This document shows positions 1-64,000 of a stretch of DNA of 64,000 nucleotides, one piece after another. The position numbers and the translations under genes were made by a program. The DNA is taken from NCBI GenBank assembly GCA_951812825.1, contig OX638324.1, positions 1,363,141 to 1,427,140 of the forward strand. Direction: 5' to 3'. Each line of letters begins with the position of its first letter. Positions within the stretch are counted from its first letter, which is position 1. The notes under the pieces were generated by a model that ran no database searches, was not told where the DNA came from, and saw only the letters and a program-made list of their open reading frames with translations. The stretch comes from an uncultured Dehalococcoidia bacterium. Its GTDB lineage: Bacteria; Chloroflexota; Dehalococcoidia; Lucifugimonadales; GCA-2712585.

Positions 1-603
1 TAGAGCTTGCTGGACGCTAGGATATATCCTGCGTGAACGGATGCCAATCGTGGAAACTAAGTGCCACGGGAAAGACTTCTCCATCAGGAATTCCGCTTGC
101 TTGCTCTCTTTAATGGAAACGTCAACGTCTACTCCAGACCATCTATCAGCTCCAACTGCATCCCAGTTAATCTCGTTCAAATGCCGTAAGTCGGAGTAGT
201 CCCGAAAGTACCCTGAGCCAGCATTTGAGGAGGTGAATGCCCAACGTCGATCTGCGGAGTCGGCCCAGTCAATCGCTTCATGCATGTTCGCTTCCAGGTG
301 GACGATAGGGCCTTGACCTCCCCGATACTGCAACTCAGGATGACTTCTTCTATAGATGACGTAGAGCATAACGGAGCGCGGGCAGAAGTAGAATGGTACG
401 CAGTCACCAACTCTCAGGTTTTCATGGCTCCTTATGCGTCTACGTAGCCTGTACTGCTTGATGTTGGTAATTCCAATGTTCGTTCCCCCAATCCCACGCT
501 CTCGAACTTCGGCATCTGACCACAAATGGCCGTCGGCGATAATCGATGCCAGCCGGTCCACGTGGACAATGTGATATATCTTGGGATTTGCCGGAACAAG
601 CAT
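1..603 (-). CDS. darT: DarT-type DNA ADP-ribosyltransferase toxin (DUF4433), partial
   Basis: The frame is open from ATG 603 to the window edge (201 codons), with an in-frame stop immediately upstream (610-612); only the last few residues are missing for a family of about 210-220 residues. Conserved blocks are an N-terminal IYHIVHVDRL, VGDCVPFYFCPRSVMLYVI (65-83), YRGGQGPIVHLE (93-104), RWAFTSSNAG (120-129) and KQAEFL (168-173), where Glu171 fits the catalytic glutamate. DarT enzymes use NAD to ADP-ribosylate thymidine in single-stranded DNA and are neutralised by the macrodomain protein DarG, normally encoded directly downstream, here beyond position 1. Members act in toxin-antitoxin and anti-phage defence; a phage capsid module lies on the other side of its start. 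Family assignment is by motif recognition. Confidence 0.85.
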   Translation of the reverse strand, partial: MLVPANPKIYHIVHVDRLASIIADGHLWSDAEVRERGIGGTNIGITNIKQYRLRRRIRSHENLRVGDCVPFYFCPRSVMLYVIYRRSHPELQYRGGQGPIVHLEANMHEAIDWADSADRRWAFTSSNAGSGYFRDYSDLRHLNEINWDAVGADRWSGVDVDVSIKESKQAEFLMEKSFPWHLVSTIGIRSRRIYPSVQQAL

Positions 604-677
604 GATCAGTTACTACAGACGACCCCCGGGTGCAACAATTATAGCCATTTCCGGCATCTGTCACCCCCCATCCCCCA

Positions 678-699
678 AAAAGTGCCATTTTGCCCATTG
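678..699 (+). repeat. 22-bp interspersed motif, copy 1
   Basis: Core AAAAGTGNCATNNTGCCCATTG. It lies between darT and the capsid gene. Near-identical copies are at 44860-44881 and 57263-57284. Copy 1 and copy 2 also share the next bases CCA. Function unknown. Confidence 0.6.
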
Positions 700-758
700 C
701 CAGCTATAGTATACATGTTCTAGCATCTCTGCATCAACTTTTCATCGGAGGTGCTTAC

Positions 759-1649
759 ATGGCTCTAACCCTAACGGAATCCGCAAAACTCTCCCAGGAC
801 ATGCTCCTCACCGGCGTCATCGAGACCATCGTCAAGGACAGCCCCGTCCTCCAGGCCATCCCCTTCATCGAGGTCGTCGGCAACGGCCTCACCTACAACC
901 AGGAGAACGCCCTTCCCTCCGTCGCCTTCTACGAACCCGGCGACACCTGGTCCGAGTCCACCCCCACCTTCACCCAGGTCACCGCCAACCTCAAGATCCT
1001 CGGCGGCGACGCCGACGTCGACAACTTCGTCAAGGCCACCCGTTCCAACCTTCAGGACCTGGAGGCCACCGTCGTCGCCCTCAAATCCAAGGCCACCCAG
1101 CAGCAGTTCGACACCACCTTCATCGACGGTGATACCGGCGCCGACTCCAAGGCTTTCGACGGCATCGACAAGCTGACCGCCGGCGCCCAGACCGTCGCCA
1201 TGGGCGACAACGGCGGTGCCCTCACCCTCGACAAGCTGGACGAGACCATCGACAAGGTCCGGGGCGGCAAGCCAGACATGCTCATCATGAGCCGCCGATC
1301 CCGCCGCAAGCTCTCCGCCCTCGGCCGCGCCGCCGGCAGCGGCGTCGTTGTCGCCGACAGGGACCAGTTCGGCATGATGACCGACTACTACGATGGCATA
1401 CCCGTCGGCGTCAGCGACTTCGTCAGCGACGAAATGACCGTCGGTACCAGCAGCGACTGCTCCACCATCTACGCCCTCCAGTGGGGCGAAGGCGCCGTCG
1501 CAGGCCTCACTTCCCCCGGCGGCCTCCAGGTGGAGCGCGTCGGCAGCCTGGAGACCAAGGACGCCACCCGCATACGCGTCAAGTGGTACGTCGCCATCGC
1601 CGTCTTCAACTCCCTCAAGCTCGCCAAGCTCACCGGCGTCCGCCCCTGA
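759..1649 (+). CDS. Phage major capsid protein (HK97-fold, DUF5309/SU10-like)
   Basis: The 296-residue protein resembles SU10/DUF5309-type major capsid proteins: an N-terminal segment with LTGVIETIVKDSPVLQAIPF, a central region around SRRSRRKLSALGRAAG, then DYYDGIPVGVSDFV and a C-terminal VKWYVAIAVFNSLKLAKLTGV. Such proteins self-assemble into the icosahedral phage head. The ATG at 759 is chosen over the upstream ATG at 690 because GGAGGT (747-752) sits six bases before it. Connector-like and tail-like genes follow on the same strand, but no terminase, portal, protease or integrase is present here. The family call rests on pattern recognition; the structural role is supported by the neighbours. 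Confidence 0.8.
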   Translation: MALTLTESAKLSQDMLLTGVIETIVKDSPVLQAIPFIEVVGNGLTYNQENALPSVAFYEPGDTWSESTPTFTQVTANLKILGGDADVDNFVKATRSNLQDLEATVVALKSKATQQQFDTTFIDGDTGADSKAFDGIDKLTAGAQTVAMGDNGGALTLDKLDETIDKVRGGKPDMLIMSRRSRRKLSALGRAAGSGVVVADRDQFGMMTDYYDGIPVGVSDFVSDEMTVGTSSDCSTIYALQWGEGAVAGLTSPGGLQVERVGSLETKDATRIRVKWYVAIAVFNSLKLAKLTGVRP

Positions 1650-1663
1650 CTCCCCGCCTTATC

Positions 1664-1686
1664 CCTTCCCCCTTGACGGGGGAAGG
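1664..1686. repeat. Hairpin repeat, family R5
   Basis: Inverted repeat CCTTCCCCC / GGGGGAAGG (9 bp, 5-nt loop) followed by a G-rich tail. A related copy is at 10886-10908. Confidence 0.6.
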
Positions 1687-1738
1687 TTAGGACGGGGGTG
1701 AAGCTGCACCAAACCCCCACCCACAACCAATCGCCGCA

Positions 1739-1759
1739 GGGGCGGCTCGCGAACGCCCC
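1739..1759. repeat. Palindromic repeat, family R4
   Basis: GGGGCG and CGCCCC arms around a CTCGCGNA-like centre. Related palindromes are at 4488, 6543, 7722 and 40686. Confidence 0.6.
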
Positions 1760-1794
1760 TTGCCCTGCACCACCAAACCCAAGGAGAACCAGCA

Positions 1795-2445
1795 ATGACA
1801 CTCACACAAATGCGAAACCGGCTGCGAATAGACCTCCACGACGAAGACTCCACCAACTACCGTTGGACGGACGCCCAGCTGGACCGCCACCTGGGCCGGG
1901 CCCTGCGCGAACTCAGCGCGGCCCACCCCCGGCCCGACGTGGCAACCATCCAGACCGGCGCCGATGGACGCACGGTGCCCCTGGCCTCCCTCACGGACCT
2001 GATTCGGGTGGAGGCGGTGGAGTTCCCCGTAGGCGAAAGCCCCCCATCCTGCGTCGATTACAGCCTGCGGGCAGCCACCCTCATCCTGCTGACCTACGAA
2101 CCGCCCGGGCCCAACGAGTCCGTGAAAGTCCACTACGGTCGCCTCCACACCCTGGACGCCACAGACTCCACCATCCCGCCCCACCTGGAGGAACTCGTCC
2201 TCACCGGTGCGGCGGGCTACGCCGCCATCGACTGGTCCGGCCACGCCATCAACAGCATCAACCTGGGCGGCCCGAACACCTGGCGGCACTTTCTCATCTG
2301 GGGCCAGGACAAGCTGGCCCACTTCCGTCTGGGACTGGCGGACTTGAGCCGCCCCACCTCCCTGCGGGTGCGGCGCTCTACAGTCCCGCCCACCTCCCCA
2401 CCAGCGGGAGCTACTAGTGCGCTCCCTCTCCCCAACACTGCTTGA
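1795..2445 (+). CDS. Phage head-tail connector-like protein
   Basis: This 216-residue protein has no strongly recognised domain. Its start (LTQMRNRLRIDLHDED followed by YRWTDAQLDRHLGRALRELS) resembles small phage adaptor/connector proteins that begin with a helix-rich segment and a WTDAxLD motif. It lies directly after the capsid gene and overlaps the next gene by 29 bases, as in phage structural operons. AGGAGAACCAGCA provides a plausible ribosome site before ATG 1795. The C-terminal 35 residues are Pro/Ser/Thr-rich and low complexity. The connector role is inferred from position and the N-terminal motif; a head-completion protein is an equally possible name. Confidence 0.55.
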   Translation: MTLTQMRNRLRIDLHDEDSTNYRWTDAQLDRHLGRALRELSAAHPRPDVATIQTGADGRTVPLASLTDLIRVEAVEFPVGESPPSCVDYSLRAATLILLTYEPPGPNESVKVHYGRLHTLDATDSTIPPHLEELVLTGAAGYAAIDWSGHAINSINLGGPNTWRHFLIWGQDKLAHFRLGLADLSRPTSLRVRRSTVPPTSPPAGATSALPLPNTA

Positions 2446-4414
2446 AGCGCAGCGCAGCGCCCGTCATAGGCCCTACCTGGGCGTCACCGTGGAACGTCGG
2501 CTCCCCCATCTGTTCCATCCCGTCTTCACCCGTCTCCTGAACACGGACGACACCCCCACCCGCCACGGCCTCCACCTCACCTCCGGCGGCGACCTCATCC
2601 GGGCCCACGTCTCCCGCTCCAACTCCAAGCTATACGTTCAGCGCGTCGGCAACGCCGGGCCAAACAGCAGTTTCACCCAGTGGACCTACCTGAACAACGC
2701 CTACCCCGACGCCGGAGTCGCCCTCTGCGGCAACGGCTCCTACGTCCTCATTGTCTACGTCAACAACGGCAACCGCCGCGAAATCCGATACCGCGAGAGC
2801 TCCGACGACGGTGCGACCTGGAGCAGCGACGCCCGCCTCGTATACCCCTCCGTCAACGGCGTCTCCCATCTCACCGCTGCCATGAGCCCTGACGAAAAAG
2901 TGGGCCTCTTCTTCTCCGGCGCCAACAACAACCTCTACGCCATGAGGCGCATCGACGACGTCTGGACCGCCCCCGCCTCCTGGCCCCAGTCCTCCTACGT
3001 CAAGCAGATTGACGGCATCGCCTCCGCCTACGGCGACGACTGGAACGTGGTGGTGTGCGGCGCAACCTCCACCGGCTCCTCCCGAGTGTGGACCATGGTC
3101 TACGGCGACGGTACGGAGCAGGCCAGGGGGCAATGGTCCAGCATCACCAGCCTCACACGGGCCGATAGCGGCTCCCAGGTGTCCTTCTCCCATCCCTATC
3201 TGGCCAATGCGGACACCTACCGTCTCTTCTTCAAGGAGTCCTACGATGGCTCCGATTCCTACGGCCGCGCCTTCTGGACTTTCACCCCCAAGAGCGGCTC
3301 CTTCCTCGACGCCCGGTGGCGTGAACCCATCCCCTTCGACGCCGACCCCTACGCCGGCGTAGCCGTTGCGGGAAACTCAACCGCCCTCTGGCTCTCCACC
3401 TCAACCCAGGTCTGGCGAGCCTCAGCCGGTCCTCAGCGAATCCTGACCGGCGACCTTCTGGAGGCCCACCTGACGGAAGGCGCCGCCGGCGGTCGGGCAA
3501 CTCTGCTGCTGAGCAACCACCATGGCCGCTACAACGGCGCCGGCATCGAGAGCGCATCGCCCCTCGTGCCGGGCGCGCGGGTCCGCTTCAACCCCGGCTA
3601 CGTCACCTCGGGAGGCGTCGAGCACTCCTCCGGCCCCGCCTACTGGATCGCGGGATTGGAGCGACGTTCGGGCAACGGAAAGGCACGGCTCGCCCTCTAC
3701 CTGGAAGACGGCTGGTCTCTGCTGGAACGGTGGCGCGCCCGCTATCAGCACAACTGGATCAAGGGCTACACCTTCATCGAGGACATCGTGGAATTCATCC
3801 TCGCCAGGGCCGGCTTGAGCCTCGAAGTCCTCAGCGCCAGCGACACCTTCCAGCGGCATCGTCCCGCCTTTACCATCCACCCCAACGCCACCGCAGCCAG
3901 CGCCGTCAAACGGCTTATGTCCACAGTGCCGGACGTTCTCTTCTTCCGGCAGGGCAGCCCCGCCGTGAAGCAGCTCGATTCCTCCGACGCCGCCGATTAC
4001 TCCTACGGCACGGACCATCCCATCATCAACGGACGATATCTTTATCAGGCCCTCAGATACAACCGTATCCAGACCTTTGGCCTCAACAGGCTGCAGGAAT
4101 CCCTCGACTGGGACGAAATTGCGGCAATGGCGGACAGGCTTCTGCAAGTCTACGACATCAACCAGGAAACGGCCGACTCTGCCAAGGAGCGGAGCGACAG
4201 CCTCCTTGCCAAAGAACGGCTCTCCACGCGGGCCGGACTTCTGGAGGCCCCCGTCAACTGCGGCCTGGAACTCTACGACGTAGTCGGCGTCACGGACCCT
4301 GCCGCCGGTCTGAACGGCGCCAGGCGGCGAGTGACCGGCCTAGACCTCAAGTTCCGTCGAGGGACGGACGGCCCGCCGGTCTATTCCCAAACTCTAACCC
4401 TGTCGGGGGTATAA
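2417..4414 (+). CDS. Phage tail/receptor-type protein with BNR (Asp-box) repeats
   Basis: The 665-residue protein starts at GTG 2417 inside the end of the preceding gene. The N-terminal ~330 residues look like a sialidase-type beta-propeller: an Asp-box SSDDGATW lies near residue 130, and further YxxxS/GDDW and R-x-F-W-T-F segments recur. The rest resembles phage tail proteins that follow bases such as VTSGGVEHSSGP and a C-terminal VNCGLELYDVVGVTDPAAGLNGARRRV segment, which is reminiscent of baseplate/tail-hub proteins. A likely role is host recognition or a tail-tip fibre. The gene is intact, with base composition like its neighbours. The specific ligand cannot be inferred. Confidence 0.6.
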   Translation: MRSLSPTLLEAQRSARHRPYLGVTVERRLPHLFHPVFTRLLNTDDTPTRHGLHLTSGGDLIRAHVSRSNSKLYVQRVGNAGPNSSFTQWTYLNNAYPDAGVALCGNGSYVLIVYVNNGNRREIRYRESSDDGATWSSDARLVYPSVNGVSHLTAAMSPDEKVGLFFSGANNNLYAMRRIDDVWTAPASWPQSSYVKQIDGIASAYGDDWNVVVCGATSTGSSRVWTMVYGDGTEQARGQWSSITSLTRADSGSQVSFSHPYLANADTYRLFFKESYDGSDSYGRAFWTFTPKSGSFLDARWREPIPFDADPYAGVAVAGNSTALWLSTSTQVWRASAGPQRILTGDLLEAHLTEGAAGGRATLLLSNHHGRYNGAGIESASPLVPGARVRFNPGYVTSGGVEHSSGPAYWIAGLERRSGNGKARLALYLEDGWSLLERWRARYQHNWIKGYTFIEDIVEFILARAGLSLEVLSASDTFQRHRPAFTIHPNATAASAVKRLMSTVPDVLFFRQGSPAVKQLDSSDAADYSYGTDHPIINGRYLYQALRYNRIQTFGLNRLQESLDWDEIAAMADRLLQVYDINQETADSAKERSDSLLAKERLSTRAGLLEAPVNCGLELYDVVGVTDPAAGLNGARRRVTGLDLKFRRGTDGPPVYSQTLTLSGV

Positions 4415-4487
4415 CCCCCGCCGTAGGCGCGTCCCTTGTGGGCCGCACTCCTCAACCAGAACCCAATGCAAGTACAACCCCCGTCCT

Positions 4488-4511
4488 GGGGCCGGCTCGC
4501 GAGCCGGCCCC
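4488..4511. repeat. 24-bp perfect palindrome, family R4
   Basis: GGGGCCGGCTCG followed by its exact reverse complement, in the gap between two phage genes. Confidence 0.65.
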
Positions 4512-4548
4512 TCCCACCAGCCAACACCCAACCCAACCCAGGTATGAC

Positions 4549-4761
4549 ATGATAATCAAAAAAGGCATAATCAAGGCTTTCAGCTCCACAACCCACAAGG
4601 CCACCGTCCAGATGGAAGGCAGCCTCTCCGTGTGGGTCGGCTCCATCCCCGTCGCGCGCAACATCTCCTCCGCCCAGGTCCAAACCGGCAGGCGCTGCGC
4701 CATCCTCTTCTTCAGCGAGGAGAACAAGAACGACGCCGTGGTCTTCGCCGTCTACACCTGA
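4549..4761 (+). CDS. Small phage-module protein, unknown function
   Basis: The 70-residue protein starts MIIKKGIIKAF and ends DAVVFAVYT. The start at 4549 is preferred because the ATG at 4544 is followed by a stop after one codon, and the longer open frame upstream is out of frame with the tail gene it overlaps. The sequence is mostly beta-strand-like (ATVQMEGSLSVWVGSIPVA), as in small OB- or barrel-like structural proteins that sit after tail genes. I do not recognise a family. Position directly behind the tail-like gene and before tRNA-Leu suggests it is the last gene of the phage module. Confidence 0.6.
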   Translation: MIIKKGIIKAFSSTTHKATVQMEGSLSVWVGSIPVARNISSAQVQTGRRCAILFFSEENKNDAVVFAVYT

Positions 4762-4766
4762 CCCTC

Positions 4767-4800
4767 CGTCATTCCCGCGAAGGCGGGGGCGGGAATCCAT
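4767..4800. repeat. Interspersed repeat, family R2
   Basis: CGTCATTCCCGCGAAGGCGG... ending GGAATCCA, with internal dyad symmetry. Other copies are at 7751, 33815 and 46803. Confidence 0.65.
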
Positions 4801-4864
4801 CCCCATCCTCACCACAGTCAGCCCCCTAGTCACGCCCACCCTCTCGGCGTTACAATGCCTACGG

Positions 4865-4950
4865 GCCGAAGTGGCGGAATGGTAGACGCGCCGGTCTCAA
4901 AAACCGGTGGGGGTTTCCCCGTGTCGGTTCGAATCCGACCTTCGGCACCA
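4865..4950 (+). tRNA. tRNA-Leu (anticodon CAA)
   Basis: The acceptor stem GCCGAAG/CTTCGGC, anticodon loop CTCAAAA with anticodon CAA, a long variable arm and T-loop GGTTCGAATCC are all visible. Discriminator A and an encoded CCA end the gene. It flanks the phage module, a common integration neighbourhood. Confidence 0.95.
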
Positions 4951-5073
4951 CTACCCATCCTCCAATTTCCCCATGATTACACTGCAATCATATATATTAT
5001 GGTATGTAGCCTATGGTAGAATGCGCCAAAGTGCTTCCTTTTCGAGCAGCATTGCATTCTAGGAGGTGTGACT

Positions 5074-5706
5074 ATGGAGAGCGGCAGCCCTCCGGTTGTC
5101 TACGAAGTTCGGTACCCTGAAACCCTCCATCCAGGACACGTGATTGCCAAACTGTTCTTGGGATGGATCTATGTTGGCATCCCCCACGGAATCATCCTCA
5201 TTTTTTACGGCCTCGCAACCTGGATCGCCAGCCTTGCCGCCTTCGTCGCCATCCTCATCACCGGCCAATATCCGGAAAGCCTCTTCAACTTCAACATGGG
5301 TTTCTACCGCTGGAACTCCCGGGTATCCGCCTACCTCAACTTCATGACGGATCAATACCCCCCCTTCACCGGCGAGCCGGTGTCCGACTCCCCCGTGGAC
5401 GTGCGCATTCGGCGCCAGGAAACCTACTCCAAACCCCACGCCCTGCTGAAGTTCTTCTTCGGCTGGCTCTACGCCCTGATCCCCCACGGTTTGATCCTGT
5501 TATTCTATGCCCTCGCCATTTCCGTAACCGCGCTCATCGCCTTCTTCTCCATCGTCTTCAAGGGACAGTACCCCATCGAACTGTTCAGGTTCGCCGTGGG
5601 TCTCGACCGCTGGAACATGCGGCTGGACGCCTATCTCTCCTTCATGACGGACCAGTACCCCCCCTTCAACAACCGGCCTATGTTCAACGACCAGGAAACG
5701 CCGTAA
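5074..5706 (+). CDS. Membrane protein with two DUF4389 domains
   Basis: The ~210-residue protein is an internal duplication. Both halves contain a two-helix membrane hairpin (FLGWIYVGIPHGIILIFYGL and FFGWLYALIPHGLILLFYAL), then GQYPESLF/GQYPIELF, RWN and a conserved FMTDQYPPF block near the end. This is the pattern of DUF4389, a membrane family of unknown function. The ATG at 5074 is used because AGGAGGT (5061-5067) is six bases away, whereas GTG 5068 would abut the ribosome site. The gene is followed by an ABC transporter ATPase with a 35-base gap, so co-expression is possible. Confidence 0.85.
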   Translation: MESGSPPVVYEVRYPETLHPGHVIAKLFLGWIYVGIPHGIILIFYGLATWIASLAAFVAILITGQYPESLFNFNMGFYRWNSRVSAYLNFMTDQYPPFTGEPVSDSPVDVRIRRQETYSKPHALLKFFFGWLYALIPHGLILLFYALAISVTALIAFFSIVFKGQYPIELFRFAVGLDRWNMRLDAYLSFMTDQYPPFNNRPMFNDQETP

Positions 5707-5741
5707 CCTCTCTAACACCCTCGCTCTTGGGAGGCTGAATC

Positions 5742-6518
5742 ATGGTGATGGAAGCGACCGGTTCCCATACCGAAAACGGCTCAGCCGTTGAAGACATCAT
5801 CGTCTGCCGGGACGTTCATAAGTGGTTCGGCAACTTCCACGCCCTCCGCGGCGTCAGCATGACCGTCAGGCGGGGCGAGAAAATCGTTATCCTCGGCCCT
5901 TCCGGCTCCGGAAAGTCCACCTTCATCCGCTGCATCAACCGCCTGGAAGAGCACCAGCAGGGCGAAATCGTCGTCGACGGCATCGCCATGACCAACGACC
6001 TTCACAACATCGATACCATTCGCAGCGAAGTTGGCATGGTGTTCCAGTCCTTCAACCTCTTCCCCCATCTAACGGTCTTGCAGAACATCACCCTCGCCCC
6101 CCTCAAGGTGCGGAAGCTGTCCCAGGCAGATGCGGAGGGCATTGCCAACCAGCTTCTGGAGCGGGTCGGCATACCGGAGCAGGCCCACAAATATCCGCTG
6201 GAGCTTTCCGGCGGCCAGCAGCAGCGCGTCGCCATTGCCCGCGCCCTCGCCATGCGCCCCCGCGTCATGCTCTTCGACGAGCCTACATCCGCCCTCGACC
6301 CGGAGATGATCAAGGAAGTCCTCGACATCATGGTCGACCTGGCCCGTTCCGGCATGACCATGCTCGTGGTAACCCACGAAATAGGCTTCGCCCGCGAGGT
6401 CGCCGACCGGATGGTCATGTTCGACGAGGGCGTCATTGTCGAACAGGGCACCCCCACGGAGTTCCTGGAGAACCCCAAGAGCGACCGCGCCAAGGCCTTC
6501 CTCGCCCAGATCCTCTAA
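5742..6518 (+). CDS. Amino-acid ABC transporter ATP-binding protein (GlnQ/HisP type)
   Basis: A complete 258-residue ATPase of the polar amino acid uptake class. Visible motifs are Walker [10 protein letters not shown] (52-60), the Q-loop at Gln102, the signature LSGGQ (155-159), Walker B with the D-loop DEPTSALDP (179-187) and the switch His212. GGGAGG precedes ATG 5742 at a good distance. It would energise import by a cognate permease and binding protein, but neither is encoded nearby; the only permeases in the window (62883-64000) are of the phosphonate type. The exact substrate is therefore unknown. Confidence 0.9.
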
Positions 6519-6542
6519 CATCGCCAGTCCTCCTCTCCGGCA

Positions 6543-6564
6543 GGGGCGGCTCGCGTACCGCCCC
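6543..6564. repeat. Palindromic repeat, family R4
   Basis: GGGGCGG / CCGCCCC arms around CTCGCGTA. Confidence 0.6.
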
Positions 6565-6702
6565 AGGGTCCTATCCTCGCCTTGACACCCTTCCCCACCC
6601 CTGCGTACACTCGTGCCGCACCAAACCGGGCCGCAAATCGCCCCTGCCAACCCAAAAAAGAAGGCCCCTCGCAACCACAGAAGATACCCCAAGGAGAAAA
6701 CA

Positions 6703-7161
6703 ATGGCAGAAGCCGCCCCCGACGTTGAAGCTCTGCGGCGTGACTACATCGGACAGGAAAGCCCCCCCGAATACCTGGATGTGGAGAAGGGCCACGTGCG
6801 CGCCTTCGCCAAAGCCATCGGCGACCCCAACCCCCTCTACAGCGACGAGATAGCGGCGCGTAAGTCCCGCTTCGGCGGAATCATCGCCCCGCCCACCTTC
6901 CTCCGGGCCGCCCGCACCCAGCGCCTGGAAGACCTCCCCCCAGACTTCCCCTACAAGCGCCTCCTCGACGGCGGCAGCGAGTGGGAATACTTCGAGCCCG
7001 TCCGCGTCGGCGACCGTATCGCCGCCGTCAACCGCGTGGTCGACATCTTCTCCCGCTCGGGCAGCCTCGGCCCCATGATCTTCGTCATCACCGAGACCAC
7101 CTACACCAACCAGCTGGGCCAGGTAACCGCCACCCAGAAGAACACCTCCATCCGCTACTAG
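6703..7161 (+). CDS. MaoC-like dehydratase, N-terminal-type subunit
   Basis: The 152-residue protein matches the FAS1-like/MaoC N-terminal hotdog half: YLDVEKGHVRAFAKAIGDPNPLYSDE is the typical start motif, followed by the APPTFLRA segment and a GGSEWEYFEPVRVGD block. AAGGAG (6691-6696) precedes ATG 6703. Together with the next gene it probably forms a two-subunit (R)-type hydratase acting on enoyl-CoA or 3-hydroxyacyl thioesters, as in HadA/HadB-like pairs. It opens a catabolic cluster with two SDRs and an FAH-family hydrolase. The substrate is unknown. Confidence 0.85.
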   Translation: MAEAAPDVEALRRDYIGQESPPEYLDVEKGHVRAFAKAIGDPNPLYSDEIAARKSRFGGIIAPPTFLRAARTQRLEDLPPDFPYKRLLDGGSEWEYFEPVRVGDRIAAVNRVVDIFSRSGSLGPMIFVITETTYTNQLGQVTATQKNTSIRY

Positions 7162-7227
7162 CTGCGATTACCCAACCTGAAACCAGCGAACAACACCCAC
7201 CAAACCCCGTCGCAAAAGGGAAAAAGA

Positions 7228-7662
7228 ATGAACAATCATCCATATTGGGAAGACGTTGAACAAGGAACAGAAATCCCCTCCCTTGTGAAACGCCCCACCA
7301 CCCGCCAGCTTGTGCGCTACGCCGGCGTTTCCGGCGACTTCTACGAGATCCACTACGACAAGGACTTCGCCGTCGGCACGGGCCTCCCCGGCGTCATCCT
7401 TCACGGCGCGTTGCGGAGCGCCTTTCTCGGGCAAATGCTGACCGACTGGATAGGCCCCAACGGCGCCCTCCGCAAGCTGGGCTGCCAGTACCGCGGCATG
7501 GACGAACCCGGCGTAGCCCTCACCTGCGGCGGCGTAGTCACCAGGAAGTACGTCTCGGACGGTCGCCGCCTCCTGGACTGCGACGTCTGGGTGGAGGACG
7601 AACAGGGCCGCCGCTACACCCCCGGCTGGGCCACCGTCGAACTCCCCTCCCGCAACCCCTAA
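7228..7662 (+). CDS. MaoC-like dehydratase, catalytic-type subunit
   Basis: A 144-residue hotdog-fold protein and partner of the preceding gene. The catalytic hydratase motif is represented by YAGVSGDFYEIHYDKDFA, with Asp and His spaced as in the MaoC/(R)-hydratase active site, followed by GVILHGALRSAFLGQ. A family-type C-terminal half ends in GWATVELP. The start ATG 7228 follows GGGAAAAAGA. With the N-terminal-type subunit 66 bases upstream it should hydrate trans-2-enoyl-CoA-like substrates or dehydrate 3-hydroxy thioesters. Confidence 0.85.
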   Translation: MNNHPYWEDVEQGTEIPSLVKRPTTRQLVRYAGVSGDFYEIHYDKDFAVGTGLPGVILHGALRSAFLGQMLTDWIGPNGALRKLGCQYRGMDEPGVALTCGGVVTRKYVSDGRRLLDCDVWVEDEQGRRYTPGWATVELPSRNP

Positions 7663-7721
7663 CCCCGTCCCCTCTACGCATCCCACACAAACCACAACGC
7701 CCTCCTCTCCTAATCTGGTAG

Positions 7722-7741
7722 GGGCGACCGGCCGGTCGCCC
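7722..7741. repeat. 20-bp perfect palindrome, family R4
   Basis: GGGCGACCGG followed by its exact reverse complement. Confidence 0.65.
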
Positions 7742-7750
7742 GCCCCGACT

Positions 7751-7780
7751 CGTCATTCCGGCCCCCGTGCCGGAATCCAG
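7751..7780. repeat. Interspersed repeat, family R2
   Basis: CGTCATTCCGGC... CCGGAATCCA, an inverted-repeat variant of the R2 family. Confidence 0.6.
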
Positions 7781-7886
7781 TCCCCCTCTCCTCTTCACCC
7801 TTCCCCCCCAATTGCACTTTCCCCCCGTCCTTTGTACAGTAGTCCCTGCTTAACCCAAATCCCATCCCAACCCACAAGGAGAAAAT

Positions 7887-8813
7887 ATGCCGGGTGTTCT
7901 TGAAGGCAAGGTCGCAATAGTAACCGGGTCCGGCCGCGGCATCGGACGCGGCGTCGCCATGCTCATGGCCCAGGAAGGCGCGAAGGTCGTCGTCGTTGAC
8001 CCCGGCGCCGAACTCGACGGCTCCGGCGGCTCCATCGCCATCGCAGACAGCGTCGTCGACGAAATCCGCGCCAGCGGCGGCCAGGCCGTCCCCTGCTACG
8101 AGTCCGTCGCCACCATGGAGGGCGGCGAGGCCATCGTCCAGTCTGCCCTCGACAATTTCGGTAAGCTGGACATTGTCGTCACCTGCGCCGGCATCCTCCG
8201 CGACCGCATGCTCTTCAACATGACCGAGCAGGAATGGGACTCCGTCATTGCCGTCCACCTCAAGGGCACCTTCACCGTCGTCAAGCACGCCGCCATCCTC
8301 TTCCGCCAGCAGCGGTCGGGCCGCATCATCACCTTCAGCTCAGAGTCCGGCCTCATCGGCAACTCCGGCCAGGCCAACTACGGCGCCGCCAAGTCCGGCA
8401 TCGCCGGCTTCACCAAGGTCGTCGCCCGCGACATGGGTCGCTACGGCGTCACCGCCAACTCCATCGCCCCCCGCGCCAACACCCGCATGACCTCGGACAT
8501 CCCCAGCGCCGCCAGCCAGATCCGCGCCGCCCAGGGTGTCGCCGCCATCGAGGGCGAGGACGACCTCGAATCCGCAGACCCCGACGATATCGCCCCCTTC
8601 ACCGTCTTCCTCGCCAGCGACTACGCCGCCGATGTAAACGGCCAGACTTTCCTGGTCTACGGCGGTGTCGTGTCCCTAATGTCCCAACCCCGCCCGGAAC
8701 GCTCCATCTTCAACGGCGAGGAGCGGTGGGACTTGGAGAAGCTCGCCCCCCTCGCCAGGAACTACCTCACCAGGGGCATAGACAACCCCGCCCCCGCCCG
8801 ACAGCCCGGCTAG
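7887..8813 (+). CDS. Short-chain dehydrogenase/reductase (copy 1)
   Basis: A classical SDR extended to 308 residues. The Rossmann motif TGSGRGIG is at 13-20, the CAGIL strand signature is near 100, and the catalytic Tyr165 and Lys169 form YGAAK after a conserved Ser. The C-terminal extra ~50 residues (after the LASDYAADVNGQ segment) are typical of the subgroup resembling the dehydrogenase half of peroxisomal multifunctional enzyme 2. It likely oxidises a 3-hydroxyacyl-CoA or related alcohol with NAD(P). It is closely related along its whole length to the SDR at 9949; both have Tyr at 165. AAGGAG precedes the ATG. Confidence 0.9.
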   Translation: MPGVLEGKVAIVTGSGRGIGRGVAMLMAQEGAKVVVVDPGAELDGSGGSIAIADSVVDEIRASGGQAVPCYESVATMEGGEAIVQSALDNFGKLDIVVTCAGILRDRMLFNMTEQEWDSVIAVHLKGTFTVVKHAAILFRQQRSGRIITFSSESGLIGNSGQANYGAAKSGIAGFTKVVARDMGRYGVTANSIAPRANTRMTSDIPSAASQIRAAQGVAAIEGEDDLESADPDDIAPFTVFLASDYAADVNGQTFLVYGGVVSLMSQPRPERSIFNGEERWDLEKLAPLARNYLTRGIDNPAPARQPG

Positions 8814-8854
8814 AGCAACCCACCGACTCAATGACAAGATAGGAGCAATAGAGA

Positions 8855-9778
8855 ATGAAACTGGCCTTCTTCGACGACTTCAAGCTGGGAGTCATCAAGG
8901 ACGACTCCGTGGTAGACGTGACCGACGCCGTTTCCGGCATCAACCACACCTCCCCCCAGGACCTGATCAGCCGCGTCATCGAAAACTTCGCCAACCTCAA
9001 TGGTGCGTTGCAGCAGGCGGCCGATTCCGGCTCCGGCATCCCCCTGGATAGTGTCCGGCTGCGGCCCCCGCTTCCCAAGCCCGGCAACGTCGTCGCCATG
9101 GCCGTCAACTATATGGAGGACGGCACCCGGGACGCTCCCGCCCCCATAAACGCCTTCCACAAGTCCCCCAACGCCGTCATCGGCCCCGGCGATACCATGA
9201 TTCTGCCCGATGTTCCCGCCACCATCTTCGAAGGCGAGGCGGAAATGGCCCTCGTCATCGGCAAACGGGCCAGCTTCGTCCGGCAGGAAGACGCCTCTGA
9301 CTACGTCTTCGGTTACACGAACTTCATCGACGGTTCCGCTCGCGGCCTGCCCCCCGAAGGCAACACCTTCTACCAGATGAAGGCCCGCAACACCTTCGCT
9401 CCCCTGGGCCCCTGGATAGTTACCGCCGATGAGATAGACGACCCCCAGGAGTTGTCCGTCAAGCTGTCGGTCAACGGGGAACTGAAGCAGAATTTCAACA
9501 CTAACGACATGGCCCACAAGATTCCCCGAATCATCGAGTGGGTCAGCTCCGTCCACGACCTGGAGCCCGGAGATGTCATCGCCACCGGCACCAACCACCG
9601 CGGCCTGAGCGCCTTCCAGGACGGGGACAGCATCGACCTGACGATAGAAGGTCTGGGCACCCTCTCCTTCAACGTCAAGGATGACCTGAAACGCACCTGG
9701 GCCCGCACCACCCGGCTGGAAATGGCGGAGCAGGGCAAAGAAGGCACCACCCCCCAACTCACAGGCAAATATGCATGA
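8855..9778 (+). CDS. Fumarylacetoacetate hydrolase (FAH) family protein
   Basis: The 307-residue protein has an FAH fold. The metal-binding region reads IFEGEAEMALVIGK (Glu-x-Glu), followed by GYTNFIDGSARGL in place of the usual GYTxxNDxSARD, and the FAH_C block DLEPGDVIATGTNHRG. The family cleaves or decarboxylates 2-oxo acids and acylpyruvates with Mg or Mn. AGGAGC precedes ATG 8855, 41 bases after the SDR stop. Placement between two paralogous SDRs and after a hydratase pair points to one degradation pathway, but the substrate is unknown. Confidence 0.85.
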   Translation: MKLAFFDDFKLGVIKDDSVVDVTDAVSGINHTSPQDLISRVIENFANLNGALQQAADSGSGIPLDSVRLRPPLPKPGNVVAMAVNYMEDGTRDAPAPINAFHKSPNAVIGPGDTMILPDVPATIFEGEAEMALVIGKRASFVRQEDASDYVFGYTNFIDGSARGLPPEGNTFYQMKARNTFAPLGPWIVTADEIDDPQELSVKLSVNGELKQNFNTNDMAHKIPRIIEWVSSVHDLEPGDVIATGTNHRGLSAFQDGDSIDLTIEGLGTLSFNVKDDLKRTWARTTRLEMAEQGKEGTTPQLTGKYA

Positions 9779-9796
9779 CCCTCCCCCTCTCCATTC

Positions 9797-9833
9797 ATGT
9801 CATTCTGAGGAGGCCCCGCGACGAAGAATCTCG
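9797..9833. repeat. Interspersed repeat, family R1
   Basis: TGTCATTCTGAGGAGGCCCC... GAAGAATCTCG. Copies occur at 19992, 22831, 23344, 23650, 26848, 40143, 40739 and 40881. Confidence 0.65.
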
Positions 9834-9858
9834 CCCTGAAGAAGACCCTCTCCCCTGC

Positions 9859-9884
9859 TCTTGTTCCTGCGGAGGCAGGAACCC
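9859..9884. repeat. Interspersed repeat, family R3
   Basis: CTTGTTCCTGCGGAGGCAGG followed by AACCC. Copies occur at 19898, 24986, 33751 and 43163. Confidence 0.6.
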
Positions 9885-9948
9885 ACCGGGTGCACACACA
9901 ACCCCAGCCCAAAGGAACCCGACCAAAGACTAAGATAGAGGTACCAAA

Positions 9949-10866
9949 TTGACAGAGTTGTTGAAAGATAAGGTGGCAATCGTAACCGGGTCGGGCCGCG
10001 GCATCGGTCGAGGCATCGCCATGCTCATGGCACAAGAGGGCGCGAAGGTCGTCGTCGTTGACCCGGGTTCCGAACTCGACGGCTCCGGCGGTTCCGTCGC
10101 CATCGCCGACAGCGTCGTCGACGAAATCCGCGCCGAAGGCGGCCAAGCCGTCGCCTGCTACGAGTCCGTCGCCTCCATGGAAGGCGGCGAAGCCATCGTC
10201 CAATCGGCCCTCGACAATTTCGGCCAGCTGGACATTGTCGTCACCTGCGCCGGCATCCTCCGCGACCGCATGATCTTCAACATGACCGAAGACGAGTGGG
10301 ACGCCGTCATTCAAGTGCATCTCAAGGGCACCTTCTCCGTGGTCAAGTACGCCAGCATCCTCTTTCGCCAGCAGCGGTCGGGCCGCATCATCACCTTCAG
10401 CTCCACCTCCGGCCTCATCGGCAACTCCGGCCAGGCCAACTACGGCGCCGCCAAGGACGGCATCGCCGGGCTGACCCGCGTTGCCGCTCGTGACCTCGGC
10501 CGTTACGGCGTCACTGCCAACTCCATCGCCCCCAGCGCACGAACGCGAATGATCGGCGCCGTTCCCACCTCGGCGCGACAGCTTCGCGCCGCCCAGGGCA
10601 TCGCAGGAGCCGGCGGCGGCGCCCTCGTTGGCGACGCCGACGACATCGCACCTTTCGTCACCTGGCTCTCCTCCGACGAGTCCGCCCACGTCAACGGCCA
10701 GGTCTTCTACGTAACCGACGGTCTCGTAAGCCTGCTGAACCAGCCGGAGGCCGTCCGCACTATCAACAAGGAAGGCCGCTGGACTGTCGAGGAACTGATC
10801 AAGGTCTTCCCCATCACCCTCGGCGTCGACCTCTACAACCCCGCCCCCGCGCCGCCCCCCACCTAA
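9949..10866 (+). CDS. Short-chain dehydrogenase/reductase (copy 2)
   Basis: The 305-residue paralogue of the SDR at 7887. The same motifs sit at the same positions (TGSGRGIG at about 13-20, CAGIL, Tyr165-x3-Lys169), and long stretches are identical, so the pair arose by duplication. It differs in a shortened loop after SAPSART and in the C-terminal 60 residues (YVTDGLVSLLNQPEAVRT), which may alter substrate choice. The start is TTG 9949, with AGAGGT eight bases upstream; no in-frame ATG gives a better fit. An FAH hydrolase lies between the two copies. Confidence 0.88.
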   Translation: MTELLKDKVAIVTGSGRGIGRGIAMLMAQEGAKVVVVDPGSELDGSGGSVAIADSVVDEIRAEGGQAVACYESVASMEGGEAIVQSALDNFGQLDIVVTCAGILRDRMIFNMTEDEWDAVIQVHLKGTFSVVKYASILFRQQRSGRIITFSSTSGLIGNSGQANYGAAKDGIAGLTRVAARDLGRYGVTANSIAPSARTRMIGAVPTSARQLRAAQGIAGAGGGALVGDADDIAPFVTWLSSDESAHVNGQVFYVTDGLVSLLNQPEAVRTINKEGRWTVEELIKVFPITLGVDLYNPAPAPPPT

Positions 10867-10885
10867 CCACCCCTTTCAAAAAGCC

Positions 10886-10936
10886 TCTTCACCCTTGATG
10901 GGGGAAGATTGGGCCTGCCCTGAGCTTGTCGAAGGG
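10886..10936. repeat. Hairpin repeat, family R5, plus adjoining short dyad
   Basis: TCTTCACCC/GGGGGAAGA hairpin (10886-10908), then CCCTGAGC TTGTCGAAGGG. It lies between convergent genes. Confidence 0.5.
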
Positions 10937-10951
10937 GTGGGGGTGAATCCC

Positions 10952-11536
10952 CTACCTCCCCGCCCCCGCCTTCGCCAGCGCGTCCCTCGCCGCCAGCTTC
11001 TCCTCCCGCAGCGTCTCCCACTCCTCCCGCAGCAGCTCCATGTACACAAACTCCCGCTGGCTCCGACGCACCATCCTCACCGGCTGAAAGCCGCACTTCT
11101 CGAAGCACCGACGCGCCCGCTTGTTCCACTTCAGCGTATGCAGGTACAGCCGGTTCAACCCCGTCGTCTCGAAGATGTGGTCGATCAGCGTCACCACCAC
11201 GTCGAAGCCGTACCCCCCGTTCCAGTAGTCTCGATTCCCAATCAGCACCCCAACCTCCGCCGCCTTCCGCACCACGTCCACGTCGTAGTACATGCAGTTG
11301 CCGATATATGCGCCGTCCAGCGTGTCCACGGATAGGGGCTTGGCCCATGCCAGCGGGTACCGCAGCTGCTCCTTGTACAGGTTCAGAAACTCGTCGTAGC
11401 CCATCGTCAGCGGCAGCGCTGCATCAAGCTGCGCAAGCTCCGGGTCCGTACGCCACAGAAACTCGTTCCAGGCATCCCTGACCGTCTTCTCTCGAAGCAC
11501 CACCCGTGCCCCTTGAAGATGAATCCTATCCCTCAT
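10952..11536 (-). CDS. GNAT family N-acetyltransferase
   Basis: A 194-residue protein of the RimJ/RimL-like GNAT group. It starts with RIHLQGARVVLREKT, contains the YIGNCMYYDVD and VGVLIGNRDYWNGGYG segments characteristic of the acetyl-CoA-binding region, then LHTLKWNKRARRCFEKCGF, the usual motif B/C area. It would transfer an acetyl group to an amine or protein N-terminus; the substrate is unknown. It overlaps the end of the upstream Nudix gene by 11 bases and probably shares its transcript. The C-terminal 20 residues (EEKLAARDALAKAG) are helical and variable. Confidence 0.85.
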   Translation of the reverse strand: MRDRIHLQGARVVLREKTVRDAWNEFLWRTDPELAQLDAALPLTMGYDEFLNLYKEQLRYPLAWAKPLSVDTLDGAYIGNCMYYDVDVVRKAAEVGVLIGNRDYWNGGYGFDVVVTLIDHIFETTGLNRLYLHTLKWNKRARRCFEKCGFQPVRMVRRSQREFVYMELLREEWETLREEKLAARDALAKAGAGR

Positions 11537-12119
11537 GGTCTCTCTTCTGAATCAGGTCCAATGCGGAACCGAGAATCTTCACTTCGTTGGCGAAGGTGAG
11601 CCGCTGCTGGGCCTCGTCGATGGGGACCCATTCCACCTCGTCGAACTCGTAGTCGTGGTCGTTGATCGACCCGCCGTAGCACGTCATCAGGTAGAAGTGC
11701 ACCGTCTTGTTGAAGCGGGTGGGGTCCGACCGCTGCATGAACCAGTACTGTATGCTGCCGATGGGTTCCTCCAGGGCAACCTTCAGCCCCGTTTCCTCCC
11801 TGACCTCCCGAAGGGCCGTCTGCTCAATGGTCTCTCCCCGGTCCGGGGTCCCTTTCGGCAGACTCCATCGAAGCGGGTCCCGCCGACCGCAGAGGGCCAC
11901 CTCCACCTTCCCCTCCCGCTGTCGATAGACCACCCCTCCCGCCGAAACGGGCCGTTTCACCTTGCCCCTGTATCTCCTGGCGTTCAATTCAGTGTTTCTT
12001 GCCCTTGTCTTGCCCCGAATCTCCTGTGAACCACCAGACCCACGCCGGTTTACGACAACAGGCCATTGGGTCCGTCCGGGGTTGATACGCATTCTAAGTC
12101 TGCCCGCAAAACCAGTCAA
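11526..12119 (-). CDS. Nudix hydrolase
   Basis: The Nudix box is complete: GTPDRGETIEQTALREVREE followed by TGL (GX5EX7REUXEEXGU). The fold spans roughly residues 55-190. The N-terminal ~50 residues are basic and poorly conserved, so the true start may lie further inside, for instance near KRPVSAGGVVYRQ; no clear ribosome site decides it. Nudix enzymes cleave nucleoside diphosphates linked to another moiety. The enzyme is co-directional with, and overlaps, a GNAT gene. The substrate cannot be read from the sequence. Confidence 0.85.
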   Translation of the reverse strand: MTGFAGRLRMRINPGRTQWPVVVNRRGSGGSQEIRGKTRARNTELNARRYRGKVKRPVSAGGVVYRQREGKVEVALCGRRDPLRWSLPKGTPDRGETIEQTALREVREETGLKVALEEPIGSIQYWFMQRSDPTRFNKTVHFYLMTCYGGSINDHDYEFDEVEWVPIDEAQQRLTFANEVKILGSALDLIQKRDHEG

Positions 12120-12225
12120 GCCGCTCCAATCCCCGCCCCGGACTCAGCATCGCCGGGAATGCTATCCGACTCCCACGGGTGTATATTAGTGCCATCCAAT
12201 CAATCCCCCCACGGAGGACCACCCC

Positions 12226-13152
12226 TTGACCAGCAACGCACAACAACCCCCCGCGGAATCCAGGGGCCTCACCCTCTATGAAGCCGCCCGACGCTTCCAC
12301 GTCCCCTTCCAGTCCGAAGCCAGGCCCCGGAACCGCGACGTCGAAGCCGGCGGCCTCCGGTTCCATTACCTGGAGTGGGGCAGCCCCGACCGTCCCACCC
12401 TGCTCATGCTCCACGGCATCTGCCAGCAGTGCCACAGCTGGGACTTCATTTCCCTGGCCCTCGCCCACCAGCATCACGTCATCGCCCTGGACGCCCGTGG
12501 GCATGGCGACTCCCAGTGGCCGTCCGACGCCGACTACTCCCTCGACGCCCACCAGCGCGACCTCGACGCCGTGACAGACGCCCTCGGACTGCGCGACTTC
12601 GTCGTTGTTGGGCACTCAATGGGCGGGCGCAACGGCTACGTCTTCGCCTCCCGCAGGCCGGAGCTCCTCCGCGGCCTCGTCATCGTCGATACCGGCCCCG
12701 GCCAGGTCGCCGCCGGCAGCCGCCGCATCCGCAACTTCATCTCCCTCCCAGACCGGCTCAACAGCTACGACGAATTCGTCGCGCGCGTCATGGACTATAC
12801 CGGTCGGCCCGCCTGGCTCGTCCACGGCAGCCTCCAGCACACCATACGCGAGACTGCCGACGGCAAGTGGACGTGGAAGTACGACGCTGCCATCAGAAGC
12901 CCCGACTTTCGACCCGAAAGCTGGCCCTCCGAGAAGCTATGGCAATGCCTGGAATCGCTCCGCTGCCCCACCCTCGTGGTCCGTGGGGCCAACACCGACG
13001 TGCTCTCCGAGGAGGTCTTCAAGCGGATGCAGGAGGTAATCCCCAACTGCCAGAGCGCGACCGTGGAGAAAGCTGGCCATCTGGTGCCCGGGGACAACCC
13101 CCGCGGCTTCCTCGAGGTCCTGACGCCCTTCCTCACCTCCCTGCACAACTAG
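12226..13152 (+). CDS. Alpha/beta hydrolase
   Basis: The 308-residue enzyme shows the fold's landmarks: LMLHGICQQCHSWD as the oxyanion-hole HG loop, the nucleophile elbow GHSMGG, an acid residue after VVRGANTDVLS, and a final His in KAGHLVPGDNPRGF. The start is TTG 12226 with ACGGAGGA upstream. It is divergently transcribed from the Nudix-GNAT pair across about 106 bases. Family members hydrolyse esters or C-C bonds; the specific substrate is unknown. Confidence 0.88.
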   Translation: MTSNAQQPPAESRGLTLYEAARRFHVPFQSEARPRNRDVEAGGLRFHYLEWGSPDRPTLLMLHGICQQCHSWDFISLALAHQHHVIALDARGHGDSQWPSDADYSLDAHQRDLDAVTDALGLRDFVVVGHSMGGRNGYVFASRRPELLRGLVIVDTGPGQVAAGSRRIRNFISLPDRLNSYDEFVARVMDYTGRPAWLVHGSLQHTIRETADGKWTWKYDAAIRSPDFRPESWPSEKLWQCLESLRCPTLVVRGANTDVLSEEVFKRMQEVIPNCQSATVEKAGHLVPGDNPRGFLEVLTPFLTSLHN

Positions 13153-13201
13153 CTGACTCCCTTTAACCGGGACAGACTACACCCACAAGGGGAAAAAAGA
13201 A

Positions 13202-13277
13202 TGCCCCCAAAGGGATTCGAACCCTTGATTTCCAGCTTGAAAGGCTGGCGTCCTGGGCCAGACTAGACGATGGGGGC
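13202..13277 (-). tRNA. tRNA-Glu (anticodon TTC)
   Basis: Acceptor GCCCCCA/TGGGGGC, anticodon arm CCAGC-CTTTCAA-GCTGG with TTC, and T-arm GGTTCGAATCC. Discriminator A; CCA is not encoded. Confidence 0.95.
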
Positions 13278-13459
13278 AAAACCGTCCCAATAGTATAAAT
13301 TGAACCGGCCTTCTTTCGCTAGTGTCTGACAAAGACGACCAAGCCCCCAATTCCCAATTTCAGACAGGTCTCGGCCTTGATTTCCCCTCCCCGCCTAATC
13401 TACCCTTCACCACCACGATGAAGTGGCATCCCACGAAGAAAGAAGGAGGCAACGTCGCC

Positions 13460-13669
13460 ATGACTACCAAGCAATCGTTTCTCTGCACCAAGTGCGGTCA
13501 CAGCGGGTTTGAAGTCGGAGAGATCAGGACCACAGGCAAGTGGAGTCGTTTCTTCGACGTTCAGAACAAGAAGTTCACCACCGTTTCCTGCGGCCAGTGC
13601 GGCTTTACCGAGATCTACCGCGGCGACTCCTCCACCCTCGGCAACGTCTTCGACTTCCTCAGCGGCTAG
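13460..13669 (+). CDS. Zn-ribbon nucleic-acid-binding protein (COG3478-like)
   Basis: A 69-residue protein with two CxxC knuckles (CTKCGHSGF and CGQCGFTEIY) and a GxW-SRFFDVQNKKF core, the standard architecture of this small zinc-ribbon family, usually about 68 residues. The ATG at 13460 has AAGGAGG ten bases upstream; the longer in-frame ORF from 13322 has no ribosome site. The 3' end overlaps the 3' end of radA by 11 bases in convergent orientation. Function in the family is uncharacterised. Confidence 0.85.
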   Translation: MTTKQSFLCTKCGHSGFEVGEIRTTGKWSRFFDVQNKKFTTVSCGQCGFTEIYRGDSSTLGNVFDFLSG

Positions 13670-15098
13670 CCGGCGCGTCCACGGGAGCTGCTTCCAGATT
13701 TAGCGGGTCCGCATCCACACTCCGGGCCAACCCCTGACGCAGCGCCTGGCCCACCGTAGGCGCGTAAACTATCTTCAACCCGGGAACGCTCGGCAATTTG
13801 CCACCCAGCGAGGCGGGCACGAGCCCCGCTGTGAAGCCCAACCGCGCCGCCTCCGACAGCCTCCGCTCCGTCTGCGGCGCCGACCGGAGTTCCCCGCTCA
13901 GCCCCACCTCTCCCACCGCCACCAGCCCCGGTTTCACCGGCTGGTTGCGAAAGCTGGAGGCCAGTGCCAGCGCCAACGCCAGGTCCGCCGCCGGTTCCGA
14001 AACCCGCAGTCCCCCCGCCACGCTCACTATCAGGTCCTGGTTGGCCAGCGCCACCCGCGCCCTCCGGCTCAGCACCGCCGCCACCATGATCATCCGGTGG
14101 AAGTCCATACCGTTGGCCGTTCGTCGCGGCACCGGCTGCATCGAAAGCGACGTTAGCGCCTGTATCTCCACCAGCATCGGTCGGCTCCCCTCCAGAATCG
14201 GCGCGATGGCCGAACCGACTGTCCCTTCCAGCCTCTCTCCCAACAGCGCCTGCGAAGGGTCCAGCACCTCTTCCAGGCCGCCGCCGGTCATCTGGAACAT
14301 CGCCACCTCATGGGTGGAGCCAAAGCGGTTCTTCACGCTCCGCAGCAGCCGGTGCGCACCCAGACTCTCCCCCTCCAGATAGAGAACGGCGTCCACCATG
14401 TGCTCCAGCACCCGAGGCCCCGCCACGCTGCCGTCCTTCGTCACGTGACCCGCCAGCAGCACTGGCGCCCGCTGTCCCTTGGCCCACTGCATCAGCTGCA
14501 GCGCGCAGTCCCGCACCTGCGCCGGACTACCCGGACTGGAGGAAGCCTCCGCGCTGGAGAGAGTCTGGATGGAATCGACGACCACCAGCCCCGGGCGCGC
14601 CTCCTCCAGGTGCTGGACTATCTCTTCCACCGCCGTCTCTGGCAGTAGAAACACGTCCTTTCCCTTCAACCCCAGACGCTGCGAGCGGAGCTTGATCTGC
14701 TGCTCCGACTCCTCGCCGGAGACGTAGAGGGTCTTCGCTCCCTCGGCGGAAACGGCCTCCGCTATCTGCAGCAGCAGTGTGGACTTGCCCACCCCCGGTT
14801 CTCCCGCAAACAGCGTCAGCGATCCCGGCACCAGCCCACCGCCCAGCACCCGGTCCATCTCCCCACACCCCGTGGTGATGCGCGGCTGCGCCTCCGGCTC
14901 CACCTGCGCCAGCTCCACGGGTTCGCTCAGCGCCTGGGGGTTCCACCGACCCCGCCGGTCCGTCGCTTTCTGCACCGGCGCTTCCACCAACGGCGTACGG
15001 GATCCGCAGCCGGAGCAGAACCCCATCCAACGGGCGCTTTCCTGCCCGCAATCCTGGCAGAAAAAGAGGGTGCGCTTGCTCTTTGACCTTGCCGCCAT
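13659..15098 (-). CDS. radA: DNA repair protein RadA
   Basis: A full-length 479-residue RadA/Sms. The N-terminal C4 zinc finger is CQDCGQ...CSGC (Cys14, 17, 28, 31). The RecA-like ATPase has Walker A GEPGVGKST near residue 100 and the RadA-specific KNRFG motif near 258, and the C-terminal third is the Lon-protease-like domain ending before the low-complexity tail. RadA is a hexameric DnaB-like branch-migration helicase that processes recombination intermediates. It is convergent with the zinc-ribbon gene and followed on its own strand by nothing close. Confidence 0.95.
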   Translation of the reverse strand: MAARSKSKRTLFFCQDCGQESARWMGFCSGCGSRTPLVEAPVQKATDRRGRWNPQALSEPVELAQVEPEAQPRITTGCGEMDRVLGGGLVPGSLTLFAGEPGVGKSTLLLQIAEAVSAEGAKTLYVSGEESEQQIKLRSQRLGLKGKDVFLLPETAVEEIVQHLEEARPGLVVVDSIQTLSSAEASSSPGSPAQVRDCALQLMQWAKGQRAPVLLAGHVTKDGSVAGPRVLEHMVDAVLYLEGESLGAHRLLRSVKNRFGSTHEVAMFQMTGGGLEEVLDPSQALLGERLEGTVGSAIAPILEGSRPMLVEIQALTSLSMQPVPRRTANGMDFHRMIMVAAVLSRRARVALANQDLIVSVAGGLRVSEPAADLALALALASSFRNQPVKPGLVAVGEVGLSGELRSAPQTERRLSEAARLGFTAGLVPASLGGKLPSVPGLKIVYAPTVGQALRQGLARSVDADPLNLEAAPVDAPASR

Positions 15099-15106
15099 CC
15101 GACCCC

Positions 15107-15478
15107 CTACGCCAGACCCTTCAACCGCACCGCCGGCAGCCGCTTCAATCGCTGATTCACCGGGTCTACCTCAATCCCGACGGACTCCAGCGCAGTCACT
15201 CCCAGCAGCGGCTCCGCACCCTCGTCCCCCATGATTATCGTCCCTCCCACAATCTCCCCCATGAACTCAATCTCCGCCACCGTCACCTCCATTACGTGTT
15301 CGCTCCCGTCCGCCAGTTCATATATCCTCCTCCCCCGCGCTTCCAGTCCAATAGCTTCAAGGTGCTTCCTTGGCGCCAGGCAGTCCGTTGCCCCCGTATC
15401 CACCAGGAACAAGGCCTCCCACGTCTTATCAGGCTGCGCCGGATTGCGAATTGTCACAGTTACGTGGGTCGCTCCCAT
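15107..15478 (-). CDS. Retropepsin-like aspartic protease (clan AA)
   Basis: A 123-residue protein. The hallmark FLVDTGATDCLAP gives the catalytic Asp, and the second conserved hydrophobic-Gly motif appears as PLLGVTALESVG near the C-terminus. This is the single-lobe bacterial retropepsin-like family, which works as a homodimer. ATG 15478 is chosen because GGGAGGAAGAG directly precedes it; the longer frame to 15544 lacks a site. A second member is at 40245-40601 in this window. The target protein is unknown. It lies 8 bases upstream of the radA start on the opposite side. Confidence 0.8.
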   Translation of the reverse strand: MGATHVTVTIRNPAQPDKTWEALFLVDTGATDCLAPRKHLEAIGLEARGRRIYELADGSEHVMEVTVAEIEFMGEIVGGTIIMGDEGAEPLLGVTALESVGIEVDPVNQRLKRLPAVRLKGLA

Positions 15479-15571
15479 CTCTTCCTCCCTCTTTGCGAAT
15501 AATCGAACGCCTATCCCCCGAATTCTATCATCCCCACAACCCAAAATCCCATCGCAACGTCCCCTCCCCCG

Positions 15572-16888
15572 CTACACGCTCCTCTTCTGCGGCGTCTTTG
15601 TACCCATAATCACCAGCGCCGCCAGTACGTACAGCCCTATCAGTATCCACCACACCAGCGTATAACTGTCGCTGTAGTCGTAGATGTACCCCGCTATCGG
15701 CGCCCCTGCCCCGGAGGTAACCAGCGTCGCGGGCAACACGATCCCCCGGATTGTCCCAAGAAACGCCCGACCATAGTATTCCGCCCAAACGTAGGTGGTG
15801 ACGATCATATTCGCCCCAACGGAGATGCCGAACAGGATGACCGAGGCGAACAAAAAGAAGGGATGGAAGGTGACAAACATCAGCCCGACGGCTGCCGCGA
15901 ATCCCAAACTCGAAATAGCCCCCACGTAGCGGACCGGAAACCGCTCCACCAGAAATCCCGCAGCGAGCGCCATCAGCGCAGCCCCGGCAGCGTCCGCAGC
16001 GAAAGCGATCGACACCAGCCCCGCGTCGAACCCCTGCTCAACCCAGTACGGCAGCCGGTGAATGCTCCCTCCCCCGGCCGCCAGCCCCAACACCCCGAAG
16101 AACAGAATAAGCCGCCAGAACGTCCCCGTCCGCATCGCCTCGCCCGCCGTCCACTGCGCCTCGACTGGCGGCTGCGACTGCTGGAGGTTCAAGGGACGCC
16201 GGTCCGCTCCGTCCGGAAGCAGCCCGATGTCCTCCGGCTGCTTCCTCAGAAAGAACAGCGCCAGAGGCAGCGTCAGCGCCATGCTGATGATGGCCAGCAT
16301 CAGCCACGCGTAACGCCACCCCCCGCCGTCGATGAAAAGCTGCGTGATGGGCATGAACGCGATCCCGCCCATCCCCAACCCGGTGGTGGCCATCGCCAGC
16401 GCCCTCCCCCGGTGCCGCACGAACCACTTCGCCACAGGCACCGATGTCAGCAGGCCCCCGGGGGCCGAAAGGCCGATGAACCCCATAAGCGTGAACAGCC
16501 CCAGGAACTGCCACGAATTCTGCACGAAGAACAGCCCGATCATACACGCGCCCGTGGTGATGGACGCCACCGCAATCAGAATCCGCGCCCCGTGCCGGTC
16601 CAGCAGCCGTCCAAGTATGAAGCCGGAAACGCCCCCCGCCAGCATCCGCGTAGTCTGCGACCACCCGATGAACCCCCGCGACATGTCCAGGTCCTCGCCC
16701 ATGGGAATTACGAACAGCCCAAAGTTGAGCGTGCCCGTGGCCATGGTGGCGAAGTTCACCAGGAACAGCGTGACTACTATTACCCATCCGTAGAAGAAGG
16801 GCCAGCCGGTGGGGTCGCCGAGACGCCGCGCCCACCCGGTCCACGCAAACAAGAAAGGCCTATCCACTTGGACAGGCCTTTCGTCCAT
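15572..16888 (-). CDS. Major facilitator superfamily transporter
   Basis: The 438-residue membrane protein has about 12 hydrophobic segments and the A-motif-like loop LGRLLDRHGAR after TM2 (monocarboxylate/oxalate-formate antiporter-like branch). TM1 is WPFFYGWVIVVTLFLVNFAT. It probably moves an organic acid or similar solute by secondary transport. The start is uncertain: ATG 16888 lies at a hairpin (16854-16881) that may be the clpC terminator, so translation could start downstream, near the LFAWTGWARR segment. The substrate is unknown. Confidence 0.88.
   Translation of the reverse strand: MDERPVQVDRPFLFAWTGWARRLGDPTGWPFFYGWVIVVTLFLVNFATMATGTLNFGLFVIPMGEDLDMSRGFIGWSQTTRMLAGGVSGFILGRLLDRHGARILIAVASITTGACMIGLFFVQNSWQFLGLFTLMGFIGLSAPGGLLTSVPVAKWFVRHRGRALAMATTGLGMGGIAFMPITQLFIDGGGWRYAWLMLAIISMALTLPLALFFLRKQPEDIGLLPDGADRRPLNLQQSQPPVEAQWTAGEAMRTGTFWRLILFFGVLGLAAGGGSIHRLPYWVEQGFDAGLVSIAFAADAAGAALMALAAGFLVERFPVRYVGAISSLGFAAAVGLMFVTFHPFFLFASVILFGISVGANMIVTTYVWAEYYGRAFLGTIRGIVLPATLVTSGAGAPIAGYIYDYSDSYTLVWWILIGLYVLAALVIMGTKTPQKRSV
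16854..16881 (-). terminator. Hairpin between clpC and MFS gene; possible terminator
   Basis: AAAGGCCT and AGGCCTTT arms with a short loop, followed on the minus strand by TTTCTTG. It overlaps the annotated MFS start codon region. Confidence 0.4.
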
Positions 16889-16991
16889 TGACTATTTGCT
16901 GTGCCTTTACGGTCGCTTCCTCCCTCTCGCCCTCCCCCGTCGGGAAGGATGAGGCGGCTCCTGTAGTAACCTGTACCGTCGTAGGGAGGCT

Positions 16992-19454
16992 CTAGGTGGA
17001 AGCCGCCGCGGCGAGCACTTTCGCCTTCACGACGATCTTGCCGTCCTCGATATCCACGTGGGCCACGTCTCCGGCGTTCAGCCGGCCGCCCAGTATCTCC
17101 TCGGATAGCTGGTCTTCCACCTCGTCCTGAATCAGGCGGCGCAGCGGCCGGGCGCCAAAGTTCGGGTCGTACCCCTTCTCGGCCAGGTACTCCTTCGCCT
17201 CGTCCGTCACCTCAAGGGAGATGTGCTTCTCCAGCAATTGCAGTTCCACTTCCCCTAACTGCAGACTGACGATGCTCAGAATATGCTGCCGGTTGAGCGA
17301 GTGGAATACTATGGTCGAGTCGATCCGGTTCAGGAATTCGGGCCGGAAGAAGCGCTTCACTTCCTCCAACACCTTGTCCTTCATCCGCTCGTACGCCTGC
17401 TCCTCCGTCTTGGCGTCGTCCGACTTGGTGGCGAAGCCCATGGCGTTCTCGCGCCGAATCAGGTCCGACCCCAGGTTGCTCGTCATGACGATGATCGAAT
17501 TGCGGAAGTCCACGGCCCGCCCCTTGGCGTCCGTCAGCTGGCCGTTGTCGAATATCTGGAGGAGTATGTTGAACACCTCAGGATTCGCCTTCTCAATCTC
17601 GTCCAGCAGGATGGTGCAGTAGGGCTTGCGATGGACCGCCTCCGTCAGCTGCCCGCCGTCCTCGAAGCCGATGTAGCCCGGCGGCGACCCGATGAGACGG
17701 GCCACGGTGTGCCGCTCCATGAACTCGGACATGTCCAGCCGGATCATGGAATCTTCGCTGCCAAACATGAAATCCGAGAGGGTCCGAACCAACTCCGTCT
17801 TCCCCACCCCCGTGGGGCCCAGGAAGAGGAATACGCCCATCGGGCGACGCGGGTCCTTCACTCCGGCCCGGGCGCGGCGGACGGCCTTCGAGATGTTCAC
17901 AATGGCTTCGTCCTGGCCCATTATCCGCTTGTGCAGTTCATCCTCCATGTGCAGCAGCCGCTCCGTTTCTTCCACGGCCAGCTTTCTCACGGGTATCCCC
18001 GTCCACATGCTGATCACCTCCGCCACGTCCTCGCGGGTGACGGTGGTCTCTTCCTCCTCCTCCACCTGTTCATCCTTCCATTCCAGCTCCTGCTCCTCCA
18101 GCTGCTCCGTCAACCGGAGCTCCCGGTCCCGCAGTTCGGCGGCGTACTGGAAGTTCTGCCCGCCGATGGCGTCGTCCTTCTCCCGACGGACGCTCTGGAG
18201 GATGCGCTGGGTCTCCGCCAGCGAAAGCGGCTGCGACGTCGCGCGAATGCGTACCCGCGACGACGCCTCGTCGATTACGTCCACGGCCTTGTCCGGCAGA
18301 TACCTGTCCGGAATGAACCGCGCGGCTAGGTTGGCGGCGCTCTCCAGCGCGTCGTCGCCTATCTTCAAATTATGGTGGTCCTCATACTTCTTGCGGAGCA
18401 CCTTCAATATCTCTGTGGTCTCGTCAACGCTGGGCTCGTCCACCCGCACGGGCTGGAATCGACGCTCCAACGCCGAGTCTCTCTCCACGTACTTCCGATA
18501 GTCGTTGGGCGTCGTCGAGCCTATGACCTGAATCTCGCCCCTCTGGAGCGAAGGCTTCAGGATGTTGGCCGCGTCCACGGCGCCCTCGGCGGCGCCCGCC
18601 CCAACGATGGTGTGAATCTCGTCTATAAACAGGACGCAGTTCTTGGAACTGCGAATCTCGTCGATTATCTTCTTCAGCCGCTCCTCGAACTCGCCCCGGT
18701 ACTTCGTCCCCGCCACCAGGGATCCCATGTCCAGCGTCAGCAGCCGCTTGCCCCGCAGGGTGTCCGGCACTGCGCCGTCGTCCATGTGCTGCGCCAGGGA
18801 TTCGATGATCGCCGTCTTGCCCACCCCCGGCTCGCCAATGAGCACAGGATTGTTCTTCGTGCGGCGGCTCAGAATCTGAATGATCCGGTCCCGCTCCGTC
18901 CCCCGACCTACAACGGGGTCCAGGTTGCCTTCCCTGGCGGCCCTCGTCAGGTCAATGCCCATCTGGTCCAGAGTGGGCGTTCGCGCGCGCCCCTGCGCGG
19001 CGGCGGGTACGTTCTGGCTGAGTACCCGCTGCGTCTCCGTCCGGACCTTGTCTAGGGTCACTCCCAGACTCTCCAGCACGCCGGAAGCCACGCCCTCGCC
19101 CTCCCGAAGCAGTCCGGCCAGCAGATGCTCCGTGCCGATGTAGGAGTGGTTGGCCCTGCGCGCTTCGTCCACCGCCAGCTCAATGACCTTCTTGGCCCTG
19201 GGCGTCAGGCCGATTTCGCCCGTCACCGCCTTCTCGCCGCGGCCAATAATGAACTCAACCGCGGCGCGCACCTTCTCCAGGTCAATGCCCAGGTTCTTGA
19301 GCACCCTCGCCACCACACCCTCTGTCTCTCCCACAAGGCCAAGCAGAATGTGCTCCGTTCCAATGTAGTTATGGTTGAACCTCTGGGCCTCGTTCTGGGC
19401 CAGGGTCAGAACCCGTCGTGCTCTCTCAGAGAACTTTTCGAATCTACTGGACAT
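16992..19454 (-). CDS. clpC: ATP-dependent Clp protease ATPase subunit ClpC
   Basis: The 820-residue HSP100 protein has two Clp-N repeats (starting [28 protein letters not shown], residues about 1-145), the first AAA+ module with GEPGVGKT, a central UVR-like coiled coil ([14 protein letters not shown]) typical of ClpC rather than ClpB, and the second AAA+ with GPTGVGKTE. Its C-terminal D2 domain is complete. ClpC unfolds substrates for ClpP and, with adaptors, controls regulatory proteolysis and quality control. A promoter is visible at 19563-19592. The gene appears monocistronic. Confidence 0.96.
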
Positions 19455-19562
19455 CGGCTAATCCCTCAGGGCTGGATGGGTTGGAGGATGGGGTGTTGCT
19501 CCACATTTTCTGCGCCTCCCGGCTGGCTCGGCCTTCCCGGAAAACCGCCGTGCAGCCTCTAT

Positions 19563-19592
19563 AGTATAGGTTTGACGTACGAAGGCTGTAAA
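19563..19592 (-). promoter_or_regulatory. Predicted sigma-70-type promoter for clpC
   Basis: -35 TTTACA, 18-bp spacer, -10 TATACT on the minus strand, about 110 bases upstream of the clpC start. Confidence 0.55.
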
Positions 19593-19716
19593 GACATGGT
19601 ATCGGGGCTTGTGGTTAGTTTGAACATAACCGGAATGGTGCGGCTACACCGCTGGGACGTTCGAACTGGGGTGAAGCGGATGGGGTCCCCAAGGAACCCC
19701 ACGCATCACTTGTAAA

Positions 19717-19836
19717 TCCCTGGCAGTGGCTTATTTTCCCACCCTGTTGCCAGGGCAGTATCGTCAGCGCTGGGGCGTGTCACTTCCGTGTTCGGGATGG
19801 GAACGGGTGGGGCCACCCCGCTCTAACCACCAAGGA
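19717..19836 (-). rRNA. rrf: 5S ribosomal RNA
   Basis: About 120 nt. The 5' strand TCCTTGGTGG pairs with the 3' end CCACTGCCAGGGA (helix I). The loop C region CCCATCCCGAACACGGAAG, identical to the universal 5S core, is present, as is the loop E/helix IV region. No 16S or 23S gene is nearby; flanking genes are clpC and a lipoprotein gene. It therefore seems to be an unlinked 5S gene. Confidence 0.93.
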
Positions 19837-19847
19837 ATACTGTAATA

Positions 19848-19876
19848 ATTATGCTACAGATTTCACAATCTCGCAA
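19848..19876 (-). promoter_or_regulatory. Predicted promoter of the 5S rRNA gene
   Basis: -35 TTGCGA, 17-bp spacer, -10 CATAAT. The -10 ends 11 bases before the 5S 5' end, the right distance for initiation. Confidence 0.65.
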
Positions 19877-19897
19877 GACCTATCCCCCCATTTCCTC

Positions 19898-19923
19898 TCT
19901 TGTTCCTGCGAAGGCAGAAACCA
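19898..19923. repeat. Interspersed repeat, family R3
   Basis: TCTTGTTCCTGCGAAGGCAG followed by AAACC. Confidence 0.5.
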
Positions 19924-19991
19924 ATGCTGTGTCTGACCATCACCCAAACCTGATCGCCTGACCCCCCCCTCTCCGCCCTTCCCCCCACCCA

Positions 19992-20027
19992 CATGTCATT
20001 CTGAGGAGGCCCCGCGACGAAGAATCT
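19992..20027. repeat. Interspersed repeat, family R1
   Basis: CATGTCATTCTGAGGAGGCC... GAAGAATCT, nearly identical to the copy at 9797. Confidence 0.65.
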
Positions 20028-20218
20028 TCTCGTCGCAAAAACAACCTCCTCTCCCAACCACCCCACAAACCAAGGGAACGATTCCCCCCAAACCTGCATA
20101 TTATCTGTCAGAAGCCAAGAAAATTGCCTTACAGGCGAGACGATTCCAAGCCTGTAGCATCCAACATAGATTTACACCGGCAAGGCAGTGCAAATCAAAG
20201 ATGGAAAGAAAGGCGCCA

Positions 20219-20698
20219 ATGTCCAAAATCAAACTCCTGCTCATCCCGTTAGCGCTGCTCCTCGCCGCCGCCTTCATCGGCTGCGACCCGTCCCCGCCCG
20301 ACGACGGCGCAGCCAGGGTCATCTTCGACGACGTCTGGTTCGACGTTGAAGTCCCCCGCGCCCAGCACCTCTGGGAGCAGGGCCTCACCGGCCGCCCATA
20401 CCTCGAGGCCGGCAAGGGCATGCTCTACATTGCCGACGGCCCGGATGTGGGATCTCTCTGGATGAAGGGCATGCGGTTCCCCCTGGATTTCGTCTGGATC
20501 GGAAGAAATTGCCGCGTGGTGGACATCCACCCCTACGTCAGCGCTCCCCTCCCCAACACGCCGGACGAACGCATACCAAGTTACCGTTCCTACGCCACCG
20601 CCGCTTATGCCCTTGAGATAAACGCCGGTGACACCGACAGGTACGAAATTCGTGTAGGCGACAAGGTCGAATTCAACAACATCCGCGCCCACTGCTGA
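20219..20698 (+). CDS. DUF192 family lipoprotein
   Basis: About 159 residues. A signal sequence (KIKLLLIPLALLLAAAF) ends in the lipobox IGC, so the protein should be lipid-anchored outside the membrane. The DUF192 block follows: EVPRAQHLWEQGLTGRPYL, GKGMLYIAD, the MKGMRFPLDFVWI core and a C-terminal EINAGDTDRYEIRVGD. ATG 20219 is preferred over 20201 because AAGAAAGG lies just upstream and the signal starts at once. DUF192 proteins are of unknown function. It is followed 90 bases later by another lipoprotein gene. Confidence 0.85.
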   Translation: MSKIKLLLIPLALLLAAAFIGCDPSPPDDGAARVIFDDVWFDVEVPRAQHLWEQGLTGRPYLEAGKGMLYIADGPDVGSLWMKGMRFPLDFVWIGRNCRVVDIHPYVSAPLPNTPDERIPSYRSYATAAYALEINAGDTDRYEIRVGDKVEFNNIRAHC

Positions 20699-20787
20699 CC
20701 GAAGTCCCACACCTACGGCGCCGGATGGCTTGAAGCCCGCGGCAACCCAATAAAGACCCCCAAACAAAACACTACGGAGGCACGACG

Positions 20788-22587
20788 ATGACGAAGCTCC
20801 TGACCATATCCCTGATAGCCATGATCAGCCTGCTGGCCATAGCCGCCTGCGGCGGCGGCGACGAAAGTGAACCCATGTCGGCCCCCGCGCCTGCCGCCAT
20901 CGCCGCCCCCACTGCCGCCCCTGCCCCCACCATGGCCCCTGCCCCTGCTCCCACTAGCAGGCCCGCTCCCACAATGGCTCCAACCGCAGCGCCCACGCGT
21001 AGACCAGTTCCCGCCCCAACCATGGCTCCAACCGCAGCTCCGGCGGCAACCGCCGCCCCCGCGGCCCCAAGACCCGCCCCGGCTCCCACCGCGTCCCCAA
21101 CCATGTCACCAACCGCCTCCCCAAGGCCAACGGCACCACCACAGACACAGCCCGGCGGTACTGCCCCAGCCACAACCTTCCGCGACTACGCCAGGGAACG
21201 CTTCGTCTCCGCCGCCGTCGATAACGTCTCCACCTTCAGCCTGGACACCGACCGCACCTCCTACTTCCTCGCCCTCAACTGGGCCCAAAACGGCTTCGAG
21301 GTCGACCCAGACTCCGTCCGCGCCGAGGAGTGGATCAACGCCTTCAACTACGGCTACCAACAGCCCCGACGCGACGACAGCTTCGCCGTCACCACAGACG
21401 TCGTCACCCACCCCGTCGATAGCCGCCTGCACCTCGCACGCATCGCCTTCCAGGCCCCGGAGCTCAACTACGACTCCACCCCCGTCAACGTCACCCTCGT
21501 CCTCGACGCCTCAGGCTCTATGTCCAACGGCAACCGCGTGGACATCGCCAGAGAAGCCGCTGAGTCCATCCTAGACAGCCTCAGAGACCAGGACCGCATC
21601 GCCGTCGTCCACTTCAGCGAGAACGTCCTCTCCCAATACACCGTGGAGCACAGACACCCCGGCGACTCCAATGTTTACAACTCCATCCAGAATCTCCGAC
21701 CCGGCGGCTCCACCAACGTCCAGGCCGGTCTCAACGAAGGCGTCTGGCTCGCAGACCAGGCCCGCAGACAGAACCCCAACTCCTACAACTACATCATCCT
21801 CATGTCCGACGGCGTCGCCAACGTCGACGCCACAGACCCCTTCGCCATCCTCGAGACCACCGCCGACTACGACAACGCCAACCCCCTCCGCCTCATCACC
21901 ATCGGCGTCGGCATCGAGAATTTCAACGACTTCCTCCTCGAACAGCTCGCCCAGCACGGCAACGGCTGGTACCGCTACCTCACTGACGTCAATCAGGCCC
22001 ACGCCACCTTCACCCGCGAAAACTGGCTCGCCCTCTCCATCCCCTTCGCCGACGCCACTCGCGCCCAGGTCACCTGGGACCCCAACGTCGTCAACTCCTG
22101 GCGCATCGTCGGCTACGAGAACCGCCTCACCTCCGACGAGTCCTTCACCCAGGCACGCAGGGAGTTCGCAGAGATCCCCGCAGGCACGGCAACTACCGTC
22201 TTCTACGAGCTCGAACTGAAGGACCAATGGTTCACCGGCCCCCTCACCCTCGGCGACGTGGAACTCCGCTGGGTAACTCCCTCAACCCAGGAGTCCAACC
22301 GCCAGCACTCCGAGATCAACAGCCACAACTTCGACTTCAACTTCGCCGACCCCCTGCTCCGCCTCGGCTCCATCGTTGCCCTCTCCTCCGACCTCTACAG
22401 CAGCCTCCCTTACCCCGACTCCTCCAGCCCCACCGTCCACGAGGACCTCCTCTCCCTCCTGGACCAATTCCATTCCCTGGAGGCCAGCCTCGGCCACCTC
22501 GGCTCCTACCACGACATGGCCTTCCTCCTTAACCACATCACCCGAAACTCTCGACAGGCAACCCGACCTTCGGGGTACACCCGGTAG
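20788..22587 (+). CDS. Lipoprotein with von Willebrand factor A domain (YfbK-like)
   Basis: 599 residues. The N-terminal signal ends in the lipobox IAAC, followed by an approximately 100-residue Pro/Ala/Thr-rich linker with repeated PTMAPTAAP-type units, probably an extended spacer off the membrane. The YfbK-type N-terminal block (TFSLDTDRTSYFLALNW) leads into a VWA domain with the MIDAS motif DASGSMS, and the C-terminal region has the DUF3520-like VGYENRL and FYELELKDQW segments. VWA proteins bind ligands in a metal-dependent way; the partner is unknown. ACGGAGGC precedes ATG 20788. A strong hairpin terminator follows at 22624-22660. Confidence 0.88.
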   Translation: MTKLLTISLIAMISLLAIAACGGGDESEPMSAPAPAAIAAPTAAPAPTMAPAPAPTSRPAPTMAPTAAPTRRPVPAPTMAPTAAPAATAAPAAPRPAPAPTASPTMSPTASPRPTAPPQTQPGGTAPATTFRDYARERFVSAAVDNVSTFSLDTDRTSYFLALNWAQNGFEVDPDSVRAEEWINAFNYGYQQPRRDDSFAVTTDVVTHPVDSRLHLARIAFQAPELNYDSTPVNVTLVLDASGSMSNGNRVDIAREAAESILDSLRDQDRIAVVHFSENVLSQYTVEHRHPGDSNVYNSIQNLRPGGSTNVQAGLNEGVWLADQARRQNPNSYNYIILMSDGVANVDATDPFAILETTADYDNANPLRLITIGVGIENFNDFLLEQLAQHGNGWYRYLTDVNQAHATFTRENWLALSIPFADATRAQVTWDPNVVNSWRIVGYENRLTSDESFTQARREFAEIPAGTATTVFYELELKDQWFTGPLTLGDVELRWVTPSTQESNRQHSEINSHNFDFNFADPLLRLGSIVALSSDLYSSLPYPDSSSPTVHEDLLSLLDQFHSLEASLGHLGSYHDMAFLLNHITRNSRQATRPSGYTR

Positions 22588-22623
22588 TCCCCCCAAAGCC
22601 CTATTCCGAAGGTCACACTTGCC

Positions 22624-22660
22624 AAGAAGCCCGGTGGGTTTTTCTCCCACCGGGCTTCTT
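22624..22660 (+). terminator. Rho-independent-type terminator after the VWA gene
   Basis: Perfect 15-bp stem (AAGAAGCCCGGTGGG / CCCACCGGGCTTCTT) with a 7-nt T-rich loop, followed by CCTTTC. Confidence 0.8.
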
Positions 22661-22737
22661 CCTTTCGATCAAATCAACAACGAGGACTCACGTCCAGTCG
22701 TACGCTTGAACTCCTCTACCCCAAACCAACATCCTCT

Positions 22738-22859
22738 GGTAGGGGTAGTTCACGAACCGCCCTCCCCCGCTACCCGCAACCCAAGCGTCACCGGTATCGG
22801 CTGGTTTCAAACCAGCCCTACCCCTCTTTTTTCTGAGAAGGCCCCGCGACGAAGAATCT
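22738..22859. repeat. Intergenic repeats: degenerate R4 and an R1 copy
   Basis: A decayed R4 palindrome around 22738-22765 and an R1 element at 22831-22859 (TTCTGAGAAGGCCCC... GAAGAATCT). Apart from the terminator, I see nothing else in the 310-base gap. Confidence 0.5.
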
Positions 22860-22896
22860 GGTGGCAGGGGGCTTCTTCCCCACTCACCCCAACCCC

Positions 22897-23331
22897 TCAA
22901 TCAGCAGCAGCCGAAACCGCGTGCGACTGGCACCCCACCCACACCTGCCCGTCCTCGAACACTTCCTTCTTCCAGATCGGCACCGTCTCCTTTATCCGGT
23001 CCACCACGTATCCGCACGCCGCAAACGCTTCCTTCCGATGCGGCGACGCTACCGCCACCACCAGGCTGATGGCTTCAATCTCCAACCGCCCGATGCGATG
23101 TACTATGGAAACGTCCTCAATCCGCCAATTCTGGACGATCTCCTCGGCAATCTCCCGCAGCTTCCTCAACGCCATGGGCCGGTACGCCTCGTACTCCAGG
23201 TGGAGCACCGTCTTCCCCATAGAAGTCCGACGGGTGGTCCCCAGAAAAGTCACCACCGCGCCATTGCTATCCCGCCGCACAGCGGCCGTAATCGGCTGAG
23301 GGTCAATCGCCTTGTCGGTTATCTCAATCAT
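22897..23331 (-). CDS. moaE: Molybdopterin synthase catalytic subunit MoaE
   Basis: The 144-residue protein contains GAVVTFLGTTR, the LEYEAYRPMALRKL block, the HRIGRLEI strand and the conserved SPHRKEAF-AC-Y segment ending in PIWKKEVFEDG, including the Lys residues used in catalysis. MoaE inserts two sulfurs into cPMP to make molybdopterin, taking sulfur from thiocarboxylated MoaD. Its ATG overlaps the moaD stop (ATGA), so the two are translationally coupled. The molybdenum hydroxylase at 48108 would be one user of the cofactor. Confidence 0.93.
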   Translation of the reverse strand: MIEITDKAIDPQPITAAVRRDSNGAVVTFLGTTRRTSMGKTVLHLEYEAYRPMALRKLREIAEEIVQNWRIEDVSIVHRIGRLEIEAISLVVAVASPHRKEAFAACGYVVDRIKETVPIWKKEVFEDGQVWVGCQSHAVSAAAD

Positions 23332-23648
23332 CTCTTTCCCACCATGTCATTCTGAACGCAGCGAAGCGCAGTGAAGAATCTCGTCGCCAAAGTCCCCCCA
23401 CTCACCGGCGGTATCAGCGCAACCTCATCGCCCTCTCTAAGGACCACTCCTCCCTCCGCATACTCCTCGTTCACCGCCGCGACAATTTCCACCTCCGGCG
23501 GCGCGAGCACGGGAAGAACGTCCCGAATCTCCCGCAGCAGGGCCGCCAGCGTCGCGCCTTCCGGCAGCTCCCAACTACGTTCCGACGCGCCAGCCCGCTC
23601 CCGGTAGAGGGCAAAAAACCGCACCGTGACCTTCAACCTATCCTCCAC
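23328..23648 (-). CDS. moaD: Molybdopterin synthase sulfur carrier MoaD with a C-terminal extension
   Basis: A ubiquitin-like protein: KVTVRFFALYRERAG at the start and the family end motif PPVSGG at residues ~80-85. Normally the Gly-Gly is the C-terminus and is activated as a thiocarboxylate. Here the frame continues for 21 more residues (TLATRFFTALRCVQNDMVGKR split by no stop) because an R1 repeat (23344-23386) sits at the gene's 3' end. This tail would block adenylation unless it is removed. The first ~80 residues look intact. It overlaps moaE by 4 bases. Assignment is firm; activity is uncertain. Confidence 0.88.
   Translation of the reverse strand: MEDRLKVTVRFFALYRERAGASERSWELPEGATLAALLREIRDVLPVLAPPEVEIVAAVNEEYAEGGVVLREGDEVALIPPVSGGTLATRFFTALRCVQNDMVGKR
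23344..23386. repeat. R1 repeat inside the 3' end of moaD
   Basis: TGTCATTCTGAACGCAGCGA... GAAGAATCTCG. Read on the minus strand it encodes the extra C-terminal residues of MoaD. Confidence 0.75.
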
Positions 23649-23649
23649 T

Positions 23650-23684
23650 CATGTCATTCTGAGGAGGCTCCGCGACGTAGAATC
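23650..23684. repeat. Interspersed repeat, family R1
   Basis: CATGTCATTCTGAGGAGGCT... variant ending GTAGAATCC, just upstream of moaD. Confidence 0.55.
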
Positions 23685-23713
23685 CACCGCTGTCTGGGCG
23701 TCGCCTCCCCTTC

Positions 23714-23971
23714 CTAATGGTACTCCTTGCCCTGCTCCAGCGCCGCCTGTATCGACTTCACCAGCCGCTTGGCCGATTCCGCGTCAATCTCCACGGCCAC
23801 CCGCGCACCGGGGCCCTTGCTGGAGTCCACGAAGTCGATGTTCAGGGCGTGGTCGAAAGGCGCGTTGAAGGGATGGTCGAAAGACACGTTCACCTGGTCC
23901 ACCTTTATCCAGTCCCGCGGGCCCTTGCCCGTGCCGGAAATCGGCGCCGTCTCCACAATCATCGTGCACAT
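23714..23971 (-). CDS. DUF6295-like small protein
   Basis: An 85-residue protein starting MCTMIVETAPISGTGKG, with a central DHPFNAPFDHALNIDFVD block and a C-terminal ARVAVEIDAESAKRLVKSIQ. This matches my recollection of the DUF6295 family, whose function is unknown. The ATG at 23971 (AGGGGTGAAGCG upstream) is chosen over the longer frame to 24154, which antisense-overlaps the dienelactone hydrolase. It begins 10 bases after the dienelactone hydrolase stop, so the two form an operon. Confidence 0.7.
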   Translation of the reverse strand: MCTMIVETAPISGTGKGPRDWIKVDQVNVSFDHPFNAPFDHALNIDFVDSSKGPGARVAVEIDAESAKRLVKSIQAALEQGKEYH

Positions 23972-23981
23972 CGCTTCACCC

Positions 23982-24740
23982 CTAGCCCTGGAGATGCTTC
24001 CCAAAGAATGAAAATACCTTCTGCCAGCCGTCGACGGCCTGCTCCTGCCGGTACATGGGCTTGTCATAGTAGAAGAAGCCGTGGCCCGCCTTCTCGTACA
24101 TGTGGAACTCGATGTCCTTGCCGTGCTTCTTAAGCTCCGCCTCGTGCGTAGCAACCTGGTCCGGCGGCGGCGACACGTCCTCCTCGCCGAACAGTCCCAA
24201 CAGCGGACAGCAAAGGTCCGCCGTCAGGTCGAAGGGGGCCACGGGCTGCTGTGGCGTCAGGGAGTCCGCCGACTGGATCACGTTCCCACCCCAGCACTCC
24301 ACCGCTGCGTCCCAGCCCGTGGTGCTGCAGGCGATGAGGAAGGTTTGGCGACCGCCGGAGCAGGTGCCGATAAGACCCGCCTTGCCGCTGGAGTAGGGAA
24401 GGCTCGTCACGTAGTCCCGCGCCGCCATCGCGTCGGCGATAACGTACTCGTCGTAGGCCCCGCCCTTGCTTCTCGTCAGGGCCGCCACGTCCTCCGCCGT
24501 GCCATGCCCGAAGTCGTAGAACAGGTTGGGGCAGATGGCCACGTAGCCGTGGTGCGCGAACTTGCGGGTGAACTCCTTGTACAGTTCGTCCCAGCCGGGA
24601 ATGTGGTGCACCAGCACCACGGCGGGGAAGGGGCCGGACCCCATGGGCCGCGCGAAGTAGGCGTTGATGTTCACCCCGTTGTGCCCCTCCAGGGTGATGG
24701 TTTCGGCAATCATGCCTTCGTACATATCCGTTGTGTACAT
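23982..24740 (-). CDS. Dienelactone hydrolase family protein
   Basis: A 252-residue alpha/beta hydrolase with the DLH-type nucleophile Cys127 in GTCSGG (the usual GxCxGG), acid Asp188 in GEEDVSPP and His220 in GHGFFY. The oxyanion loop is VHHIPGWDE. The family opens lactone rings; the natural substrate here is unknown. A degenerate 43-bp tandem repeat with units rich in AAGGAG-like sequence lies directly upstream of the start (24761-24932). A DUF6295-like gene follows in the same direction. Confidence 0.9.
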   Translation of the reverse strand: MYTTDMYEGMIAETITLEGHNGVNINAYFARPMGSGPFPAVVLVHHIPGWDELYKEFTRKFAHHGYVAICPNLFYDFGHGTAEDVAALTRSKGGAYDEYVIADAMAARDYVTSLPYSSGKAGLIGTCSGGRQTFLIACSTTGWDAAVECWGGNVIQSADSLTPQQPVAPFDLTADLCCPLLGLFGEEDVSPPPDQVATHEAELKKHGKDIEFHMYEKAGHGFFYYDKPMYRQEQAVDGWQKVFSFFGKHLQG

Positions 24741-24760
24741 TCTCTTACCCTTTCTATAAG

Positions 24761-24932
24761 TGCGATGTATCTGTGTCTAGAAACTGGCACTCCTTTCTTT
24801 GGGTGCGACATGCCTATGTCTGGATACTGGCACTCCTTTCTTTGGGTGCGACATGCCTATGTCTGGATACTTGCATTCCTTTCTATGGATGCGCCCTACA
24901 CATGCGTAGATTCTTCCCATCCCTTCTAGAAG
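24761..24932. repeat. 43-bp tandem repeat upstream of the dienelactone hydrolase
   Basis: Four units with a 43-bp period (24761, 24804, 24847, 24890). Units 1-3 are strongly alike and unit 4 is decayed. On the minus strand, each of units 1-3 carries AAAGAAAGG or a close variant, resembling the gene's own ribosome-binding and start region, which forms a further degenerate half-unit. The rest of the gap holds an R3 repeat. Confidence 0.8.
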
Positions 24933-24985
24933 AGTGCTCTACATAAATTTACGGGAATCAGCCCCGTTGTCAACCTCTCCCACCC

Positions 24986-25039
24986 TCTTGTTCCTGCGAA
25001 CGAAGTCCCTTGCCCGCGGAGGCGGGTACAGGAACCCAT
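24986..25039. repeat. Interspersed repeat, family R3
   Basis: CTTGTTCCTGCGAACGAAGT... GGAGGCGGGTACAGGAACCC; long version of the R3 family. Confidence 0.6.
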
Positions 25040-25078
25040 GACGGACGGGCGGCGAAGGGCTGACTCCCCTGCGCAACC

Positions 25079-26773
25079 TCACTTCCTCCCCCTCCTCCTC
25101 CGCCCCCACGAGTCCCGCAGCGCCACCGTCCGATTGAATACAAGCGTGCCCGGCCTCGAATCCGGCCCATCCACGCAGAAGTACCCAATCCGCTCGAACT
25201 GGTACGGCGTCCCCGCCTCAGCCTCCGTCATCCCCGGCTCCAGCTTGCACCCCTCCAACGACACCAGCGATTGCGGATTCAGATGCTCCAGGAAGTCCCC
25301 CTCCTCCGGCTTTGGAACGCTGAACAGGTGGTCATACAGCCGCACCTGGGCGTCCACCGCATGCCCCGCCGACACCCAGTGAATCGTCCCCCGCACCCGA
25401 CGTCCGTCGGGTGCGTTGCCGCCACGGGTCTCGGGGTCAAAGGTGCACCGCACCTCCGTCACCTCACCCGACTCCGGGTCCTTCGTAAACCCGACGCACG
25501 TCACCAGGTAGCCGTACCGCAGCCGCACCTCCCGTCCCGGCGCCAGACGGAAAAACTTCCGCGGCGGGGCCTCCATGAAGTCCTCCCGCTCCACGTAGAG
25601 AACTCGCGAAAACGGCACCTTCCTGGTCCCCATGGAATCGTCCTCCGGGTTGTTGATGGCGGTCATCTCCTCCACTTGCCCCTCCGGATAGTTCTCGATG
25701 ACCAGCTTCAACGGATGCAGCACCCCCATCACGCGACGCGCCTTCCGGTTCAGGTCCTCCCGCACGCAGTGCTCCAGCATCTGAATCTCCACCGTGTTGG
25801 GCCGCTTGGCTATCCCCAGCCTCTCGTTGAAGGTCCAGAGCGCTTCCGGCGTGTACCCCCGACGACGCATGGCCGAAAGCGTCGGCATCCGCGGGTCGTC
25901 CCACCCCGTAACGTATCCGCCCACAACCAACTCCCGCAGCTTCCGTTTGCTCATAACCGTGTGCGTCAGGTTCAGACGCGCGAACTCAATCTGCTGTGGA
26001 TGATGTATCCCCAGCTTCTCGATAAGCCAGTCGTACAGGGGCCGGTGGTCCTCGAACTCCAGGCTGCACAGCGAGTGGGTAACCCCCTCGATGGAGTCCG
26101 ACTGCCCGTGGGCGAAGTCGTACGTGGGGTAGATGCACCATCCGTCCCCCGTGCGCTGGTGGTCCAGATGCAGCATGCGATAAAGCACCGGGTCGCGAAG
26201 GTTCAGGTTCCCGGAAGCCATGTCTATCTTCGCCCGCAGCACCCGCGCGCCGTCCTCGAATTCCCCCGCCCTCATCCGACGGAACAGGTCGAGATTTTCC
26301 TCCACGCTCCTGTCCCGATAAGGACTGGGAATCCCCGGTTTCGTAAAAGTCCCCCGGTGCTCGCGAATCGCCTCCTGCGACAGGTCGCAGACGTAGGCCA
26401 GACCCGCCTTTATCAGCCGCTCGCCGAACTCGTAAAGCTGCTCGAAGTAGTCCGACGCGTAGTACAGGTGGTCGCCCCACTCCAGGCCCAGCCAGCGCAG
26501 GTCCTCCTGGATGGCGCGAACGAATTCCTCCTCCTCTTTGGCGGGATTCGTATCGTCGAAACGCAGGTGGCAGACGCCCCCATAGTCGCCGGCGATGCCG
26601 AAGTTGATGAACGCCGCCTTGGTGTGCCCGATGTGCAGGTAGCCGTTGGGCTCCGGCGGAAACCGGGTGACCACCCGCCCCTCAAACCGACCGCTTTCGT
26701 TGTGCGACTCGATAATCGCGCGGATAAAGTCCGTGGAAGGGGCGCTCTCGACCTTGGTTTTCTGCGTGGTCAT
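25079..26773 (-). CDS. glnS: Glutaminyl-tRNA synthetase
   Basis: The 564-residue class I synthetase has [15 protein letters not shown] (HIGH), the DDTNP block, [19 protein letters not shown] (KMSKS) and the C-terminal anticodon-binding beta-barrels ending in [11 protein letters not shown]. These features distinguish GlnRS from GluRS. It attaches glutamine directly to tRNA-Gln, so this organism need not rely on GatCAB for Gln-tRNA. It lies upstream of nothing on its own strand within 300 bases. Confidence 0.95.
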
Positions 26774-26847
26774 CTACTGGACACTCTGCCTGAAATTAGT
26801 GCAACAACCATACCCAAACCCGCCCCAATCCACAAGAAGCCCCACCA

Positions 26848-26875
26848 TTTCATCCTGAGCTCAGCTGAAGGATCT
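26848..26875. repeat. Divergent interspersed repeat, family R1
   Basis: TTTCATCCTGAGCTCAGCTG followed by AAGGATCT; a diverged R1-like element. Confidence 0.4.
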
Positions 26876-26953
26876 AACCCTCCAGAAACCGTCTCTCTCG
26901 GCCCTCGCCACCACAACCCAACCCAAAACCCACTACGCTATAATATATTGAAG

Positions 26954-27044
26954 GGAGGGATGGCCGAGTGGACTAAGGCGGCGGTCTTGAAAACCGCTTC
27001 TCGTCTTGCGCGAGACGTGGGTTCGAATCCCACTCCCTCCGCCA
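26954..27044 (+). tRNA. tRNA-Ser (anticodon TGA)
   Basis: Acceptor GGAGGGA/TCCCTCC, anticodon loop CTTGAAA with TGA, long variable arm CTCGTCTTGCGCGAG and T-arm GGTTCGAATCC. Discriminator G followed by encoded CCA. Confidence 0.95.
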
Positions 27045-27129
27045 CAAAAACCTTCCTCGCCGATCAGGTGCCCTTCTCGAGCCACCACCCCTCACACTCG
27101 CCTACCGTCGGTCCGCAGCAACTACCCCC

Positions 27130-27507
27130 CTACCGCGGCTTCGGGGGCGGCGGTTCCGTGAACTCCAGCCCCTGCTCCACCGCCTCGTCCCGACGCCGCT
27201 CCCAGTCCCTCATATAGGCCTTCCACATCTCAAGTCTCCCCTCTGCCTTCCCTTCCGCCTTCCCTTCCGCCTTCCCCTCGTTGAATCGCTTTTGCAGGTA
27301 TCTCTCTGATAGCAGCACGGTTCCCTCCACTATGACAAACGATCCGGCGGCGCTTACGACGACTACAGCTTCCATGAAGCTTACAACGGATAGCGCCTGC
27401 CCTTCTCCGAATATAAACGCAAGGACGCAACCGGGCAACAATAGCGCAAGGAATATCAGCAGAAACCATCCCTCGCTATGCTTTGGCAGTAACATCCGCA
27501 ACTGCAC
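27130..27507 (-). CDS. Small membrane protein with charged Gly-Lys-Ala-Glu repeat
   Basis: 125 residues. Two membrane segments (WFLLIFLALLLPGCVLAFIF and SFMEAVVVVSAAGSFVIVEG) are followed by a charged linker with three GKAE units and a helical RMKDW-type tail rich in Glu and Arg, ending EFTEPPPPKPR. I recall similar proteins with EGR/KAEG linkers and a ...EPPP end in Chloroflexota genomes, but no function. The GKAE repeat is probably prone to length change. The gene stands alone on the minus strand between tRNA genes. Confidence 0.65.
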   Translation of the reverse strand: MQLRMLLPKHSEGWFLLIFLALLLPGCVLAFIFGEGQALSVVSFMEAVVVVSAAGSFVIVEGTVLLSERYLQKRFNEGKAEGKAEGKAEGRLEMWKAYMRDWERRRDEAVEQGLEFTEPPPPKPR

Positions 27508-27636
27508 TATACCATATATGTTCTATCTTTTCCAACTCAAGCCAAATCAGCTTGACCAACCCCTCTCCCCTTCGCTAAAATGTATCCAATCGTGGCGGCT
27601 TGTCCGCTGCTTTTATGTGTTTGGCCGTGGATGCGG

Positions 27637-27709
27637 GCCCCAGTGGCGCAAAGGTAGCGCAGCCGACTTGTAATCGGCAGGTTAGCGGGTTCGAATCCCC
27701 TCTGGGGCT
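27637..27709 (+). tRNA. tRNA-Thr (anticodon TGT)
   Basis: Acceptor GCCCCAG/CTGGGGC, anticodon arm CCGAC-TTGTAAT-CGG with TGT, T-arm GGTTCGAATCC. Discriminator T; CCA is not encoded. Confidence 0.93.
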
Positions 27710-27809
27710 ATACCTCCAAACACTGATTACGACGAAGTAGGTAAAGAAATACGCCCAAACCGTTGGCCTCCTTCATAGCCTGTGATAAACTATACCCACC
27801 CTTAATTCA

Positions 27810-27897
27810 GGAGGGGTGGGTGAGTGGTTTAAACCACCAGACTGTAAATCTGGCGCTCGAAAGGGCTTCGCAGGTTCGAATCCTGCCCCCTCCACCA
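27810..27897 (+). tRNA. tRNA-Tyr (anticodon GTA)
   Basis: Acceptor GGAGGGG/CCCCTCC, anticodon loop CTGTAAA with GTA, long variable arm, T-arm GGTTCGAATCC. Discriminator A and encoded CCA. Confidence 0.95.
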
Positions 27898-27934
27898 TCA
27901 ATTCGCCTATAGCATCAACCAAACCAAACTTACC

Positions 27935-28010
27935 GCCCACATAGCTCAGATGGTAGAGCACGCCCTTGGTAAGGGCGAGGTCGACGGTTCAAGTCCGTCT
28001 GTGGGCTCCA
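27935..28010 (+). tRNA. tRNA-Thr (anticodon GGT)
   Basis: Acceptor GCCCACA/TGTGGGC, anticodon loop TTGGTAA with GGT, T-arm GGTTCAAGTCC. Discriminator T and encoded CCA; 50 bases before tuf. Confidence 0.95.
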
Positions 28011-28060
28011 GCAGTCACCGGCGCCCAAATATAATTTTCTAAATAGCAGGAGGAACCTAG

Positions 28061-29266
28061 ATGGCAAAGCAGAAATTTGAGAGAGGTAAGCCTCACGTAA
28101 ACGTCGGCACCATCGGCCACGTTGACCACGGGAAAACCACCCTCACTTCAGCCATGACCATGGTTCTGGCAAGCCAGCAGACCGGCACCAACGTCAGGGC
28201 TTTCGACACCATCGACAACGCCCCAGAAGAGAAGGCCCGCGGCGTGACCATTAACATCGCCCACATCGAGTACGAGACCGAAAATCGTCACTACGCCCAC
28301 GTGGACTGCCCCGGCCACGCCGACTACATCAAGAACATGATCACCGGCGCAGCCCAGATGGACGGCGCCGTCCTCGTCGTCAGCGCCCCGGACGGGCCCA
28401 TGCCCCAGACCAGGGAACACATCCTCCTAGCTCGCCAGGTGGAAGTCCCTCGCATCGTCGTCGCCCTCAACAAGGTCGACGCCATGGACGACGAAGAACT
28501 GCTGGAGCTCGTCGAGCTCGAAGTTCGCGAACTCCTCAGCGAGTACAACTTCCCCGGCGACGACACCCCCGTCGTCCGCGTGAGCGCCCTCAAGGCCCTC
28601 GAAGAGCAGGAGTCCGGCAACGCCGACGGCCCCTGGAGCCGGAACATCCTCGAACTCATCGAGGCTATGGAAGACTACATCCCCGTCCCCGACCGCCCAA
28701 AGGACCGCCCCTTCCTCATGCCCGTTGAAGACGTCTTCGGCATCAAGGGCCGCGGCACCGTCGTCACCGGCCGCGTGGAGCGCGGCACCATCCGCACCGG
28801 CGACCCCGTCGAGATCGTCGGCTTCGGCAAGGTCTCCAAGACCGTCGCCACCGGCCTCGAGATGTTCCACAAGACCCTGGACGAGTCTGAGGCCGGCGAC
28901 GCCGTCGGCGTCCTCCTCCGCGGCGTGGACCGCGAGCAGGTCGAGCGCGGCGAAGTCCTCGCCCAGCCCGGTACCATCCAGCCCCACTCCAAGGCCAAGG
29001 CCGAAGTCTACGTCCTCAGCAAGGAGGAAGGCGGCCGCCACACCCCCTTCTTCACCGGCTACAAGCCCCAGTTCTACATCCGCACCAGCGACATTACCGG
29101 GGAGATCAAGCTGGAAGAGGGCGTCGAAATGGTCATGCCCGGCGACAACACCACCATGGAAATCAACCTCATCTACCCCATCGCCATGGAAGAGGGCCTC
29201 CACTTCGCCATCCGCGAGGGCGGCCGCACCGTGGGCGCGGGGGTAGTCACCGACGTGGGAGAATAG
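28061..29266 (+). CDS. tuf: Elongation factor Tu
   Basis: 401 residues, full length. The GTPase motifs are GHVDHGKTT (G1), DCPGHADY (G3), NKVDAMD (G4) and the SALK segment (G5), followed by the beta-barrel domains 2 and 3 ([13 protein letters not shown], ...TDVGE). EF-Tu delivers aminoacyl-tRNA to the ribosome. GGAGG lies upstream of ATG 28061. The tRNA-Thr/Tyr/Thr genes immediately before it and rpmG-secE-nusG after it form the conserved tufB neighbourhood. Confidence 0.98.
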
Positions 29267-29269
29267 AAA

Positions 29270-29440
29270 ATGGCTAGAAGGCGCGGGGAAGTCAGAATCC
29301 TCGTCACCATGCAGTGCTCCGACTGCCGGGAGAGGAACTACATCACCAGCAAAAACCGCCGGAACGATCCGCAGCGGCTGGAGCAGCGCAAGTACTGCTC
29401 CCGCTGCAGGCAGCATCGGGCCCACAGAGAGGTCCGCTAG
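29270..29440 (+). CDS. rpmG: Ribosomal protein L33
   Basis: A 56-residue protein, [20 protein letters not shown] then [18 protein letters not shown] and [14 protein letters not shown]. Two CxxC pairs show it is the zinc-binding form of L33. It starts 3 bases after the tuf stop and its own stop abuts the secE ATG. The usual tRNA-Trp between tuf and secE is absent. Confidence 0.95.
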
Positions 29441-29689
29441 ATGAGCACCCGCGGTCCCGGTACCGCCGCATTCCGCCGTCCCAGCCAGGACCAGATGCGG
29501 CGGTTCCGCCCCATCGAGTTCATCAAGGAGGTCATCGCAGAACTGCGAAAGGCCGTCTGGCCCACCCGGGAGGAGACCATCCGCCTCACCTGGGTCGTCA
29601 TCGTCATCGGCGCCCTCGTCGGCTCAATCCTCGGCCTCTACGACTTCACCCTCTCCAGAACCCTCACCCAGTACGTCATTCTCCCCTAG
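29441..29689 (+). CDS. secE: Preprotein translocase subunit SecE
   Basis: 82 residues: a basic, Arg-rich cytosolic N-terminus, the conserved FIKEVIAELRKAVWPTREET amphipathic motif and a single membrane helix (WVVIVIGALVGSILGLYDF). SecE clamps SecY in the SecYEG channel. The single-helix form is usual outside Enterobacteria. The ATG directly follows the rpmG stop. Confidence 0.95.
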   Translation: MSTRGPGTAAFRRPSQDQMRRFRPIEFIKEVIAELRKAVWPTREETIRLTWVVIVIGALVGSILGLYDFTLSRTLTQYVILP

Positions 29690-29725
29690 CCATCCAATCA
29701 TCCCCACCGCCGGTTCACCAAGGAA

Positions 29726-30292
29726 ATGAAAGCTACCACTGACATCCAACCCAACTCCGACTGGTACATCGTCCACACCTACTCCGGCCAGGAAGACCGG
29801 GTCAAGAAGAACCTGGACATCCGCGTCCAGAGCCTGGACATGCAGGACCGCATATACCAGGTGGTCGTGCCCACGGAGGAGGAAATCGTCATCCGGGACG
29901 GCAAGCGCCGCAAAGAACGTCGCAAGGTCTTCCCCGGCTACATCCTTATTCAGATGAAAATGGACGACGAAAGCTGGTACGCCGTGCGAAATACCCCCGG
30001 CGTAACGGGCTTCGTCTCCACCGAAGACGAACGGGACAAGCGGCAAAAGCCCATCCCCATGGAGCCCGAAGAAGTCGCCTCCATCATGTCCCAGCTTGAA
30101 ACGGGACGACCCCGCGTCAGCGTCGGCCTCCAGGTCGGCCAGACCGTACGCATCACCGCCGGCCCCTTCGCCGACTTCATGGGCACCGTCGGCGAAGTGG
30201 ACCCGGACCGCTCCCGCATCCAGGTGCTCGTCTCCTTCTTCGGCAGGGAGACCCCCGTGGAGCTCGACTTCCTCCAGGTGGAGAAGCTCTGA
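29726..30292 (+). CDS. nusG: Transcription termination/antitermination factor NusG
   Basis: 188 residues with the NGN domain (SDWYIVHTYSGQEDRVKKNL, then FPGYILIQMKMDDESWYAVRNTPGVTGFV) and a C-terminal KOW motif (GQTVRITAGPFADFMGTVGEVD). NusG binds RNA polymerase and couples it to the ribosome or to Rho. It sits in the normal place between secE and rplK. The start lies in AAGGAAATG, which gives weak spacing for a ribosome site. Confidence 0.96.
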   Translation: MKATTDIQPNSDWYIVHTYSGQEDRVKKNLDIRVQSLDMQDRIYQVVVPTEEEIVIRDGKRRKERRKVFPGYILIQMKMDDESWYAVRNTPGVTGFVSTEDERDKRQKPIPMEPEEVASIMSQLETGRPRVSVGLQVGQTVRITAGPFADFMGTVGEVDPDRSRIQVLVSFFGRETPVELDFLQVEKL

Positions 30293-30391
30293 GATACCCT
30301 GGGCCTCCCCCTCACTCACCAGCGAAGATACATCGAACCAGTCGCCAATACACTCAGAGCAAAACAAACAGCGCAACAAGGGTTATAAATA

Positions 30392-30817
30392 ATGGCAAAG
30401 AAGGTTAGAGCCGTAATAAAGCTTCAGCTTGCCGCCGGCCAGGCCAGCCCGGCCCCGCCCGTCGGCCCCGCCCTCGGTCAGCACGGCGTCAACATCATGG
30501 CGTTCGTCAAGGAGTACAACTCCCGCACCGCCAACCAGGGCGGCAACATCGTTCCCGTCCACCTCACCGTGTTCGAAGACCGCTCCTTCACCTTCGTCAC
30601 CAAGACACCCCCGGCCTCGGACATGCTCCGCAGGGCCGCCGGCATCGAGAAGGGCTCGTCCCTCATTCAGGAAAAGGCTGGCGCCGTCAAGCGCAGCGCC
30701 CTGGAGGAGATCGCCAGGCAGAAAATGGCGGACCTGAACGCCAAGGACCTGGCCGGCGCCACCAGCATTATCGAAGGCACCGCCCGCAGCATGGGCATCG
30801 AGATTAGCGAGGACTAG
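30392..30817 (+). CDS. rplK: Ribosomal protein L11
   Basis: 141 residues, full length: [32 protein letters not shown] at the N-terminus and the C-terminal RNA-binding domain ending in [11 protein letters not shown]11 forms the GTPase-associated stalk base. The stop codon lies 4 bases before the rplA ATG, so translation is coupled. Confidence 0.97.
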
Positions 30818-30821
30818 TGTA

Positions 30822-31532
30822 ATGAAGCGAGGCAAAAGACTCCGAGATTCCATCGACACTCTGGACGCAGACAAGCTCTATCTGCTCGACGAAGCCGTGG
30901 AGGCCTTGCAGTTGATCTCCACCGTCAAGTTCGACGAGACCGTGGAGCTGCATCTCCGCACCAGCGCCGACCCCCGCCACGCAGACCAGCTTGTGCGCGG
31001 CGTCGCCATGCTTCCCCACGGCCTCGGCAAGACCATCCGTGTCCTCGTCTTCGCCGACGGCGAAGCAGCCACCATTGCGAAGGAGGCCGGCGCCGACTAC
31101 ATCGGCGACGACGAGGTCATCAAGAATATCCAGGGCGGTTGGGTCGACTTCGACGTCGGCCTCGCCATCCCCGACATGATGAGCAAAATAGGCAGGCTCG
31201 GCCGCGTCCTCGGCCCCCGCGGCCTCATGCCCAACCCCAGAACCGGCACAATGGTCCAGATGCAAGACCTCCCACGCGCCATCGACGAAGCCAAGAAGGG
31301 GCGCGTGGAATACCGCGTCGACCGGACCGCCATCATCCACGTGCCCGTAGGCAAGATCAGCTTCCCCAAGGAAAACCTCGTGGAGAACATCGCCACCATC
31401 GTGGACGCCGTCCTGAAGGCCCGCCCCTCCAGCGTCAAAGGGGCCTTCATCAGAACCGCATTCCTCACAAGCACCATGGGGCCCAGCATCAGGCTTGACG
31501 TGAACGCCCTCATGTCTGTTAAAGTAGAATAA
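30822..31532 (+). CDS. rplA: Ribosomal protein L1
   Basis: 236 residues; the L1 signature lies in the GRVLGPRGLMPNPRTGT region and FDETVELHLRTSADPRHADQ marks the first domain. L1 builds the mobile stalk at the E site and in many bacteria represses its own operon. The gene is intact and close behind rplK. Confidence 0.97.
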   Translation: MKRGKRLRDSIDTLDADKLYLLDEAVEALQLISTVKFDETVELHLRTSADPRHADQLVRGVAMLPHGLGKTIRVLVFADGEAATIAKEAGADYIGDDEVIKNIQGGWVDFDVGLAIPDMMSKIGRLGRVLGPRGLMPNPRTGTMVQMQDLPRAIDEAKKGRVEYRVDRTAIIHVPVGKISFPKENLVENIATIVDAVLKARPSSVKGAFIRTAFLTSTMGPSIRLDVNALMSVKVE

Positions 31533-31555
31533 CCAAAGAGTAATTAACCAGAAAC

Positions 31556-31674
31556 CGGCCGCTCAAGACAGCAGGTTCCCAGCCAGGGATTAAACCACCT
31601 GCCGAGGCGCCCCGGAAAGACCGGCTCCCCACGGAGCCCTTCATTCCCGGCGCACGAGCGCGGGGAATTTTTTT
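31556..31674 (+). ncRNA. L10 leader (ribosomal protein autoregulatory RNA)
   Basis: The segment before rplJ contains the kink-turn-like AGACAGCAGGTTCC..., CCTGCCGAGG and CCGG segments typical of the L10(L12)4-binding leader. It ends with a GC-rich hairpin and a T-run. Excess L10-L7/12 complex would bind here and lower rplJL expression. Confidence 0.8.
31643..31674 (+). terminator. Attenuator hairpin of the L10 leader
   Basis: ATTCCC...GGGGAAT stem-loop followed by seven T's, 24 bases before the rplJ ATG; a Rho-independent attenuator. Confidence 0.75.
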
Positions 31675-31697
31675 GATTTGAGGAGAACTCAAAATCC

Positions 31698-32270
31698 ATG
31701 CCAACCGATAGAAAAATACAACAGGTGGCGGAAATAAAAGAGCGTCTTGAACGCTGTAGCATCGCCGTGTCCACCAACCCCACCGGCCTCGACGCCAACG
31801 ACATGAACGACCTGCGCCGCCGCCTCCGCGAACGCGACGTGGAATACCGCATCGTCAAAAACACCCTGACCTACATCGCCGCCGAGGAGGCCTCCAAGCC
31901 CCAGCTGCGGAACGTGGTAAACGGACCCACGGGCCTCGCCCTGGGCTACGACGACCCCCGGCTGGTGGCACAAACCCTGGAGGAGTTCATCCGCGCCACC
32001 CGCTCGCCCCTGGCCATCCAGGGCGCCCTCCTCAACACCCGCGCACTGTCCCCGGAGGAGGTCCACGTCCTCGCCGGCCTCCCCGCCCAGGACGTGCTCA
32101 TGAGCCAGCTTCTCGGGCAGATCCAGCATCCCATATCCAGGCTGGTGGGCCAGCTTCAAGCCCCCATTAACGGACTCGTCAACACCCTTAGCGCCACCAT
32201 TGGTGGGTTGGGCAACGTCCTCCAGCAGCGCATACAGCAACTGGAGAACGAGACGGACTCATCGCCTTAA
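31698..32270 (+). CDS. rplJ: Ribosomal protein L10
   Basis: 190 residues, slightly longer than many L10s. The N-terminal rRNA-binding domain has DRKIQQVAEIKERLERC and NDLRRRLRERDVEYRIVKNTL, and the C-terminal helix (IQHPISRLVGQLQAPINGLVNTL...) anchors L7/L12 dimers. An L10 leader precedes it, and AGGAG is upstream of ATG 31698. Confidence 0.95.
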   Translation: MPTDRKIQQVAEIKERLERCSIAVSTNPTGLDANDMNDLRRRLRERDVEYRIVKNTLTYIAAEEASKPQLRNVVNGPTGLALGYDDPRLVAQTLEEFIRATRSPLAIQGALLNTRALSPEEVHVLAGLPAQDVLMSQLLGQIQHPISRLVGQLQAPINGLVNTLSATIGGLGNVLQQRIQQLENETDSSP

Positions 32271-32349
32271 CCCCAAGCCCATGCCCCTCGAAATCAACTT
32301 CAACCACAATTAACATCAAACCAGAGGAATGAAAAAACAGGAGGAAAAA

Positions 32350-32736
32350 ATGAGCAACGAAGAAATTCTTGAAGCAATCAAAGGTATGACGGTAATGGAG
32401 CTTTCGGAGCTGGTTAAGGCCCTGGAAGACCAGTTCGGCGTCTCCGCCGCCGCTCCCGTAGCCGTGGCCGCTCCCGTAGCCGCCGCTGCCAACGGCGACG
32501 CTCCCGCCGACGCCGAAGAGGAGCAGACCGAGTTCTCCGTCGTCCTCACCGATATCGGCGACAACAAGATCAACGTCATCAAGGCCGTCCGCGAAGTCAC
32601 CACCCTCGGCCTCCGCGAGGCCAAGGCCGTGGTCGAGGCCGCTCCCAAGGCCATCAAGGAAGCCGTGAGCAAGGACGAGGCAGAAGAGGTCCAGAAGAAG
32701 CTGGAAGCCGCCGGAGCCAAGGCCGAACTCAAGTAG
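32350..32736 (+). CDS. rplL: Ribosomal protein L7/L12
   Basis: 128 residues. N-terminal dimerisation helix ([21 protein letters not shown]), an Ala-rich hinge ([19 protein letters not shown]) and the C-terminal factor-binding domain ([21 protein letters not shown]...[18 protein letters not shown]). ATG 32350 is chosen because GGAGG ends 7 bases before it; the in-frame ATG at 32329 would add a basic leader. The rpoB gene does not follow here. Confidence 0.97.
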
Positions 32737-32773
32737 ACGACTTCCCCATCATGCTTTCCATGCGGGTCGAAAC

Positions 32774-33019
32774 TTGAGCCGAAAAAAAGATAGAGAACGC
32801 TTCCTCGCCCAGAAGCGCCTTAACCCGGACTACGTGGGATTCCGGGGCTACGACAGCCCCGCCCAGACCTCGGGGCCGCCCCTGGAGAAGGTCACCTGCT
32901 CCAGCTGCGGCCGCGTCCGGAACGTCCCCGTGGGCGTCGCCGCCGAGCATTCCGACGATTATGTTTGCGCCACCTGCCAGGAAAAGTTGGAGGAAGAGAC
33001 CAAAGAGGCCGCTAACTAA
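32774..33019 (+). CDS. Small zinc-ribbon protein, unknown function
   Basis: 81 residues starting at TTG 32774. A basic N-terminus (SRKKDRERFLAQKRLNPDYVGFRGYD) is followed by two CxxC pairs (CSSCGRVRNVPVG and CATCQ) and an acidic Glu-rich tail. It is a putative zinc ribbon in the rplL-radC gap. I do not recognise a named family, but the architecture is that of small RNA- or ribosome-associated proteins. The next gene starts 11 bases later. Confidence 0.7.
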   Translation: MSRKKDRERFLAQKRLNPDYVGFRGYDSPAQTSGPPLEKVTCSSCGRVRNVPVGVAAEHSDDYVCATCQEKLEEETKEAAN

Positions 33020-33030
33020 AAGGCACCCCC

Positions 33031-33741
33031 ATGGAGCAGCCTCCAACTATTTCCTATAGCACCATGATTCGGGACACTCCCGCCACGGAGCGCCCCCGCG
33101 AAAAGCTGAAAAACTTCGGCCCCCACCACCTCAGCAACGCTGAACTTATCGCCATTCTGCTCAGGGTAGGCGTCAAAGGTGAAGGCGTCGTCACCATGGC
33201 CCAGCGTCTTCTCCACCGCTTCGGCGGACTCCCCGGCCTCGCCAGGGCCAACTTCGTCGAACTCTGCGCAGAACACGGCATCAGCGAGGCCAAAGCCTGC
33301 CAGATTCTGGCCGCCATGGACCTGGGCCGTCGCCTCTCCACCCTCAAAGCCACCGGCAACCCCAAGATAGGTTCTGCAAGAGACGTGGCCAATCTCCTCT
33401 TCGGCGAGATGAGCTTCCTGGACAGAGAGCACCTCAAAACGGTGCTGATCAACACCAAGAACGAGGTTATGGGCATCCGCGAAATCTACGTTGGCAACGT
33501 GAATTCATCCATCGCCCGACCCTCGGAAATCTTCCGCCCCGCCATCCGGGAAAACTGCCCCGCCATAGTCGTCGTCCACAACCACCCCTCCGGCGATCCT
33601 ACCCCCAGCGCCGAGGACATAGTCGTCACCCGCCGCCTCGTGGAAGCCGGCAAGGTCCTCGGCATTGAATTGCTCGACCACGTAGTCATCGGCAGCGACG
33701 AACAATTCATCAGCCTCAAGGAGCACGGCCTGGGCTTCTGA
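33031..33741 (+). CDS. radC: RadC family JAB-type protein
   Basis: 236 residues. An N-terminal HhH-like region (REKLKNFGPHHLSNAELIAILL) leads to the JAMM/MPN core with Glu and the zinc-ligand motif VVHNHPSGDPTPSAED. RadC proteins have an unclear biochemical role; the DNA repair name is historical and disputed. The gene lies in the position usually held by rpoB after the rplL cluster. ATG 33031 follows a weak ribosome site. Confidence 0.9.
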   Translation: MEQPPTISYSTMIRDTPATERPREKLKNFGPHHLSNAELIAILLRVGVKGEGVVTMAQRLLHRFGGLPGLARANFVELCAEHGISEAKACQILAAMDLGRRLSTLKATGNPKIGSARDVANLLFGEMSFLDREHLKTVLINTKNEVMGIREIYVGNVNSSIARPSEIFRPAIRENCPAIVVVHNHPSGDPTPSAEDIVVTRRLVEAGKVLGIELLDHVVIGSDEQFISLKEHGLGF

Positions 33742-33750
33742 CCCCCCAAT

Positions 33751-33784
33751 TCTTGTTCCTGCGAACGAAGGCGCGTGCAGCAAC
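33751..33784. repeat. Interspersed repeat, family R3
   Basis: TCTTGTTCCTGCGAACGAAG... AGCAACC. Confidence 0.55.
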
Positions 33785-33814
33785 CGATCCCCTCCGTCAT
33801 TCCCCCCTACCCCT

Positions 33815-33848
33815 CGTCATTCCCGCGAATGCGGGGGCGGGAATCCAT
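33815..33848. repeat. Interspersed repeat, family R2
   Basis: CGTCATTCCCGCGAATGCGG... GGAATCCA. Confidence 0.65.
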
Positions 33849-33933
33849 CTTCCCCCTTCCTCCGCCCCTTGTTTCTACACGCCATCTGCAAGACAATTAG
33901 GGCAGCTACATCCTCAATCAAAAGGAGCAGGAT

Positions 33934-34260
33934 TTGTACTTCTACAGCGCGCAGGAAAGAGACCCCAAGGAGATAGTCCCCGGGGGCACCATACGCACCT
34001 TCTGGGGAGAAAACACCCTCCTCTCCATGGTGGACATCGAACCCGGCGTGGAGGTCCCCCTTCACACCCACCCCCAGGAGCAGTCCGGCATCATCATCGA
34101 AGGCGAGCTGGAAATGGGCGTGGACGGTAACGTCCGCATCCTAAAGCCCGGCGACATGTACATCATCCCCGGCGACGTCGAGCACTACGCCAAGGCCACC
34201 ACAATCAAAGCCAAGGTCCTCGACATCTTCAGCCCCGTCCGCGAAGACTACCAGTATTAG
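33934..34260 (+). CDS. Cupin domain protein
   Basis: A 108-residue single cupin. The metal-binding motif is HTHPQEQSGIIIEGELE followed by GDMYIIPGDVEHYA. The TTG start at 33934 has AAGGAG six bases upstream, so it is chosen. It probably binds a metal and a small sugar or amino acid derivative and may act as an isomerase or epimerase. It is followed 10 bases later by a SelA-fold PLP enzyme, suggesting they work on the same substrate. Confidence 0.85.
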   Translation: MYFYSAQERDPKEIVPGGTIRTFWGENTLLSMVDIEPGVEVPLHTHPQEQSGIIIEGELEMGVDGNVRILKPGDMYIIPGDVEHYAKATTIKAKVLDIFSPVREDYQY

Positions 34261-34270
34261 GAGGAATCTC

Positions 34271-35416
34271 ATGGCCCAGGTTTCAACGAGAGGCCAGGTC
34301 TACCGCCGCTTCGGCGCCCACCCCATCATCAACGCCTCCGGCACCGTCACCCGCCTCGGCGGCTCCCGCACCCGCCCCGAGGCCTTCGCCGCCATGGCCG
34401 AAGCCACCAACTTCATGGTGGATATGCACGAACTGAATAATCGCGCCGGCGAGGTTATCGCCCGGGTCACCGGCGCGGAGGCGGGCTTCGTCTGCAACGG
34501 CGCCGCCAGCGGGCTCCTGCTCCAGGCCGCCGCCGTCATCGCCGGCGCAAACCCCGCCGTCGCCCAGCAGCTCCCCCATCCCGTGGGCGTCCCCAACGAA
34601 ATCATCATCCAGACGGCCCACCGCTTCCCCTACGACCAGGCCTACCGCGCCGCGGGCGCAAAACTCATCACCGTCGGCACCGGCCGTCGCTGCGCCCCCT
34701 GGGAACTGGAAGCCGCCATCACCGACCGCACCGCCGCCGTCGCCTACCTCTTCTCCCCCTTCATCGCCCGCACCGTTCTCACCCTCCCCGAGGTCGCCGA
34801 AATCGCCCACGCCCACAACGTCCCCGTCATCGTCGACGGCGCCTCCATGGTGCCCCCCAAGTCCAACCTCCGCCGCTACATAGACATGGGCGCAGACCTC
34901 GTTACCATCAGCGGCGGCAAGGGCATCCGCGGCCCCCAGGGTTCCGGCCTGCTCTTCGGACGCAAAGACCTGGTGGAGGGCGCCGCAGCCAACGCCAGCC
35001 CCAACCAGTTCCTCGGACGCGGCATGAAGGTCTCCAAGGAAGAGATTATCGGCTTCCTCACCGCCCTCGAACTCTTCATCGACGAAGACGAGGAAGTCGA
35101 GATGTCCAGGCTCCACTCCATGGCCCAGCGAATAGTCGACGCTCTCATCGAAATCCCCGGCCTGCAGGTCTCCGTTCAGCGCGACCAGAACGACTTCCTC
35201 GTCCCCACCGCCGTCCTGAAGTTCGGTTCCGACTGGAACGGCCCCACCAAGGACCATTTCATGACCGCTCTGGAAGAGGGAGACCCGCCCGTGTTCCTGC
35301 AGGGGTCCTTCGTCCCCGAAGACGTGATGGCCGTCGACCCCTTCAACGTGTCGGAACAAGAAATGCCCGTCCTCATCCAGCGCCTGCGGGAGGAACTCCT
35401 CCGCCAGCCGCGTTAG
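34271..35416 (+). CDS. SelA-fold PLP-dependent enzyme (DgaE-like)
   Basis: 381 residues with the SelA/DgaE-type fold: GTVTRLGGSRT at the start, VTGAEAGFVCNGAASGLLL, IVDGASMVPPKSNL and the PLP lysine in SGGKGIRGPQGSG. It is shorter than real SelA (about 460 residues) and lacks the extra SelA N-terminal domain, so selenocysteine synthase is unlikely. D-glucosaminate-6-phosphate ammonia-lyase is the nearest known activity. It is co-transcribed with the cupin gene in front (10 bases). The substrate is not predicted. Confidence 0.8.
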   Translation: MAQVSTRGQVYRRFGAHPIINASGTVTRLGGSRTRPEAFAAMAEATNFMVDMHELNNRAGEVIARVTGAEAGFVCNGAASGLLLQAAAVIAGANPAVAQQLPHPVGVPNEIIIQTAHRFPYDQAYRAAGAKLITVGTGRRCAPWELEAAITDRTAAVAYLFSPFIARTVLTLPEVAEIAHAHNVPVIVDGASMVPPKSNLRRYIDMGADLVTISGGKGIRGPQGSGLLFGRKDLVEGAAANASPNQFLGRGMKVSKEEIIGFLTALELFIDEDEEVEMSRLHSMAQRIVDALIEIPGLQVSVQRDQNDFLVPTAVLKFGSDWNGPTKDHFMTALEEGDPPVFLQGSFVPEDVMAVDPFNVSEQEMPVLIQRLREELLRQPR

Positions 35417-35429
35417 ATCCCCCTAAGCC

Positions 35430-36095
35430 TTACCCCTGCGTCACAGGCGTCTTCTTCTTGCTGCCCGTCACTAGGAACAACACCTGCTCCGCTATGTTCG
35501 TCGCCCGGTCCGCCACCCGCTCCAGGTCGTGGGCGACCCATACCAGGTACGTCGCTCTCTTGATGTTTCTCGGGTCCTCAATCATGTACGTCAGCAGTTC
35601 CCGGAATACCTGGTCGTAGAGAGCGTCCACCTCATCGTCGTCGTCGCAGACCTGTTGCGCCAGCTCTATGTCCCGTTCGACCAGCGAGTCCAGGCTCCGC
35701 CGCATCATGTCTATGGTCTTGTCCGCCATGCGGGGAATGTCGATTAGAGGCTTCAGCGGCGGCTCGTCCCCCATCATCAGGCTGATCTTGCCTATCCCCT
35801 CCGCATAGTCGGCCATCCGCTCCAACTCCGTGCCAATGTGCAAGACGGCCAGCAGATACCGGAGGTCCCGCGCCACCGGCGTCTGGGTAGCGATGACGTG
35901 AATGCACCGTTCTTCTATCTCAACCTGCTTGTCGTCGATGATGTCGTCGTCCCGCACCACCTCGCGGGCGGCCTGCATATCCCGATTTCTGAGCGCGTGC
36001 ATGGCCTTGGAAAGCGCCTTCTCCACCATGCTCCCCATGACCAGCAGGTCGTCCTGCAAAGTAGTCAGTCCCTGCTCGAATATCGTTCTTGGCAT
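35430..36095 (-). CDS. phoU: Phosphate signalling protein PhoU
   Basis: 221 residues forming two PhoU three-helix repeats, with metal-site motifs ExxxD. It begins MPRTIFEQGLTTLQDDLLVMG. PhoU links the Pst transporter to the PhoR kinase and represses the Pho regulon when phosphate is plentiful. It is the last gene of pstSCAB-phoU, 41 bases after pstB. Confidence 0.95.
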   Translation of the reverse strand: MPRTIFEQGLTTLQDDLLVMGSMVEKALSKAMHALRNRDMQAAREVVRDDDIIDDKQVEIEERCIHVIATQTPVARDLRYLLAVLHIGTELERMADYAEGIGKISLMMGDEPPLKPLIDIPRMADKTIDMMRRSLDSLVERDIELAQQVCDDDDEVDALYDQVFRELLTYMIEDPRNIKRATYLVWVAHDLERVADRATNIAEQVLFLVTGSKKKTPVTQG

Positions 36096-36136
36096 CGTCC
36101 CCTCCTACTCGGCCATCCACGCAGCCAGCATTGCTG

Positions 36137-36979
36137 CTAGCTGAACCGGCCCGTTATATACGCTTCCGTCTGCTCGTGGCTTGGGTTCGTGAACATCTTC
36201 TCCGTACTGTCGAACTCCACCAGGTAGCCCGACCTGTCCTCACCCACCATCAGGAACGCCGTCTCGTCCGAAACCCGCGCCGCCTGCTGCATGTTGTGGG
36301 TGACAATGACAATGCTGTACTGCTCCTTCAATTCCCGGATCAGGTCTTCGATGGCCAGCGTCGCGATGGGGTCCAGCGCCGAGCACGGCTCGTCCATCAG
36401 GATAACCTCCGGCTCGATGGCGATGGCCCGCGCGATGCACAGCCGCTGCTGCTGTCCGCCCGAAAGCGAAAGGGCGCTGTCCTTCAGCCGGTCCTTCACC
36501 TCGTCCCACAACGCCGCCTTCCGCAGCGAACCCTCCACCGCCTCCGCCATGTTTCCCCGGAACCCGTTGATCTTAAGCCCGAACGCGATGTTGTTGTATA
36601 TCGACTTGGGAAACGGGTTAGGCTTCTGGAACACCATCCCAATCCTGCTCCGCAGCTCCACCGGGTCCACCTCGGGAGCGTTGATATCCTCACCGTCGAA
36701 CAGTATCTGCCCTTCTATACGACCGCCGGCGGATAACTCGTGCATCCGGTTCAGGCAGCGCACCAGCGTGCTCTTCCCGCAGCCGGAAGGGCCAATGATC
36801 GCCGTCACCGCGTTGCGCCGCATCGGCATGTTAACATCCGTGATAGCCCGAAAGTTGCCGTAGTAGGCGTCCAGATTCCTTACCTCCATAACCTTGGAGG
36901 CCGACCCGTTCGACATGGAATTGTCAGGCTTCTGGCTGAACTTAGCCTCTATTCGTCTCATCGTTATAGTGGTCACCAA
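36137..36979 (-). CDS. pstB: Phosphate ABC transporter ATP-binding protein PstB
   Basis: 280 residues. Walker [10 protein letters not shown], the [16 protein letters not shown] signature, Walker [11 protein letters not shown] and switch [11 protein letters not shown]. It powers phosphate import through PstA and PstC. The start may lie inside, at [13 protein letters not shown], since the N-terminal 30 residues are unusual. It overlaps the pstA end by 7 bases. Confidence 0.96.
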
Positions 36980-37863
36980 CTTCTCCTTCTAGCGTACATG
37001 TAGCGAAGCGCCACAGCCACGCTGTTGAGCAACAATAGCACAATCAATAGTGCAACGATACCGGATGCCGCGTTCTCCTGGAACCCGGGCAGAGGACGCG
37101 CAACCCAGCTGAATATCTGTATCGGGAGCACCGTAAAGGTGTCCGTCGGACTGGTCGGCACAAAAAACACGGAGGTGAACGCTCCCATGGCTATCAACGG
37201 TGCAGTTTCGCCTATCGCTCGGCCCAAGGCTAAAATAATCCCCGTCAGCACCGCAGGCATTCCCGCGGGCAGCACCTGGTGCCACACCGCCTGCCACTTC
37301 GTGGCCCCAAGCGCCATCGCCGCCTCCCTCATCGAGGGCGGCACCGATCTCAACCCCTCTCGAGACGCCACAATTGTTATCGGCAGCACCAGTAGCGTCA
37401 AAGTCGCGGCGGCGGCCACTATGCTCGATCCCAGGTTCATTCCAAATACGAACACCGCCAGCCCCAGCAGCCCGTAAACCACCGAGGGCACGCCGGCCAG
37501 GGTGCTGATATTAGTCTCGATGAGCTTTGTGAACCAGTTGCGTCTGGCGAATTCCTCCAGGTAGATCGCAGCCCCCACCCCCACGGGCACAAAGAACAGG
37601 CAGGTCAATCCCATCACCCAAAGGGTCCCCATCAGCGCCGCAAGTATCCCCGCGTCCTCCGGTTTCCGCGACGGGAAACTCGTAATGAAGTTCCAGTCCA
37701 GTCCTCCAAGCCCGTCCCTCGCCACCACAAAGAGCAGCACCGCCAGGCACAGCACCCCAAAGCCCGTGGCCGATATCGCCAGGCCGGCGAACAACCACGA
37801 ACTCCACTTCTTGCCCAGTTTGGCAGTAATCTCCCCTATCAGCGTTGGGGGCGGGGCGTTCAT
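36973..37863 (-). CDS. pstA: Phosphate ABC transporter permease PstA
   Basis: 296 residues and six membrane segments, with the EAA loop region ([34 protein letters not shown]). ATG 37863 is chosen because it overlaps the pstC stop in ATGA (37860-37863), a coupled pair; the frame open to 37896 would overlap pstC by 36 bases. PstA and PstC form the membrane channel. Confidence 0.94.
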
Positions 37864-38783
37864 TCGTATTCCTCCCTGAACTTGCCGATGAACCACCGGG
37901 CAATCAGGTTCAAACCAAGGGTGAATATGAACAACAGCATCCCTATCGCAAATATGCTCTGGTATTCAACCGTGCCCCTTGCCGTGTCGCCCGACGCCAC
38001 CTCCATTATGTAGGCGGTCATCGCCTGCATCGGCTCCAGAGGATTTCCGGACAGGTTCGGAATCCCGCCAGCTGCAATCGTCACAATCATCGTCTCCCCG
38101 ATGGCCCGCGCCAGGGCCAGAAGCCCCGCCGCCACTATCCCGGAGAGCGCTGCGGGTACTACCACCTTTACCGAAACTTGGAACCGGTTCGCCCCAAGCG
38201 CGTAGGCCCCCTCCCGCAGCCCGTTGGGCACCGCCCTCATCGCGTCTTCGCTGAGAGACGCCACCATCGGAATCAGCATTATCCCCATCGCCAGGGACGC
38301 TCCCAGGGCCGTGAAAATGGTCTCCGAATGAAAAATCGGCCTCACAATCGTCGGCGCTATGAAGCTGATGACAAAGAACCCGTATACAACCGTAGGTATC
38401 CCCGCCAGAACTTCAAGGGCCGGCTTCACCGTCTCCCGAATCCAGCTGGGCGCATATTCGCTCAAATAGATAGATGTCAATAGTCCAATGGGAAAGGCCA
38501 CGGCCATCGCCATCAACGCAATCATCGCCGTTGCCGAAAGCAGCGGCAACGCCCCGAAGCTCTTGTTCGCGAACAGCGGCCTCCACTCCGTCCCCGTCAG
38601 AAAATCGAAGATGTTTACGTGGGTGAAAAACGGTATCGCCTCCGCCAGAAGCACCACCACGATCCCCGCCGTGGTAACCACCGAGAGCACCGCGCACAAA
38701 AACAGAAAGGCCATAACGGGGGCCTCCCGCAACCTTCGTCGCGGGAGACGTCCCGTTAGCCAATTGCCTGGTAAAAGGCCCAT
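37860..38783 (-). CDS. pstC: Phosphate ABC transporter permease PstC
   Basis: 307 residues with about six membrane segments and the EAA loop (EDAMRAVPNGLREGAYALGANRFQVSVKVVVPAALSGI). It partners PstA and overlaps its start by 4 bases. A gap of about 110 bases separates it from the pstS stop. Confidence 0.95.
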   Translation of the reverse strand: MGLLPGNWLTGRLPRRRLREAPVMAFLFLCAVLSVVTTAGIVVVLLAEAIPFFTHVNIFDFLTGTEWRPLFANKSFGALPLLSATAMIALMAMAVAFPIGLLTSIYLSEYAPSWIRETVKPALEVLAGIPTVVYGFFVISFIAPTIVRPIFHSETIFTALGASLAMGIMLIPMVASLSEDAMRAVPNGLREGAYALGANRFQVSVKVVVPAALSGIVAAGLLALARAIGETMIVTIAAGGIPNLSGNPLEPMQAMTAYIMEVASGDTARGTVEYQSIFAIGMLLFIFTLGLNLIARWFIGKFREEYE

Positions 38784-38892
38784 GCTTGCCAGTTTGGTAA
38801 CGATGGCTCCTTATACCTCTAGACGGTCGCCCGAGCCGAACGGTATGAGCTTCCTGGCTGTGAAGTCATGCATCTTCTGAACTGAGAACCTC

Positions 38893-39987
38893 CTAGTTGA
38901 CCCGCTCCAGAGCCTCGGTGATCGGGGTCCCGGCCTCTATCGTGTTGAAGATGGATCCCGTCTCCCCGTTCTCCACCCTGTCCCTGCCCCAGTCGTACAC
39001 GTCCGCGGGCAAGGGCACGTACCCAACCTCCGTCACCAGCGTCGGTCCCTCGTTCAGGTAGAAGTCCGCGAACGCCCTCAACTCAGGCCGACTCTCCATC
39101 TCTCCCTTGTTTACATAGATGAAGATCGGCCTCGCCAATGGCAGGTACGTCCCGCTCTCTACCGACTCAGCTCCAGGCGCAACGCACTCTCCGCTCGCCG
39201 GATTCACCACCGATACCGCCTGTACCAGCGCCCGGTACTGCTCCAGGTACGCCAGTCCAAAGTACCCTACTCCTCCAGGCGTCCCGTTTACTCCGTTCGC
39301 TATCAACGGGTCCTCTTCCGTTGCCAGGTCCAGGTCGCCTCTATGCGCCCCACCCTCGCCCATGATCGCCTCGGTGAAGTAGTCAAACGTTCCCGACGCC
39401 GTCGTCGGTCCGTATATCCTCAGCCTCTGGTCCGGGAAGCTCGAGTCCACCTGGTTCCAGTTCGTGACCTCTCCTTCGCTCTCAGGCCCGAAGATGGTCT
39501 TCAACTGCTCTACCGTCAAACACGGCGCCCAGTCGTTTTCAGGACTCACTATCACCGATAGCGCGTCAAACGCCACCGGCAGCTCAATCACCTCGATCCC
39601 ATTTCCGGCACACGCCTCAAGCTCAGACTCCTTCGCGGGCCTAGATGCGTTCCACACGTCTATCGTCCCCTCTTCGCACATCGCCCGGCCGCCGGCGCCC
39701 GTACCCGTGGATGCTACGTTTACGCGCACCCCGGAGTTCGCCTTGCTGAACTCTTCAGCCACAGCCTCGCTTATCGGAAAAACCGTGCTCGAACCCGCTA
39801 CCGCTATCGTTCCGCTCAGCGCGGAAGCAGCAGGCGCCCCCTGGGTTGCCGCCGGGGCGGGGGTCGCCGGGGTGGGGGTCTCCCCGGCGTCGTCACTGCC
39901 GCCGCAGGCCCCAACGACGACAACCCCTGCCATAACAGCCATCGCTAGAACAACATAGAATACCCTTCTCAAGGGCAGATAATTCAT
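38893..39987 (-). CDS. pstS: Phosphate-binding lipoprotein PstS
   Basis: 364 residues. A signal sequence ends in the lipobox GAC, followed by a Pro/Thr/Ala linker. The phosphate-binding residues are in AGSSTVFPISEAVAE, STGTGAGGRAMCEEG and TTASGTFDYFTEAI. PstS captures phosphate outside the membrane and presents it to PstCA. An operator-like region precedes it on the minus strand (39991-40076), including a direct and inverted repeat around the ribosome site. It heads the pstSCAB-phoU operon. Confidence 0.95.
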   Translation of the reverse strand: MNYLPLRRVFYVVLAMAVMAGVVVVGACGGSDDAGETPTPATPAPAATQGAPAASALSGTIAVAGSSTVFPISEAVAEEFSKANSGVRVNVASTGTGAGGRAMCEEGTIDVWNASRPAKESELEACAGNGIEVIELPVAFDALSVIVSPENDWAPCLTVEQLKTIFGPESEGEVTNWNQVDSSFPDQRLRIYGPTTASGTFDYFTEAIMGEGGAHRGDLDLATEEDPLIANGVNGTPGGVGYFGLAYLEQYRALVQAVSVVNPASGECVAPGAESVESGTYLPLARPIFIYVNKGEMESRPELRAFADFYLNEGPTLVTEVGYVPLPADVYDWGRDRVENGETGSIFNTIEAGTPITEALERVN

Positions 39988-39990
39988 TTT

Positions 39991-40076
39991 GATATTCGCT
40001 CCTTCACTAGCATTTGAATAATTCCAAAGCGAATATTGAAGGCAGCGAATATCCCCTGTGTTAAAGCCAGGTTAAC
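39991..40076 (-). promoter_or_regulatory. Pho box-like and inverted-repeat region before pstS
   Basis: On the minus strand, GTTAACCTGGCTTTAACA (40059-40076) has two TTAAC half-sites 11 bp apart, as in PhoP/PhoB boxes. Downstream are two copies of ATATTCGCT (40028-40037, 40044-40053) and one inverted copy, AGCGAATATC (39991-40000), containing the ribosome-binding AAGGAGCG at its edge. PhoB (42393) is the likely regulator. Confidence 0.55.
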
Positions 40077-40142
40077 GTTCCCCAAACACCGCCTGAACAA
40101 CGTCTAAGAAACATCCAAAACCCACCCCACCCTCAACCCAAA

Positions 40143-40182
40143 CGTCACCCTGAGCGAAGCGCAGCGCATCCGAAGAATCTCG
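40143..40182. repeat. Interspersed repeat, family R1
   Basis: CGTCACCCTGAGCGAAGCGC... GAAGAATCTCG. Confidence 0.55.
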
Positions 40183-40244
40183 CCCCCGTAGCCGACCCCT
40201 TCCCCTTCTCCCCTCTTCACCACATTAGCCGCAACCAGACCGAA

Positions 40245-40601
40245 TTAATACAGAATAAGGTTGGTCGGGACCAACTTCTGCTCCACCGGGTCCACCGCCA
40301 GCGCCAGCCCCTCCAACGTGTACGCTCCTAGCAACGGTGGCGCATCGTCTTCCCCGAACACCACCAGCGTGACTTCGCTCTTGCCGTCGATGGTCACCCA
40401 CGCTCGCCCTATGTCATTCCAGACCCGCCTCCCATCAGCCAGCAAGAACCTCCGCTTGTCCACGGCAACCACTCCCAAATCCCGCAGCAGTTGTCCCGGC
40501 AGCGTCGTGTAGGCCGCTCCGGTATCAACCGTCGCCTCTATCTCCCTCCACTTATCCCCGTCCATGCTGGCAATCTGCAGCGGCCAACTGAATGTTCCCA
40601 C
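40245..40601 (-). CDS. Retropepsin-like aspartic protease (clan AA), second copy
   Basis: 118 residues. Catalytic motif ATVDTGAAYTTLPG and the C-terminal PLLGAYTLEGLALAVDP, which align with the family member at 15107. The GTG at 40601 follows GAGGGA at a six-base gap; the frame to 40877 lacks a site. It lies between the pst and phoBR parts of the phosphate regulon, but its target is not known. Confidence 0.78.
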   Translation of the reverse strand: MGTFSWPLQIASMDGDKWREIEATVDTGAAYTTLPGQLLRDLGVVAVDKRRFLLADGRRVWNDIGRAWVTIDGKSEVTLVVFGEDDAPPLLGAYTLEGLALAVDPVEQKLVPTNLILY

Positions 40602-40935
40602 AACAAGTCCCTCATTTCTAATCGTAGTAGATGCTATTATATCCGATAATTTGTCCTCTTTGCCAGTAACCCCTCCCACGTAGGCGCGGTTCGCGAACCG
40701 CCCTCCCCCACTACCCACTCCCCTCCCCTCAACCCAAACGTCACCCTGCGAAGGCCCCCCGACGAAGAATCTCGCCACCGGTTGACGCCCAAACCTCTCC
40801 ACGTTCCCCCGCGAAAGCGGGGGCCCACTCTTCCTCCCCTCTGTACCCTTCCACCTCTTCCCAATCCTCTCCCCCACCCCACCCTGAGCGAATCACAGCG
40901 TAGCCGTAGGGTCTCGCACCCAACCCTCCCCCCCA
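40602..40935. other. Gap filled by interspersed repeats
   Basis: 334 bases without a gene. It holds an R4 palindrome (GCGGTTCGCGAACCGC, 40686-40701), an R1 copy (40739-40776) and a diverged R1-like copy (40881-40918). I see no promoter or small gene. Confidence 0.6.
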
Positions 40936-42327
40936 TCACCCCGAACCCACCGAAGGCCCCGACGGCACCGTGAACCCGAAAACACTCCCCCCTCCTTCCC
41001 GACTCTCCACCCAGATCCTCCCCCCGTGCGACTCCACAATGTGCTTCGCGATCGCCAGCCCCAACCCCGTCCCCCCCTGGTCCTGCGCCCTGTCTCCCTT
41101 GTAGAACCGCTCGAACACGTGCGGCATATCCTCCGCCGCCACCCCGAAGCCCCGGTCCAACACCCGCACCTCCAGCCAGCGCCCTCGCCTCTCCAACTCC
41201 ACGTCTACCTCTCCGCCCGCGGGCGTGAACTTCACCGCGTTCTCCACCAGGTTCGCAAGCACCTGCCGGAGCCTGCTCTCGTCCGCGCTCGCCTCCACCA
41301 CACCCCTCGCAACGTCAGCCGACAGCGTCACCCCCTTGACCCGCGCCTGCTCCCCGAAAACCTCCACCACCCCTCTAATCGTCCGTCCCACGTCCACCGG
41401 CGACAGGTTCAGACCCACCTCCCCGCTCTCCAGCCGCGAGAGGTCCAGCAGGTCCCGCACCAGCTCAGACATCCTCTCCGCGTTGTAGGTTATCCGCCCC
41501 AGAAACTGACGCGCCGCCGCCGGGTCCTCCATCGCCCCGTCCTGCAGCGTCTCCGCCGACGCCCTAATCGACGCCAGCGGCGTCCGCAGTTCGTGGGACA
41601 CGTTCGCCACGAACTCCCGCCTCGTGGTCTCCACCCGTCGCGCTTGCGTCAGGTCGTGCAGCACCAGCAGCACAGACTCCCTTCCCTGCACCGTCAGCGG
41701 CGTGGCTATCACGTTGAAGAATCGACGCTGACGGGCAAGCTGAAGCTCCAACGTCTGCGGCGCCCCGGTTTGCCGGCATCTGGTCACCAGCTCGCTTAGC
41801 TCGTGGTCCCGCACAACCTCTATGAACCGCTGGCCCACCTCCGAACCCTGCCGCAGCCCCAGCGACGCTCGGGCGGCGGGGTTCGCCAGCGTCGTGTGCC
41901 CTTCGTGGTCCAGCAGCGCCACCCCGTCCGTCATCGTCGCCAGTATCGTGGAAAGCTTGTCCCTCTCCTCTGAAAGCTCCGTCACTATCCCCTTCACGCT
42001 ATCCGCCATCGCGTTCAGCGCCCGCGCCAGTTCTTGCGTCTCCTGCACCCGGCCCGTCGGCATCCTATGGTCCAGGTCCCCCCGCGCCAGACTGTTGACC
42101 ACTCCCGTCAGAAGCCGAAGCGGCCCCGTCCTTCTCCGCACCCGAATCAACGCCATCACCACGCAAAGGACGAACACCGCTCCCCCCGTCAGCAGCACCG
42201 TAACCACCGCCGTCGCCCCATCCTCCAACCGCGCCGCCAGAAACCCCGCGGCGCCCCCCGTCACCAACGCCGAAAGTACGCCGCACACCAGCAGAAAGCG
42301 CACCTCAGCCAGCGAAACACCCTTCAT
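40936..42327 (-). CDS. phoR: Sensor histidine kinase PhoR
   Basis: 463 residues. Two membrane helices, a HAMP linker (TGVVNSLARGDLDHRM), a PAS-like domain (LATMTDGVALLDHEGHTTLANPAARA), the HisKA motif FVANVSHELRTPLASI with the phospho-acceptor His, and HATPase motifs N (LANLVENAVKFT), G1 (DRGFGV) and G2 (GGTGLGLAIAKHIV). Its place before phoB and close to pst supports a phosphate-starvation sensor rather than an unrelated kinase. Confidence 0.9.
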   Translation of the reverse strand: MKGVSLAEVRFLLVCGVLSALVTGGAAGFLAARLEDGATAVVTVLLTGGAVFVLCVVMALIRVRRRTGPLRLLTGVVNSLARGDLDHRMPTGRVQETQELARALNAMADSVKGIVTELSEERDKLSTILATMTDGVALLDHEGHTTLANPAARASLGLRQGSEVGQRFIEVVRDHELSELVTRCRQTGAPQTLELQLARQRRFFNVIATPLTVQGRESVLLVLHDLTQARRVETTRREFVANVSHELRTPLASIRASAETLQDGAMEDPAAARQFLGRITYNAERMSELVRDLLDLSRLESGEVGLNLSPVDVGRTIRGVVEVFGEQARVKGVTLSADVARGVVEASADESRLRQVLANLVENAVKFTPAGGEVDVELERRGRWLEVRVLDRGFGVAAEDMPHVFERFYKGDRAQDQGGTGLGLAIAKHIVESHGGRIWVESREGGGSVFGFTVPSGPSVGSG

Positions 42328-42392
42328 CTTTCGACTACCCGAAACTCATCCATTCCGCCCGCCCCGTTGATGAGATTCCAATCCTGTCAAAC

Positions 42393-43103
42393 TTAGAATT
42401 CCTCAAACCTGTACCCCGTCCCGCGAATCGTGATGATGTGACGCGGCGCACCAGGCTCCCTCTCTATCTTCTCCCGCAGCCACCGGACGTGCACGTCCAC
42501 CGTCCGCGGGTCCCCGAAGTATTCCGTACCCCATACCTGGTCCAACAGTTCGTTGCGCGTGTAAGCCCGGCCCGGATTTCCCGCCAGAAACGCCAGCAGG
42601 TCATACTCTTTGGGCCGGAGGTCCACCGACTTTCCAAACAGGTGGGCCGTACGCGCCTCCAGGTTCAGGATCAGGTCTCCAACGCTGATGCTCTTCTCCT
42701 CCTCCGGCGGCCCCACGTCCATCTCCCGACGTCGGATGAGCGCCCCCACCCGCGCCAGCAGTTCCCGGATGCTGAAGGGCTTGGTCATATAGTCGTCCGC
42801 CCCCAGCTCCAGCCCGCCCACCTTGTCCAATTCCTGGTCCCGCGCCGTCAAAATCAGGATCGGCGTCGCCATCTCCCTCCGCACAATCCGGCACACCTCC
42901 AGCCCGTCCAGCCCCGGCAGCATGACGTCCAGCACTATCAGGTCCGGCTTCTCCTCCCGCGCCATCTCCAACGCCGCATCACCGTCCATCGCCTGCAGCA
43001 CCCGATAGCCCTTCCGGTTCAGGTTATACGACAGCACGTCCTGCAGCGAGTCGTCGTCCTCCACCACCAGCACCGTCCGCTTCATTTCCAGCTGCTCACT
43101 CAT
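42393..43103 (-). CDS. phoB: Response regulator PhoB (OmpR family)
   Basis: 236 residues. Receiver domain with acidic pocket VVEDDD, phospho-acceptor Asp in LDVMLPGLDG, and conserved Lys in YMTKPF. The C-terminal winged helix has LRPKEYDLLAFLAGNPGRAYTRNELLDQVWG and a DPRTVDVHVRWLREKIE wing. It should activate pstS under low phosphate. Two possible starts (43103 or the Met 18 bases inside) cannot be separated. Confidence 0.92.
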   Translation of the reverse strand: MSEQLEMKRTVLVVEDDDSLQDVLSYNLNRKGYRVLQAMDGDAALEMAREEKPDLIVLDVMLPGLDGLEVCRIVRREMATPILILTARDQELDKVGGLELGADDYMTKPFSIRELLARVGALIRRREMDVGPPEEEKSISVGDLILNLEARTAHLFGKSVDLRPKEYDLLAFLAGNPGRAYTRNELLDQVWGTEYFGDPRTVDVHVRWLREKIEREPGAPRHIITIRGTGYRFEEF

Positions 43104-43162
43104 CGCTTCTGGTAAGACCTTCTCCTATCCAACATCCCGACGAAATCCGGGGGTGCCCCCAT

Positions 43163-43212
43163 TCTTGTTCCTGCGATCAAAGCTTGCGCTCGCGGAGGCG
43201 GGAACAGGAACC
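43163..43212. repeat. Interspersed repeat, family R3 (long form)
   Basis: CTTGTTCCTGCGATCAAAGC ... GGAGGCGGGAACAGGAACCC. Long inverted repeat. Confidence 0.6.
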
Positions 43213-43319
43213 CAGTGCGGGGCGCGACCAAGACGTCCCCCGCCACCGACAATCCCCCCAAACGGCGAAACACCCCTCCCCCACCCCCAACCCCAAACTT
43301 GCCGTCATGCAATGACACC

Positions 43320-44792
43320 CTAAACCCCCGCCGCGCTCGCGCCCGCAATCCGCCCGAACACCGACCCCGCCATCAGCCCCGCCCCTCCTGGGTAATTGTG
43401 ATAGAAAAGCCCGCCCACCAGCTCCCCAGCCGCGAACAGACCCCGCACCGGCGTCCCCTCCGTGCTGAGCACCTGGCCCCGTTCATTGATGCGAAGTCCC
43501 CCGAAGGTGAACGTAATCCCGCAAGTGACGGCGTAGCCCAGGTAAGGCGGCGTGTCGATGGTCAACGCCCAGTTCGACTTCGGCGGGGAAATCCCCAAAG
43601 TCCCCTTCCCATCCAGCCGCGTCGGATCGAATTCCCCCGACTGAACCGCCTCGTTGAACGACGCAACCGTCTCCATCAACCCCTGCGGCTCGATGTCCAG
43701 CGCCCCAGCCAGCTCCTCCAGCGTATCCGCCTCCCCCATCGTGCACTGCGCGATGCTGTACTCGTCCCTCAGCAGGTGCTTCACCTTCCCATCGAAGATC
43801 TGAAAGGCGGCCCGACGCGGCTGGTTCATTATCTCCCGGCCATACTTGGCGTAGGTGTAGTTCCGAAGGTCCGCCCCCTCGTCCACAAACCTCCTCCCCT
43901 CAACATTAACCACGATGCCAAAGGGATAAGAATGCTTCTGGAACAAGTCCGTCACGTTCCGGTCTCCCGTCGGCGGGGCGTTCAGGTCCCAGGCCACGGC
44001 GTGGCAGCCGCTCCAGTGACCGTACGACTGTGCGCCCACGTCCAGCGCCATCCGAATGCCGTCACCCGTGTTGTAAGGCACCCCGCGCACCTTCACCAGC
44101 TCCCAGCCCGGCCCCAGGTATCGCGTCCGCATCTCCGCGTTCGCCTCGAAGCCCCCGCAAGCCAGCACCACCGACCTCGCCGCCACGTCCCGCATCCCCA
44201 CGGAAGTTTGCACCCTCACGCCGCAGACCCCGCCCCGTTCGTCCGTCAGCAGCTTCACCCCTTTCGACTCGTACCAAACGTCTACGCCCAGTTCCATCGA
44301 AATGGCGAATAGCTGGTCGGAAAGCCCCTTGCCGCCCCCCACGGCCTCCACCACCAGCCCTCCCCAGAAGCGATGCTTGCCCTCCTGCATGAAAGACTGC
44401 CGCCCGTACAACGGCACAAACCGAAGTCCCTGCGCCCGCATCCACCTCAGCGTCGGATGGGATCGACTCACCAACGTCTGCGCAAGAGCCGGATCGCTCA
44501 TCCCCTCGGTGACGCGCATCAGGTCGTCGTAGTATTCCGCCTGGGTGTAGCTACCCACCTCCAACGCCTCCTCTTCCTCCGCCGACATATCAGGAATCAG
44601 CGCCTTCACGTCCTTCAACCCCCGGTAGGCGCACCGAATCGCCCCGCCCGTAAAGTAGGTGTTGCCCCCACGAAAATACTCCGGCGCCTTCTCCAACACC
44701 AGCACGGAAGCCCCCGCCTCCCCCGCCGAAAGCGCGGCGCACAGGGCCGCGTTCCCGGCCCCCACCACCACAACGTCGTAGGCCTTCGTCAT
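43320..44792 (-). CDS. tcuA: FAD-dependent tricarballylate dehydrogenase-like protein
   Basis: 490 residues of the fumarate reductase/succinate dehydrogenase flavoprotein family. FAD-binding VVVVGAGNAALCAALSAGEAG at the N-terminus, LVLEKAPEYFRGGNTYFTGGAIR, the substrate-cap region and GLFAAGELVGGLFYHNYPGGAG at the C-terminal FAD contact. This resembles TcuA, which oxidises tricarballylate to cis-aconitate. No TcuB partner is in the window, so it may use another electron acceptor. Substrate assignment is tentative; the flavoprotein class is firm. Confidence 0.75.
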   Translation of the reverse strand: MTKAYDVVVVGAGNAALCAALSAGEAGASVLVLEKAPEYFRGGNTYFTGGAIRCAYRGLKDVKALIPDMSAEEEEALEVGSYTQAEYYDDLMRVTEGMSDPALAQTLVSRSHPTLRWMRAQGLRFVPLYGRQSFMQEGKHRFWGGLVVEAVGGGKGLSDQLFAISMELGVDVWYESKGVKLLTDERGGVCGVRVQTSVGMRDVAARSVVLACGGFEANAEMRTRYLGPGWELVKVRGVPYNTGDGIRMALDVGAQSYGHWSGCHAVAWDLNAPPTGDRNVTDLFQKHSYPFGIVVNVEGRRFVDEGADLRNYTYAKYGREIMNQPRRAAFQIFDGKVKHLLRDEYSIAQCTMGEADTLEELAGALDIEPQGLMETVASFNEAVQSGEFDPTRLDGKGTLGISPPKSNWALTIDTPPYLGYAVTCGITFTFGGLRINERGQVLSTEGTPVRGLFAAGELVGGLFYHNYPGGAGLMAGSVFGRIAGASAAGV

Positions 44793-44859
44793 AGCCCCTC
44801 CTTACTGCCTATGATGCTATGCCCCATCCCCAAACGTGTCAAACCAAACCCCCATCCAC

Positions 44860-44881
44860 AAAAGTGACATTTTGCCCATTG
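44860..44881 (+). repeat. 22-bp interspersed motif, copy 2
   Basis: AAAAGTGACATTTTGCCCAT then TG, 20 of 22 or more matches to copy 1 at 678. It lies 34 bases before the terminase-like gene. Confidence 0.65.
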
Positions 44882-44915
44882 CCACCAACCCCCACCCCCT
44901 GCTACCCTCCTCCAC

Positions 44916-45320
44916 ATGAATAATACAGAACTTATGTGGCAGGCAATGGACAATATAGACAAAATGCTGGACAAGCTCGGTATACCCAAAGAACCCCCCA
45001 AAGGCTCCTTCTACGACCTCAGCGGCGAAGGAGACCCTGATAGTAATGAGGACGAAAAACCCAAGCTCAAGTCGGGTGCCCAGCCAGGCAACCAGAACGC
45101 CCGCAAGCACGGCCTCTACTCTAAACAGCTGCCCCCTCAAAAACTTGAAGACTACAATGACGCCCTCAGGGTCAGTGACCTGGGACCGGAGATAGCCATC
45201 GTACGCGTCCGGCTCAACGAACTCCTCAATGATCCCGAAGCCTCTCCGGACCTAATCAACAGGACCCTAAGTGTCTTGGGCAGACTCATGAATATCCAAC
45301 GACGCTACATTTACGGATAA
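44916..45320 (+). CDS. Phage terminase small-subunit-like protein
   Basis: 134 residues. After an acidic N-terminus comes the motif GAQPGNQNARKHGLYSKQLP, which is common in phage small-terminase/DUF5681-type proteins of Chloroflexota, then helical LGPEIAIVRVRLNELL and LINRTLSVLGRLMNIQRR. In phages the small terminase recognises the packaging site, but here no large subunit follows; a radical SAM gene is next. The function is inferred from the motif alone. It carries the 22-bp motif just upstream, as does the capsid gene. Confidence 0.6.
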   Translation: MNNTELMWQAMDNIDKMLDKLGIPKEPPKGSFYDLSGEGDPDSNEDEKPKLKSGAQPGNQNARKHGLYSKQLPPQKLEDYNDALRVSDLGPEIAIVRVRLNELLNDPEASPDLINRTLSVLGRLMNIQRRYIYG

Positions 45321-45357
45321 CCATGCCTGCAACACCATTCGCTTGCCCAACTTTTTT

Positions 45358-45476
45358 CGAAACGAGTCCCACGCCTGAAATTGGCAAACCTAGGCACAAA
45401 CTCGTTTTGCAAATCGAGTCAGCTCCACGCCTGACCACCCCGAAACGAGTCCCTCGTTTCCCACTCGTTCCAAGTG
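45358..45476. repeat. Cluster of ACGAGT/ACTCGT repeats
   Basis: CGAAACGAGTCCC occurs at 45358 and 45441, with several ACTCGT copies in between and TCCACGCCTGA twice. It lies between the terminase-like gene and the radical SAM promoter. Role unknown. Confidence 0.5.
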
Positions 45477-45516
45477 GTGGGTCTTAAGCTTCCCCCATGC
45501 CTCGACAACCCGCCCC

Positions 45517-45558
45517 TTGACAAACGTTCTAACTGTGATAGAATAGCCGTTCTATCAC
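45517..45558 (+). promoter_or_regulatory. Promoter with overlapping palindrome before the radical SAM gene
   Basis: -35 TTGACA (perfect), 16-bp spacer, -10 TAGAAT (45539-45544). A perfect 9-bp inverted repeat, GTGATAGAA/TTCTATCAC (45535-45558), overlaps the -10. Its core TAGAAT-N4-GTTCTA resembles GAAC-N4-GTTC operators. Confidence 0.65.
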
Positions 45559-45576
45559 TGCTGCCAAGAGGCTCCC

Positions 45577-46929
45577 ATGTTAATCAAACGCAAACCCGAT
45601 ACCTACGAAAAGCTCCACATCCTCGGCGGAATGGCCACCGACGACATCCTCTCCGACTCCGCCGCCCGCCGTCCCGGCAACCATCGCGGCCCCTACTCCG
45701 GGCGCAAGAAGAACCCCATCCCCGGCGTCTACCGCGCCTCCATGCCCAACGGCAAGTTCATCAACCTCTTCCGCGTCATGTTCACCGACTTCTGCAAGAT
45801 GGACTGCCACTTCTGCCCCAACAGCCACTGGGTCCCCAGAAAACGCCACGCCTTCAAGATAGACGAGCTCGCAAAGACTTTCATGGAGCTTCACCAGCGT
45901 CACACCGTAAACGGCCTCTTCCTCAGTTCAGGCGTGGCCGGCACCGGCTCCAAGACCACCGAGCGCCTCGTCCGTGTGGTTGAAATCATCCGCAAGAAGT
46001 ACGGCTTCAAGGGCTATGTCCACCTGAAAGTCATGCCCGGCACCGAGTACCAATACGTGGAAGCCGCCCACCAGCTCGGCACCCGCCTCTCCATCAACAT
46101 GGAAACTCCCACCCTGGAGCACATGAAGAAGCTCAGCAAGATGAAGGACCTCCAGCGCGACATCCTTTCCCCCATGGAATGGATCAACCACCTGACCCGA
46201 AGCAGCACGGGCGGCGCCGTTGGTCAGGCCACCCAGCTTGTCGTGGGCGCCGCCGACGAGTCCGACGTGGACATCCTCGACAGGGTCGACCGTCTCTACG
46301 ACCAATGGAACCTGAAGCGCGTCTACTACGCCCCCTTCCACCCCGTCCGATACACGCCCCTGGAGGAGCACCCCGCCACGCCTCCCATGCGCAGCCACCG
46401 CCTCTACCAACTGGACTGGCTTCGACGAATCTACGGATTCCCCAAGGACGAGCTTCAGCCCGCCTTCGACCCCGCCGGCTTTCTTCCCCTGGAGTTCGAC
46501 CCCAAGACCACCATCGCCCTGGAAAACGTCGAAGCCTTCCCCGTAGACGTGAACGCCGCTACTAGAGAAAAACTCCTACGAGTCCCCGGCATCGGCCCCA
46601 CCTCCGCCAGGCGAATCCTCCAAAACAGGTCCCGCCACACCATCGACACCTGGCGAGACCTTCAGACCATGGGCGTCGTCAAGTCCTGGGCCTGGCCCTT
46701 CCTCGCCTTCCCCGGCCACCGACCACCCCGCGCCAGGCAGACCCGTCTGGACTTCTCAGAAAAGCGCGAAAAAATCCAGGAAAGCTCCTCCCCAACCTCC
46801 CTCCGTCATTCCCGCGAAAGCCGGAATCCATCCCCCGCCCTCAGCACTCTCCCAACCGCCGCCCCCTGCGGCCTCCCCCAGTCCTGCTCCGGCTGCTCCC
46901 TCCGCGGTACCCCCGGCCACCCATCCTAG
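45577..46929 (+). CDS. Radical SAM protein with C-terminal HhH domain (COG4277-like)
   Basis: 450 residues. The iron-sulfur ligands are Cys73, Cys77 and Cys80 in CKMDCHFC. The body matches the COG4277 family annotated as putative DNA modification/repair radical SAM proteins, and a helix-hairpin-helix motif (LLRVPGIGPTSARRI) lies near residue 345. From about residue 400 the frame runs through an R2 repeat (46803-46832), giving LRHSRESRNP, and ends in a Cys-rich tail (QSCSGCSLRGTPGHPS). The reaction is unknown. A strong promoter with an operator-like palindrome precedes it. Confidence 0.8.
   Translation: MLIKRKPDTYEKLHILGGMATDDILSDSAARRPGNHRGPYSGRKKNPIPGVYRASMPNGKFINLFRVMFTDFCKMDCHFCPNSHWVPRKRHAFKIDELAKTFMELHQRHTVNGLFLSSGVAGTGSKTTERLVRVVEIIRKKYGFKGYVHLKVMPGTEYQYVEAAHQLGTRLSINMETPTLEHMKKLSKMKDLQRDILSPMEWINHLTRSSTGGAVGQATQLVVGAADESDVDILDRVDRLYDQWNLKRVYYAPFHPVRYTPLEEHPATPPMRSHRLYQLDWLRRIYGFPKDELQPAFDPAGFLPLEFDPKTTIALENVEAFPVDVNAATREKLLRVPGIGPTSARRILQNRSRHTIDTWRDLQTMGVVKSWAWPFLAFPGHRPPRARQTRLDFSEKREKIQESSSPTSLRHSRESRNPSPALSTLPTAAPCGLPQSCSGCSLRGTPGHPS
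46803..46832. repeat. R2 repeat inside the radical SAM coding region
   Basis: CGTCATTCCCGCGAAAGCCG followed by GAATCC; read in frame it encodes HSRESRNP. Confidence 0.7.
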
Positions 46930-46945
46930 CCCATCTGATAACATC

Positions 46946-46974
46946 TTGTTTTCATGCAAGTATCATGCTAATCT
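46946..46974 (+). promoter_or_regulatory. Promoter of the FitA/VapB antitoxin gene
   Basis: -35 TTGTTT, 17-bp spacer, -10 TAATCT. The -10 ends 6 bases before the ATG at 46981, so the transcript may be leaderless. Partly symmetrical CATGC...GCATG-like bases lie in the spacer. Confidence 0.5.
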
Positions 46975-46980
46975 AACTTC

Positions 46981-47229
46981 ATGGCCAATCTGCAAGTACG
47001 AAATATGCCCGAAGACCTTCACGAGCGCCTGCGCCTTCACGCCCAGGAAAACAACTGCACTATGAGTGCTGCGGTGCTGATCGCCATTCGAAGAGAGCTG
47101 GAGAGATGGGAGTGGAAGAAGCGGCTCGCCCAGCGCCCCAGAACCGACCTCGGCGTACCGGCGGCTGAGCTTCTTGCGGAGGAGCGAGCTTCCTCTATAG
47201 AGAGGATGGATGAGTCGCTACGTAGTTGA
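46981..47229 (+). CDS. FitA/VapB-type RHH antitoxin
   Basis: 82 residues with a ribbon-helix-helix-like start, ANLQVRNMPEDLHERLRLHAQENNCTMSAAV, and a C-terminal toxin-binding tail rich in Arg and Glu. It would repress its own operon and neutralise the PIN toxin. The stop overlaps the toxin start (47210-47229). No Shine-Dalgarno is present. Confidence 0.85.
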   Translation: MANLQVRNMPEDLHERLRLHAQENNCTMSAAVLIAIRRELERWEWKKRLAQRPRTDLGVPAAELLAEERASSIERMDESLRS

Positions 47230-47611
47230 TGCGTCAATTGCAGTGGAGTACCTCCTCAGAACTCCACTGGGATTGGTAGTAGCCGACATCATTGATGATG
47301 CATATCTGGCAACCCCTGAGTTGATGGACGCAGAGGTACTCTCTGTATTGAGACGCGCCGTGTTCCGACACCGGCTGGAAGAAGCGCGGGCTTGGACGGC
47401 GGTAAACGATCTATCTAAATGGCCTGTGGACCGTATCTCCCATCGGGAACTTGCGCCTCTGGCTTGGCAGCGCTATCACAATGTAAGCGCTTATGACGCA
47501 TTCTACGTTGCCGCCGCCCACATCCAGGGTCACCCGCTATTGACGGCGGATGGCCGGTTGGCCAGGGCCTCAGGCTTAGGCGTGTCAGTACAGCACGTTA
47601 TGATGAGCTAA
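47210..47611 (+). CDS. FitB/VapC-type PIN-domain toxin
   Basis: 133-residue PIN ribonuclease with the acidic quartet visible: Asp7, Glu42, Asp96 and Asp114 in VVDASIAVEY, MDAEVLS, SAYDAFYVAAA and LLTADGRLA. It would cleave RNA when not bound by the antitoxin encoded in front (20-base overlap). All catalytic positions are intact, so the module looks functional. A decayed hicAB lies next to it. Confidence 0.88.
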   Translation: MSRYVVDASIAVEYLLRTPLGLVVADIIDDAYLATPELMDAEVLSVLRRAVFRHRLEEARAWTAVNDLSKWPVDRISHRELAPLAWQRYHNVSAYDAFYVAAAHIQGHPLLTADGRLARASGLGVSVQHVMMS

Positions 47612-47640
47612 TTTGGCGCCGCCCGGAACATTAGCGTTGA

Positions 47641-47853
47641 TTAGGACAAGATTTGGACGTCGCCCGCCGAGGTCAAAGGCTCAGGCACAGTCTCAACATC
47701 TAGCCGTAGAGATTCGATGTGTAGCACGATAGCTTCCCGGATGAGTTCTTGGACTTCCTCCTATTTGCCTGCCGCCGCCACGCATCCCGGCAGGTCAGGC
47801 GCATACGCCGAGTAACCGTCGGAAGTCTTTTCAATAATCACCGTGTAGCTTAT
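47641..47853 (-). pseudogene. hicB: hicB antitoxin remnant
   Basis: On the minus strand the sequence reads YTVIIEKTSDGYSAYAPDLP then GCVAAAGK, a textbook HicB start, but codon 31 is a TAG stop (47761-47763), the start ATG is lost (ATA) and the second half, EEVQELIREAIVLHIESL, continues in the same frame to a stop at 47641. It is not expressible as a full protein. It partners the hicA remnant upstream, whose end it overlaps by 4 bases. Confidence 0.8.
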
Positions 47854-48052
47854 CTAACGTCTCCTTTATCCAATCCCGCCTGTTTGAGAATGCTGTGCCC
47901 TGTTTTTGGGCGAGGTCCTTACTCATTTTGCCAGCAATGGTAACGGTTCCGGGTTTGTTGGGATGGCGATACTGGCAGTGGCTGCCCTTAGTGCGGTCAA
48001 GGTGTCAGCCATCTCCCTCTACCAATCGGATAGCACCCCTGACTTTCGGCAT
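47850..48052 (-). pseudogene. hicA: hicA toxin remnant
   Basis: Starts MPKVRGAIRLVEGDG, then a TGA replaces the usual Trp (48005-48007), and GSHCQYRHPNKPGTVTIAG carries the HicA catalytic-His region with Arg changed to Cys. A further one-base frameshift follows near the run of A's before GHSILKQAGL. The 203-bp length is not a multiple of three. Both lesions show the toxin is dead. Confidence 0.8.
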
Positions 48053-48107
48053 ATCAGGGTTGCGTCGTCAACCTCCCTTGGTTCTGACTTCAGTTCAGAG
48101 CACCCCC

Positions 48108-50396
48108 CTACTCCCCACCCCTCGCCTCAAATATCGCCCCCGGGCTCATCGGCAAAGTCTCCATCCGGACACCCGTCGCCGCGTAGATCGCGTTGGCCAA
48201 CGCCGCCGGCGGCGGTATGATCGACGCCTCCCCCACTCCCCGCACCCCGTAGGGATGGCCGGGGTTATGCACCTCCACTATCACCGTGTCTATCATCGGC
48301 AAGTCCAGCGATGTCGGCATCCGGTAGTCCAGGAACGTCCCGTTCGCCATCTGTCCGTCGTCCGTGTAGAAGTATTCTTCGTTGAGACCCCAGCCGATGC
48401 CCTGCACCGTACCGCCCTGCATCTGCCCCTCCACGTAGCTCGGGTGCACCGCCTTGCCCGCGTCCTGGAACGACGTTACCCGCACTATGTCCACCTTGTG
48501 CGTCTCCGGGTCCACCTCCACGTCCACAATGCAACCCGAGGCCGAACCCCCCACCCCCTTCGGGTCGATGGTCGCCGACCCCATGATCGGCCCGCCGGTG
48601 CTGTTCAGCCGCCCCGCCAGGTCCTCGAAGCTCATCTGTAGCTCCGGGTCCACGATGGACGAGAATGTCCCGTCCTTCAACTCCACCGTATCGGCGTCCA
48701 CCTCCCATATAGAGGCGGCCCGGGCTATCATCTGACGCTTCACCTCGTGGGCCGCCTGATACGCGGCCCAACCCGTAGCGAACGTCGTCCGGCTGCCCGC
48801 TGTCAGGGCCGTGTATCCGATAAGGTCCGTGTCCACCACCGTGGGGTTCACGTCCTCCGCCCGCAGTCCCAGCACCTCCGCTGCCTGCATGGCGATCGAT
48901 GCTCGCGTGCCCCCGATGTCCGGGTTGCCCTCCACCAGGTTTACCTTGCCGTCGGCGCTGACGCTGATGCTGCAACTCGACGGCATCCCGATGTTGAACC
49001 AGAAGCCCACCGCGGCTCCCCGACCCCGGTTCGGCCCTCCCAGCGGAGCCTTCCAGTGGGGGTGGTCCCGCATCGCTTCCATAAGTTCAGGCATCCCCAT
49101 GCTGACGTGTACGGGGCCGTCTGCCCGCCTCGTCCCTATCTTCGACGTGTTCTTCAACCGGAACTCCATTGCGTCCATGCCAAGGGCCTCCGCCAGCTCG
49201 TCCACAATGGTCTCGGCGGCGAAGGCGGCGTTGGTGGCGCCCGGCGCGCGATAGGCCGCCGTCTTCGGCTTGTTCACCACCACGTCCAGCCCCTCAATCT
49301 CCACGTTTGGAATGTCGTAGCAGGCAAAGAGACACGCCGCTCCCGCGTCCACGGGAGAACCGGGATACGCCCCCGCCTCATAGGCCAGATAAGCCTTGCT
49401 TGCGACGATGCTCCCTTCCTTCGTGGCGCCCATCTTCAGTTTCATATATGATCCTGGCGTCGGTCCCGTGCCTTCAAACACCTCCTGCCTCGACATCACC
49501 AGCTTCACCGCCGTACCAGCCTTTCGCGAAAGCAGCGCCGCCACAGGTTCCAGGTATACGGGAATCTTCCCTCCGAAGCCTCCCCCAATCTCCAGCGGCA
49601 CTACCCTGATCTGAGACACTGGCAACTCCAGCATCTGGGCAATGGTGCTCCGCACCTCGAAGGGCGCTTGGGTGCTCAACCAGATAGTGAGCCGCCCGTC
49701 CCGGTTCCAGAAGGCAACCGTGGCGTGGGGCTCTATGTAGCCTTGGTGGACCGTCTGGGTGTTGAACTCCCGCTCGATCACTATGTCCGCCTCGGCAAAT
49801 CCCTTCTCCACGTCCCCAAGGGTGTGGCGGAACCGCTTGGCCACGTTGCTGGCGTCGTCGTGGGCCACTCCCATCTCCTGCGTCTTCAGTCCCACGTGCA
49901 GCAGCGAAGCATCACTGTCCGTACCCTCCGGCGCAGTTAGCACCGCCGGCATCGGCTCATAATCTACCTTAATCAGAGAAAGAGCCTCTTCCGCTATGTT
50001 CGGACTTTCGGCCGCCACCCCCGCAACGGCGTGGCCCTTGTACAGGACTTTGTCGCTTGCTAGAACGTTGTCGCGCATGAACTTCAGGCTGGCCACGCTT
50101 TCGCCCAGGTCAACCTTGGAGTCCGACTCGTCCGGCTTGGTGTGAAAATCGCGGTTGGTGACCACCGCCTTCACCCCCGGCAAAGCCTCCGCTGCGGAGG
50201 TGTCGATGGAGCGGATGGCAGCGTGGGCGTGGGGACTTCGCAGCACCTTCCCGTAAAGGACAATTGCGGGATTGAAGTCCGCGCCGTACTTGGCGGCGCC
50301 CGTCACCTTGTCTGCTCCGTCGTGGCGGATGGGCCGCGTGCCCACCACGTTGTAAGTCTTTGTGGCCAGAACCATGTTGGGCTGATATTCCGTCAC
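48108..50396 (-). CDS. Xanthine dehydrogenase family protein, molybdopterin-binding subunit
   Basis: 762 residues of the xanthine oxidase/CO dehydrogenase large-subunit family. Landmarks: VVGTRPIRHDGADKVTGAAKYGADF at the start, GGGFGGKIPVYLEPVAALLSR, the RAPGATNAAFAAETIVDELA segment and the catalytic Glu region GVRGVGEASIIPPPAA. It should hydroxylate a heterocycle or aldehyde at molybdenum. No 2Fe-2S or FAD subunit is nearby, so it is either an orphan or partners elsewhere. moaD and moaE in this window make its cofactor. The substrate is unknown. Confidence 0.88.
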   Translation of the reverse strand: MTEYQPNMVLATKTYNVVGTRPIRHDGADKVTGAAKYGADFNPAIVLYGKVLRSPHAHAAIRSIDTSAAEALPGVKAVVTNRDFHTKPDESDSKVDLGESVASLKFMRDNVLASDKVLYKGHAVAGVAAESPNIAEEALSLIKVDYEPMPAVLTAPEGTDSDASLLHVGLKTQEMGVAHDDASNVAKRFRHTLGDVEKGFAEADIVIEREFNTQTVHQGYIEPHATVAFWNRDGRLTIWLSTQAPFEVRSTIAQMLELPVSQIRVVPLEIGGGFGGKIPVYLEPVAALLSRKAGTAVKLVMSRQEVFEGTGPTPGSYMKLKMGATKEGSIVASKAYLAYEAGAYPGSPVDAGAACLFACYDIPNVEIEGLDVVVNKPKTAAYRAPGATNAAFAAETIVDELAEALGMDAMEFRLKNTSKIGTRRADGPVHVSMGMPELMEAMRDHPHWKAPLGGPNRGRGAAVGFWFNIGMPSSCSISVSADGKVNLVEGNPDIGGTRASIAMQAAEVLGLRAEDVNPTVVDTDLIGYTALTAGSRTTFATGWAAYQAAHEVKRQMIARAASIWEVDADTVELKDGTFSSIVDPELQMSFEDLAGRLNSTGGPIMGSATIDPKGVGGSASGCIVDVEVDPETHKVDIVRVTSFQDAGKAVHPSYVEGQMQGGTVQGIGWGLNEEYFYTDDGQMANGTFLDYRMPTSLDLPMIDTVIVEVHNPGHPYGVRGVGEASIIPPPAALANAIYAATGVRMETLPMSPGAIFEARGGE

Positions 50397-50512
50397 TGCA
50401 TCACCTCTCGAATAGCACTATGGGAATGGGGCTCAGACGCCCATTATAACCCATTTCTCAACCACGCCGACCCATGCCGATCATGCTGAGTCGTGGATGC
50501 GAATTCGGCGCT

Positions 50513-51022
50513 TTAGGCCGGCTCCGTCCCCACAAGCACCGCGGCCATCACGCACGGCTCCGCCCCCCGGTTCCGCCAGGTGTGGACTGTGCCCCTCTGG
50601 ATCAGCGTGTCCCCCGGTTTGAGCAGCGTCTCATCCCCGTTCCCCATCACCGCCCATACCTCTCCTGAAAGGATGATAATCAGGTCCACCGTGTCGCTGC
50701 GGTGCATCCCATAGTCTTCCGAGTCCAGGTCAATGGGGCCGCCCATGTACTCCTCAGCCGCCTCCGGGTTCGCCCTGAGGACGGACTCCGCTGGCATCTT
50801 CACCATCCGAAAGACCAGACTGCCTGCCTTGGGAAAGCCGCCGCCGGTGGTAAGATCCCCGTCGTCGGAAAGGTCGGGCGGAATCGACCCCATCTCCCAG
50901 ATATCCACTGCCCAACCGCCCAGAACGTCGCTGGCCTTCGTGAATGGTGCCGCGCCGTCGCTGCTGAAGACGTCCTGTCCGTCCTGGTCATATCCTGTAA
51001 CTACGCGTCGGATACCCTTCAT
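50513..51022 (-). CDS. Cupin domain protein
   Basis: 169 residues. The cupin motifs are MHRSDTVDLIIILSGEVWAVMGNGDETLLKPGDTLIQRGTVHTW with metal-binding His/Glu, and a Met-rich phase before. It likely acts on an aromatic or amino acid substrate. It follows the SelW-like gene on the same strand after a terminator at 51085-51115 and is followed by the molybdenum hydroxylase. Confidence 0.8.
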   Translation of the reverse strand: MKGIRRVVTGYDQDGQDVFSSDGAAPFTKASDVLGGWAVDIWEMGSIPPDLSDDGDLTTGGGFPKAGSLVFRMVKMPAESVLRANPEAAEEYMGGPIDLDSEDYGMHRSDTVDLIIILSGEVWAVMGNGDETLLKPGDTLIQRGTVHTWRNRGAEPCVMAAVLVGTEPA

Positions 51023-51084
51023 TGTCTTTGCTCCTTGGATGAGTTTGGAAAACCCCTCCGCATTGCAGAGGGTTGCACATAAAA

Positions 51085-51115
51085 CAGAAGGCCCCTCACA
51101 TTGAGGGGCCTTCTG
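51085..51115 (-). terminator. Terminator after the SelW-like gene
   Basis: Perfect 14-bp stem CAGAAGGCCCCTCA/TGAGGGGCCTTCTG with a 3-nt loop; on the minus strand it is followed by TTTT. Confidence 0.75.
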
Positions 51116-51134
51116 GGAAAGTCGTATGCTGCAA

Positions 51135-51410
51135 CTAGGCGGCGGCTACCCCTAGGGAGTCCACCTTCGCCTGAATTACGTCGCGAAGCTCCTTCACTCT
51201 GGTGAGGTCAGGGTACTTGCCGTCTTCTTCCGACCTGTCGAAGATCTTTTCGCCGTCCAGATAGACCTCCAGGCGGCCGTTGGCCCCGGGGGTCAGTGAG
51301 ATGCCGGCGTCGGCTCCGAAGTATCGGTAGAACTCATTCGCCATCCACGTGGCGGTCGCGTGGTACTGTCAAGGTACGCAATAGACAATGTCAATATTAA
51401 CTTTCCACAT
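51135..51410 (-). CDS. SelW-like (Rdx family) selenoprotein with in-frame UGA
   Basis: The ORF below 51344 is only a fragment; reading through a TGA at 51369-51371 joins it to an upstream start at 51410, giving 91 codons: MWKVNIDIVYCVPU then QYHATATWMANEFYRYFG. The CVPU motif is the CxxU redox site of Rdx/SelW proteins (Cys11, Sec14), followed by LEVYLDGEKIFDR, a standard Rdx segment. GAGGGG precedes ATG 51410. A candidate bSECIS hairpin lies 19-25 nt after the UGA. SelW-like proteins are small thiol-redox factors. Sec insertion genes are not in this window. Confidence 0.8.
51339..51371 (-). promoter_or_regulatory. UGA codon with candidate bacterial SECIS hairpin
   Basis: After UGA (51371-51369), stem CGCCA/TGGCG (51354-51350 with 51343-51339) encloses the six-base loop CGTGGA, which starts 20 nt from the UGA and has the expected G residues. 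Fold not computed. Confidence 0.55.
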
Positions 51411-51591
51411 AGCAAGTCCCCTCTAAGCTAGGTTTCCGGGCTTTGCCAGCACCGGTTCCCTACAGTTTAGCGTGTCATCCGTCTGTGTCAAGGGAGTGAG
51501 GACGCCAAATTTAACAAACTCCGCTTGACACTCCCGTGCCTTGGGGGTAGCATCGGCCACGCCCCCAACCAACCAGCATTGAGCAGGGAAA

Positions 51592-52134
51592 ATGACAACG
51601 ACAGGCGCGCAAAGGACCAACTGGCCGGAACGGCTGCGGGAGATCAGCCAATACGTAAACCTGACCGAGGAAGACCGCAAGCTGATACGGTCCACCGGCC
51701 CCATAGTACGCCGTTATGCCGACCAGTTGACCACCGAAGTCTACGACCTCATCTTCGAATTTCCCAACGCAGGCCGGTTCTTCTCCTACGACGACGGTAC
51801 CCCCGACCCAAAGCGCGTGAAGGACAACAAGGACTCCATGATGCAGTGGCTGAATTATCTGGCCCAGGCCCCCTCCAACGACGCCTTTGCCCGCTACATG
51901 ATAGCGATAAGCGCCATGCATCGGGACATCCCCATACACCGCCCCGGTCTGCCCCCGGTGCCCTCCCAGTTCGTCATCGGCACCATCTCCTGGTACCAGA
52001 CCCGGCTGATTCAGATCTTTGAGGATGAGCTGGGCGACTTGCGGAAGGCGGCAGAAGCAAGCACAGCCTGGAACAAGATGCTCATGGTCTCCCTGGACAT
52101 CCTCCTCGGCGCCTACCTCCTCGACTCCCGATAG
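51592..52134 (+). CDS. Protoglobin-family globin
   Basis: 180 residues. Helical sequence ISQYVNLTEEDRKLIRSTGPIVRRYADQLTTEVYD, the YLAQ...DAFARYM region and the heme-contact AMHRDIPIHRPGLPP, with His110 the likely proximal ligand. The family is single-domain; no kinase or cyclase domain is attached. Protoglobins bind O2, CO or NO and are usually suggested to sense or detoxify gases. It stands alone, 180 bases after the SelW-like gene in divergent orientation. Confidence 0.85.
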   Translation: MTTTGAQRTNWPERLREISQYVNLTEEDRKLIRSTGPIVRRYADQLTTEVYDLIFEFPNAGRFFSYDDGTPDPKRVKDNKDSMMQWLNYLAQAPSNDAFARYMIAISAMHRDIPIHRPGLPPVPSQFVIGTISWYQTRLIQIFEDELGDLRKAAEASTAWNKMLMVSLDILLGAYLLDSR

Positions 52135-52208
52135 CCCCAAGCCACGAGCGGCGTGTGTGGTCGTCAATGGCGCGCTATAAAAAGAAACTCCAGTAACATT
52201 TGGCATTG

Positions 52209-52243
52209 CCTAATGATACTTTTCCGTGAAAAGTATCATTAGG
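52209..52243. promoter_or_regulatory. 16-bp perfect inverted repeat upstream of fic
   Basis: CCTAATGATACTTTTC CGT GAAAAGTATCATTAGG. The GATAC/GTATC half-site recurs in the repeats that follow. Operator-like; no T-run follows, so not a terminator. Confidence 0.6.
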
Positions 52244-52254
52244 ATGGCCGAAGA

Positions 52255-52432
52255 GATACTGAAGTATCCTTCCACTGAGCGAGCACTCTGTAAAGGATAT
52301 TCTCAGCCAGAAAAGTTTCCTAATTCCGCCTAAGGGATACTGGAGTTTCCTTAAACTGAGCGAATATCCTGTAAAAGATACTATTGGGACGAAAAGTTTC
52401 CTAATTCCGCCTAAGGGATACTGGAGTTTCCT
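52255..52432 (+). repeat. 81-bp tandem repeat array before the Fic gene
   Basis: Repeat units start at 52255, 52336 and 52417 (81-bp period). The last unit ends in the gene's own ribosome site and TTG start. Each unit begins GATACTGNAGTNTCCTT, an imperfect palindrome, and units 1-2 share the 3' segment GAAAAGTTTCCTAATTCCGC. Confidence 0.8.
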
Positions 52433-53578
52433 TTGCTGAAAAGACTTGGCCCTAACCCATACGGGACCTTGGTTCCAACCATAGAGAATCAGATGGCATT
52501 CGCGCCTGCTCCCCTTCCTCGAGAGTTGAACCTGAACCCTCATCTCGTGTGGATGCTCGACAATGCGTCCAGGGCCGTAGCTTCGCTGTCAGCCATAGGC
52601 GAAAACATGCAGAATCCCCACCTGCTAATTTCACCAATGTTGCGGAGAGAGGCCCTCTTGTCTTCCCGGATAGAAGGGACCATTGCGTCGTTGTCCGACG
52701 TGCTATCCCACGAGGCGATTCGCAAGAGGCGTCCCAACGACGACGTTGAGGAAGTCATCAACTACGTGGATGCTCTCGACCTGGGCATTTCGCTGCTGGA
52801 AGAGATGCCCATTTCATACAGGCTGGTAAACGAGGTCCATAGAGTCCTCCTGTCCGGAGTGCGCGGGCAGGAAAAGCGGCCTGGGGAATTTCGTACGCTT
52901 CAGGTTTGGATTGGCGCTCCGGGGTCTTCAATCAGAAACGCGCGGTTCGTCCCGCCGCCGCCGGACATGCTGCGAGACCAGTTTCAGGACTGGGAAGAGT
53001 TCGCCAACGCGGATTTGGAGATGCCGCCCCTGGTGAAGTGCGCGCTGATGCACTATCAGTTTGAGGCAATTCATCCGTATCGTGACGGTAACGGAAGAAT
53101 CGGGCGCTTGCTCATCACTCTTTTTCTAAAGGAGAGCGGCATTCTTTCCAACCCACTGCTGTATCTGAGCGCCTATTTCGAACGGGAGAGGCAACGATAT
53201 TATGACGAGCTATTGAGCGTCAGCGCTACGGGCGACTGGGAACAATGGCTTGAGTATTTTCTGAACGGCGTGTGGAAGGAGTCGCTGGACGTGGTGGCGC
53301 GGATTAGGCGACTGAGAGATCTGCAAGAAAGGCATCGAGCTGAACTGCTGAAGAGAAGAGCGCCGGCCAGTGAGTCTCGATTGGTTGATGAACTGTTCGC
53401 CAATCCCTTTATGACTGCGCCGAGGGCCAGCGAGATACTGGGGATGACTCCGGCGGGGGCTCGCAGGGCTTTGGGCAGGCTGGCTTCGGCGGGCATTGTA
53501 CGTGTAATCTCCGACCACCGCCCCCAACTATACCTGGCTGAGGAGATACTGGAGATTCTGGACGCGCCGGAAGCTTAG
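52433..53578 (+). CDS. Fic family protein (class II, with winged-helix C-terminus)
   Basis: 381 residues from TTG 52433, with GGAG six bases upstream. The N-terminal inhibitory motif is SSRIEG (Glu81), as in self-inhibited class II Fic proteins. The Fic active site is HPYRDGNGRIGR (His214). The C-terminal ~70 residues form a helix-turn-helix (FMTAPRASEILGMTPAGARRALGRLASAGIV). Fic enzymes AMPylate target proteins; the HTH suggests self-regulation through the upstream repeats. Targets are unknown. Confidence 0.92.
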   Translation: MLKRLGPNPYGTLVPTIENQMAFAPAPLPRELNLNPHLVWMLDNASRAVASLSAIGENMQNPHLLISPMLRREALLSSRIEGTIASLSDVLSHEAIRKRRPNDDVEEVINYVDALDLGISLLEEMPISYRLVNEVHRVLLSGVRGQEKRPGEFRTLQVWIGAPGSSIRNARFVPPPPDMLRDQFQDWEEFANADLEMPPLVKCALMHYQFEAIHPYRDGNGRIGRLLITLFLKESGILSNPLLYLSAYFERERQRYYDELLSVSATGDWEQWLEYFLNGVWKESLDVVARIRRLRDLQERHRAELLKRRAPASESRLVDELFANPFMTAPRASEILGMTPAGARRALGRLASAGIVRVISDHRPQLYLAEEILEILDAPEA

Positions 53579-53595
53579 ACTCGCAAAGAGGGGGT

Positions 53596-53670
53596 TGGAG
53601 CGGGCGATGGGATTCGAACCCACGACCTTTTGCTTGGGAAGCAAACACTCTGCCACTGAGTTACGCCCGC
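53596..53670 (-). tRNA. tRNA-Gly (anticodon CCC)
   Basis: Acceptor GCGGGCG/CGCCCGC, anticodon arm TTTGC-TTCCCAA-GCAAA with CCC, T-arm GGTTCGAATCC. Discriminator T and encoded CCA. Confidence 0.94.
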
Positions 53671-53814
53671 GTCCAAAAAGCGAGGCAGAGCCTGAGTTCC
53701 GATGGTAATACGCCCCTTCAAACAATGTCAATGAATCCCTTATCGGCGTCGCTCGTCTTGACACCTGACTCCCCCTCCCCTTTAATCTACCCAACCCCTC
53801 TTGAAAGGCCGCCG

Positions 53815-54030
53815 ATGCCGCAACCAACGCCTCCCTTCCCGTCTCTGCCAACCTCCAGGCAGGTGCTCCTGAATCAACTAAAGCAGAACGCTATTGGCCT
53901 CTGGGGTGAAGAACGAGCCGCTGCCCTCCAAGAAATCCTGGAGCAGCACGCCGAGCGGCTTGTGGACCTCTCCTCAGCCATGCCTCCCAGCGGGGAAACG
54001 CCCACTATGGGCTGGCAAAATCACCCCTAG
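53815..54030 (+). CDS. Small helical protein upstream of an amidase (GatC/AtzG-like?)
   Basis: 71 residues: a Pro-rich start, then helical RQVLLNQLKQNAIGLWGEERAAALQEILEQHAERLVDLSS and a short tail. GAAAGG lies before ATG 53815. It is immediately upstream of an amidase-signature gene, a position often held by GatC- or AtzG-like (DUF4089) adaptors that stabilise the amidase. Sequence similarity is only suggestive, so this is inference. Confidence 0.45.
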   Translation: MPQPTPPFPSLPTSRQVLLNQLKQNAIGLWGEERAAALQEILEQHAERLVDLSSAMPPSGETPTMGWQNHP

Positions 54031-54105
54031 ATTCTTCTTACCCCCTGTGGCGTTCGGCACGTCCAATCCGACAACCCAAAATAGACTACTCCTGGAGGAT
54101 AAACC

Positions 54106-55464
54106 TTGACCGAACCTCACAAGCTAACCATCGCCCAGGCCTCCGCCGAATTAGCTTCCGGCCGCCTCACGTCCCAAGCGCTGGTCGAAGTCCTCCTGAG
54201 GCGCATAGATACCCTCGACCCGCGCCTCAAATCCTGGGTAACCGTTGACGCCGAAGGTGCTCTGGAGACGGCCTTAGCCCTCGACCGGGAGATGGATGAA
54301 TCTGGCCCTCGTTCCCCTCTTCACGGCATCCCCTTGGGCATGAAGGACATCTACTACACCGCCGGTCTGAAGACCACCGCCTGCTCAAAAATCCTCGCCG
54401 ACTTCGTCCCCGACTACGACGCTGCGTCCGTGGCTCGTCTGCGAGAAGCCGGGGCCATAATCCTCGGCAAAACCGTCACAACGGAGTTTGCCTCCGGCGA
54501 TCCGCCTCCCACCCTCAATCCGTGGCGGCCTGCCCACACTCCCGGCGGCTCCAGCAGCGGCTCAGCCGTGGCCGTCGCCGCTCGCCTGTGCCCCGGCGCC
54601 ATGGGCTCCCAAACCGGCGGGTCCATCCTCCGCCCCGCCGCCTACAACGGCATCGTAGGCTTCAAGCCCACCTTCGGACGCATCAGCGTCTTTGGCGTTC
54701 TGCCCCTCGCCTGGTCTTTGGACACCATCGGCCCCATGGTCAACTCCGTGGAAGACGCCGCCATCATGCTCCAACATCTCGCGGGCTACGACCCTCGTGA
54801 CTCCGGTTGCGCCGATGTTCCCATCGCCGACTACATCTCTGGGCTGAATCAGTTGGAACGCCCGCCTCGCATCGGCCTCATTGGCGGCTTCTTCAAGGAG
54901 CGCGCCGAACCCGAAGTCTGGGACCACACGGAAGGCGTGGCTCAGAAACTGTCCGCCTCCGGAGCCGTGGTGGAGATGGTGATGCCTCCCCCCAGCTTTG
55001 CCACCGCCCACACTGTCCAGTGGGTAGTCAATAACGCGGAAACAGCTGCCTACCACGAGGAGAACTTCCGCACCCGCGCCGCCGACTATAGCGAGATTCT
55101 CCGGCAGCGTATCGAGGTTGGCATCCTTACCCCCGCTGTTAGCTACATCCAGGCCCAGCGGCTGCGACGAGTCTTCCGTCGGGAGATGGAGGAACTTGCT
55201 CGCGGCTGGGACCTCCTTCTTACCCCTACAACTCCCACACCGGCGCCGCGCGATCTCAGCACCACGGGCGATCCCGTCTTCCAGAGCCCCTGGACCTCCT
55301 GCGGTCTGCCCACCATCACCATCCCCTCCGGAATCAGCCCCTCCACCGGCCTGCCCTTGGGGACGCAACTGGCCGCCCCTCCCTTTGAAGAGGCGCGCCT
55401 GCTGGCCGGCGCCAAATGGTGCGAAGGAGTCCTGGACTTGCGCCTGTTCCCGCCCGTGGACTGA
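54106..55464 (+). CDS. Amidase (amidase signature family)
   Basis: 452 residues from TTG 54106 (CTGGAGGA upstream). The Ser-cisSer-Lys triad is visible: Lys80 in GMKDIYYTAG, the Ser cluster GGSSSGSA and nucleophile Ser173 in TGGSILRPA. The family hydrolyses amides; it includes aryl-acylamidases, urea amidolyases and GatA. Its Asn/Gln transamidase identity is unlikely, since no GatB is adjacent and GlnRS is present. A small protein precedes it. Confidence 0.9.
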   Translation: MTEPHKLTIAQASAELASGRLTSQALVEVLLRRIDTLDPRLKSWVTVDAEGALETALALDREMDESGPRSPLHGIPLGMKDIYYTAGLKTTACSKILADFVPDYDAASVARLREAGAIILGKTVTTEFASGDPPPTLNPWRPAHTPGGSSSGSAVAVAARLCPGAMGSQTGGSILRPAAYNGIVGFKPTFGRISVFGVLPLAWSLDTIGPMVNSVEDAAIMLQHLAGYDPRDSGCADVPIADYISGLNQLERPPRIGLIGGFFKERAEPEVWDHTEGVAQKLSASGAVVEMVMPPPSFATAHTVQWVVNNAETAAYHEENFRTRAADYSEILRQRIEVGILTPAVSYIQAQRLRRVFRREMEELARGWDLLLTPTTPTPAPRDLSTTGDPVFQSPWTSCGLPTITIPSGISPSTGLPLGTQLAAPPFEEARLLAGAKWCEGVLDLRLFPPVD

Positions 55465-55468
55465 AGGC

Positions 55469-56323
55469 CTAAGCCAGAAACTCCAGCAACGCCCGGTTGA
55501 ACACCTGGCTGACCTCCAGGTGAGGCCAGTGTCCGCACTGCTCGAACACTCGCAGCTGTCCCTCAGGTATAAGCTGCGCTGCCCGACGGCCGTGGGCCAA
55601 TGGAAAAATGCGATCGTCCCTGCCCCAGAACACAATCGTTGGCACCTGTAACTCCCCCAGCCTGGAGGTCAGGTTAATCGAAGATCTAACGCCTAACACC
55701 GAGACCCCCACCCGTAGCATCTTCAGCATGGCGGCGCTGTTGCCCGGACGGCTCCTCTCCTCATGTATCAAGCTCACCAGCCTTTCAGTCACGTGAGCCT
55801 TATTGTGGAACACCTTCCGAAGCACCCATTGTGTGGCGTTAGGCCGGTTGCTTATCAGCAACTCTCCCAACATGGGCATCGACATGAAACGAAGGAATCC
55901 CGCAATCTCCCGTCCCAGCCCCGCCGCGTCTTCAAGCACGAGCCGCCGCACCCGTTGGGGACGCTCCAGCGCCAGAGCCAACGCCACAAGACCCCCCATG
56001 GAGTTCCCCACAAGAGAAGTGCGTTGGAGGCCCACGGCATCCATGAATGCCTCTAGGAAGTGAATGGAGTTCTCCAGCGAGTATTCCCACGGAGGTTCCT
56101 CCGATGCCCCGTGGCCGGGCAGGTCCGGGACGTACACGGTGTGTCCCTTCGCCAGCGGTTCCACGTTGGCATACCAGATGACCGCCGCTTCCCCCAGCCC
56201 GTGTAGCAGAATTAGGGGTGGCCCCGACCCGGCTTGGTAATAGCGCACCCGTGTGTCTGCCGCAGTGACCCATTTCTCTACACCGGGCATCTTCAGTGGC
56301 GACCCGTATTTCCTGGCGTCCAT
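55469..56323 (-). CDS. Alpha/beta hydrolase
   Basis: About 284 residues. LILLHGLGEAAVIWYANVEPLA, the nucleophile elbow GNSMGG, acid FWGRDDRIFPLAHG and His CGHWPHLE. The start MDARKYGS (ATG 56323) is preferred to the ORF limit at 56419, whose extra leader lacks conservation. It may act as an esterase or C-C hydrolase. It is convergent with the amidase gene at the 3' end (5-base gap). Confidence 0.86.
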   Translation of the reverse strand: MDARKYGSPLKMPGVEKWVTAADTRVRYYQAGSGPPLILLHGLGEAAVIWYANVEPLAKGHTVYVPDLPGHGASEEPPWEYSLENSIHFLEAFMDAVGLQRTSLVGNSMGGLVALALALERPQRVRRLVLEDAAGLGREIAGFLRFMSMPMLGELLISNRPNATQWVLRKVFHNKAHVTERLVSLIHEERSRPGNSAAMLKMLRVGVSVLGVRSSINLTSRLGELQVPTIVFWGRDDRIFPLAHGRRAAQLIPEGQLRVFEQCGHWPHLEVSQVFNRALLEFLA

Positions 56324-56450
56324 AATCAATAGAGTGTACCCCCAGTTACCCTTACCCACAACAGTTCTCCATCTCTCATACGACGTCGTTAGTGAGGGCA
56401 GATTCCGGTTGACGCCCAATCCGTCGGAAGCCTAAGCTGGCACAAGCCCT

Positions 56451-57230
56451 ATGGAAGCTAACCCCAAAACCCTATGGATATCCCAAAGAAGGCTGGAGAC
56501 CCTGCTCTCAGTGCTGGATCAGGCCCCGCCCCTGGACGCCACAACCCTTCTCCTACCCCCTGGCGAATCCCTTGACGCCCTTTCCCCCACAAGTGAACGA
56601 AAGGCTCAGTGGCTGAAGGAGATGCGCGAAGCCGTCCCAGACCGCCTATGGCAGTCCGAAACGGGCGCCCTCCTCTTCTGGAGCGATCACCTCAAGCTTG
56701 CCGTTGAACCGCCATTCCCGCTGGAATCCACAGCCTTACGAAACGGCATCAGCATCAGCTCCCTCCGAACCCTGCTGCACCGAGAACCCGTCATAGCCGT
56801 TGCGCTCCTCCGGCTGGGTAGCTACTCCGTTGGCGTCTTTCGAGGACGCCGTCTCCTCGACGCCAAGACTGGCACCCGCTACGTGAAGGGACGCCACAGC
56901 GCGGGCGGAACGTCTCAGCGTCGCTTTGCCCGCGTAAGGGAGAAGCAGATCCATTATCTATACGTGAAGGTTTGCCAGGTAGCTCGGCAAAAGCTGGAAC
57001 CCTACGAAAAGCAGTTGGAGCACGTATTCCTCGGTGGCGAACGGCACACCCTCTCGAGCTTCATTAAGGAATGCCCCTTCCTTCAACGCTTGGAGCCTCT
57101 GATATCGAGCCGCATCCTGCCCGTGCGCGAACCCCGCAGGCGTGAACTGGAGCGAATGCCCAATGAAATCTGGAAGAGCCGCGTAACTGTTTTCCGGCTC
57201 CCGGAAGGCTTCCCCTTTGAAGGACTTTAA
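56451..57230 (+). CDS. VLRF1-type peptidyl-tRNA hydrolase/release factor
   Basis: 259 residues. The VLRF1 (Vms1/ANKZF1-like) domain spans roughly residues 105-225: LLRLGSYSVGVFRGRRLLD, then KGRHSAGGTSQRRFARVREKQ with the catalytic-type Gln156 in GTSQ (compare GTAQ in human ANKZF1), and HYLYVKVCQVARQKLE. VLRF1 proteins cleave peptidyl-tRNA on split large subunits. The next gene is mutS2, whose product splits stalled ribosomes in Bacillus. The N-terminal 100 residues have no known domain. Confidence 0.78.
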   Translation: MEANPKTLWISQRRLETLLSVLDQAPPLDATTLLLPPGESLDALSPTSERKAQWLKEMREAVPDRLWQSETGALLFWSDHLKLAVEPPFPLESTALRNGISISSLRTLLHREPVIAVALLRLGSYSVGVFRGRRLLDAKTGTRYVKGRHSAGGTSQRRFARVREKQIHYLYVKVCQVARQKLEPYEKQLEHVFLGGERHTLSSFIKECPFLQRLEPLISSRILPVREPRRRELERMPNEIWKSRVTVFRLPEGFPFEGL

Positions 57231-57262
57231 TTCTCGCCCCCATTTGGCTGCGTTGCGCAGCG

Positions 57263-57284
57263 AAAAGTGACATCATGCCCATTG
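57263..57284 (+). repeat. 22-bp interspersed motif, copy 3
   Basis: AAAAGTGACATCATGCCCAT then TG, in the short gap between the VLRF1 gene and mutS2. Confidence 0.55.
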
Positions 57285-57346
57285 ATGCGCCTGCGCTGTG
57301 ACTGATAACATCTTCCCGTCATCTCTATTGAATCGGAACTTTACCC

Positions 57347-59767
57347 GTGTCAACCTCTTCCATGTCCAGCCAACTAGCTACAAATAATTCACACCCCTCC
57401 ACAGTTCGGGAAACCGACCGGGAAACCTTGGAACTGCTGGAGTTCCACCTCATCCGGCAGCAGCTGGCCCGGTACACCACCCTGGCGCCGGCGCGGGAAT
57501 CCGCTCAGGCGCTGTCCCCCACCTCCGACCTTGAACAAATACGCCGTTGGCAGCAGGGCACCTTGGAGGCCCGCAGCTTCCTCGATGAGCAGGGTTCTCT
57601 GGACCTGACGGGAGTGGAGGACATTCGAGAGCTCGTGCAACGGGCTGTTCTAACCGGCGTTCTCCGGGCCGAGCATCTGCGGGAGATACACGACACGCTG
57701 CGGGCCTGCCGCCGGGCGCGCTCCGTCCTGGCTCATCGGAGGGATCTGCACCTCATATCCAGCTGGGCCCGGTTAATCCCCTCCCTGCGAGAGTTGGAAG
57801 ACCGCATAGCCGCGGCCATCGACGCCAACGGCCTGATAATGGACAACGCCACCCCTGCCCTGCGGCAGCTTCGCATCCAGGCGGAACAGGCCCGCTCCCG
57901 TCTCTCCATCTCTATGGAGCGAGAGATGCGCCGCTTGCGCCGAACCAACTTATTGCAGGAGCAGCTCATTACCGAGCGCAATGGACGGTTGGTGCTGCTG
58001 GTCAAAAGTTCCCTACGCCAGCAGGTTCCCGGTATAGTCCACGACGTTTCAGATAGCGGCGCAACCGCCTTCATTGAACCCCTGGGCGCGGTGCCTCTGG
58101 GCAACCGCTGGCGCGAAGCGGCCCTGTCCGCCCGACGAGAGGAAGAGCGCATTCTACGCTCCCTGTCGTCCCAGGTGGGACTTCAGGGAGAGCAGGTCCT
58201 CGCCTCTCTGGACCTGCTGGCACAGATAGACTTCACCATTGCCAAGGGGCGCCTCTCCATGGCCCACGGCGGAACCCCACCGGCCTTCGTCGATGATGAT
58301 GAGTCCCACTTGAAGCTGGAAGCTGCCCGTCATCCCCTCCTCGGAAATTCTGCCGTCCCCATCAATCTGACCCTTGGCGGCGAAGGCAGAATCCTGCTGA
58401 TTACCGGTCCCAACGCCGGCGGCAAGACCGTCGCCCTCAAGACGGCGGGCCTGCTGACTGCCATGGCCCAAGCGGGTCTGCACGTGCCCGCGGGCCGCTG
58501 CCGGATGACGGTCTTCGACGCCGTATACGCCGACATCGGAGACCAGCAGAGCATCGAGCAGTCCCTTTCCTCCTTCAGCTCCCACCTTCAAAACCTGCGG
58601 GGAATAATGGAAGGCGCCACCTCCCGTTCCCTCGTCCTGCTGGACGAACTGGGGGCCAGCACCGATCCGGAGGAAGGCGCAGCCCTCGCCAAAGCCACCA
58701 TCAGCTATTTCGCCCGCGGCGGGGTGGCCTGCATCGTCACCACCCATCATCGGGACGTGGCCGCCTTTGCCCAGGACCAGCACGGCATGGTTAACGCCAG
58801 CGTGGAGCTTTATCCTTCCGACCTCACGCCCACCTATCGCCTGGCCATAGGCCTCCCGGGAAGAAGCTACGCCCTCACCATTGCGCAGCGCATGGGCATA
58901 GACGAAGCTACGGTTGACCACGCCCGTTCTCTGCTCTCCGAGGACCACCGGAGGGCTGAAGAGCTTTTGCGCAAGCTGGAAGAAGAGCGCTCCCTCGCAG
59001 AAAAACACCGCCTCGCTTCCCAGAAGGAAGCTAGGCAGACCCGCGCCGAACGAGAGGAGTTGGAGAAGCGGTTGAATGACCTGGAAAACGAAAAGGCAGT
59101 AATTCTTGAGGAGGCGCGCCAGGAGATTCAAGCCAGGGCAGACGATCTATGGAAGCGGCTCCGTCGCGCCGAACGTTCCCTGACCCGCCCCGACTGGAAC
59201 CGCGACCTGAAGGACGAACGCATCGATGTTGCCCAAGTCCGCAGCCAGATACGTTCCTCCCTCGCTCCTCCGAAGTCCGAATCCAAACCAAAGGTCAACC
59301 CCAGGCGCTGGGTCGACGAACTGGAGCGGGGTGACTTCGTCTACGTCCGGGGTCTGCCCAACCCTGCGGAGGTGCTGGAGCCATCGAAGAACGGCGGCAG
59401 TCTGGAGCTGCTCCTGGGATCAGTCCGGGCAAGTATCCCGTCTCACCAGATTGAGCGTAAGGCCGAAAACCCTCAGCCCGTGAAAATGCCGGAGGGCGTT
59501 TCTCTCTCCCGCGCGCCAACGGGCCCCGCAAAGACGGAGTTGGACCTTCGTGGGATGCGCGTGGAAGAGGCCGACGCGCAGATTGAGACGTTTCTCGACC
59601 AGGCGTTGATGAAGGGGCTCTCCTCTGTGAGAATCGTCCACGGTGGCGGCACCGGCGCCCTCCGCTCCCTGGTTCGCGAACGGCTGAAAGGCCACCCTGT
59701 AGTCAAGTCAGCGCGCCCTGAGTCCGTCGGCCTCACCGATGGCGCAACCCTGGTGGAGTTGGTCTAG
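57347..59767 (+). CDS. mutS2: MutS2 ribosome-splitting/endonuclease family ATPase
   Basis: 806 residues. The MutS-type ATPase carries Walker A ITGPNAGGKTVALKT near residue 355, the QSIEQSLSSFSSHL signature and DELGASTDPEEGAAL; a long coiled coil (about 520-610) follows, and the C-terminal Smr domain begins TELDLRGMRVEEADAQIE and has VHGGGTGALR. In Bacillus subtilis MutS2 senses collided ribosomes and splits them. The start is GTG 57347, or ATG 57362; no strong ribosome site decides. Directly downstream of the VLRF1 gene. Confidence 0.93.
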   Translation: MSTSSMSSQLATNNSHPSTVRETDRETLELLEFHLIRQQLARYTTLAPARESAQALSPTSDLEQIRRWQQGTLEARSFLDEQGSLDLTGVEDIRELVQRAVLTGVLRAEHLREIHDTLRACRRARSVLAHRRDLHLISSWARLIPSLRELEDRIAAAIDANGLIMDNATPALRQLRIQAEQARSRLSISMEREMRRLRRTNLLQEQLITERNGRLVLLVKSSLRQQVPGIVHDVSDSGATAFIEPLGAVPLGNRWREAALSARREEERILRSLSSQVGLQGEQVLASLDLLAQIDFTIAKGRLSMAHGGTPPAFVDDDESHLKLEAARHPLLGNSAVPINLTLGGEGRILLITGPNAGGKTVALKTAGLLTAMAQAGLHVPAGRCRMTVFDAVYADIGDQQSIEQSLSSFSSHLQNLRGIMEGATSRSLVLLDELGASTDPEEGAALAKATISYFARGGVACIVTTHHRDVAAFAQDQHGMVNASVELYPSDLTPTYRLAIGLPGRSYALTIAQRMGIDEATVDHARSLLSEDHRRAEELLRKLEEERSLAEKHRLASQKEARQTRAEREELEKRLNDLENEKAVILEEARQEIQARADDLWKRLRRAERSLTRPDWNRDLKDERIDVAQVRSQIRSSLAPPKSESKPKVNPRRWVDELERGDFVYVRGLPNPAEVLEPSKNGGSLELLLGSVRASIPSHQIERKAENPQPVKMPEGVSLSRAPTGPAKTELDLRGMRVEEADAQIETFLDQALMKGLSSVRIVHGGGTGALRSLVRERLKGHPVVKSARPESVGLTDGATLVELV

Positions 59768-59770
59768 CCA

Positions 59771-61012
59771 GTGATGGGGAAGTCCATATTGATCATGCGG
59801 ACGGTATGCGTTCTTGGGATGGTCGCTATGGTGGCCTTGCTGGGAGTAATCCTTGGCTGCGCCAGACCCGACGCGCCGGAAACGACGCCCCAACCTTCAA
59901 CACCGGTCACACAATCCACAGATCAGAACATGCCGCGACCTAGGACGCCTCCCGAGGAGGAGGGCGTACAGGCTGTGGCGGAGCTGGTGGCCGAGGAGCT
60001 TAAGGCTCCATGGGCCTTGGACTTCACGCCGGACGGTCGTATCTTCATCACCGAAAAGGAAGGAAACATCCGCGTGTTCGCCAACGGCGAGCTGCAGGAT
60101 GCGCCCTACCTGGTCATCAAAGAAGTGGCGCCGGAAGGAGAGGGTGGTCTGCTGGGGCTGACCGTTGATCCGAATTTCGCCTCCAACGGACTCTTCTACG
60201 TCTACTACAGCTATAAGGAAGCCAGCGGCGCTCTCTCGAACCGCGTGGTACGTTGGCGAGACACAGGCCAAACGGCGGTTAATCCTACCGTCATCCTCGA
60301 CGGCATTCCGGGAGATCGCATCCACAACGGCGGGCGTCTTAAGTTCGGCCCCGATGGAAAGCTCTACGTGACCATCGGAGACGCCGCCTCCAGAATCCTG
60401 GCTCAGGACATTTCGTCCTTGGCGGGAAAGATACTTCGTATCAATTCTGACGGCGCCATCCCCGCCGATAACCCCATTCCAGGCTCGCCCGTCTACTCCT
60501 ACGGACACCGCAATCCCCAGGGCCTGGCGTGGCATCCGGAGACCGGGGATCTCTTCGCCACGGAGCACGGGCCCGTGGGCCACGACGAAGTGAATCTCAT
60601 CGTGCCCGGCGGCAATTACGGCTGGCCCGAGGTTGGCGGCGACGAAACCGGTGAGGGGTTCATTCCTCCTGTCCTCCACAGCGGCATCGAGACGTGGGCG
60701 CCCTCAGGCGCGGCCTTCTACGACGGCGACGTCATGCCGGCCCACTGGCAGGGACGGCTGCTATTCGCCGCCCTCAGGGGCCAGCGCATTGTTTGGGTGG
60801 ACTTCCAGGAGCCGGACTATCAGCACGTCCAGAGGGAGAACTCCATATTCGTCCGCCTTCACGGGCGCATACGCGACGTTGTCCTCGGCCCGGACGGGCA
60901 TCTCTATTTCCTCACCAACAACCTGGACGGTCGCGGTCGTCCCCGCGAGGGTGATGATCTCCTCCTCCGCATCGCGCCCGTGGCCGGCGTGCTCAGCCTT
61001 CACATCCCGTAG
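59771..61012 (+). CDS. PQQ-dependent sugar dehydrogenase-like lipoprotein (GdhB/YliI type)
   Basis: 413 residues. A signal sequence ends in the lipobox ILGC. The beta-propeller has LKAPWALDFTPDGRIFITEKEGNIR, the GLLGLTVDPNFASNGLFYVYYSY block, then GRLKFGPDGKLYVTIGDAAS, YSYGHRNPQGLAWHP and FATEHGP, all in glucose/sorbosone dehydrogenase-like proteins. It should oxidise a sugar using PQQ or act as a soluble-type aldose dehydrogenase. The GTG at 59771 or ATG at 59774 starts it, 3-6 bases after mutS2. Confidence 0.88.
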   Translation: MMGKSILIMRTVCVLGMVAMVALLGVILGCARPDAPETTPQPSTPVTQSTDQNMPRPRTPPEEEGVQAVAELVAEELKAPWALDFTPDGRIFITEKEGNIRVFANGELQDAPYLVIKEVAPEGEGGLLGLTVDPNFASNGLFYVYYSYKEASGALSNRVVRWRDTGQTAVNPTVILDGIPGDRIHNGGRLKFGPDGKLYVTIGDAASRILAQDISSLAGKILRINSDGAIPADNPIPGSPVYSYGHRNPQGLAWHPETGDLFATEHGPVGHDEVNLIVPGGNYGWPEVGGDETGEGFIPPVLHSGIETWAPSGAAFYDGDVMPAHWQGRLLFAALRGQRIVWVDFQEPDYQHVQRENSIFVRLHGRIRDVVLGPDGHLYFLTNNLDGRGRPREGDDLLLRIAPVAGVLSLHIP

Positions 61013-61065
61013 AGTACAATGACGCCACCCAGGCTGAACGTCGAAGCAAGATAGAAGGACGCTCT

Positions 61066-62886
61066 ATGAAGATAGCCGTTTGCATGAAGCAGGTGCCCGT
61101 TCTCTCCCGGATAGAGTTTGACTATGAGAAGAAGACCATCCAGCGAGATGGCGTCCCCCTGGAGATGAACGTCTTTGACCTCATCGCCCTGGGGCGGGCC
61201 ATCGAGTTGAAGGAAGAGATCGGCGGCGAGGTCACGGCCATCACCATGGGCCCGCCCCAAGCCAAAGAAGTGCTGGCCCACGCGCTTGCCGTCGGCGCAG
61301 ACCGGGGCGTCATCATTTCCGATCCGGTGATGGCGGGGTCGGACACCCTCGCGACTTCCCGCACCCTTGCGCTGGCGCTGAAGGACGGAGGCTTTGACCT
61401 CATTCTCTGCGGTAGGAACAGCACCGACGCCGAAACGGGGCAGGTGGGGCCGGAACTTGCGGAGATCCTCGGGATTCCCCACGTAAGCCGCGCCCGGCGG
61501 ATGGACTATCGACCCGAGTCCAACAGCGTTGTGGTGGAGCGGGAGACGGACGAAGGCCACGAAGTATTGCAGGTGACGCTTCCCGCGCTGATAACGGCCA
61601 CGGAGGGCTTGAGCGAGGAGCGGTACGCTCGCCGCCGGATGCTGATGGAGGCGCGGGACCGGCCCGTGGAGGAGATAACTGCGGGGCAGCTTTCGGACGA
61701 TACGTCGGTCTTTGGCGCGGAGGGGTCTCCGACCTGGGTCGAAGACATTCGCTTACTGGAACCGCAACGTTTGGGCGTGGTCATCGAAGACGCTGATCCC
61801 CAAACTGCGGCGCGGGCGGTGGCGGAGGGCCTTCGGGACCGTCCCGCCCCAGTCGAAGATGCAGCTCCGCCAGAAGCAACATGGGAAAGATATCCGCCAG
61901 GGGAGGGCGAGAGCTTGTGGGTGGTTGCTGAACGGTCCGCCGAAGGTCTGCGCCGCGCAACCCTGGAGAACCTGGGAAAGGCCAGGATGCTGGCCAAGGA
62001 ATTGCGTGGCCGGGTGGTCGCCGCTCTGGTGGAGGACTTCACGCCGGAGGAGATTGTGTCGCTGCATCGGTATGGCGCGGACTTTATTCTGGACTTGCAC
62101 CACCCCAAGTTTGGGCATCCAACCAGCCCGCTGACGGCGTCCATCTTTGCGCGGGCATTGCAGGACTACGATCCCTACGCGGTGCTGTTTTCCTCCACTG
62201 CCAACGGTCGCGACCTGGCTTCGCGGGCGGCGGCCCGGCTTTCGCTCGGTCTGACGGGCGATTGCATCGACCTGGAGTTGGACGAGGAGGGAAGGCTGGT
62301 GCAGCTGAAGCCCGCCCTGGGCGGCAACGTGGTTGCGCCCATCCTGTCGAAGACTAAGCCGTATCTGGTGACGCTGCGACCCGGCCTGCTGACACCCGTT
62401 GCTCCAGAAGACGATCCCGACTTCGATTTGGGCGCACCGGACTACTGCGTGGAAGGGACGGACACGCTGCGCCTTGTAGAAAGCCGGGTTGAAGAGGATG
62501 CCGGCGGGCTGGAACTGGAGCGGGCGGACGTCGTCATTGGCGTGGGCATGGGCATCGGCGGCCCGGAATCCCTCCCCGGGATCAGGCAGGCGGCCGAGAA
62601 GCTGGGCGCGTCTATCGCAGCCACCCGCAGCGTCACCGACATGGGATGGCTGCCTAAACAGCTGCAGGTGGGCCTCACGGGTCGGGCCATCGCGCCCAGG
62701 CTGTATATCGCGGTCGGCATACGGGGCGACTTCAATCACGTCGTGGGCATCCAGAAGGCGGGCACGGTGGTGGGCATCAACACCACCCGCAGGCACCCCA
62801 TATTCCAGGCGGCGGACTACTGCATCCTTGGTCGATGGGAAGAGTACCTGCCGGCCCTGGTGGAGGCGCTGGCTGAGAAAGCCTAA
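61066..62886 (+). CDS. Fused electron transfer flavoprotein (EtfB-EtfA)
   Basis: 606 residues. The first ~250 are EtfB (MKIAVCMKQVP, LCGRNSTDAETGQVGPELA, ...ATEGLSEERYARRRMLM), then a linker, and residues ~280-606 are EtfA (SLWVVAERSAEGLRRATLENLGKAR, and the FAD-binding GLTGRAIAPRLYIAVGIRGDFNHVVGIQKAGTVVGIN). Normally these are separate genes. The pair would take electrons from acyl-CoA or other dehydrogenases to the ETF:quinone oxidoreductase. The fusion is unbroken; no frameshift was needed. Confidence 0.93.
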   Translation: MKIAVCMKQVPVLSRIEFDYEKKTIQRDGVPLEMNVFDLIALGRAIELKEEIGGEVTAITMGPPQAKEVLAHALAVGADRGVIISDPVMAGSDTLATSRTLALALKDGGFDLILCGRNSTDAETGQVGPELAEILGIPHVSRARRMDYRPESNSVVVERETDEGHEVLQVTLPALITATEGLSEERYARRRMLMEARDRPVEEITAGQLSDDTSVFGAEGSPTWVEDIRLLEPQRLGVVIEDADPQTAARAVAEGLRDRPAPVEDAAPPEATWERYPPGEGESLWVVAERSAEGLRRATLENLGKARMLAKELRGRVVAALVEDFTPEEIVSLHRYGADFILDLHHPKFGHPTSPLTASIFARALQDYDPYAVLFSSTANGRDLASRAAARLSLGLTGDCIDLELDEEGRLVQLKPALGGNVVAPILSKTKPYLVTLRPGLLTPVAPEDDPDFDLGAPDYCVEGTDTLRLVESRVEEDAGGLELERADVVIGVGMGIGGPESLPGIRQAAEKLGASIAATRSVTDMGWLPKQLQVGLTGRAIAPRLYIAVGIRGDFNHVVGIQKAGTVVGINTTRRHPIFQAADYCILGRWEEYLPALVEALAEKA

Positions 62887-63749
62887 CGGGCCAGACGACG
62901 CATGAACATGGTGGTCAGATCCACGAAGACCACCAGAATCAGGTACCAGATCAGCAGCAGCGCCACGTCCGTATAGCGGAAGAGGCTCATGTCCAGCAGG
63001 AACTCTCGTCCCAGCCCGCCGGCGCTGACCAGCCCGACGACCACCGTGGTGCGGATGACCACCTCCCACCGGTACAGCAGGTAGGTTAGAAACTGGGGCA
63101 GCGCCTGGGGCAGTATGCCGTAGGCCATCATCTGGAATACGCTGGAGCCGGACGTTCGCAAGGCGCGGGCCGACCGGGGGTCCAGGTCTTCCACCACCTC
63201 TGCGGAGAGCTTGCCGAGGATGCCGTAGTTGTGGATGCCGAGGGCGAGAGCGCCGGCGAGGATGCCCGGGCTGAAGGCAAAGACCACAATCATGGCAATC
63301 ATCAGCTCGGGTATGCCCCGGCTGAAGATGAACAGCCCCCGCAGCAGGTAGTAGAGGGCTTGGGACGGCAGCGAGGCGGAGGAGGCAAGCTCGCCCGTGG
63401 CCACGTTGCGGGCGGCGGGGAGGAAAGTCAGGAGGGCGGCAACTCCGGCTATGCCCATGGCCAGGACGCTCATGGCGAGAGTGTCGTAAGCGAGGGCGCC
63501 CGTTTCCATCCACTTGTCCCACTGGAGGAAGGCGGGGGTGCCTTCGGCGTCCAAGCCCGCCAATTGTCCTAGGAAGTCGCTCGCCTGTTGATAGGTCTCG
63601 CTCTGAAACAGCTCTCGGAAACCGCTGCCGGAGTCGACCAGAAGGTAGGCCCAGGATGCGCAGGCCAGGACGAGGAACGCGACCGCCGACAGCCACAGCG
63701 GATTCGGTCTGATAGTGGGGCGTCTGGTTGCCAGCTTGAGGAGGGTCAT
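62883..63749 (-). CDS. phnE: Phosphonate/phosphate-type ABC transporter permease (PhnE)
   Basis: 288 residues with about six membrane segments and the EAA-type loop (LSAEVVEDLDPRSARALRTSGSSVFQMMAYGILPQALPQFLTYLLYRWEV). It begins MTLLKLATRRPTIRPNPLW and overlaps the upstream permease by 4 bases (ATGA), so the two are co-translated. It is the second of two PhnE-like permeases; binding protein and ATPase would lie outside the window. It converges with the ETF gene, overlapping by 4 bases. Confidence 0.85.
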   Translation of the reverse strand: MTLLKLATRRPTIRPNPLWLSAVAFLVLACASWAYLLVDSGSGFRELFQSETYQQASDFLGQLAGLDAEGTPAFLQWDKWMETGALAYDTLAMSVLAMGIAGVAALLTFLPAARNVATGELASSASLPSQALYYLLRGLFIFSRGIPELMIAMIVVFAFSPGILAGALALGIHNYGILGKLSAEVVEDLDPRSARALRTSGSSVFQMMAYGILPQALPQFLTYLLYRWEVVIRTTVVVGLVSAGGLGREFLLDMSLFRYTDVALLLIWYLILVVFVDLTTMFMRRLAR

Positions 63750-64000
63750 GAGGTGAGGTACCTCCTGACCCAGGAGCTCCAGAGGTCAACCAGCAGGACC
63801 AGTGCGACCAGGGCATAGAGGAGCGTCCAAACTTCGTCGAAATAGAGGTCAGCGAGGGAAAGCTGGATCTGCATGCCGAGGCCGCCGACGCCAACGAAGC
63901 CCATGATGGCGGCGGAGCGGATGGCGCATTCGAAGCGATAGAAGGTGTAGCTGAGCATATCGGGCAGGGCCATGGGGAGTCGTCCGTAGAGCAGCACCTT
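63746..64000 (-). CDS. Phosphonate-type ABC transporter permease, partial
   Basis: The frame runs off the right edge, so only the C-terminal ~84 residues are seen. LLYGRLPMALPDMLSYTFYRFECAIRSAAIMGFVGVGGLG is the C-terminal part of a PhnE-type permease with its EAA-like loop and a final membrane segment (TLLYALVALVLLVDLWSSW). It is translationally coupled to the next permease. Confidence 0.8.
   Translation of the reverse strand, partial: KVLLYGRLPMALPDMLSYTFYRFECAIRSAAIMGFVGVGGLGMQIQLSLADLYFDEVWTLLYALVALVLLVDLWSSWVRRYLTS

Follow-up and report, generated by a model that had tools for sequence, protein, structure and literature searches.

The question raised by this locus is whether an in-frame TGA on the minus strand of the window (the whole stretch of 64,000 nucleotides from an uncultured Dehalococcoidia bacterium that was analysed) ends a short protein or encodes a selenocysteine within a longer one. 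With the standard code, just a 69-amino-acid open reading frame starting at 51344 is visible at this locus. Translation of the minus-strand frame 51410–51135 through its one TGA (51371–51369) gives 91 codons followed by a TAG stop and, with the TGA written as U, the product MWKVNIDIVYCVPUQYHATATWMANEFYRYFGADAGISLTPGANGRLEVYLDGEKIFDRSEEDGKYPDLTRVKELRDVIQAKVDSLGVAAA. The preliminary description had taken the shorter frame for a truncated Rdx protein and the longer one for its complete form, beginning at ATG 51410 behind a ribosome site and carrying the redox motif CVPU, and it is borne out on each of these points. Frame and coordinates are confirmed, the U of CVPU is the TGA at 51369–51371 (minus strand, predicted selenocysteine at residue 14), and a purine-rich box, AGAGGGG, which on reading of the sequence is the probable ribosome-binding site, lies at 51418–51424 on the minus strand, 7 nt 5' of the ATG. 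The gene at 51135–51410 is a real bacterial relative of selenoprotein W, whose internal UGA almost certainly inserts selenocysteine; its model is corrected here from one that standard translation would truncate.

The family assignment draws on both sequence profiles and predicted structure. The Pfam Rdx profile (PF10262) matches the read-through protein at 57.7 bits (E=1.3e-15, cut-off 22.6), with residues 5–75 placed on profile positions 1–71, against a weak 27.1 bits (E=4.8e-6) for the truncated 69-residue frame alone. The NCBIfam model TIGR02174 (CXXU_selWTH) also recognises the read-through, at 41.0 bits against a cut-off of 34.2, and the matches to both models cover the two sides of the TGA. 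An AlphaFold model of the read-through protein, built from 14 homologues, has a mean pLDDT of 93.8 and the thioredoxin-like fold of SelW, and a structural search with it returned 22 PDB matches at E<=0.001, every one of them from the SelW/Rdx family. Mouse SelW (2npb) is among these, with a TM-score of about 0.8 at 18% identity, such that the thioredoxin-like fold is common to the window protein and its eukaryotic counterpart. Eukaryotic SelW carries the CxxU motif; its SECIS element lies in the 3' UTR, in contrast to the hairpin of the window gene just past the UGA. By sequence, the PDB relatives are bacterial Rdx structures of the Cys form (2fa8, 2ojl, 2obk, 2oka, 2p0g, 3dex), which share the fold and about 27–39% identity over 73–86 columns; those of them aligned by sequence have CxxC, so that a Cys stands where the window gene has Sec.

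A homologue of the gene is present in 75 of 98 related genomes, mostly with TGA at the same site and in a few cases with Cys. The named relatives are metagenome-assembled genomes (MAGs) and single cells of Dehalococcoidia, SAR202 or Chloroflexota, together with one MAG labelled Proteobacteria. In the 65 homologous genes that were examined in detail, a set which includes some near-identical pairs, the codon in question is TGA in 59 and TGC or TGT in six, in keeping with the expectation that position 14 should be either Sec or Cys. The motifs at this site are CVPU, CVSU, CVAU and CLGU and, in the Cys forms, CVPC, CLGC and CLPC. By a separate count, the TGA form occurs in 69 related genomes, 65 of which have a selA match above cut-off; the others are G006, G029 and G031, which are 70–81% complete, and G083, which has a selA fragment. 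Four genomes (G046, G033, G062 and G058) have TGA-free, Cys-type matches only, and selA above cut-off is absent from them. The same-genus genome G002 holds more distant copies only, the best at 46% identity. In one homologue (L056) a TAG at 1716–1718 ends the frame before the last helix; the in-frame residues that follow (LKEVIAKKLEGSP) still match the family, and the TAG is probably local to that genome.

The host had been predicted to possess selA, selB, selC and selD, and indeed its 2.47-Mb genome contains selA (550 bits), selB (350 bits), selD (375 bits) and a tRNA-Sec with anticodon TCA (75.7 bits). The selD gene itself has an in-frame TGA at the usual catalytic site (NCAGUASK).

Comparison of hairpin registers among the homologues, together with bSECIS geometry, places a bSECIS-like hairpin at 51339–51354 on the minus strand, with a 5-bp stem (CGCCA/UGGCG, 51354–51350 paired with 51343–51339) and a 6-nt loop, CGUGGA (51349–51344), that has G at its second position. 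The hairpin spans +15 to +30 after the UGA, with the loop at +20 to +25 and 19 nt between UGA and loop. This meets the geometry published for bSECIS elements in PMC13188914, namely an apical loop of 3–9 nt with G in one of its first two positions, 16–37 nt after the UGA. The element had already been proposed as a hairpin with a 6-nt, G-containing loop 19–25 nt past the UGA, and its geometry, conservation and compensatory changes bear this out. In this one sequence it is not the minimum free energy fold, since it reaches −7.4 kcal/mol and a competing fold is slightly better at −8.5 kcal/mol. Moreover, when the sequence is folded by itself, stretches of 42 and 56 nt starting at the UGA show no significant stability (whole-region z-scores −0.32 and +0.32). 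The case for the hairpin is therefore one of phylogenetic comparison and not of thermodynamics.

In this regard, a hairpin with the loop G at +18 to +22 occurs in 54 of the 59 TGA genes, where 15.1 would be expected from synonymous codon shuffles that take their codon frequencies from these genes pooled together and are free of register-grouping bias; it occurs in two of the six Cys genes, both times in weak form. Two registers of the hairpin exist within the order. In the first (18 rows) the stem is 5 bp long and shows seven double-changed cells, while the second (21 rows) has a 4-bp stem, an invariant loop UGGAU and changes on both sides at all four pairs; none of 500 shuffles reaches the covariation score in either register, although the rows were grouped by register and the counts accordingly lean towards the structure. 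In the first group, the Thr ahead of Trp is encoded by ACG in each of the 17 rows that have it, and the Ala preceding this position by GCC in 20 of 20 rows, whereas other four-fold codons vary. The strict hairpin rule at the usual place is failed by five of the 59 TGA homologues. L079, L080 and L081 (UGA forms) and L050, whose hairpin carries an internal mismatch, are TGA homologues of this kind and may use a different hairpin geometry.

Were the TGA instead a decayed or misassembled Cys codon, originally TGC or TGT, then either the 69-residue product or no product would be made. Homologues with CVPC do exist (L066, L071 and L074), and the 69-residue frame does retain its weak Rdx match. Set against this, the same codon is TGA in most homologues across the order in independent assemblies, from which a sequencing error is excluded; the frame is intact, with conserved residues on either side of the TGA, the hairpin region is under synonymous constraint and the genome holds the Sec machinery. 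The rise in Rdx score on read-through and the conservation of the TGA in dozens of independent genome assemblies are together more than chance, and an origin by decay or error is vanishingly unlikely.

A different proposal, that TGA is reassigned throughout the genome, or read by a near-cognate tRNA, to give Trp, Gly or Cys in place of Sec, finds some encouragement in the stop codons of the window, since in DNA of 62% GC just 11 of 55 long, non-overlapping open reading frames end in TGA, against 26 in TAG and 18 in TAA. Those 11 frames nevertheless still end in TGA and prfB is present in the genome, such that genome-wide reassignment is rejected. Moreover, the in-frame TGAs examined all stand at catalytic Cys sites, and tRNA-Sec, selA, selB and selD are all present; we consider reading of the codon as Trp, Gly or Cys very improbable. 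TGA is the commonest of the stop trinucleotides overall in the window, yet open reading frames seem to avoid ending in it. When the window was searched for other genes interrupted by TGA, those candidates that were read were all antisense or composition artefacts.

We therefore hold, with a confidence just short of certainty, that the locus is monocistronic and encodes a small Rdx/SelW-family oxidoreductase with the thioredoxin fold, in which a SelB-dependent selenocysteine at residue 14 is part of the CVPU redox pair. During translation, SelB with Sec-tRNA(UCA) would bind the short hairpin just 3' of the UGA, and the selenocysteine put in at residue 14 would complete the Cys-x-x-Sec pair. By analogy with the family, the product is most likely a selenol/thiol redox protein that may form a selenenylsulfide between C11 and U14 and act in thiol redox control. 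The reading frame, homology, fold, conserved UGA/Cys site, hairpin with its compensatory changes and complete Sec machinery are observed, whereas insertion of Sec itself, the selenenylsulfide chemistry, the physiological role and the partner are inferred.

The family itself is not new, and the window gene adds a member to the long-known SelW-like CxxU group, listed as PF10262 CxxU in a 2026 review. SelW-like CxxU proteins are the most abundant family in marine selenoprotein surveys: the largest in the Sargasso Sea (PMC1088965) and present as 427 Sec and 56 Cys forms in GOS (PMC2398784), with further occurrences in Desulfotalea, Geobacter, Alkaliphilus, Desulfotomaculum and Symbiobacterium (PMC1794560). 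The bacterial SelW-like selenoproteins of these accounts (PF10262; PMC1088965, PMC1794560, PMC2398784, PMC13188914) share with the window protein the fold, the CxxU near the N-terminus and, after the Sec-UGA, a bSECIS whose small loop contains a G. The differences lie in the motif CVPU and the two hairpin registers within one order, and in the host, Dehalococcoidia/SAR202 being a group not named for the family in the portions of those accounts consulted.

Beyond the window, the genome has another SelW-like gene, with CHDU, and an AhpD/CMD gene with CRYU, and in five genes of the AhpC/TSA family the catalytic site holds TGA (TPGU, TGGU, WUGC, WUPAC and WUPKC). Counting SelD and the window gene, there are at least nine apparent selenoprotein genes, a lower bound from a partial census by a few family searches; a sixth AhpC/TSA match, with one TGA, comes in addition to this count. 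Eight genes outside the window (L095, L096, L098, L099, L100, L093, L010 and L070), comprising Prx-like TPGU and TGGU, three TlpA-like UxxC (two of which lie close together), AhpD-like CRYU, SelD and the second SelW-like gene, have the in-frame TGA at the catalytic Cys site and then a hairpin that agrees with a loosely defined bSECIS pattern, least well in L070. With PF07355 (GrdB/PrdB) the single match was weak and contained no TGA.

The Sec trait runs through the order. Selenoprotein-rich organisms have been taken as those with six or more, and Deltaproteobacteria, Clostridia and Synergistetes are named (PMC5029168). In the open-access literature, a search found no paper treating SAR202 together with selenoproteins, and none by title or abstract on a selenoproteome of Dehalococcoidia or Chloroflexota. 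It is an evenly balanced proposition that this marine Dehalococcoidia/SAR202 order is an undescribed selenoprotein-rich lineage outside the phyla so listed, with the Sec form of SelW ancestral and prevailing and some ten or more selenoproteins in genomes such as this one (SelD, a pair of SelW-like proteins, several of the Prx- and TlpA-like kinds and an AhpD-like one). The SelW-like Sec gene is widely used by marine Dehalococcoidia/SAR202, a use by lineage not found described in the open-access literature searched, and the gene ties the marine prokaryotic selenoprotein family of greatest abundance to an ocean lineage that is widespread and mostly uncultured. SAR202-type bacteria may account for part of the 'SelW-like' signal of ocean metagenomes and, if so, selenium would be a nutrient on which that lineage depends.

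As to its surroundings, the gene looks to be its own unit because a promoter-like site lies upstream and a terminator after the stop. The former is sigma-70-like, TTGACA-16 nt-TAAACT at 51464–51491 (minus strand), a consensus match at 10 of 12 positions and one of two such sites in the region, where 0.3 are expected; the latter, at 51085–51115 (minus strand), is an intrinsic terminator with an unusually long 14-bp stem and then TTTT (one found, shuffle mean 0.7). A protoglobin gene (Pfam Protoglobin, 8.2e-22) diverges from it at 51592–52134 on the plus strand, and this neighbour, conserved in close relatives, is a hint, but no proof, of common regulation related to redox or gas. None of the more distant relatives retrieved showed the divergent arrangement; the pair is kept in three genomes that belong to the same family (L039, L040/L022 and L042/L023).

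What the first reader, a model, noticed from the sequence alone, without database searches (positions are those of the whole stretch)
56451..59767. VLRF1 peptidyl-tRNA hydrolase next to MutS2: a two-gene ribosome rescue unit
The 259-residue protein upstream of mutS2 carries the VLRF1 domain with a GTSQ motif matching the catalytic Gln of Vms1/ANKZF1 and is followed 116 bases later by mutS2, on the same strand. MutS2 splits collided ribosomes in Bacillus; VLRF1 enzymes cleave peptidyl-tRNA on split large subunits. Together they would do the two successive steps of rescue. The pairing is suggestive of one pathway not described, to my knowledge, for this lineage.
Basis: partly seen in the sequence, partly recalled or inferred. 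Interest (0 to 1): 0.75.

Follow-up and report, generated by a model that had tools for sequence, protein, structure and literature searches.

The report
Ribosome splitter paired with release factor
In Dehalococcoidia (a class of Chloroflexota) the gene for MutS2, an ATPase that pulls jammed ribosomes apart in Bacillus, is repeatedly found next to the gene for a bacterial relative of the eukaryotic Vms1 release factor, while the usual bacterial tailing factor RqcH is missing, which suggests a shorter split-then-release rescue route.

Summary
Window 56451-57230 (+) encodes an acVLRF1-family protein (PF18859, E 1.4e-30), followed 116 bp later on the same strand by a full-length mutS2 (TIGR01069, 749.6 bits). 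The pairing is conserved: of 123 acVLRF1 loci in 119 Dehalococcoidia genomes, 54 (21 families) have mutS2 directly upstream, mostly with gaps under 100 bp; no other gene recurs around the pair. The window has the rarer order acVLRF1->mutS2, seen in four relatives. In the window's own order most genomes keep the genes apart, and 17 acVLRF1 genomes show no full mutS2, so linkage is strong but not obligatory. RqcH is absent from all 80 class genomes tested; Pth and trans-translation are present. Best reading: MutS2 splits collided ribosomes and acVLRF1 frees the chain from the 50S subunit without alanine tailing. Two corrections: acVLRF1 is an already named Chloroflexi family annotated as peptidyl-tRNA hydrolase; and the 'catalytic Gln' is replaced in 55 of 109 unbiased homologues, while GG-x-S and a following Arg are invariant. 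No activity is shown here. I found no description of the pair in the open papers searched. New variant of a known kind.

The parts
56451..57230 (+). acVLRF1-family protein, 259 aa: N-terminal ~110 residues resembling a shrunken eRF1 domain 1, then an RNase H-fold release-factor domain (residues 115-246); no C-terminal Pelota-like domain
   Evidence: PF18859 E 1.4e-30 and NF041024 125.8 bits; AlphaFold2 pLDDT 94.2; fold match to Vms1 6r84 Z 10.6 and to aRF1/eRF1
56892..56918 (+). Catalytic-loop motif R148-H-S-A-G-G-T-S-Q156 (GGxSQ)
   Evidence: Alignments A1-A3 and the 159-sequence alignment: G152, G153, S155 and R158 in 159/159, Q156 in 104/159 (54/109 in the unbiased set)
57231..57346 (+). 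Intergenic stretch of 116 bp; no sigma-70-like promoter and no + strand terminator found by consensus scan
   Evidence: gaps of 31, 54 and 94 bp in relatives L094, L100 and L116
57347..59767 (+). mutS2 (rqcU), 806 aa: MutS core with ATPase (Walker A GPNAGGKT, Walker B LLDELG) and C-terminal Smr (LDLRG ... HGGGTG)
   Evidence: TIGR01069 749.6 bits, PF00488 E 1.1e-32, PF01713 E 8.3e-21; end-to-end match to B. subtilis MutS2 7qv3 and 8qpp

Best explanation
The two genes form a functional rescue unit. MutS2 recognises collided ribosomes and uses ATP to split the stalled one, leaving a 50S subunit with peptidyl-tRNA (inferred from B. subtilis MutS2). acVLRF1 then puts its GG-x-S loop into the empty A site of that 50S and cuts the chain from the tRNA, either at the ester bond or within the tRNA 3' end (inferred from Vms1/ANKZF1). 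Because this class has no RqcH, the chain would be released without an alanine tail: a short split-then-release route beside trans-translation. Shown here: the families, the conserved neighbourhood, the predicted fold, the conserved loop, the absence of RqcH. Inferred: co-transcription, order of action, activity, target.
For: mutS2 and acVLRF1 are adjacent on the same strand in 56 of 123 class loci, 54 with mutS2 first; in the main VLRF1 clade 68 of 79 rows are adjacent and several others are cut by contig ends. Gaps have a median of 30 bp, 57 of 69 are <=100 bp. No other gene recurs in the flanks of the paired loci. The pair occurs in both orders: window, L073, L094, L100 and L116 have VLRF1 first. 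In the window and L094 the VLRF1 gene sits inside an abhydrolase/mutS2 junction that exists without VLRF1 in G456, G595 and G566. VLRF1 genomes carry mutS2 more often (102/119 against 163/274; phylogeny not corrected). RqcH absent in 80/80 by PF05833 and 25/25 by PF05670, with positive controls. The model matches yeast Vms1 as one body, rmsd 4.6 over 174 residues; R148 and G152/G153 are placed like Vms1 R288 and G292/G293, whose mutants are inactive (PMC5989216).
Against: In the window's own order most acVLRF1 genes are far from mutS2 (e.g. single-contig genomes G456, G561, G595). 17 of 119 VLRF1 genomes show no full-length mutS2, some of them 93-96% complete. Outside the class 29 of 80 Chloroflexota have mutS2 without RqcH, and only one of these has a clear acVLRF1, so MutS2 can work without either. 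Pth, the release factor in B. subtilis RQC, is in 50/50 genomes. Half of the homologues lack the Gln. The family also occurs in Actinobacteria, where mutS2 and rqcH were not detected (PMC11633108).
Confidence: 0.6

Rival explanations
1. acVLRF1 is a non-catalytic helper of splitting, like Pelota/Dom34 with ABCE1: it wedges into the A site while the MutS2 ATPase splits the ribosome, and Pth releases the chain afterwards.
For: Gln replaced by Ala, Ser or Glu in 55 of 109 homologues, with at least 18 changes on the tree, also in genes next to mutS2; Pelota is a Gln-less eRF1 relative and fits the fold; Pth is present in 50/50.
Against: GG-x-S and the downstream Arg are invariant, whereas loops of inactive aeRF1 relatives are reported as poorly conserved (PMC6514570); the protein lacks the C-terminal domain of Pelota.
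Confidence: 0.15
2. acVLRF1 is a general release factor for peptidyl-tRNA on 50S or non-stop ribosomes that works without MutS2; adjacency only gives shared expression.
For: Unlinked in most of the window's order; present in 17 genomes without a full mutS2; present in Actinobacteria, which lack mutS2 (PMC11633108).
Against: The same partner recurs in 21 families and in two gene orders while all other flanking genes change.
Confidence: 0.13
3. acVLRF1 is a hibernation or A-site blocking factor like Balon.
For: Balon structures (8v9k, 8rd8) are among the fold matches; other bacterial aeRF1 relatives are found next to hibernation factor genes (PMC6514570).
Against: The neighbour is mutS2, not a hibernation factor; there is no C-terminal domain; the release loop is conserved.
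Confidence: 0.06
4. The pair is an inherited neighbourhood without functional meaning, or MutS2 acts on DNA here.
For: The main mutS2->VLRF1 arrangement is largely one clade of the VLRF1 tree.
Against: Flanking genes are not conserved around the pair and the reverse order is found in another part of the trees.
Confidence: 0.06

Closest known systems
acVLRF1 (Pfam PF18859, NCBIfam NF041024; Burroughs and Aravind 2019, PMC6514570)
   Same: Domain, length, GGxSQ loop, Chloroflexi host: the window protein is a member
   Different: The published text gives no link to MutS2 and states a GGxSQ motif for the family; in this class half of the members lack the Gln. The N-terminal part looks like a shrunken eRF1 domain 1 rather than an unrelated extension.
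Vms1/ANKZF1 (eukaryotic VLRF-1)
   Same: RNase H-fold domain with the same domain arrangement (6r84 Z 10.6, rmsd 4.6 over 174); R and GG before the Gln correspond to Vms1 R288 and G292/G293
   Different: No zinc-finger, ankyrin or VIM regions in 259 aa; 15% identity; works in eukaryotes after Rqc2/NEMF, which has no homologue here
Bacillus subtilis RQC: MutS2 (RqcU), RqcH, RqcP/YlmH, Pth
   Same: MutS2 homologous end to end, Pth present
   Different: RqcH absent; an acVLRF1 gene sits beside mutS2 instead
baeRF family 10 and Balon-type proteins
   Same: Same aeRF1 superfamily; secondary hits of the window protein
   Different: About 380-430 aa with other flanking domains; they score higher with PF18854 than with PF18859

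Membership tests
acVLRF1 | Profile match over curated cut-off | tested here: met
   PF18859 106.6 bits (cut-off 27.1); NF041024 125.8 (cut-off 125, only just)
acVLRF1 | GGxSQ catalytic loop | tested here: met
   GGTSQ at residues 152-156 in the window protein; across 109 unbiased homologues the Gln is present in only 54
acVLRF1 | Peptidyl-tRNA release activity | not testable with these tools
   Needs biochemistry
MutS2 | MutS2 equivalog profile over cut-off, ATPase motifs, Smr domain | tested here: met
   TIGR01069 749.6 bits, PF00488, PF01713; Walker A in 88/88 homologues
MutS2 | KOW/SH3 domain between the ATPase part and Smr | tested here: inconclusive
   PF20297 only 15 bits (cut-off 26.8), but the region aligns with B. 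subtilis MutS2
MutS2 | Splits collided ribosomes | not testable with these tools
   Known for B. subtilis (PMC10897456)
Bacterial RQC with alanine tailing | RqcH (NFACT protein) encoded | tested here: not met
   PF05833 0/80 class genomes incl. the window's; PF05670 0/25; both ring in B. subtilis and in Chloroflexota controls
Vms1/ANKZF1 (eVLRF-1) | VLRF-1 domain fold | tested here: met
   pdb_via Z 10.6, rmsd 4.6 over 174 residues with 6r84
Vms1/ANKZF1 (eVLRF-1) | Zinc finger, ankyrin repeats and p97-binding motif | tested here: not met
   259-residue protein; Pfam finds only release-factor domain models

The most novel reading that the evidence does not exclude
MutS2 and acVLRF1 form a complete RqcH-free quality control route in which acVLRF1 is the dedicated bacterial release factor for split 50S subunits, using chemistry that does not depend on the Gln (for instance Vms1-like cutting of the tRNA 3' end with the help of the conserved Lys139, Arg148 and His149).
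Probability: 0.33. Interest if true: 0.85.

Novelty: new variant of a known kind. Interest (0 to 1): 0.66.

Why it matters
How the nascent chain leaves the 50S subunit is called the least understood stage of bacterial RQC, and a 2024 paper states that no dedicated bacterial termination factor has been identified (PMC11317155). A Vms1 relative repeatedly encoded beside the ribosome splitter, in a class without RqcH, is a concrete candidate and would show that splitting and release can be coupled without tailing. The natural Gln-less members also give a ready set of variants to settle whether VLRF1 proteins are ester hydrolases or tRNA nucleases.

Tried and rejected
A third conserved partner gene: none recurs around the paired loci; recurring antisense ORFs are shadows of mutS2. 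Anti-phage defence reading: no PADLOC match for VLRF1, only weak ATPase-type matches for MutS2. An alternative VLRF gene beside mutS2 in genomes without acVLRF1 there: no VLRF hit in those loci. Weak PF18859 hits elsewhere in Chloroflexota as true acVLRF1: those with a usable ORF score best as baeRF family 10; four ORFs gave no hit, probably because my frame choice was poor, so they are undecided. Promoter between the genes: none by consensus scan, which says little for this phylum. Searching genome contigs with the broad alignment A1 failed; the narrower A2 pattern used (RH[KR][KAQ]GGSSQ) selects for Gln, so its loci were left out of the Gln statistics. Gln as an invariant catalytic residue: rejected.

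Full report
Observation. The window holds two genes on the + strand: 56451-57230 (259 aa) and 57347-59767 (806 aa), 116 bp apart. The first scores 106.6 bits with Pfam acVLRF1 (cut-off 27.1) and 125.8 with NCBIfam NF041024 'acVLRF1 family peptidyl-tRNA hydrolase' (cut-off 125); the second scores 749.6 with TIGR01069 mutS2 and aligns over residues 26-805 with B. subtilis MutS2 from entries 7qv3 and 8qpp. The window genome encodes one acVLRF1.

Neighbourhood. In 393 genomes of the same class, acVLRF1 occurs in 131 at E<=1e-10 (119 at about E<=1e-17) and mutS2 over cut-off in 265. Record titles of related loci name the class as Dehalococcoidia, including the SAR202 cluster. Comparing coordinates (computed), 54 of 123 acVLRF1 loci from 21 families have mutS2 immediately upstream on the same strand; two (the window and G633) have acVLRF1 first; seven lie far apart on one contig; 46 lie on different contigs; 14 have no listed mutS2. 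Among 80 named loci from a second collection, 39 are mutS2->acVLRF1, three acVLRF1->mutS2 (L094, L100, L116), the rest unlinked or cut. These sets overlap in genomes. Gaps: median 30 bp, 57 of 69 at most 100 bp, including 4-bp overlaps. Around 20 paired loci no gene other than these two recurs.

Order and history. The window has the rarer order. On the VLRF1 tree the mutS2-first loci fall in one supported clade of 79 rows (68 linked) plus G585; the acVLRF1-first loci form two small groups, window+L094+L116 and L073+L100. On the MutS2 tree the five acVLRF1-first loci and G585 form one supported group of six inside the window's order. In the window and L094, acVLRF1 lies between a divergent alpha/beta hydrolase and mutS2; in G456, G595 and G566 the hydrolase and mutS2 are neighbours without acVLRF1. 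So the association either was re-formed in another order or was lost in most of this order; both are possible. In most genomes of the window's order the genes are unlinked.

RqcH and the rest of the rescue equipment. PF05833 (NFACT_N) finds nothing in 80 of 80 class genomes, with or without acVLRF1, while 10 of 14 named controls ring; PF05670 agrees in 25 class genomes. Outside the class 42 of 80 Chloroflexota carry RqcH and 70 carry mutS2; the three with clear acVLRF1 (G045, G231, G177) lack RqcH. Because the whole class lacks RqcH, this anti-correlation is not independent evidence. It does contrast with the general trend that 87% of RqcH-less genomes also lack MutS2 (PMC11633108). SmpB is in 49 of 50, tmRNA is in the window's genome, Pth in 50 of 50.

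The loop. In 159 distinct homologues G152, G153, S155 and R158 are invariant and R148 is Arg in 143, but Q156 is Gln in only 104. That set is enriched for Gln by the search pattern; in the 109 found by profile alone it is Gln 54, Ala 30, Ser 22, Glu 3, with both kinds beside mutS2, and at least 18 changes on the tree. In yeast Vms1, R288A and GG->AA abolish hydrolysis while Q295L is strongly impaired (PMC5989216). The conserved residues here match the first two. I take this to mean that the family's chemistry does not strictly need the Gln, or that the Gln-less members have turned into non-catalytic helpers; the data do not decide.

Structure. The model has pLDDT 94.2. Its closest solved folds are aRF1/eRF1 and Vms1. 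Vms1 6r84 aligns over residues 10-248 as one body (rmsd 4.6 over 174), whereas aRF1/eRF1 align over two domains with rmsd 13-16, i.e. a different domain arrangement. Residues 8-111 match the eRF1 N-terminal domain (2llx, Z 8.2, rmsd 3.1 over 103; near the noise limit), and the family profile matches aRF1 from residue 5, so the N-terminal part is probably a reduced domain 1, not an unrelated extension.

Conclusion. The pairing is real and is maintained in a large part of the class; two known families are joined in a unit for which I found no description in the held open-access papers (subscription papers and preprints are mostly not covered). Splitting followed by release without tailing is the best explanation; activity remains to be shown.

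Noticed in passing
VLRF1 homologues, e.g. L057, L066, L068, L070-L074, L076, L087, L089: The presumed catalytic Gln of acVLRF1 is replaced by Ala, Ser or Glu in 55 of 109 profile-found homologues, while GG-x-S and a following Arg are invariant.
   Followed up: yes
window 56451-56780 (VLRF1 residues 1-110): The N-terminal part looks like a shrunken eRF1 domain 1 by profile and by fold, whereas the 2019 paper describes that domain as lost.
   Followed up: partly
L057 (G473), G453 and G384, same family f130: About 600-630 bp separate mutS2 and VLRF1 in this family, enough for one extra small gene or a long leader.
   Followed up: no
window 52247-52433: 81-bp tandem repeat, 2.3 copies, 78-83% alike, between a globin-like gene (51592-52134) and a Fic-family-like gene (52433-53578).
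   Followed up: partly
L138 (PAVD01000054.1): Record titled Rhodospirillaceae carries an acVLRF1 nested among SAR202 sequences; probably a misbinned contig.
   Followed up: no
G045, G231 (L084, L085): Chloroflexota outside the class with a very divergent acVLRF1 (branch 2.28) and neither mutS2 nor RqcH; perhaps acquired from Actinobacteria.
   Followed up: no
Rest of Chloroflexota, e.g. G005, G018, G028, G046: 29 of 80 genomes outside the class have mutS2 without RqcH, nearly all without acVLRF1 too; how they release chains after splitting is open.
   Followed up: no
window 61066-62886: Single 606-aa ORF that looks like fused electron transfer flavoprotein beta and alpha subunits; a homologue also follows mutS2 in L094 and L116.
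   Followed up: no
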